This document shows positions 1 through 17,941 of a stretch of 17,941 nt of DNA, piece by piece (positions within the stretch are counted from its first letter, which is position 1; every line of letters starts with the position of its first letter). The stretch comes from Vulcanisaeta distributa. GTDB taxonomy: Archaea > Thermoproteota > Thermoprotei > Thermoproteales > Thermocladiaceae. The stretch covers positions 20,272-38,212 of the forward strand of contig DAXY01000092.1 of assembly GCA_002506645.1 (NCBI GenBank). The letters are read 5' to 3'. Under the pieces are notes generated by a model. It was given only the letters and a program-made list of their open reading frames with translations. It was not told the origin of the DNA and searched no databases. Made by a program: the position numbers and the translations under genes.

Positions 1-1271
1 TCAAGGTCCCTAACCAGTATTGGATAGCCCTTGTACTTAATCATCCTCTTCTTAACGCCCCTGAAGTACAGCAGGCCCTTATCGTCCATGACCATTAGGT
101 CGCCCGTCAATAACCAACCATTGTAATAGGCCCTCCTCGTATCCTCCGGGTCTGAGTAACCCTTCATGGTCCAGGGAGCCCTAGCCGCCAGCTCGCCAAC
201 AACCCCAACGCCGAGTTCCCTGGATGGGTCGTTGGGGTCGACTATCTTCAACTCCGCGCCAGGTACTGCAAGGCCCACTGTGCCGGTCACGTCCTTATAC
301 CTGACCGGCTGTACGGTCAGTACGTACGCCTCGGTTAACCCGTAGAATTGAACAAGCGGTACGCCAAACCTTTGATAAAACCCGAGCTGTGTCGACGGCG
401 GCAATGGAGCCGCTGCCGAGAGGGCCAGCCTAAGTGATGATAATGCGCTGGGGTCTAGCTCCTTGTTATTGAGTATTTGGTCGAACATTAACGGCACGCC
501 GGCAAACACGGTTATGCCGTACCTACGTATTAACTCCGGCGTATTCCTGGCATCGAAATGCCTAGTAATGACTGCCCTGGCGCCCCTCACGAATGCTGAC
601 ATGAGCTCGGTGAGGCCGAGTATATGGGACAGCTGGGCGGCCACGAGTACGGAATCGCCGGGGCCAAGCCCAATGGCCTCGCCAAATGCATACGGCCCTG
701 AGTAGAGGCTAAAGTACGTGTGCCAGACCTGCATCGTCCTACCGGCAATGCCGGCGTAGTAATAGATTAAGCCAACATCGTCACTCCTGACCTCGGCGGG
801 TTTAAAGCCCGTTACGGACCCACCACTCAGTAGGTCCTGGAAACTCGTTACTCCCTGCCTAACCACATCAACACCGATGACCCTATACTTCGATAAGACC
901 GCGGTCTCCCTCTCAATTACTGGCCTGTCCGCAATGACCACCTTGGGCGATGAATCACTTAGTTGGTAATCAAGGTCCTCGGATATGGTTAGTGGATCTA
1001 TGATGACCGTAGCCGCGCCGAGCATCCAGGCCGCGAATAGCGATATTACGGCCTCCACACTATTGCTCATGACTATGGCGACCTTATCGCCATAACCAAC
1101 GCCGAACCTAATGAGGGAGCTTGCAAGCCTAGCCGCCTTATCGTATAAGCCCCCATAAGTCAGTGAGGTGCCCTGCTCATCTATGAGGAATACGTCGTTT
1201 GGGCGATTCCGCGAATAATCAAGCAGCGCATCTACGGGGTTTTGATATGGGTACTTCAGCCCAGATGCCAT
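1..1271 (-). CDS. AMP-dependent acyl-CoA synthetase/ligase, C-terminus cut by window edge
   Basis: ANL-superfamily adenylate-forming enzyme, normally activating a carboxylic acid with ATP and then loading it onto CoA. About 423 codons are visible from an ATG at 1271; the C-terminal lid lies off the left edge. Motif A5 (YGLTE, near residue 310), A7 (TGDL, near 389) and the hinge region (MIKYKGYPI, near 410) are intact. The ATP-phosphate loop A3, residues 170-184, is not: it reads YYAGIAGRTMQVW where the family has YTSGTTGxPKG, so the Ser/Thr residues and the Lys are lost. The gene starts 5 bp after the stop of the upstream acetyl-CoA synthetase-like gene, with GTGAT (part of a Shine-Dalgarno sequence) at 1278-1282, so the two are probably cotranscribed. 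The acid substrate cannot be read. It may be a weak enzyme, use ATP unusually, or be a non-catalytic partner. Confidence 0.85.
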   Translation of the reverse strand, partial: MASGLKYPYQNPVDALLDYSRNRPNDVFLIDEQGTSLTYGGLYDKAARLASSLIRFGVGYGDKVAIVMSNSVEAVISLFAAWMLGAATVIIDPLTISEDLDYQLSDSSPKVVIADRPVIERETAVLSKYRVIGVDVVRQGVTSFQDLLSGGSVTGFKPAEVRSDDVGLIYYYAGIAGRTMQVWHTYFSLYSGPYAFGEAIGLGPGDSVLVAAQLSHILGLTELMSAFVRGARAVITRHFDARNTPELIRRYGITVFAGVPLMFDQILNNKELDPSALSSLRLALSAAAPLPPSTQLGFYQRFGVPLVQFYGLTEAYVLTVQPVRYKDVTGTVGLAVPGAELKIVDPNDPSRELGVGVVGELAARAPWTMKGYSDPEDTRRAYYNGWLLTGDLMVMDDKGLLYFRGVKKRMIKYKGYPILVRDL

Positions 1272-1276
1272 GACAA

Positions 1277-3169
1277 TCACTGCTTCATGTAGCCTCGCTC
1301 AATGAGGGCGGCCTTTATGTCGTCCAGCGTCCTGACGTCGTCGAGCGTCGATATGTCGCCATACGGTTCATTCCTGACCAATGCCCTTAGCAACCTCCTC
1401 ATTATCTTGCCGGACTTGGTCTTTGGTAACCTCCTCACTATTATTACGTCGTCAACCCTAGTGCCCGAGGCCCTGGCGAACTCCTTGATATCATTTATCA
1501 ACGCCTCGGAGGGTGTTTCCCCAGACCTAAGCACGACAAATGCCAGGACCTTCTCACCACCGCTCGGCGACGGTGCACCGACAACCGCAGCCTCGGCAAC
1601 GGCCCTGTGCCTGGCGAGGACGCCCTCGATGTCCATGGTCCCGAGCCTTTCACCAGCGACGCTCAGTATGTCATCGGCCCTGCCCAATACGTATAAGTAG
1701 CCGTCCGAGTCATAGAACCCGTAGTCGCCGGTGTAGAAGTAGCCAGGGAACCTACTCCAGTAGGTCTTCACTAGCCTCTCGTTGTTGCTGTCATTCCACA
1801 TCTTCGCCATGGCCGGGTTTGGGATGGCAATGACTATGTAGCCCCTCTGCCCCGGCGGTAATGGGTTACCGTCATCATCAACCACGAGCCACTTACTACC
1901 TGGGAATTGAATACCAGCCGAGCCCGGCTTGAAGGGTATCTCCCCGAGGCCGTATGGCGTGGCGGCTATTGGTATTAGGTGCTCCGTCATCCAGTAGGCA
2001 TCCGCTATCATTGTATTCGGTAACTGCTGAATGTACCACTCGGCAACCCCCGGATTAAGGGTCTCACCCGTATTCAGTATAATCCTCAGGCTTGATAGGT
2101 CACCCTTAAGCGCATCCTCACCAATGCTCCTAATCGTGTATAACGTAGTAGTGCTACTCCAAATCAGTGAGACGCGGTATTTCTCAATAATCCTAGCGAA
2201 TAAATCCCTCCTATAACCAATGAATCCCTCAAAGAGGAGCCCCGTCAACCCCATCACGGGCGCTGTATATAAGTTGGCCATAGGCCAAACCGGCCACCCT
2301 AACTCGCTTATTGTCCACCAAACATCGGTGTCCTGTGGATTGAAAATGGCCCTAAACGTCCAATTAAGGCCTATTGGGTAACCACCATTGCTCTGCCACA
2401 GGCCCTTGGGCCTTCCCGTGGTGCCTGAGGTGTAGTATATTGTCGCTGGTTCATTGGCCTCCACGGGGACGGGCTCGACGTAGACCTTGCCCTTGGGCGC
2501 TATGTCCTCATACACGATGTCCCTGCCCTGCTTAACATTGAAGTCTGAGAATCCCCTGGAAACCACCAACACCTTCTCGACCGGCGTCTGGTACTTCTCG
2601 AGGGTCCTATCCACCAGGTCCTTCATCCTAACCTCGTCACCTGCCCTGAACCCCTTCGACGCGACGATAAATACCTTAGAACCGCAGTCCTGAAGCCTAT
2701 AGGCAAGGACCTCCTCGCTCAACCCAGCATAGTGGATCACTAGGGTGGCTCCCAGCCTATGTACCGCGAGGCCGAAGTACACTGCCTCGGGTATGTTGGG
2801 CATCATCATCGACACAGTGTCGCCTTTCTTGACACCCAACTCCCTAAGTACGTAGGCGGCCCTATTCACCTCCCTATAGAGGTCCCAATAACTAATGACC
2901 CTACTATCGCCCCTCTCGCTCTCGTAATAAAACGCGACCTTATTCGCCCTACTCGATATGTGCCTATCAACAGCGTTATAACTAATGTTTAGGTAACCGC
3001 CCCTGAACCAATAAACGTCTGGGGCCTTACCCTCGAGCACGGACTTAGGCCTCTCAAACCATGTCAGGTAGTCAGCCTTATCGGCCCAGAACTTGGCCGG
3101 GTTTTCAGCGGCCTCAATAGCCATTCGCCTTATCCTATCTAAGGAATAGAACTTTTGATTAATTGCCAT
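1277..3169 (-). CDS. Acetyl-CoA synthetase-like acyl-CoA synthetase (AMP-forming)
   Basis: Complete 630-residue AMP-forming acyl-CoA synthetase, close to the usual 630-660 residues of acetyl/propionyl-CoA synthetases. An N-terminal segment of the ACS type (residues 1-80) is followed by A3 YYTSGTTGRPKG (245-256), the ACS-like signature DVWWTISELGW, an A5 region YWMTE, A7 YTGDYG, and the C-terminal PKTKSGKIMRR with the catalytic lysine at 588 (a lysine that acetylation controls in bacterial Acs). It would make an acyl-CoA from acid, ATP and CoA in the cytosol. In Thermoproteales related enzymes activate acetate, 3-hydroxypropionate or 4-hydroxybutyrate; which applies here is not readable. The ATG at 3169 has a TATA box centred about 26 bp upstream, so the mRNA is probably leaderless. 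It is first of a two-gene unit with a second, atypical ligase. GC content is higher than in the genes to its right. Confidence 0.92.
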   Translation of the reverse strand: MAINQKFYSLDRIRRMAIEAAENPAKFWADKADYLTWFERPKSVLEGKAPDVYWFRGGYLNISYNAVDRHISSRANKVAFYYESERGDSRVISYWDLYREVNRAAYVLRELGVKKGDTVSMMMPNIPEAVYFGLAVHRLGATLVIHYAGLSEEVLAYRLQDCGSKVFIVASKGFRAGDEVRMKDLVDRTLEKYQTPVEKVLVVSRGFSDFNVKQGRDIVYEDIAPKGKVYVEPVPVEANEPATIYYTSGTTGRPKGLWQSNGGYPIGLNWTFRAIFNPQDTDVWWTISELGWPVWPMANLYTAPVMGLTGLLFEGFIGYRRDLFARIIEKYRVSLIWSSTTTLYTIRSIGEDALKGDLSSLRIILNTGETLNPGVAEWYIQQLPNTMIADAYWMTEHLIPIAATPYGLGEIPFKPGSAGIQFPGSKWLVVDDDGNPLPPGQRGYIVIAIPNPAMAKMWNDSNNERLVKTYWSRFPGYFYTGDYGFYDSDGYLYVLGRADDILSVAGERLGTMDIEGVLARHRAVAEAAVVGAPSPSGGEKVLAFVVLRSGETPSEALINDIKEFARASGTRVDDVIIVRRLPKTKSGKIMRRLLRALVRNEPYGDISTLDDVRTLDDIKAALIERGYMKQ

Positions 3170-3190
3170 ATATTAATGACTATATTTGGG

Positions 3191-3198
3191 TTTTTAAG
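3191..3198 (-). promoter_or_regulatory. TATA box for the acyl-CoA synthetase pair
   Basis: CTTAAAAA on the minus strand, centred about 26 bp before the ATG at 3169. This is the archaeal TATA-to-start distance, so transcription should begin at or next to the start codon (leaderless mRNA). Confidence 0.65.
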
Positions 3199-3466
3199 CA
3201 TTACCTCATGAAATATATAACTTTTTATCAATATAATTATTTATATAAGTGAATTAATATTTCAATTACGAGATCATGATTTATGATAGTAATTAAACCA
3301 TCAATTACCTAAGTAATAATAGCATGCATTTTATATAGGCTTTAGTTCTCATGACTTGTTAACTTAATCATTCAGTGATTTAATGTTATAATATCTGGCA
3401 TAACTCAGGATAATATTATTAATTTGCATTTATTTCCGTATTTTATTTGATGACTCAACAAACAAG

Positions 3467-3474
3467 TATTTAAG
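3467..3474 (+). promoter_or_regulatory. TATA box for the GltB-like gene
   Basis: TATTTAAG centred about 26 bp before the ATG at 3497; a second similar run (TATTTAGG, 3476-3483) lies too close to the start. This implies a leaderless transcript. Confidence 0.6.
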
Positions 3475-3496
3475 TATTTAGGTACCTTCTGGTTCA

Positions 3497-4879
3497 ATGA
3501 TAGTTGATTTAGCCAAGATCATTATTAGATTTAGGGCTTATTGGGCGTTAATTAAAGGCCTTAAGGAGTTTATTGAGGATTATCCATTTAATGAAATTGC
3601 AATTAAGGCTATTAAGGGCCGTGATGCAGTTTACCCATTCGGTGAAGTTGCTACCTATGGTTCTGCCATACTTGGCTCCGGGGTTTATGATAGGAGGGGA
3701 TTTCCACGTGTTAAGACCCTGGACAACTCAATAATACTGTTGCCACCAGCATTCACGCCTAGAAGACTTGATAAGATGACCGAGTTACTTCGAGAACCAA
3801 CATTCATGGATGTGAACCTAGAGGGTTCCCTGGGTGGTTTTAAGGTTTCAATGCCCATAGTCGTAGGTTCCATGGGCTCCACTGCCATAGCCAGCAAATT
3901 CAGTCTTGAAATTTCTAGGGCAGCAGCCAAGGCAGGCATTGTAATGGGTATTGGGGAGAATGTAGCCACAGTAAGGGGTTACTCGAGGAGGTATACGAGG
4001 GGTCATCCAAGTTTTAAGGAGAGATTGATGGCTTACTTAGCGAATGTTGATAAGTATGGTGGGGTCATCATTCAGCAGAATGTGGAGGACGCCTATGATG
4101 AACTCTGGAATAGGGTATATAGTGATAAGGATATTGAGCCCTATATTGAAGAGGGATTGATAGGCTTTGAGATTAAGATGGGGCAGGGCGCCAAGCCAGG
4201 GCTTGGTGGCGTAATTAAAATTCCTAAGGAGGAGGCGATAAGGCTCAAGGCTAAGTACCACTTTGAGGTTGATCCTGAGAAGGTTAAGGGTAAGTATATA
4301 ACCAGGTACTCAGTACCTGGCACCTATACTGAGGACATACTTAGGGGTATGATTAGGTTCATGAAGACCGCATACCCAAGAGCTAGGATTTGGATTAAAC
4401 TCGGCCCATACAGGGACATTGATAGGGTCATAGGCATTGCCCATGAAGAGGGCGCCCACGCGGTTGTAATTGATGGTAAGGAGGGCGGCACTGGGATGGC
4501 GCCATCAGTGGCAATGAAAGACCTGGGTTACCCAACCATAGTTGCTCTTAAGAAGATACGTGATGCAAGGAAGCTAGGAATAACCAATATATCCCTATTA
4601 CTCGCAGGTAGGCTTTATAATGGTTCACACGTGGTTAAGGCCATGGCACTAGGCGCCAGTGGTGCATATATGGCTAGGCCATTCTTAATAGCCGCAATGG
4701 TTAAGGGCGAGAGAGGTGTTCTGAATTACATAGAGGCTGTTAAGGAGGAAATGCAAATGTTAGTATCAGCGTTGGGTAAGTACGATATTAAGGAGGTAAG
4801 TACAGAGGATGCTGCGGCCATTGATAAGGACGTTGCCGAGATGTTTGAAATACCATATGCCTATTCATCATCATTTTAA
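3497..4879 (+). CDS. GltB-like FMN-binding domain protein without iron-sulfur ligands
   Basis: 460-residue protein matching the central FMN-binding TIM-barrel domain of glutamate synthase (GltB): EIKMGQGAKPGLGG near residue 225, the phosphate-binding DGKEGGTGMAPS near 325, and the ALGASGAYMARPFL segment near 390. It lacks the N-terminal glutamine amidotransferase domain and the C-terminal beta-helix domain. It contains no cysteine at all, so the 3Fe-4S cluster that relays electrons in normal GltB cannot form. It probably binds FMN and acts as a cytosolic oxidoreductase, but glutamate synthesis is unproven; the electron donor and substrate are unknown. Promoter and ATG fit a leaderless mRNA. 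Downstream, a UbiA prenyltransferase starts 39 bp after the stop with its own TATA box, so a link to lipid or quinone chemistry is only suggestive. Type 2 IPP isomerase is another FMN barrel, but the motifs here are those of GltB. Confidence 0.85.
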   Translation: MIVDLAKIIIRFRAYWALIKGLKEFIEDYPFNEIAIKAIKGRDAVYPFGEVATYGSAILGSGVYDRRGFPRVKTLDNSIILLPPAFTPRRLDKMTELLREPTFMDVNLEGSLGGFKVSMPIVVGSMGSTAIASKFSLEISRAAAKAGIVMGIGENVATVRGYSRRYTRGHPSFKERLMAYLANVDKYGGVIIQQNVEDAYDELWNRVYSDKDIEPYIEEGLIGFEIKMGQGAKPGLGGVIKIPKEEAIRLKAKYHFEVDPEKVKGKYITRYSVPGTYTEDILRGMIRFMKTAYPRARIWIKLGPYRDIDRVIGIAHEEGAHAVVIDGKEGGTGMAPSVAMKDLGYPTIVALKKIRDARKLGITNISLLLAGRLYNGSHVVKAMALGASGAYMARPFLIAAMVKGERGVLNYIEAVKEEMQMLVSALGKYDIKEVSTEDAAAIDKDVAEMFEIPYAYSSSF

Positions 4880-4889
4880 TACGGTCTAA

Positions 4890-4897
4890 CTTAAGAA
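4890..4897 (+). promoter_or_regulatory. TATA box for the UbiA-family gene
   Basis: CTTAAGAA centred about 25 bp before the GTG at 4919, which supports GTG as the true start of a leaderless mRNA. It lies just after the stop of the upstream gene. Confidence 0.6.
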
Positions 4898-4918
4898 TAG
4901 GTTTTCTCAACGTATACC

Positions 4919-5794
4919 GTGAATTTAAGGGCATTCGTTAGGCTATCTAGGATTGAGCATGGAGTACTAACGAGCCTAATAGTCATTGCATCCTATGTAG
5001 TGGCTGGTGGTAGGAATATTATTGCGATGATCCTTCTCTTTCTCTCATCATTGCTTACGGAGATCTTTCTCTTTGCAACCAATGATATTTATAATATTGA
5101 GGAGGATAGAATCAATAGGTCGGATGCACCTCTTGTGAGTGGTGAAGTCTCGATTAGGGAGGCTTGGGTATTATCATTATCATCAGTGGCCATGGCAATA
5201 TTACTTAATGCACTTAGTATTATTATGAAATACTTAATGATTTGGAGCATGGTAATACTACTCATGGCTATTATACTTGGTTTCTCCTACAATTATAGGT
5301 TGAAGAAGGTTATTATTGTGAATAATGTTCTCGTGGCAATAACATCATCATTAACCTTCCTATACGGATTATACGCTGTATCCTCAATGCCGCCAACCCT
5401 CAATCTACCATACTTACTGTTCATCGTTTCCTTCCTAGCCACAATGGGTAGGGAGTTAATTAAGGGTGCAATTGATGTTGAGGGTGATGTTAGGGCTGGC
5501 GTTAGGACTGTGGCGAATGTTTACGGCATTAAATCAACAGTAATACTTGCAATAGTATTTACGTTGATTGCAGTCTTTATATCACCATTAATAGTGATTC
5601 AAGCCCTCCCTGAATTTTATGGCTTTGTATTGTCCATAGGTGTCCTAATGACGGATATTATCCTCGTATACATATGCGTAATGCTCCTAAGGAGCACTGG
5701 TTATATGGGGAGGTTTAGGGCATGGTCCCTCGGGGCCATGGCAATCACAATAATAGCATACCTAATATTTGCATTGTTGTTATTTATTCATTAG
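4919..5794 (+). CDS. UbiA-family membrane prenyltransferase (possible DGGGP synthase)
   Basis: 291-residue polytopic membrane protein with about eight to nine hydrophobic segments, as in UbiA prenyltransferases. Family motif 1 is at residues 55-63 (NDIYNIEED) and motif 2 at 186-190 (DVEGD), within RELIKGAIDVEGD, a context typical of archaeal geranylgeranylglyceryl-phosphate geranylgeranyltransferases, which add the second isoprenoid chain in membrane lipid synthesis. Two departures are visible: the middle Asp of NDxxDxxxD is Asn, and the usual NRPxRPL run reads NRSDAPL. Function is therefore less certain; other UbiA enzymes prenylate quinone or heme precursors. The start is a GTG with a TATA box at leaderless distance. 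Its TAG stop overlaps the TAA of convergent atpF by sharing TTAG. The CDP-archaeol synthase gene, the next step of lipid synthesis, lies 340 bp further on the other strand. Confidence 0.8.
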   Translation: MNLRAFVRLSRIEHGVLTSLIVIASYVVAGGRNIIAMILLFLSSLLTEIFLFATNDIYNIEEDRINRSDAPLVSGEVSIREAWVLSLSSVAMAILLNALSIIMKYLMIWSMVILLMAIILGFSYNYRLKKVIIVNNVLVAITSSLTFLYGLYAVSSMPPTLNLPYLLFIVSFLATMGRELIKGAIDVEGDVRAGVRTVANVYGIKSTVILAIVFTLIAVFISPLIVIQALPEFYGFVLSIGVLMTDIILVYICVMLLRSTGYMGRFRAWSLGAMAITIIAYLIFALLLFIH

Positions 5795-6090
5795 ATCCCA
5801 AGAACGCTTCGAAGGATTGCTAAATAATTCACTTCCTTAAGTCTCATTTCCTTAAGTGATGGTATTTCAATAAGCATTGGCTTTCTCACCTTCATTCTCA
5901 TCTTATCGAAATCCTCCCTAACCCTATCCACGAGATCACTTGTTATTAGTACTGCACCAACATCCTCCTCAAGGCTTAACTCCTTAATTATTGATAGTAC
6001 ATTCTCATTTTCATTAATAATCCTACCCTCAAACCCAAGTAACCTAAAGGTATAGACAGTGTGCTCATCACCAAGTACTACCGCATGCAC
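5791..6090 (-). CDS. atpF: A-type ATP synthase subunit F
   Basis: 99-residue protein of the size and pattern of A/V-type ATPase subunit F: an N-terminal VVLGDEHTVYTFRLLG strand-helix, a central GAVLITSDLVDRVRED, and an IEIPS strand followed by a short C-terminal helix. Subunit F sits in the central stalk with D and couples rotation between the A3B3 head and the membrane ring. The start is a GTG at 6090 with TTTATAAA centred 25 bp upstream (6111-6118), which fits a leaderless mRNA; no in-frame ATG fits better. The gene stands alone here: subunits E and A are 4 kb away on the other strand, and B, D, C, I and K are not in the window. Its stop overlaps the stop of the convergent UbiA gene. Confidence 0.9.
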   Translation of the reverse strand: MHAVVLGDEHTVYTFRLLGFEGRIINENENVLSIIKELSLEEDVGAVLITSDLVDRVREDFDKMRMKVRKPMLIEIPSLKEMRLKEVNYLAILRSVLGI

Positions 6091-6110
6091 ATGCTTCTAA
6101 CCTGGGTAAA

Positions 6111-6118
6111 TTTATAAA
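6111..6118 (-). promoter_or_regulatory. TATA box for atpF
   Basis: TTTATAAA, the same on both strands, centred 25 bp before the GTG at 6090, in the 41-bp gap between atpF and carS. Confidence 0.65.
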
Positions 6119-6131
6119 GTTAATTACACAG

Positions 6132-6671
6132 TTACCAGGGTTCCTTCTTGAGCCTAAGCAGGTAGGCTACCGTGTTTGTGGCTAGGTGTATTGGCGGCGT
6201 TATCAACACCGCAATTACCACATACACTGCCTTTAAGGTGTTTGGTTGAATAAGCCATAGGGCCAATAATGCTGCTAATAAGAAGTCTAATTGATCAAGC
6301 AATGGTGCTGGTGCACCACGCGGCAAACCAAGCCTCCTCTTAATAAAGGCACCAAGTAAATCCCCAAGCAATGCGGCAATACACATGATAAACACGGCTA
6401 AGGGACTAGGTAATTCTAGTGATATACCCACCACATTTGATACTGTGATATACGTTAACTCCCCCACCACAAAACCGGTTAAAAGGCCTGTGGCTAATCC
6501 CTCATACGTCTTCCCATCGCCGAATAACCTCCTTCCATCAATGAAGTTCCTACTGAAGTCTATTGGTGTTCTACGCCTAAACACCTTGCTGGCCACAACA
6601 GGGGTTGCATTGGCTACGTATGGAGGCCAAATAATCAATAACGTGACTATGAAATCCCAGAGTAGGCCCAC
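6132..6671 (-). CDS. carS: CDP-archaeol synthase
   Basis: 179-residue integral membrane protein of the CarS (former DUF46) family, which transfers CMP from CTP to unsaturated archaetidic acid, giving CDP-archaeol, the precursor of polar headgroups (EC 2.7.7.67). Visible signatures: YVANATPV (18-25), PIDFSRNFIDGRRLFGDGKT (36-55), and the cytoplasmic loop GDLLGAFIKRRLG followed by APAPLLDQLDFLL (roughly 103-132); the length is usual for the family. About five hydrophobic segments fill the rest. The start is the GTG at 6671, 6 bp after the stop of the upstream zinc-finger gene; the nearby ATG at 6675 is out of frame. GAGTGAT just upstream is a partial Shine-Dalgarno sequence, consistent with translation from a shared mRNA. 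Regulation probably follows the zinc-finger gene promoter. Confidence 0.93.
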   Translation of the reverse strand: MGLLWDFIVTLLIIWPPYVANATPVVASKVFRRRTPIDFSRNFIDGRRLFGDGKTYEGLATGLLTGFVVGELTYITVSNVVGISLELPSPLAVFIMCIAALLGDLLGAFIKRRLGLPRGAPAPLLDQLDFLLAALLALWLIQPNTLKAVYVVIAVLITPPIHLATNTVAYLLRLKKEPW

Positions 6672-6677
6672 GCATAA

Positions 6678-7070
6678 TCACTCAAAACTATGCCTCTTAA
6701 GCAGGTGCGTTATCGCTGAGTTCTTCGTTATGAACTCAGCTCCGCACACGAGACAGTAGTAAATATCCATGCCGTTACGCCTAACCGAAACAATCAAGTG
6801 CTCCTTGATGTGCCTAAGGAATGCACCCTCGCCATTAAGCTTAGCACCACATATGTCGCATGTTATCGTCTTCCCGCCGACTTTGCCGTGCTTACGCATG
6901 TGGGTAACGAAGGAGTCGGCATCAACCTCAGCACCGCACTTTGGGCATTTAAGCTTGGGCCTTGGCACTGCCTTAGTTATTGCCTCAGCCACCTTATTGG
7001 TATCATTCCCCATGTAATCACAGATAGGGCACACCACGACCTTAGTTAATGACTTAACCGCAGTACTCAT
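6678..7070 (-). CDS. Small C2H2 zinc-finger protein
   Basis: About 130-residue soluble protein with three classical C2H2 fingers: CPKC with HMRKH, CDICG with HIKEH, and CLVCG with HLLKRH, plus an extra N-terminal CPIC pair that lacks matching histidines. Numbered from the ATG at 7070, the cysteine pairs fall near 14/17, 42/45, 71/74 and 106/109. Such arrays bind DNA, RNA or protein; the target is unknown. An ATG 15 bp further upstream (7085) is in frame, but the TATA box at 7097-7104 would place the transcription start downstream of it, so I choose 7070. It precedes carS by 6 bp and probably forms an operon with it. It may be a DNA-binding regulator, but nothing in the sequence proves that. 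Confidence 0.82.
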   Translation of the reverse strand: MSTAVKSLTKVVVCPICDYMGNDTNKVAEAITKAVPRPKLKCPKCGAEVDADSFVTHMRKHGKVGGKTITCDICGAKLNGEGAFLRHIKEHLIVSVRRNGMDIYYCLVCGAEFITKNSAITHLLKRHSFE

Positions 7071-7096
7071 AGTCGTGAAAGACATAACCCACTCAC

Positions 7097-7104
7097 TTTT
7101 TAAG
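7097..7104. promoter_or_regulatory. Shared bidirectional TATA box
   Basis: TTTTTAAG on plus, CTTAAAAA on minus. It lies about 23 bp before the plus-strand ATG at 7124 and about 30 bp before the minus-strand ATG at 7070. No other TATA-like run lies in this short divergent gap, so one box may serve both genes. Confidence 0.5.
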
Positions 7105-7123
7105 TTCTAACACTTGCAAATTA

Positions 7124-7672
7124 ATGGTGCATAGGATAGTAGGACTTGCCATGCCCCGATGGGACTTGGGTACTGTGGGTTACGTAGTGGGTTCTCCCAG
7201 TGATATTGACAATGCATTTGCGGAGCTTTACCTGCGTTGTTACCCCACGATGAATGACATGACCAGGGAAATGAGCAGTAAGGTCTCCTGCATAATTACC
7301 TCCATTAGGAGGGGTTTACCGGTAAGCAGTGCTGTGTTTTTGCTTGATCCCTACGGTATAGCCAATGAGGTCGGCACAAGGTACGGCATTAAGAGAGATA
7401 TTATTCTCAACTGGGTGTATTCTTGGTTTATTAATTACCTAAGAGGTGATGGCTTCATTACAGACACCGACGTGGTATTTCTCGACCAGGAGTTATCGGC
7501 GTTATCCCATATGATGAAGGCAAGTATTGGCGGTGGCGCAAGCGCAATAGCAAGCATCATGGCAACAATAATCATGGTCAAGAGGATAAACGCCAGTGAA
7601 CTGCCAATAAGGGTAATCGACGTAAGGGACAGGGCCACTAAGTACGTGGAGGCTCTAGCCACTAACCACTGA
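7124..7672 (+). CDS. Hypothetical protein
   Basis: 182-residue protein that I do not recognise. It starts at an ATG with a TATA box about 23 bp upstream, so its mRNA is probably leaderless. The protein is mostly soluble in pattern; residues around 128-150 (from HMMKASIGGG to MVKRI) are small and hydrophobic with a Gly/Ala-rich start, which could be a buried helix or one membrane segment. There is no signal peptide. Charged stretches (DVRDRATKYVEAL) close the C-terminus. It is divergent from the zinc-finger/carS pair and convergent with a C/D box sRNA whose D box begins directly after this gene's TGA. No catalytic motif is obvious. Base and codon use match its neighbours, which supports a real gene. 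Confidence 0.75.
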   Translation: MVHRIVGLAMPRWDLGTVGYVVGSPSDIDNAFAELYLRCYPTMNDMTREMSSKVSCIITSIRRGLPVSSAVFLLDPYGIANEVGTRYGIKRDIILNWVYSWFINYLRGDGFITDTDVVFLDQELSALSHMMKASIGGGASAIASIMATIIMVKRINASELPIRVIDVRDRATKYVEALATNH

Positions 7673-7724
7673 TCAGTATTTCCGGCGTCAATCACGGCTC
7701 AGGCAAATGCCTTCTCATCACAAT
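7668..7724 (-). ncRNA. C/D box sRNA (2'-O-methylation guide)
   Basis: Read on the minus strand: C box GTGATGA (7721-7715), a 12-nt guide GAAGGCATTTGC, D' box CTGA (7702-7699), a 3-nt spacer, C' box GTGATTG (7695-7689), a 12-nt guide ACGCCGGAAATA, and D box CTGA (7676-7673). Order, equal guide lengths and the short D'-C' spacer are those of archaeal C/D box sRNAs, which with L7Ae, Nop5 and fibrillarin direct 2'-O-methylation of rRNA or tRNA. A minus-strand TATA box CTTTAAAT (7752-7745) places the transcription start at about 7722, just before the C box. By the N+5 rule the D' guide would modify the fifth base of GCAAATGCC and the D guide the fifth base of TATTTCCGG in the target. C' is imperfect and there is no clear terminal stem; ends are approximate. 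Targets are not identified. Confidence 0.78.
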
Positions 7725-7744
7725 AAACTGAGACAATGCGATTA

Positions 7745-7752
7745 ATTTAAAG
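7745..7752 (-). promoter_or_regulatory. TATA box for the C/D box sRNA
   Basis: CTTTAAAT on minus, centred about 26 bp before the expected 5' end of the sRNA at 7722. No minus-strand protein gene begins nearby, so the sRNA is its only evident client. Confidence 0.55.
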
Positions 7753-7780
7753 GTCTTTTCACCACCATTGAAGGGTGATT

Positions 7781-7788
7781 CTTAAATA
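7781..7788 (+). promoter_or_regulatory. TATA box for the DUF35 gene pair
   Basis: CTTAAATA centred about 26 bp before the ATG at 7811; leaderless spacing. Confidence 0.65.
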
Positions 7789-7810
7789 CAGTTGGTTATA
7801 GTTCTATATT

Positions 7811-8323
7811 ATGGTTAGAGGCACGCCAATTAAGGAGGGTGAGGTTAGGAATTACCCCCATGAGGAGTGGACAAAGCCGTTTCAATACAACGTGACTGCA
7901 GGAACAGCCTATTCCAAGTTCCTTGAGGGTCTAAGGAACGGGAAGATCTATGGGACGTACTGCAGTAAGTGCGGTCACGTATTCGTCCCGCCAAAGATGT
8001 ACTGCCCATATTGCTTTAAGCCGGTTGATGAATGGGTTGAGGTTAGGGATGAGGGTACCGTAATAACCGCAGTCGTAAGCTACATAAGTGGTACGAGGGA
8101 ACCGCTTAAGGAGCCTAGGGTCATCGGTGTGATTAAGCTTAGCGTGCCAGGTAAGGAATTTAGTGAACATAGATTTCCCGGCATAATGCACTACCTATGT
8201 GTTGATCCCGAGGATGTCAAGTCAATGAAGGTATTTGGTATGAAAGTTAGAGCTCGGTGGAAACCAACCAATCAAAGAATAGGCTCTGTACTAGACATTG
8301 AGTGCTTCGAACCAGTGAGGTGA
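7811..8323 (+). CDS. DUF35 Zn-ribbon/OB-fold acyl-CoA-binding protein, paralog 1
   Basis: 170-residue protein with an N-terminal helix (about 30-45), a rubredoxin-like zinc ribbon with four cysteines (C51, C54, C65, C68, in CSKCG and YCPYC) and a C-terminal OB fold. This is the DUF35 (Zn-ribbon OB) family, which partners thiolase-fold enzymes; in archaea a DUF35 protein bridges acetoacetyl-CoA thiolase and HMG-CoA synthase in the mevalonate route. No thiolase gene lies in this window, so the partner must be encoded elsewhere. The ATG at 7811 has a TATA box at leaderless distance. A second DUF35 gene starts 5 bp after the stop, so the two are cotranscribed and may form a heteromer or serve different thiolases. 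Confidence 0.88.
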   Translation: MVRGTPIKEGEVRNYPHEEWTKPFQYNVTAGTAYSKFLEGLRNGKIYGTYCSKCGHVFVPPKMYCPYCFKPVDEWVEVRDEGTVITAVVSYISGTREPLKEPRVIGVIKLSVPGKEFSEHRFPGIMHYLCVDPEDVKSMKVFGMKVRARWKPTNQRIGSVLDIECFEPVR

Positions 8324-8324
8324 G
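8317..8324 (+). promoter_or_regulatory. Ribosome binding site for the second DUF35 gene
   Basis: GAGGTGAG, a near-perfect match to the archaeal 16S 3' end, 4 nt before the ATG at 8329 and spanning the upstream TGA. It decides for this ATG over in-frame GTG codons at 8302 and 8320. Confidence 0.7.
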
Positions 8325-8328
8325 TGGT

Positions 8329-8796
8329 ATGTCCTTCGAGAAGATTAATGTAAATACGGACATTAAGCACTGGCTCCACACAATCGAGCAGGGATATAGG
8401 TATACGGCCGGTCCCATAGGTACTAAGTTCCTGGAGGGTCTTAAGGCCGGTAAGTTATTGGCTGGTAAATGCCCAGTATGCGGTAGGAAATTAATCCCCC
8501 CAAAGGCTTTCTGTCAATATGACTTTGCAGAGATCAAGGAACTCGTTGAGATTGCACCCGTGGGTGTCACCAGGTCTTATACGGTGGTTTATGAGGATTC
8601 ACATGGAAATAGGTTAACTAAACCAGTAATTATTGGGTTCATAGAATTTCCAGGGGTTGTTGGTGGTCTTATTCACTACATAATTAATGTTGAGCCTAAC
8701 AACATTAGGATTGGGCTTAAGGTAAAGCCCGTGTTCAAACCTGAGAGTGAGAGGAGGGGTTCAATAACTGATATTGTTGGTTTCGAACCTATTTAA
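8329..8796 (+). CDS. DUF35 Zn-ribbon/OB-fold protein, paralog 2, with altered zinc site
   Basis: 155-residue paralog of the preceding protein with the same plan: an N-terminal helix with KFLEGLKAGKL, a zinc ribbon, then an OB fold (roughly 75-150). The first three ribbon cysteines are kept (C48, C51, C62), but the fourth is Asp65: FCQYDF here against YCPYCF in paralog 1. Zinc may be held by Cys3-Asp or lost. The start is the ATG at 8329 behind a strong ribosome binding site in the upstream gene's end; a longer form from GTG 8302 is possible but has no such site. Cotranscribed with paralog 1. It presumably also binds acyl-CoA and a thiolase-fold partner, possibly a different one. Confidence 0.85.
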   Translation: MSFEKINVNTDIKHWLHTIEQGYRYTAGPIGTKFLEGLKAGKLLAGKCPVCGRKLIPPKAFCQYDFAEIKELVEIAPVGVTRSYTVVYEDSHGNRLTKPVIIGFIEFPGVVGGLIHYIINVEPNNIRIGLKVKPVFKPESERRGSITDIVGFEPI

Positions 8797-8816
8797 GGCC
8801 TTTGGAATGCCAAAAA

Positions 8817-8824
8817 CTTAAATA
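8817..8824 (+). promoter_or_regulatory. TATA box for the rps3 unit
   Basis: CTTAAATA centred about 30 bp before the ATG at 8851, leaving a leader of about 4 nt. The 54-bp gap to the DUF35 pair carries nothing else. Confidence 0.6.
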
Positions 8825-8850
8825 GGCATAGGGTTGTTGATTTTCCTTGA

Positions 8851-9537
8851 ATGAGCCAAACGCAAAGAAGAATTCCTGTCTATAAGAAGATACTTCAGGA
8901 TAAGGTTAAGGAGTGGACGATTAAGGAATTCCTAAATTATAGATTGGCTAAGCAGGGTTACGTGGATTCCGACGTATTGAAAACCCCACTTGGTACTAGA
9001 ATAATTATTTATGCCGAAAGACCTAATAGGATAATTGGTAGGAAGGGTGTAATCGTTAAGGAGTTAACGGATTTACTCAGTAGGAAGCTTGAGGTTGAGA
9101 ACCCAATAATTGATGTGACGCCAATACAAAACCCAGAGCTTAATCCCAAGATAATTGCCAACAGGATTGCGTGGGCCATGACTAAGGGTGTTAAGTTCAG
9201 GAGGGCTGGCATGATTGCTGTTAGGCAAATAATGGATGGCGGCGCAAGGGGTACTGAGATAAAGATTAGTGGTAAATTAACCAGTGAGAGGTCCAGGTTT
9301 GAGAAGTACGTATTTGGAGTCGTCTATAAGAATGGATATGATGCAAAGAACAAGGTGCAGAGGTTCGTGGGCCAGGTCCTTCTGAAGCCAGGTCTTTATG
9401 GAGTTGAGGTTAGGATAACACCACCAATCAGAGTCAGTGATGAGTTCCAAATAAAACCACCAACCAGGGAGACAGTCACCGAGACTCAGACGCAACAGGC
9501 TGGAGGTGGTGAGGGTGGCGAGCAGGCAGAAACTTAA
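8851..9537 (+). CDS. rps3: 30S ribosomal protein S3 (uS3)
   Basis: 228-residue archaeal S3, a head protein of the small subunit near the mRNA entry channel. The N-terminal type II KH domain has its GxxG loop as GRKG at residues 63-66; the C-terminal domain follows, with VRQIMDGGARGTEIKISGKL as a clear S3 signature. The last 30 residues are a low-complexity Gly/Gln/Glu/Thr tail common in archaeal S3. The gene begins a short ribosomal unit (S3, L29, Rpp29-like) that matches part of the usual archaeal L22-S3-L29-Rpp29-S17 order, but L22 does not precede it: there is a promoter and then DUF35 genes. Its 3' end overlaps the start of rpl29. Confidence 0.96.
   Translation: MSQTQRRIPVYKKILQDKVKEWTIKEFLNYRLAKQGYVDSDVLKTPLGTRIIIYAERPNRIIGRKGVIVKELTDLLSRKLEVENPIIDVTPIQNPELNPKIIANRIAWAMTKGVKFRRAGMIAVRQIMDGGARGTEIKISGKLTSERSRFEKYVFGVVYKNGYDAKNKVQRFVGQVLLKPGLYGVEVRITPPIRVSDEFQIKPPTRETVTETQTQQAGGGEGGEQAET
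9502..9508 (+). promoter_or_regulatory. Ribosome binding site for rpl29 inside the rps3 end
   Basis: GGAGGTG lies 6 nt before the GTG at 9515, inside the Gly-rich codons of the S3 tail. It supports GTG 9515 over GTG 9506 or 9509, which lie within or immediately after it. Confidence 0.55.
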
Positions 9538-9733
9538 TGCGAAGACCATTAGAGGTATGAAGCCTGAGGACAGGGCTAAGCTGCTCAGTGACTTAAGGAG
9601 TGAGTTACTTAAGTTGCAGACGCAGAGGGAGAGGGGTACGTTGGAGAATCCGGGTAGGGTTAGGGCTGTCAAGAGGGCTGTCGCCAGGGTATTAACAATA
9701 ATGAATGAGGAGGCCAGGAAGGCTTCTAAGTAA
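9515..9733 (+). CDS. rpl29: 50S ribosomal protein L29 (uL29)
   Basis: 72-residue two-helix protein beside the peptide exit tunnel. KTIRGMKPEDRAKLLSDLRS and ELLKLQTQRERGTLENPGR are the family hallmarks, and its position right after S3 confirms it. The start is taken as GTG 9515 (reading MASRQKL), which gives the usual archaeal N-terminus; GTG 9509 or 9506 would add two or three residues. It overlaps rps3 by 23 bp, so translation is probably coupled. The Rpp29-like gene follows 6 bp after its stop. Confidence 0.93.
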   Translation: MASRQKLNAKTIRGMKPEDRAKLLSDLRSELLKLQTQRERGTLENPGRVRAVKRAVARVLTIMNEEARKASK

Positions 9734-9739
9734 TTGTAA

Positions 9740-9994
9740 ATGAGTAAGCCCCTTTTATTCAGATTCATAACTGCCACAGGATGTAGGAATAAATCACTCA
9801 ATGGTGTTGGTGGTATTGTTATTGAGGAGACCGCGAAGACGATCAAGATATTGACGTTGACGGGCTCTATTAAGGTTATTATTAAGGAGGATTGTTGGTT
9901 TTATGTTGATGTTGATAATTGCACGTACTTGGTTAATGGACGTAAATTAATTAATGAAGGAAGGGAAAGGAAAATTTTTAAGTTTATAGGGTAG
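9740..9994 (+). CDS. rnp1: Short RNase P protein component 1 (Rpp29/Pop4) candidate
   Basis: 84-residue basic protein in the place where archaea usually carry Rpp29, directly after S3 and L29. Its pattern fits the Sm-like Rpp29 barrel: GIVIEETAKTIKILTLTG resembles the family's GxVVDETxNTLxIxT strand pair; IIKEDCWFYVDV the next strands; and LVNGRKLINEGRERKIFKF the closing VxGxxLxxRPExR segment. It is shorter than common archaeal Rpp29 (roughly 95-130) because the N-terminal extension is absent. Rpp29 pairs with Rpp21 on the specificity domain of RNase P RNA, which is missing in Vulcanisaeta- and Caldivirga-type RNase P. The call rests on motif likeness and position. It has no good ribosome binding site, and its last codons contain the atpE TATA box. 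Confidence 0.72.
   Translation: MSKPLLFRFITATGCRNKSLNGVGGIVIEETAKTIKILTLTGSIKVIIKEDCWFYVDVDNCTYLVNGRKLINEGRERKIFKFIG
9975..9982 (+). promoter_or_regulatory. TATA box for atpE inside the Rpp29-like gene
   Basis: TTTTTAAG, centred about 25 bp before the GTG at 10004, within the last codons of the preceding gene. It would start a separate leaderless atpE transcript. Confidence 0.6.
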
Positions 9995-10003
9995 TCATGT
10001 GCC

Positions 10004-10600
10004 GTGTCTGGACAGGAATTAACTGAGCGTTTGATTAATGGCATTATTACGCGCCTTGAGAATGAGATTAATGAGTGGAGTAATAATGTTAGACTTAGGG
10101 CCGAGGCTGAGTTGCTCGATGGTGCTAGGGCCGTTGTCGATAAGTACTCGAGTGTTCTTGAGAATATTGATAAGGAATTGAACATGGAGAAGGAGTACAG
10201 GCTCTATGATGAGATGATGAAGACAAAGAAGGAGAAACTAAGCATAATCGAGGAGGCCTATGCAGAAGTCGTTAGGAGGATTAGGGAGAGGATCAAGTCG
10301 ATGAAGGGTACGGATGATTATAAGAAGTTCCTAAGAAGTTCAATCCTGTGGGCATCGGCAATAATTGGCTCTAAGGAACTAGTAATAATAGCAAATGAGT
10401 CGGATAAGAGAATCATAGAGGAGTTAATATCAGAGCTTGGTCTTGACGCCACGGTGAACACGACGAAGGATGACTTGCTGGGCGTCATAATATCATCCCT
10501 AGACGGTTCAGTAAAAATTGATGCAACCCTGGATTCCAGGTTAAGGCTCATGGAGCACCAAATAAAGACCCTACTAGCCCACATAGCGTCATCGGAGTAG
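10004..10600 (+). CDS. atpE: A-type ATP synthase subunit E
   Basis: 198-residue peripheral-stalk subunit. The N-terminal half (about 5-105) is a long charged helix, expected to coil with subunit H/G; the C-terminal half is the globular head with GVIISSLDGSVKIDATLDSRLRL, the family signature. It holds the A3B3 head still while the rotor turns. The start is a GTG at 10004 with a TATA box at leaderless distance; 9 bp separate it from the Rpp29-like stop. atpA follows after 50 bp with a TATA box of its own. Placing E and A together is normal, but the gap to subunit F and the absence of atpB next to atpA show that the operon is broken up here. Confidence 0.92.
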   Translation: MSGQELTERLINGIITRLENEINEWSNNVRLRAEAELLDGARAVVDKYSSVLENIDKELNMEKEYRLYDEMMKTKKEKLSIIEEAYAEVVRRIRERIKSMKGTDDYKKFLRSSILWASAIIGSKELVIIANESDKRIIEELISELGLDATVNTTKDDLLGVIISSLDGSVKIDATLDSRLRLMEHQIKTLLAHIASSE

Positions 10601-10622
10601 GCGTTCTTAATGTAGAATTAAT

Positions 10623-10630
10623 TTTAAATA
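10623..10630 (+). promoter_or_regulatory. TATA box for atpA
   Basis: TTTAAATA centred about 25 bp before the GTG at 10651, in the 50-bp atpE-atpA gap. It suggests an extra leaderless start for the catalytic subunit, which is needed in three copies per complex. Confidence 0.6.
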
Positions 10631-10650
10631 TACAGTGGTTAGCAAAGGTT

Positions 10651-12462
10651 GTGTCCTTGGGCAAGGGCAGGATTACGTACATTAGCGGACCTGTTGTTAA
10701 AGCAGAACTACCTGGAGCATTACTTTATGAATTAGTATTTGTTGGTGAGCTGGGCCTATTTGGTGAGGTTGTTAGGATACAGGGCGACACGGCCTTCATA
10801 CAAGTTTATGAAGAAACAACCGGGTTGAAGCCAGGTGAGCCCGTAGTTAGGACCGGTGAACCATTGAGTGCCTGGTTAGGACCGGGGATACTCAATAGGG
10901 TCTATGATGGGGTTCAAAGGCCATTACCGTTAATATTCGACTTTACAAAGAAACCATTCGTAGCCAGGGGAATTAATTACGAAAAAACACCACCACTAGA
11001 CTTTAAGAAAAAATGGAAGTGGGTACCTAAGGCTAAGGTTGGTGATGAGGTTGAGGTTGGTAATGCGCTTGGTGTTGTTCAGGAAACACCACTTATTGAG
11101 CATAGAATACTCTATCCACCAATATACAGGACTGGTGGTGTTATTAAGTACATAGCCCCAGAGGGTGAGTACACGATCGATGATGTAATCGCTGAGGTGG
11201 AGACTAAGGAGGGTACGGTGAAGGTCAAGATGTGGCATAAGTGGCCGGTGAGGAAGCCGAGGCCATTCAGGGAGAAACTTCCACCAATCGAGCCATTAAT
11301 AACGGGAGTTAGGGTTATCGATACATTATTCCCAATAGCCATTGGTGGTGCAGCGGCAATACCTGGGCCCTTTGGCAGTGGTAAGACGGTTACAATAAGG
11401 ACCCTGGCAATGTATAGCGAGGCTAGGTTGGTCTTCCCAGTGCTCTGCGGTGAGCGTGGCAATGAGGCCGCGGATGCACTACAGGGATTGCTAAAACTAG
11501 TTGATCCAAACACCGGTAGGCCATTGATGGAGAGAACGACGATTATTGTTAATACATCAAACATGCCCGTGGCGGCTAGGGAAGCCAGTATATACATGGG
11601 CGTCACCATTGCCGAGTACTTCAGGGATCAGGGTTATGATGCATTCCTAATGGCTGATTCAACGAGTAGGTGGGCTGAGGCAATGAGGGAGGTTGCGTTG
11701 AGGATAGGCGAGATGCCCAGTGAGGAGGGATTCCCGGCATACTTACCGACTAGGTTAGCCGAGTTTTATGAAAGGTCCGGTAGGGTTGTGACGCTTGGTG
11801 GAGGCAATAGGCTTGGTTCGGTCACGATAGCCGCATCGGTCTCACCACCGGGTGGTGACTTCACAGAGCCTGTGACAAGCCACACGCTTAGGTTCGTAGG
11901 GGCCTTCTGGCCATTGGATGCCAAGCTAGCCTACTCAAGGCATTACCCAGCCATTAACTGGTTAATGGGCTTTAGTAGGTATGTTGATACTGTGGCTGAG
12001 TGGTATCAGAAGAACGTGTCCCCTGACTGGAGGGAGCTCAGGGATGAGGCTGTTAGAATACTCACGAGGGAGGCGGAGCTCCAGGAGGTGGTTAGGATAC
12101 TTGGTACTGAGGCACTTAGTGAGCAGGAGAAGCATCTATTGAATGCCGCCTTCCTGATTAGGGAGGGTATTCTGAAGCAGGATGCCTATCACCCAGTGGA
12201 TGTTAAGTCATTACCGCCTAAGCAATACTGGTTATTGAGGTTGATGATAACGTTCTATAGGAAGGGACTAGAGGCCATTAATCGTGGTGTCCCTGCCTCA
12301 GTCCTTAGGGAGTTAGACGTTGTCAAGAGGTTACCAAGGCTTAGGATGGAGGTTAAGAACGAGGAGTATAGGAAGCTTGTTGATTATGAGAGGGAGTTGG
12401 TAAATGTAATAGAAAGTATAATCAAACAATATGAAACACAGAAGGTAGCCACCACAGCATAG
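10651..12462 (+). CDS. atpA: A-type ATP synthase catalytic subunit A
   Basis: 603-residue catalytic subunit, close to the usual 580-600. An N-terminal barrel (1-75) is followed by the non-homologous insert specific to A/V-type A subunits (about 110-200), the nucleotide-binding domain with Walker A GPFGSGKT (239-246), GERGNE with Glu268, the DSTSRWAEAMRE segment, and the C-terminal helical domain. It makes ATP at the A-B interfaces, driven by an ion gradient. No intein interrupts it. The GTG start has a TATA box at leaderless distance. Its TAG lies 3 bp from the stop of the convergent regulator gene, so atpB is not downstream as it often is in other archaea. Confidence 0.97.
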   Translation: MSLGKGRITYISGPVVKAELPGALLYELVFVGELGLFGEVVRIQGDTAFIQVYEETTGLKPGEPVVRTGEPLSAWLGPGILNRVYDGVQRPLPLIFDFTKKPFVARGINYEKTPPLDFKKKWKWVPKAKVGDEVEVGNALGVVQETPLIEHRILYPPIYRTGGVIKYIAPEGEYTIDDVIAEVETKEGTVKVKMWHKWPVRKPRPFREKLPPIEPLITGVRVIDTLFPIAIGGAAAIPGPFGSGKTVTIRTLAMYSEARLVFPVLCGERGNEAADALQGLLKLVDPNTGRPLMERTTIIVNTSNMPVAAREASIYMGVTIAEYFRDQGYDAFLMADSTSRWAEAMREVALRIGEMPSEEGFPAYLPTRLAEFYERSGRVVTLGGGNRLGSVTIAASVSPPGGDFTEPVTSHTLRFVGAFWPLDAKLAYSRHYPAINWLMGFSRYVDTVAEWYQKNVSPDWRELRDEAVRILTREAELQEVVRILGTEALSEQEKHLLNAAFLIREGILKQDAYHPVDVKSLPPKQYWLLRLMITFYRKGLEAINRGVPASVLRELDVVKRLPRLRMEVKNEEYRKLVDYERELVNVIESIIKQYETQKVATTA

Positions 12463-12465
12463 TCA

Positions 12466-13032
12466 TTAAATACTAATTACCGTATTTATTAATGACCTTA
12501 TTAATTGGTAGCTTCCATTGCCGCACACCACTATTACCGATTTATCACAGGAAATATTGCTCAACTTGAGTAACTCCTTAGACGCATCTATTGATAATTC
12601 ATCCAAGTAATTATTTAGTTTCAGGATTAAGAACCTGTTTTGTGGACATACGTATTTAAGGAATAAAACAGCGTCAGAGCCATTCTTTACGGCAATGTCC
12701 CTAAGCTTAACCACGGAATCCTCATTGATGGCGCGTATTATTAATGACGCATAACACTTCCTGCACTCACACTTGAATAATTGGAAGAAGCCGTTGACCT
12801 CCCTAAGATCCTCAATGCCAAGACCATGAAGTATGTTCCTCAGCATTTCCTCACCCTTGGTCGTTAATTCAGCACCACCCCTCATGATTCTAACGGCCCC
12901 CTGCTCCTTAAGTTCACTTAAGACACGCCTAATAACGCCCTCACCCATACCCGAGACACTACTTAATGAGTACCTGCCCATTCGTCCGTGCCTTTTAAGT
13001 ATCAATAATACTGTTACCGCCTCAGCACTCAT
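12466..13032 (-). CDS. Winged-helix DNA-binding regulator, DUF4443-like
   Basis: 188-residue protein with an N-terminal winged helix (about 1-65): GRYSLSSVSGMGEGVIRRVLSELKEQGAV is the helix-turn-helix part and ELTTKGEEML the wing and last helix. The C-terminal part (70-188) looks like the domain found with this helix-turn-helix in archaeal DUF4443 proteins; that assignment is from memory and moderate. Six cysteines (88, 90, 93 as CECRKC, then 129, 162, 170) could bind metal or sense redox state. The ATG at 13032 is preferred to a TTG at 13038. A TATA-like run (13050-13057) lies about 21 bp upstream, slightly close. It is convergent with atpA (3 bp apart) and divergent from cysS. Its target is unknown; autoregulation or cysS control are open guesses. 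Confidence 0.75.
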   Translation of the reverse strand: MSAEAVTVLLILKRHGRMGRYSLSSVSGMGEGVIRRVLSELKEQGAVRIMRGGAELTTKGEEMLRNILHGLGIEDLREVNGFFQLFKCECRKCYASLIIRAINEDSVVKLRDIAVKNGSDAVLFLKYVCPQNRFLILKLNNYLDELSIDASKELLKLSNISCDKSVIVVCGNGSYQLIRSLINTVISI

Positions 13033-13049
13033 TTGCAATATTACTGCAT

Positions 13050-13057
13050 TTTAAATA
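13050..13057 (-). promoter_or_regulatory. Possible TATA box for the winged-helix gene
   Basis: TATTTAAA on minus, centred about 21 bp before the ATG at 13032, a little closer than the other boxes here; an AT run at 13060-13070 is an alternative. Confidence 0.4.
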
Positions 13058-13081
13058 AGAATTAAATTTTCCTTATCCGAG

Positions 13082-13090
13082 TTATACTTA
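13082..13090 (+). promoter_or_regulatory. Possible TATA box for cysS
   Basis: TTATACTTA lies about 56 bp before the ATG at 13142. If used, cysS would have a leader of about 30 nt, unlike its leaderless neighbours; GGTGA at 13115-13119 is too far from the ATG to act as a normal ribosome binding site. Confidence 0.35.
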
Positions 13091-13141
13091 TTAATCTTCG
13101 CAATAATTGCGTTTGGTGACCATTATCTGCCCATCAAGGGC

Positions 13142-14611
13142 ATGTACATGAATTCAAGGGAACTACCAATAACAGCCTACAACACGGCGTCAAAGGCGTT
13201 TGAGAAAATAACCCTACTGAGGCCGGGACTGGTTAGGATTTACGTATGTGGTTTAACACCGTATGATTCCATGCACGTGGGACATGCAAGGACCTTCGTG
13301 TTCTATGACATACTCAGGAGATACCTTGAGTACCTGGGTCTTGAGGTTAGGCTTGTTACAAACTTCACGGACATTGATGACAAGATAATTAACAGAGCCA
13401 GGCAGGAATTCAACGGCGAACTAATAAATAGGTGGTACGAGGTACCAAGTAGGTACATTAGGGAATTCTTTGATGCCATGGACAAACTATACGTGAAAAA
13501 GGCGTATGTATATCCAAGGGTTACTGAGAACATAAATGACATGCTAAGGTGGATCCAGGAATTAGTGAGTAAGGGCCTGGCCTACGTGAGCCCTGATGGT
13601 TCCGTCTACTTCGACATAACCAGGGTACCGAGGTATGGCGAATTCTCTGGGCAGAAAATCAATGACTTAATTGCGGGTGCCAGGGTTGAACCAGAACCAG
13701 GTAAGAGGAATCCACTGGATTTCGCGCTTTGGAAGTCCTGGAATGAGGGTGAGCCTTGGTGGAATAGTCCCTGGAGCCCGGGCAGGCCTGGTTGGCACCT
13801 TGAGTGCGTGGTAATGTCCAGTAAGTACCTAGGCATACCATTTGATATTCATGGTGGTGGGCAAGACTTAATATTTCCTCACCATGAGAATGAGATAGCC
13901 ATTGCAAGGGTTTACTACGGCATTGATTATTTCGCAAGGTACTGGATACACGTTGGCCTAGTGACGATCAGAGGCCAGAAAATGAGTAAGTCCCTCGGTA
14001 ACATAGTACCAATAATGGACGTACTCAAGAAATACGACGGTGAAGTACTAAGGCTTTACTACGCAATGAGCCAGTACAGGAAGCCAATGGACTTTGATCC
14101 AGACACCCTGGATCAGATAAGGAACTCATTAGTAGGGGTATATGCGGCGTATGATATGTTGACGGAGGCCATAAGGGAGGCAGTTGATACAGGCGATAGG
14201 GATAGTGAATTACTAAGTAGGGTTAATAGTTTCGTTAATTCCTTCGAGGATGCCTTGAACAATGACATAAATACCAGTGGCGCCGTTGCAGCACTCATGG
14301 ACTTCACAAAGTACATAGCATCCACGGTTATTTACAACACCCAGCACTTCTCGAAGAATGCCCTGACAAGCGCCTTGACGGCATTTAGTGATTTAGCAAA
14401 TATACTCGGTATACTAAATAGGGCTAGGCTATCTCCGTCACTGATTTCGTTAATAGATGCGTTAATTAGGGTTAGGGTCCAGTTAAGGACTAGGAAAATG
14501 TTCGACATAGCCGATGAGATCAGAAATGAGCTTGGGCGACTCGGTATTGTGATTAGCGATGTCGGAGAGAGGACATACTGGTATATTGACCGGGATAGGT
14601 TATTTCAATAG
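13142..14611 (+). CDS. cysS: Cysteinyl-tRNA synthetase
   Basis: 489-residue class I synthetase that charges tRNA-Cys in the cytosol. HIGH motif as HVGH (45-48) after the zinc-binding Cys36 in YVCGLTPYD; TNFTDIDDKII; WHLECVVMSSKYLG with the second zinc cysteine; DIHGGGQDLIFPHHENE with the zinc His and Glu; KMSKS at 280-284; then the helical anticodon-side domain. All expected residues are present. The length is slightly above the usual 460-480, partly through the N-terminus; ATG 13148 is an alternative start. It makes the Sep-tRNA route unnecessary for Cys-tRNA formation. GH15 follows after a short gap with its own TATA-like box. It is divergent from the winged-helix gene. Confidence 0.97.
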   Translation: MYMNSRELPITAYNTASKAFEKITLLRPGLVRIYVCGLTPYDSMHVGHARTFVFYDILRRYLEYLGLEVRLVTNFTDIDDKIINRARQEFNGELINRWYEVPSRYIREFFDAMDKLYVKKAYVYPRVTENINDMLRWIQELVSKGLAYVSPDGSVYFDITRVPRYGEFSGQKINDLIAGARVEPEPGKRNPLDFALWKSWNEGEPWWNSPWSPGRPGWHLECVVMSSKYLGIPFDIHGGGQDLIFPHHENEIAIARVYYGIDYFARYWIHVGLVTIRGQKMSKSLGNIVPIMDVLKKYDGEVLRLYYAMSQYRKPMDFDPDTLDQIRNSLVGVYAAYDMLTEAIREAVDTGDRDSELLSRVNSFVNSFEDALNNDINTSGAVAALMDFTKYIASTVIYNTQHFSKNALTSALTAFSDLANILGILNRARLSPSLISLIDALIRVRVQLRTRKMFDIADEIRNELGRLGIVISDVGERTYWYIDRDRLFQ

Positions 14612-14622
14612 GGTTAAGTAAT

Positions 14623-14630
14623 GCTTATTA
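14623..14630 (+). promoter_or_regulatory. Possible TATA box for the GH15 gene
   Basis: GCTTATTA, centred about 28 bp before the ATG at 14655 and only 19 bp before the TTG at 14646; this favours the ATG as the start. Confidence 0.4.
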
Positions 14631-14654
14631 TTCTTCAATTCAGTATTGAGTTCA

Positions 14655-16502
14655 ATGAGAACAATATTCCTAAGCAACGGCGTACTAGCCATACTTCATG
14701 ATGAGAATTACTACATAAGGGATATTTACTACCCATTGCTTGGTCAGCACCATCACCATTCCTTCGGCGGTTTATTTAAGATTGGTATTTGGCATGACGG
14801 AAAATTTACATGGCTTGAGAACATCAATAACAAGGAGACTAGGCTAATTGGTTCCAGGGCAGAGCTCAATGCGCAGTGGGATGGGCTTGACATCCATATG
14901 GAGGATACTGTATTAATACCACAACCCGCACTAGTTAGGCACGTAACAATTAAAGGACTTGGTTTTCTCAGGGTGATTTTTTACCATGACTTTAAACTGA
15001 ATGATTACGAGGCTGGGGATACCGCGTTTTACGACCCGTCACTGGACGCCGTATTTCATTATAAGGGGGCTATCTGGTTCGGAGTAGCCTCCACAAACCC
15101 AATCTATGAATATACCATAGGTAGGAGAGACCTTAATGCAGTCCTACCTGATTGTGAGGATGGGATTCTGAGTAAGAACCCAATAGCCCAAGGCTCCGTG
15201 GTCTCCGCAATATCCATAGCAAGCCCAGAATTCTATTACTTCATTGTTGCTGGTGATAGCTATGAGAGTGTCATGAGGCTAATAATCGAGCTTAGGGATA
15301 AGAATAATGTAGAGACCCGTTTTCGCAGGTCAGTGAATTACTGGGGTAATGTTGCCTCTGAGTATGGCGATGATGAATTAGCCTCCCAAAGCATTGTTGT
15401 GATGCTTGGGCATGTTAGTGTTAACGGTTCAATACCGGCTTCGCTGGACACATCAATAATAAAGTTCAACCTGGACACATATGGCTATCTATGGCCTAGG
15501 GATGCGGCGTTCGCCGCCATGGCGCTGGACATGGCTGGTTACTACACGTTCACAAAGAAGTTTTATTCCCTGGCGTTTAGGCTCTTTGGTCGCGAGGGTT
15601 TCCTGTTCCAGAAGTATAATCCAAGTGGTACCTGGGGCTCCACGTGGCACCCATGGACTGCGAGGAGTAGGAAGTCGCTGAATATTCAGGAGGATGAGAC
15701 TGCTACGGTAATCTACGCCTTCTGGCACTACTTCCAGAGGACTAGGGATTATGACTTGCTTGGGGAGGTTTATGATGTAATAACCAGGGCCGCTAACTTC
15801 ATGGTTAATTTTAGAGATGAGAAATTGAAATTACCCTTAGAATCCTTTGACCTGTGGGAGGAGAGACTCGGCGTACATACGTATACCATCGCGTCAGTAT
15901 ATGCGGGCTTGCTCGCCGCGAGTAATCTTGCTAAAACGCTTGGTGAGTACGAGAACGCCAGTAAGTGGGAGGAGGCGGCCATGGAGATTCGTGAGGCAAT
16001 TAGGAACTACCTATTCGATAAGGAAAGGGGCGTCTTCTATAGGTCTGTTAGGGTTGATGATGGTAAGGTGGTTAGTGTTGATAGGACGGTCGACGCAAGC
16101 ATAATGGGTATATTCCTCTTTAATGTATTTGATGCCTATGAACCAATGCTCGAGAGCAGCGTTAAGGTTATTATGGATAGGCTTTGGGTAAAGCCCATAG
16201 GCGGCATTGCGCGTTATGAGGGTGATTATTACCAGAGGGTTCCTGGTGATTACAGCGGGATCCCCGGCAATCCATGGATAATAACCACGCTTTGGGTTGC
16301 CCAGTACTACATGGTTAAGGGTGATTGCTATAGAGCCAAGGAGTTAATTTCATGGGTTAATAAGGTAAAGACACCCACCAACTTACTACCTGAGCAAGTT
16401 GACCCATTCAGAGGATCACCCGTCTCAGTGACACCACTTGTTTGGAGCCATGCGGAGTATTTGAAGACCTACATGATGAGGAGAAATAAACAGTGCGTTT
16501 AA
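14655..16502 (+). CDS. GH15 family glucoamylase/trehalase-like enzyme
   Basis: 615-residue enzyme with the two-part plan of prokaryotic GH15: an N-terminal beta-sandwich (about 1-245), then an (alpha/alpha)6 barrel. Visible barrel motifs are YGYLWPRDAAFAA, the general-acid region SFDLWEER with Glu402, and LLPEQVDP with Glu580 as likely general base. It would release glucose from the ends of alpha-glucans or maltodextrins; archaeal GH15 proteins also include trehalases, and the two cannot be told apart here. There is no signal peptide, so it should act in the cytosol on stored or imported glucans, feeding the adjacent glycolytic genes. The ATG at 14655 gives the family's usual N-terminus; a TTG at 14646 would add three residues. 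Its TAA shares bases with the convergent pfp stop. The native HHHH near residue 32 is not a tag. Confidence 0.9.
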   Translation: MRTIFLSNGVLAILHDENYYIRDIYYPLLGQHHHHSFGGLFKIGIWHDGKFTWLENINNKETRLIGSRAELNAQWDGLDIHMEDTVLIPQPALVRHVTIKGLGFLRVIFYHDFKLNDYEAGDTAFYDPSLDAVFHYKGAIWFGVASTNPIYEYTIGRRDLNAVLPDCEDGILSKNPIAQGSVVSAISIASPEFYYFIVAGDSYESVMRLIIELRDKNNVETRFRRSVNYWGNVASEYGDDELASQSIVVMLGHVSVNGSIPASLDTSIIKFNLDTYGYLWPRDAAFAAMALDMAGYYTFTKKFYSLAFRLFGREGFLFQKYNPSGTWGSTWHPWTARSRKSLNIQEDETATVIYAFWHYFQRTRDYDLLGEVYDVITRAANFMVNFRDEKLKLPLESFDLWEERLGVHTYTIASVYAGLLAASNLAKTLGEYENASKWEEAAMEIREAIRNYLFDKERGVFYRSVRVDDGKVVSVDRTVDASIMGIFLFNVFDAYEPMLESSVKVIMDRLWVKPIGGIARYEGDYYQRVPGDYSGIPGNPWIITTLWVAQYYMVKGDCYRAKELISWVNKVKTPTNLLPEQVDPFRGSPVSVTPLVWSHAEYLKTYMMRRNKQCV

Positions 16503-17503
16503 GGAACCCAATACGCCTCGTATAACTTCATCCAATGATCACTCACTAACTTATTTCTGCCTAGGACCTCGGTTATGAGCACCCTGACCATGTCACCATT
16601 CCTATAGGCGACCATCTTTCCGAAGTCATTACTCTCGATTGCATTAAAGGCCTCAGTGGCGAATCTAACAGCCAACACTCTATCAAATGCCGTTGGTGGC
16701 ACGCCCCTAATTATGTGACCTGGAACAACAGCTCTAGTCTCAAGGCCTGTGGCCTTCTCTATGTACTGCGCCAATTCATTACCGACGCCACCAAGTCTCG
16801 AGTGCCCATACTCATCCCTGGGGCCGCCATACTCCCTAATACCCTCAGAGGTAATGATCAATGCCCACTTCCTATCCTTGTAAACTTCCTTGACCCTATT
16901 GGCTACGACGTCCCAATTAACCGGTTTCTCAGGTATTAAGACGAAGTCAGCCATCGTGGCCAACCCAGTGAATAGGGCTATCCAGCCGGCTTCCCTACCC
17001 ATAACCTCAACAACCCCAACCCTCTCGTGAGAGATCAACGTAGTCTTAAAGGATTCCGTCACCCTAATGGCCTCATTCACCGCAGTATCGAAACCAATTG
17101 TGTAATCCGTGCCATATACATCATTATCAATAGTCTTTGGAACACCGATAACATTGGCTAAACCCCTGGCCTGCGTCTGTGCGGCGGCACTCAGTGTATC
17201 ATCGCCACCAATAGCCACAATAACATCTAAGCCAAGCTCCTTAAGATTCCTGGCAAAGGCCTCGGCTCTTGATTCGTCCTTAAATGGGTTCGTCCTCGAC
17301 GTCCTAATGAAGGTGCCACCTGCAAATGCCATGTCGATTAAGTCCTTAGACGCGACTTTCCTAACCTCCTTATCCAAGATACCCCTCCAACCATGAAATA
17401 TTGCGTAAACCTCATGCTTCCTCTCCAATAACTTAGTCAGTGTGTATACGGCTATGTTAAGCCCTGGAGCATCACCACCACCCGTAAGTATGCCAATCCT
17501 CAC
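16499..17503 (-). CDS. pfp: PPi-dependent 6-phosphofructokinase
   Basis: 334-residue PFK-A family enzyme that interconverts fructose 6-phosphate and fructose 1,6-bisphosphate. N-terminal GILTGGGDAPGLN (4-16), GGDD at 99-102 and PKTIDND with Lys123 and Asp126 are seen. Asp in GGDD in place of the Gly of ATP enzymes, together with this Lys, marks PPi use, as in the reversible Thermoproteus tenax enzyme. MGREAGW and the sugar-phosphate residues near the end are present; the length is that of the T. tenax protein. The start is a GTG whose last two bases open the TGA of the upstream aldolase gene (GTGA overlap), with ribosome binding site GGGTGAGG at 17508-17515. Cotranscribed with fba, so both steps of the modified Embden-Meyerhof route can run in either direction. 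Confidence 0.95.
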   Translation of the reverse strand: MRIGILTGGGDAPGLNIAVYTLTKLLERKHEVYAIFHGWRGILDKEVRKVASKDLIDMAFAGGTFIRTSRTNPFKDESRAEAFARNLKELGLDVIVAIGGDDTLSAAAQTQARGLANVIGVPKTIDNDVYGTDYTIGFDTAVNEAIRVTESFKTTLISHERVGVVEVMGREAGWIALFTGLATMADFVLIPEKPVNWDVVANRVKEVYKDRKWALIITSEGIREYGGPRDEYGHSRLGGVGNELAQYIEKATGLETRAVVPGHIIRGVPPTAFDRVLAVRFATEAFNAIESNDFGKMVAYRNGDMVRVLITEVLGRNKLVSDHWMKLYEAYWVP

Positions 17504-17941
17504 TTGGCCTCACCCAAAGCCTCGACTACCTTCTTACCTCCATAAACAATGTCTGAAAGAATCCCTGCAAACTTCAGGGCATCCCTTCTCTGCCACACAT
17601 TCCTACCAACCGCAATACCAATGGCGCCTGCCCCGAGTACACCCTCAACTTGCCTAAGGAACTCCTCCTCAGTCTTTGTCTTTGGACCACCGGACATTAG
17701 CACTGGTACCCTACCAGCCACCTTTACAGCCCATGCGAAGGTCTTTGGGTCGCCGGTGTACTTGATCTTCATGGCGTCTGCACCGAGTTCTAGGGCTACC
17801 CTGGCCGCGTAAGCCACTATCTCCGGCGCAGTATCATTAGTTACCTTACCACCCCTTGGATAAGACCAAACAATAAGCGGCACATCAAACTTAACAGTCT
17901 CCCTCTTAATCCTGGCAAGCTCCTCAAACATCTTCCACTCA
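17500..17941 (-). CDS. fba: Archaeal class I fructose-bisphosphate aldolase, N-terminus cut by window edge
   Basis: 147 C-terminal residues of an archaeal-type (DhnA/FbaB) class I aldolase; the usual length is about 260, so roughly 115 residues lie beyond the right edge. The frame stays open through the edge; the ATG at 17931 is internal. The TIM-barrel strand with ADAMKIKYTGD carries the Schiff-base lysine (first Lys of that run); VPVLMSGGPKTK and GAIGIAVGRNVWQR form the phosphate-binding strands. It cleaves fructose 1,6-bisphosphate to dihydroxyacetone phosphate and glyceraldehyde 3-phosphate, or the reverse. It overlaps pfp by 4 bp. The fba-pfp pair is known as an operon in Thermoproteus tenax. 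Its promoter is outside the window. Confidence 0.94.
   Translation of the reverse strand, partial: EWKMFEELARIKRETVKFDVPLIVWSYPRGGKVTNDTAPEIVAYAARVALELGADAMKIKYTGDPKTFAWAVKVAGRVPVLMSGGPKTKTEEEFLRQVEGVLGAGAIGIAVGRNVWQRRDALKFAGILSDIVYGGKKVVEALGEAK
17508..17515 (-). promoter_or_regulatory. Ribosome binding site for pfp inside the fba end
   Basis: GGGTGAGG on the minus strand, 4 nt before the GTG at 17503, in the last codons of fba; it supports translation of pfp from the joint mRNA. Confidence 0.65.

Follow-up and report, generated by a model that had tools for sequence, protein, structure and literature searches.

Double-guide C/D box sRNAs are a well-described class in archaea: in the survey by Dennis et al. 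(2015, PMC4644070), 262 of 489 archaeal sRNAs were called double guides. That survey covered seven species, Vulcanisaeta not being one of them, and the name is absent from its main text; helices 68–71 of 23S rRNA were named there as hotspots. In a second study (PMC7994747), some 20% of the C/D sRNA genes of archaea are reported to have a TATA-like motif of their own. The minus-strand element described here, from a 17,941-nt stretch of Vulcanisaeta DNA (the window), is very probably the gene of a double-guide sRNA with its own promoter. This reading rests on four boxes, on two guides with 23S complements at N+5, on conservation, and on an upstream TATA-like element that relatives have in common. 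The sRNA thus belongs to an already known type and to a known 23S hotspot. The sRNAs of Dennis et al. resemble this one in having four boxes, two guides, targets within 100 nt of each other and a hotspot in domain IV of 23S rRNA, whereas the present locus differs from that set in having a stop codon on the other strand that adjoins the D box.

An Rfam search at gathering scores gave zero matches for the element. The best relaxed match, sR20 (RF01140), is laid out in the same way and resembles the element in its D-side guide, GGAAAUA before CUGA, but its D' guide differs, and its D guide reads CGguGG in the model versus CGCCGG in the window. The score of the window element (35.2 bits) lies below the gathering score of 44, and the best among eight related genomes reached 41.3 bits. 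With the threshold relaxed to E ≤ 1, sR20 matches were also obtained in 8 of 14 control genomes, some of them bacterial, so that weak sR20 matches mean little. Membership in sR20 was rejected because of the score and the different D' guide.

The arrangement of the features is given in Table 1. The initial annotation had described a C-12-D'-3-C'-12-D order, which was confirmed to the base for all boxes and spacings, the 3-nt spacer between the D' and C' boxes being GCC on the minus strand. The element accordingly shows the layout that defines a double guide, namely, C, D', C' and D boxes with guides of about 9–14 nt. A strict four-box descriptor matched once in the window and in none of 400 dinucleotide shuffles; a loose descriptor also matched once in the window, and matched 1 of the 400 shuffles. 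The claim that no other TGATGA site in the window is similarly placed was also correct: among the 27 sites on both strands, the one in the C box is the only one with a CTGA starting within 18 nt. A terminal stem closing the C/D k-turn was looked for by eye in the 7-row Vulcanisaeta alignment, and no conserved one was seen outside the C and D boxes. The annotation had further placed the D box in a palindrome that also holds the stop codon of the convergent gene. The palindrome (7669–7676) and the TGA are indeed present, but the D box adjoins the stop codon and does not contain it. As a functional element, the palindrome CTGATCAG was rejected because it is not conserved, with TAA preceding TCAG in four relatives (L020, L023, L024 and L025).

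Table 1. Features of the putative sRNA gene and its surroundings (positions in the 17,941-nt window)
Feature	Position	Strand	Remarks
TATA-like element CTTTAAAT	7745..7752	−	about 27 nt upstream of the C box
C box GTGATGA	7715..7721	−	TGATGA invariant in the 7-row Vulcanisaeta alignment
D' guide GAAGGCATTTGC	7703..7714	−	10 bp with 23S CCAAATGCCTTG; N+5 is A1938 (E. coli numbering)
D' box CTGA	7699..7702	−	NTGA at equal spacing in 19/19 rows of alignment A4
C' box GTGATTG	7689..7695	−	weak fit to RUGAUGA
D guide ACGCCGGAAATA	7677..7688	−	9 contiguous bp with 23S AAGTTCCGGCGT; N+5 is U1956 (E. coli numbering)
D box CTGA	7673..7676	−	CTGA invariant in the 7-row Vulcanisaeta alignment
Whole sRNA gene (putative)	7671..7725	−	bounds of the Rfam sR20 model match (35.2 bits, gathering score 44)
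Convergent ORF, 182 aa	7124..7672	+	stop TGA (7670–7672) adjoins the D box
Zinc-ribbon/OB-fold gene	7811..8323		flanks the sRNA gene
Ribosomal protein S3 gene	8851..9537		

The S3 gene of the window is 85–95% identical (best segment) to the S3 genes of six Vulcanisaeta loci and 66% identical to that of a Thermoproteales MAG (L006). The sRNA interval aligns in six of these seven loci, that is, in all six from Vulcanisaeta, always at the same place, with the 182-aa ORF on one side and the zinc-ribbon/OB-fold gene on the other. The S3 locus of the MAG has no sRNA match, and the ortholog of that genome is located on another contig. Throughout the order, 42 of 45 genomes were matched by a profile built from 7 rows (R1, E ≤ 0.1), 36 by a second profile built from 19 rows (R2, E ≤ 0.01; including genome G008), and 40 by a third built from 18 rows (R3, E ≤ 0.01), from which G024, which scored only 22.2 bits, was set aside, leaving 39. 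Reading of the profile matches yielded full-length orthologs in 39 of the 45 genomes, comprising 21 of 25 in the family of the window (the family of genome G001) and 18 of 19 in the family of genome G027. The genomes counted as having no ortholog are G008, G015, G016, G024, G025 and G040. The counts leave out L046, a false match with no C box, as well as L102 (G008) and L106 (G025), which were judged by eye to be non-orthologs. The expectation that the four boxes would be conserved in related genomes was borne out in the six Vulcanisaeta loci and in the 19-row alignment A4; boxes and guides are conserved in the relatives, except for the inner boxes in the family of G027.

Other C/D sRNAs were noticed in the course of these searches. 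L102 is a different sRNA that has the D-side guide (CGTCGGAAATG before CTGA) as its sole part in common with the present one. Outside the order, R2 matched 11 of the 36 genomes of the class, over about half of the model only. In all four such loci that were read by eye (L114–L117), the guide GAAGGCATTTG or GAAGGTATTTG precedes TTGA in the second half of the sRNA, and TCAGAGTTA forms part of the first guide; its complement, TAACTCTGA, lies a short distance upstream in the Vulcanisaeta 23S rRNA. At these four loci, the putative A1938 guide is joined to a different partner guide, a partner swap. In addition, a second C/D-like element lies about 60–85 nt downstream of the sRNA C box in L044, L048, L049, L107 and L113; it has a conserved GCTGAGCTACG before CTGA that is complementary to CGTAGCTCAGC, a string that resembles the D-arm region of tRNAs.

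The targets were searched for in the 16S and 23S rRNAs of a relative, Vulcanisaeta sp. JCM 14467 (genome G007, locus L007), demanding at least nine Watson–Crick pairs that cover the N+5 nucleotide. The initial annotation had proposed a search for guide complements of this length, and exactly one was found per guide, both in 23S rRNA and 18 nt apart; the D guide adds one isolated pair to its nine contiguous ones. The target strings it had predicted were slightly off at their ends, with CCAAATGCCTTG in 23S rRNA instead of the expected GCAAATGCCTTC for the D' guide, and AAGTTCCGGCGT instead of TATTTCCGGCGT for the D guide. The N+5 nucleotides were numbered by alignment with an E. coli 23S gene, and 2'-O-methylation at A1938 and U1956 is predicted for the sRNA. 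On the rRNA of this relative, the two matches have the form by which double-guide targets are recognized in PMC4644070 (at least nine consecutive pairs over N+5, within 100 nt of each other). Shuffled guide pairs produced such sites within 100 nt in only 6 of 200,000 trials. A literature search for the target sites by E. coli number returned no archaeal sRNA paper among the matches listed.

The 30-nt 23S target stretch was found, identical with zero mismatches, in 20 of the 45 genomes of the order; in the remaining 25, it was unmatched at up to three mismatches, perhaps because of introns or missing rRNA. Across 30 distinct orthologs (the window included, and several closely related to each other), pairing is kept in 30/30 at target positions 3–10 of the D' duplex and 4–10 of the D duplex, the sole variation in these positions being GCC to GCT, which gives a G-U pair; the D' register assumed in this score was itself read from alignment A4. 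Next to the D box, the D guide of the window has mismatches at +1 and +3. Many relatives have AACT rather than AAAT before the D box, so that G1954, mismatched in the window, is also paired. In five further orthologs (L104, L105, L108, L111 and L112), read by eye, the D' core differs at its third T, which breaks the A1936 pair and leaves the A1938 pair intact.

These data also bear on a rival explanation, a chance grouping of C/D-like motifs. Such motifs are short and common, and the loose descriptor did match one shuffle; nevertheless, the same placement in 6/6 Vulcanisaeta loci, the orthologs across the order, the shuffle controls and the paired 23S targets contradict a chance origin, which was rejected as vanishingly improbable.

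The D' guide also has a counterpart in eukaryotes. SNORD15 (U15, RF00067) contains the same guide letters at the same spacing, AGGCAUUUG, one base and CUGA, nine letters of the D' guide being equal. The match covers 14 positions of the 146-position eukaryotic model, comprising the guide and D box only, with 12.2 bits (E 0.34) against a gathering score of 75. The listed target of SNORD15 is A3764 in the human LSU rRNA and A2271 in Arabidopsis, according to PMC6461891. The shared guide letters suggest that human A3764 is the equivalent of A1938. Because the U15 guide letters are common to human, plant and the present sRNA, the A1938-equivalent site would be either an ancient target or one that was found repeatedly.

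A minus-strand TATA box had been proposed in the initial annotation, and a TATA-like sequence is indeed present at that place (Table 1). In the 30 distinct orthologs, the AT content reaches 0.85 between −30 and −23 relative to the C box, compared with 0.45–0.62 in the other 17 bins. An octamer with six of eight matches to TTTATAAA occurs at −38 to −18 in 19 of the 30 orthologs, and in 1–7 of 30 in five other intervals. A putative TATA-like element near −30 is thus common to the orthologs.

On the opposite strand, the convergent 182-aa ORF matched no Pfam family (E ≤ 0.001). In 7 of the 10 relatives that were read, TCAG comes immediately after its stop codon, TGA or TAA. The three exceptions are L021, with an early stop or a frameshift in the ORF, L026, where the stop lies 14 nt before TCAG, and L034, where it lies just past TCAG, within the complement of the D guide. 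In L021 (Vulcanisaeta distributa JCM 11216), the ORF homolog is broken near 1226–1242 into two tblastn pieces in different frames, with an early TAG, which could be an assembly error. The contact of the sRNA with the ORF stop in the window and in these seven relatives would fit a cis antisense regulator of the ORF. However, the loci L029–L033, L035–L045 and L047–L049 contain the sRNA and no ORF homolog, as judged by tblastn over 3-kb loci, and the conservation follows the 23S pairing. Moreover, PMC7994747 reports that 25% of archaeal sRNA genes overlap the 3' end of an ORF, and that the effect on a reporter is neutral or slightly negative. A mainly antisense role is therefore highly improbable and was rejected, on the grounds that the sRNA is present in loci that have no ORF homolog.

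In the family of G027, a genome of 2,222,430 bp, the middle of the sRNA is organized differently (families were taken from predefined family sets). All 18 orthologs that were read there, which come from 18 of the 19 genomes of the family (L041–L045, L047–L049, L103–L105 and L107–L113; at about position 1500 or 100), have GGCN or GGGU in place of the D' box NTGA, and a GC stem of 3–4 bp with a loop of 5–7 nt can form where the k-loop would be. In the family of the window, NTGA is present at D' in 21/21 orthologs and the hairpin replacement in 0/21, and none of the 19 rows of A4 has two or more GC pairs at the hairpin site. The family of G027 does retain the two 23S guides, the upstream TATA-like element and the outer boxes, C and D. 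The core of the D' guide, GGCATT, is invariant there despite the loss of the D' box, which suggests that pairing with 23S rRNA matters even without a canonical D' site.

Among 17 distinct rows, 95.5% of the cells of the hairpin pair and 6 cells are changed on both sides of the stem; covariation was scored at 0.285. None of 500 shuffles reached any of these three values, and all are above every slid version. The number of pairs with double changes (reached by 97/500 shuffles) and that of further pair types (31/500) are not unusual. Two of the four pairs are invariant, pair 4 has three mismatched cells, and the change in pair 3, seen in two similar rows, may be one event. In L042, the ortholog of G027 itself, pair 4 is mismatched. 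The minimum-energy fold of the free RNA shows the hairpin in 8 of 18 orthologs. A scan of 800 of the 2,222 kb of G027, which demanded three GC pairs and detects 18/18 of the known hairpin forms, gave 16 C..D candidates, namely, 5 canonical-like, 0 hairpin and 11 other. Five shuffles gave 8–17 candidates each, with 0 canonical-like ones and 0, 0, 0, 1 and 1 hairpins; hence, most of the 16 may be chance. The scan suggests no more than that the hairpin is not general. Taken together, the sequences tip the balance slightly towards a replacement, in this family, of the D' and C' boxes by a compensatorily evolving GC hairpin of 3–4 bp that would not be an L7Ae-binding k-loop, with both guides kept. 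The change would have proceeded from the canonical form to the hairpin form.

These observations also raise the question of whether the sRNA mainly acts as an rRNA folding chaperone, its guides clamping neighboring 23S segments, with methylation at one or both sites being secondary. The spacing of only 18 nt between the two target sites is consistent with such a role, as is the invariant guide core in the 18 orthologs that have lost the D' box. Chaperone roles were proposed in PMC4644070, but for sites that are distant in sequence. On the other hand, all 19 rows of A4, of which the window is one, keep the D' box and the N+5 spacing, and methylation at both sites is therefore favored in them. 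A predominantly chaperone function is thus unlikely, and the methylation guide remains the preferred reading. In line with established knowledge of archaeal C/D RNPs, L7Ae would bind the C/D k-turn and the C'/D' k-loop, and Nop5 and fibrillarin would assemble on the sRNA. The D' guide would then position A1938, and the D guide U1956, of 23S rRNA for 2'-O-methylation. Pairing at both sites, which lie 18 nt from each other, may help to hold this segment of domain IV during ribosome assembly.

With this sRNA, Vulcanisaeta gains a well-supported rRNA methylation guide with two named predicted target nucleotides. If the proposed replacement in the family of G027 is true, a guide for methylation at two sites would have been converted in nature into a guide for one site, its other arm serving for accessory pairing much like the additional base pairing known from eukaryotic snoRNAs, and the clamp function would be separable from the methylation function. 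With the hairpin form, nature would provide a way to test whether a C/D RNP whose guide is conserved requires its k-loop half.
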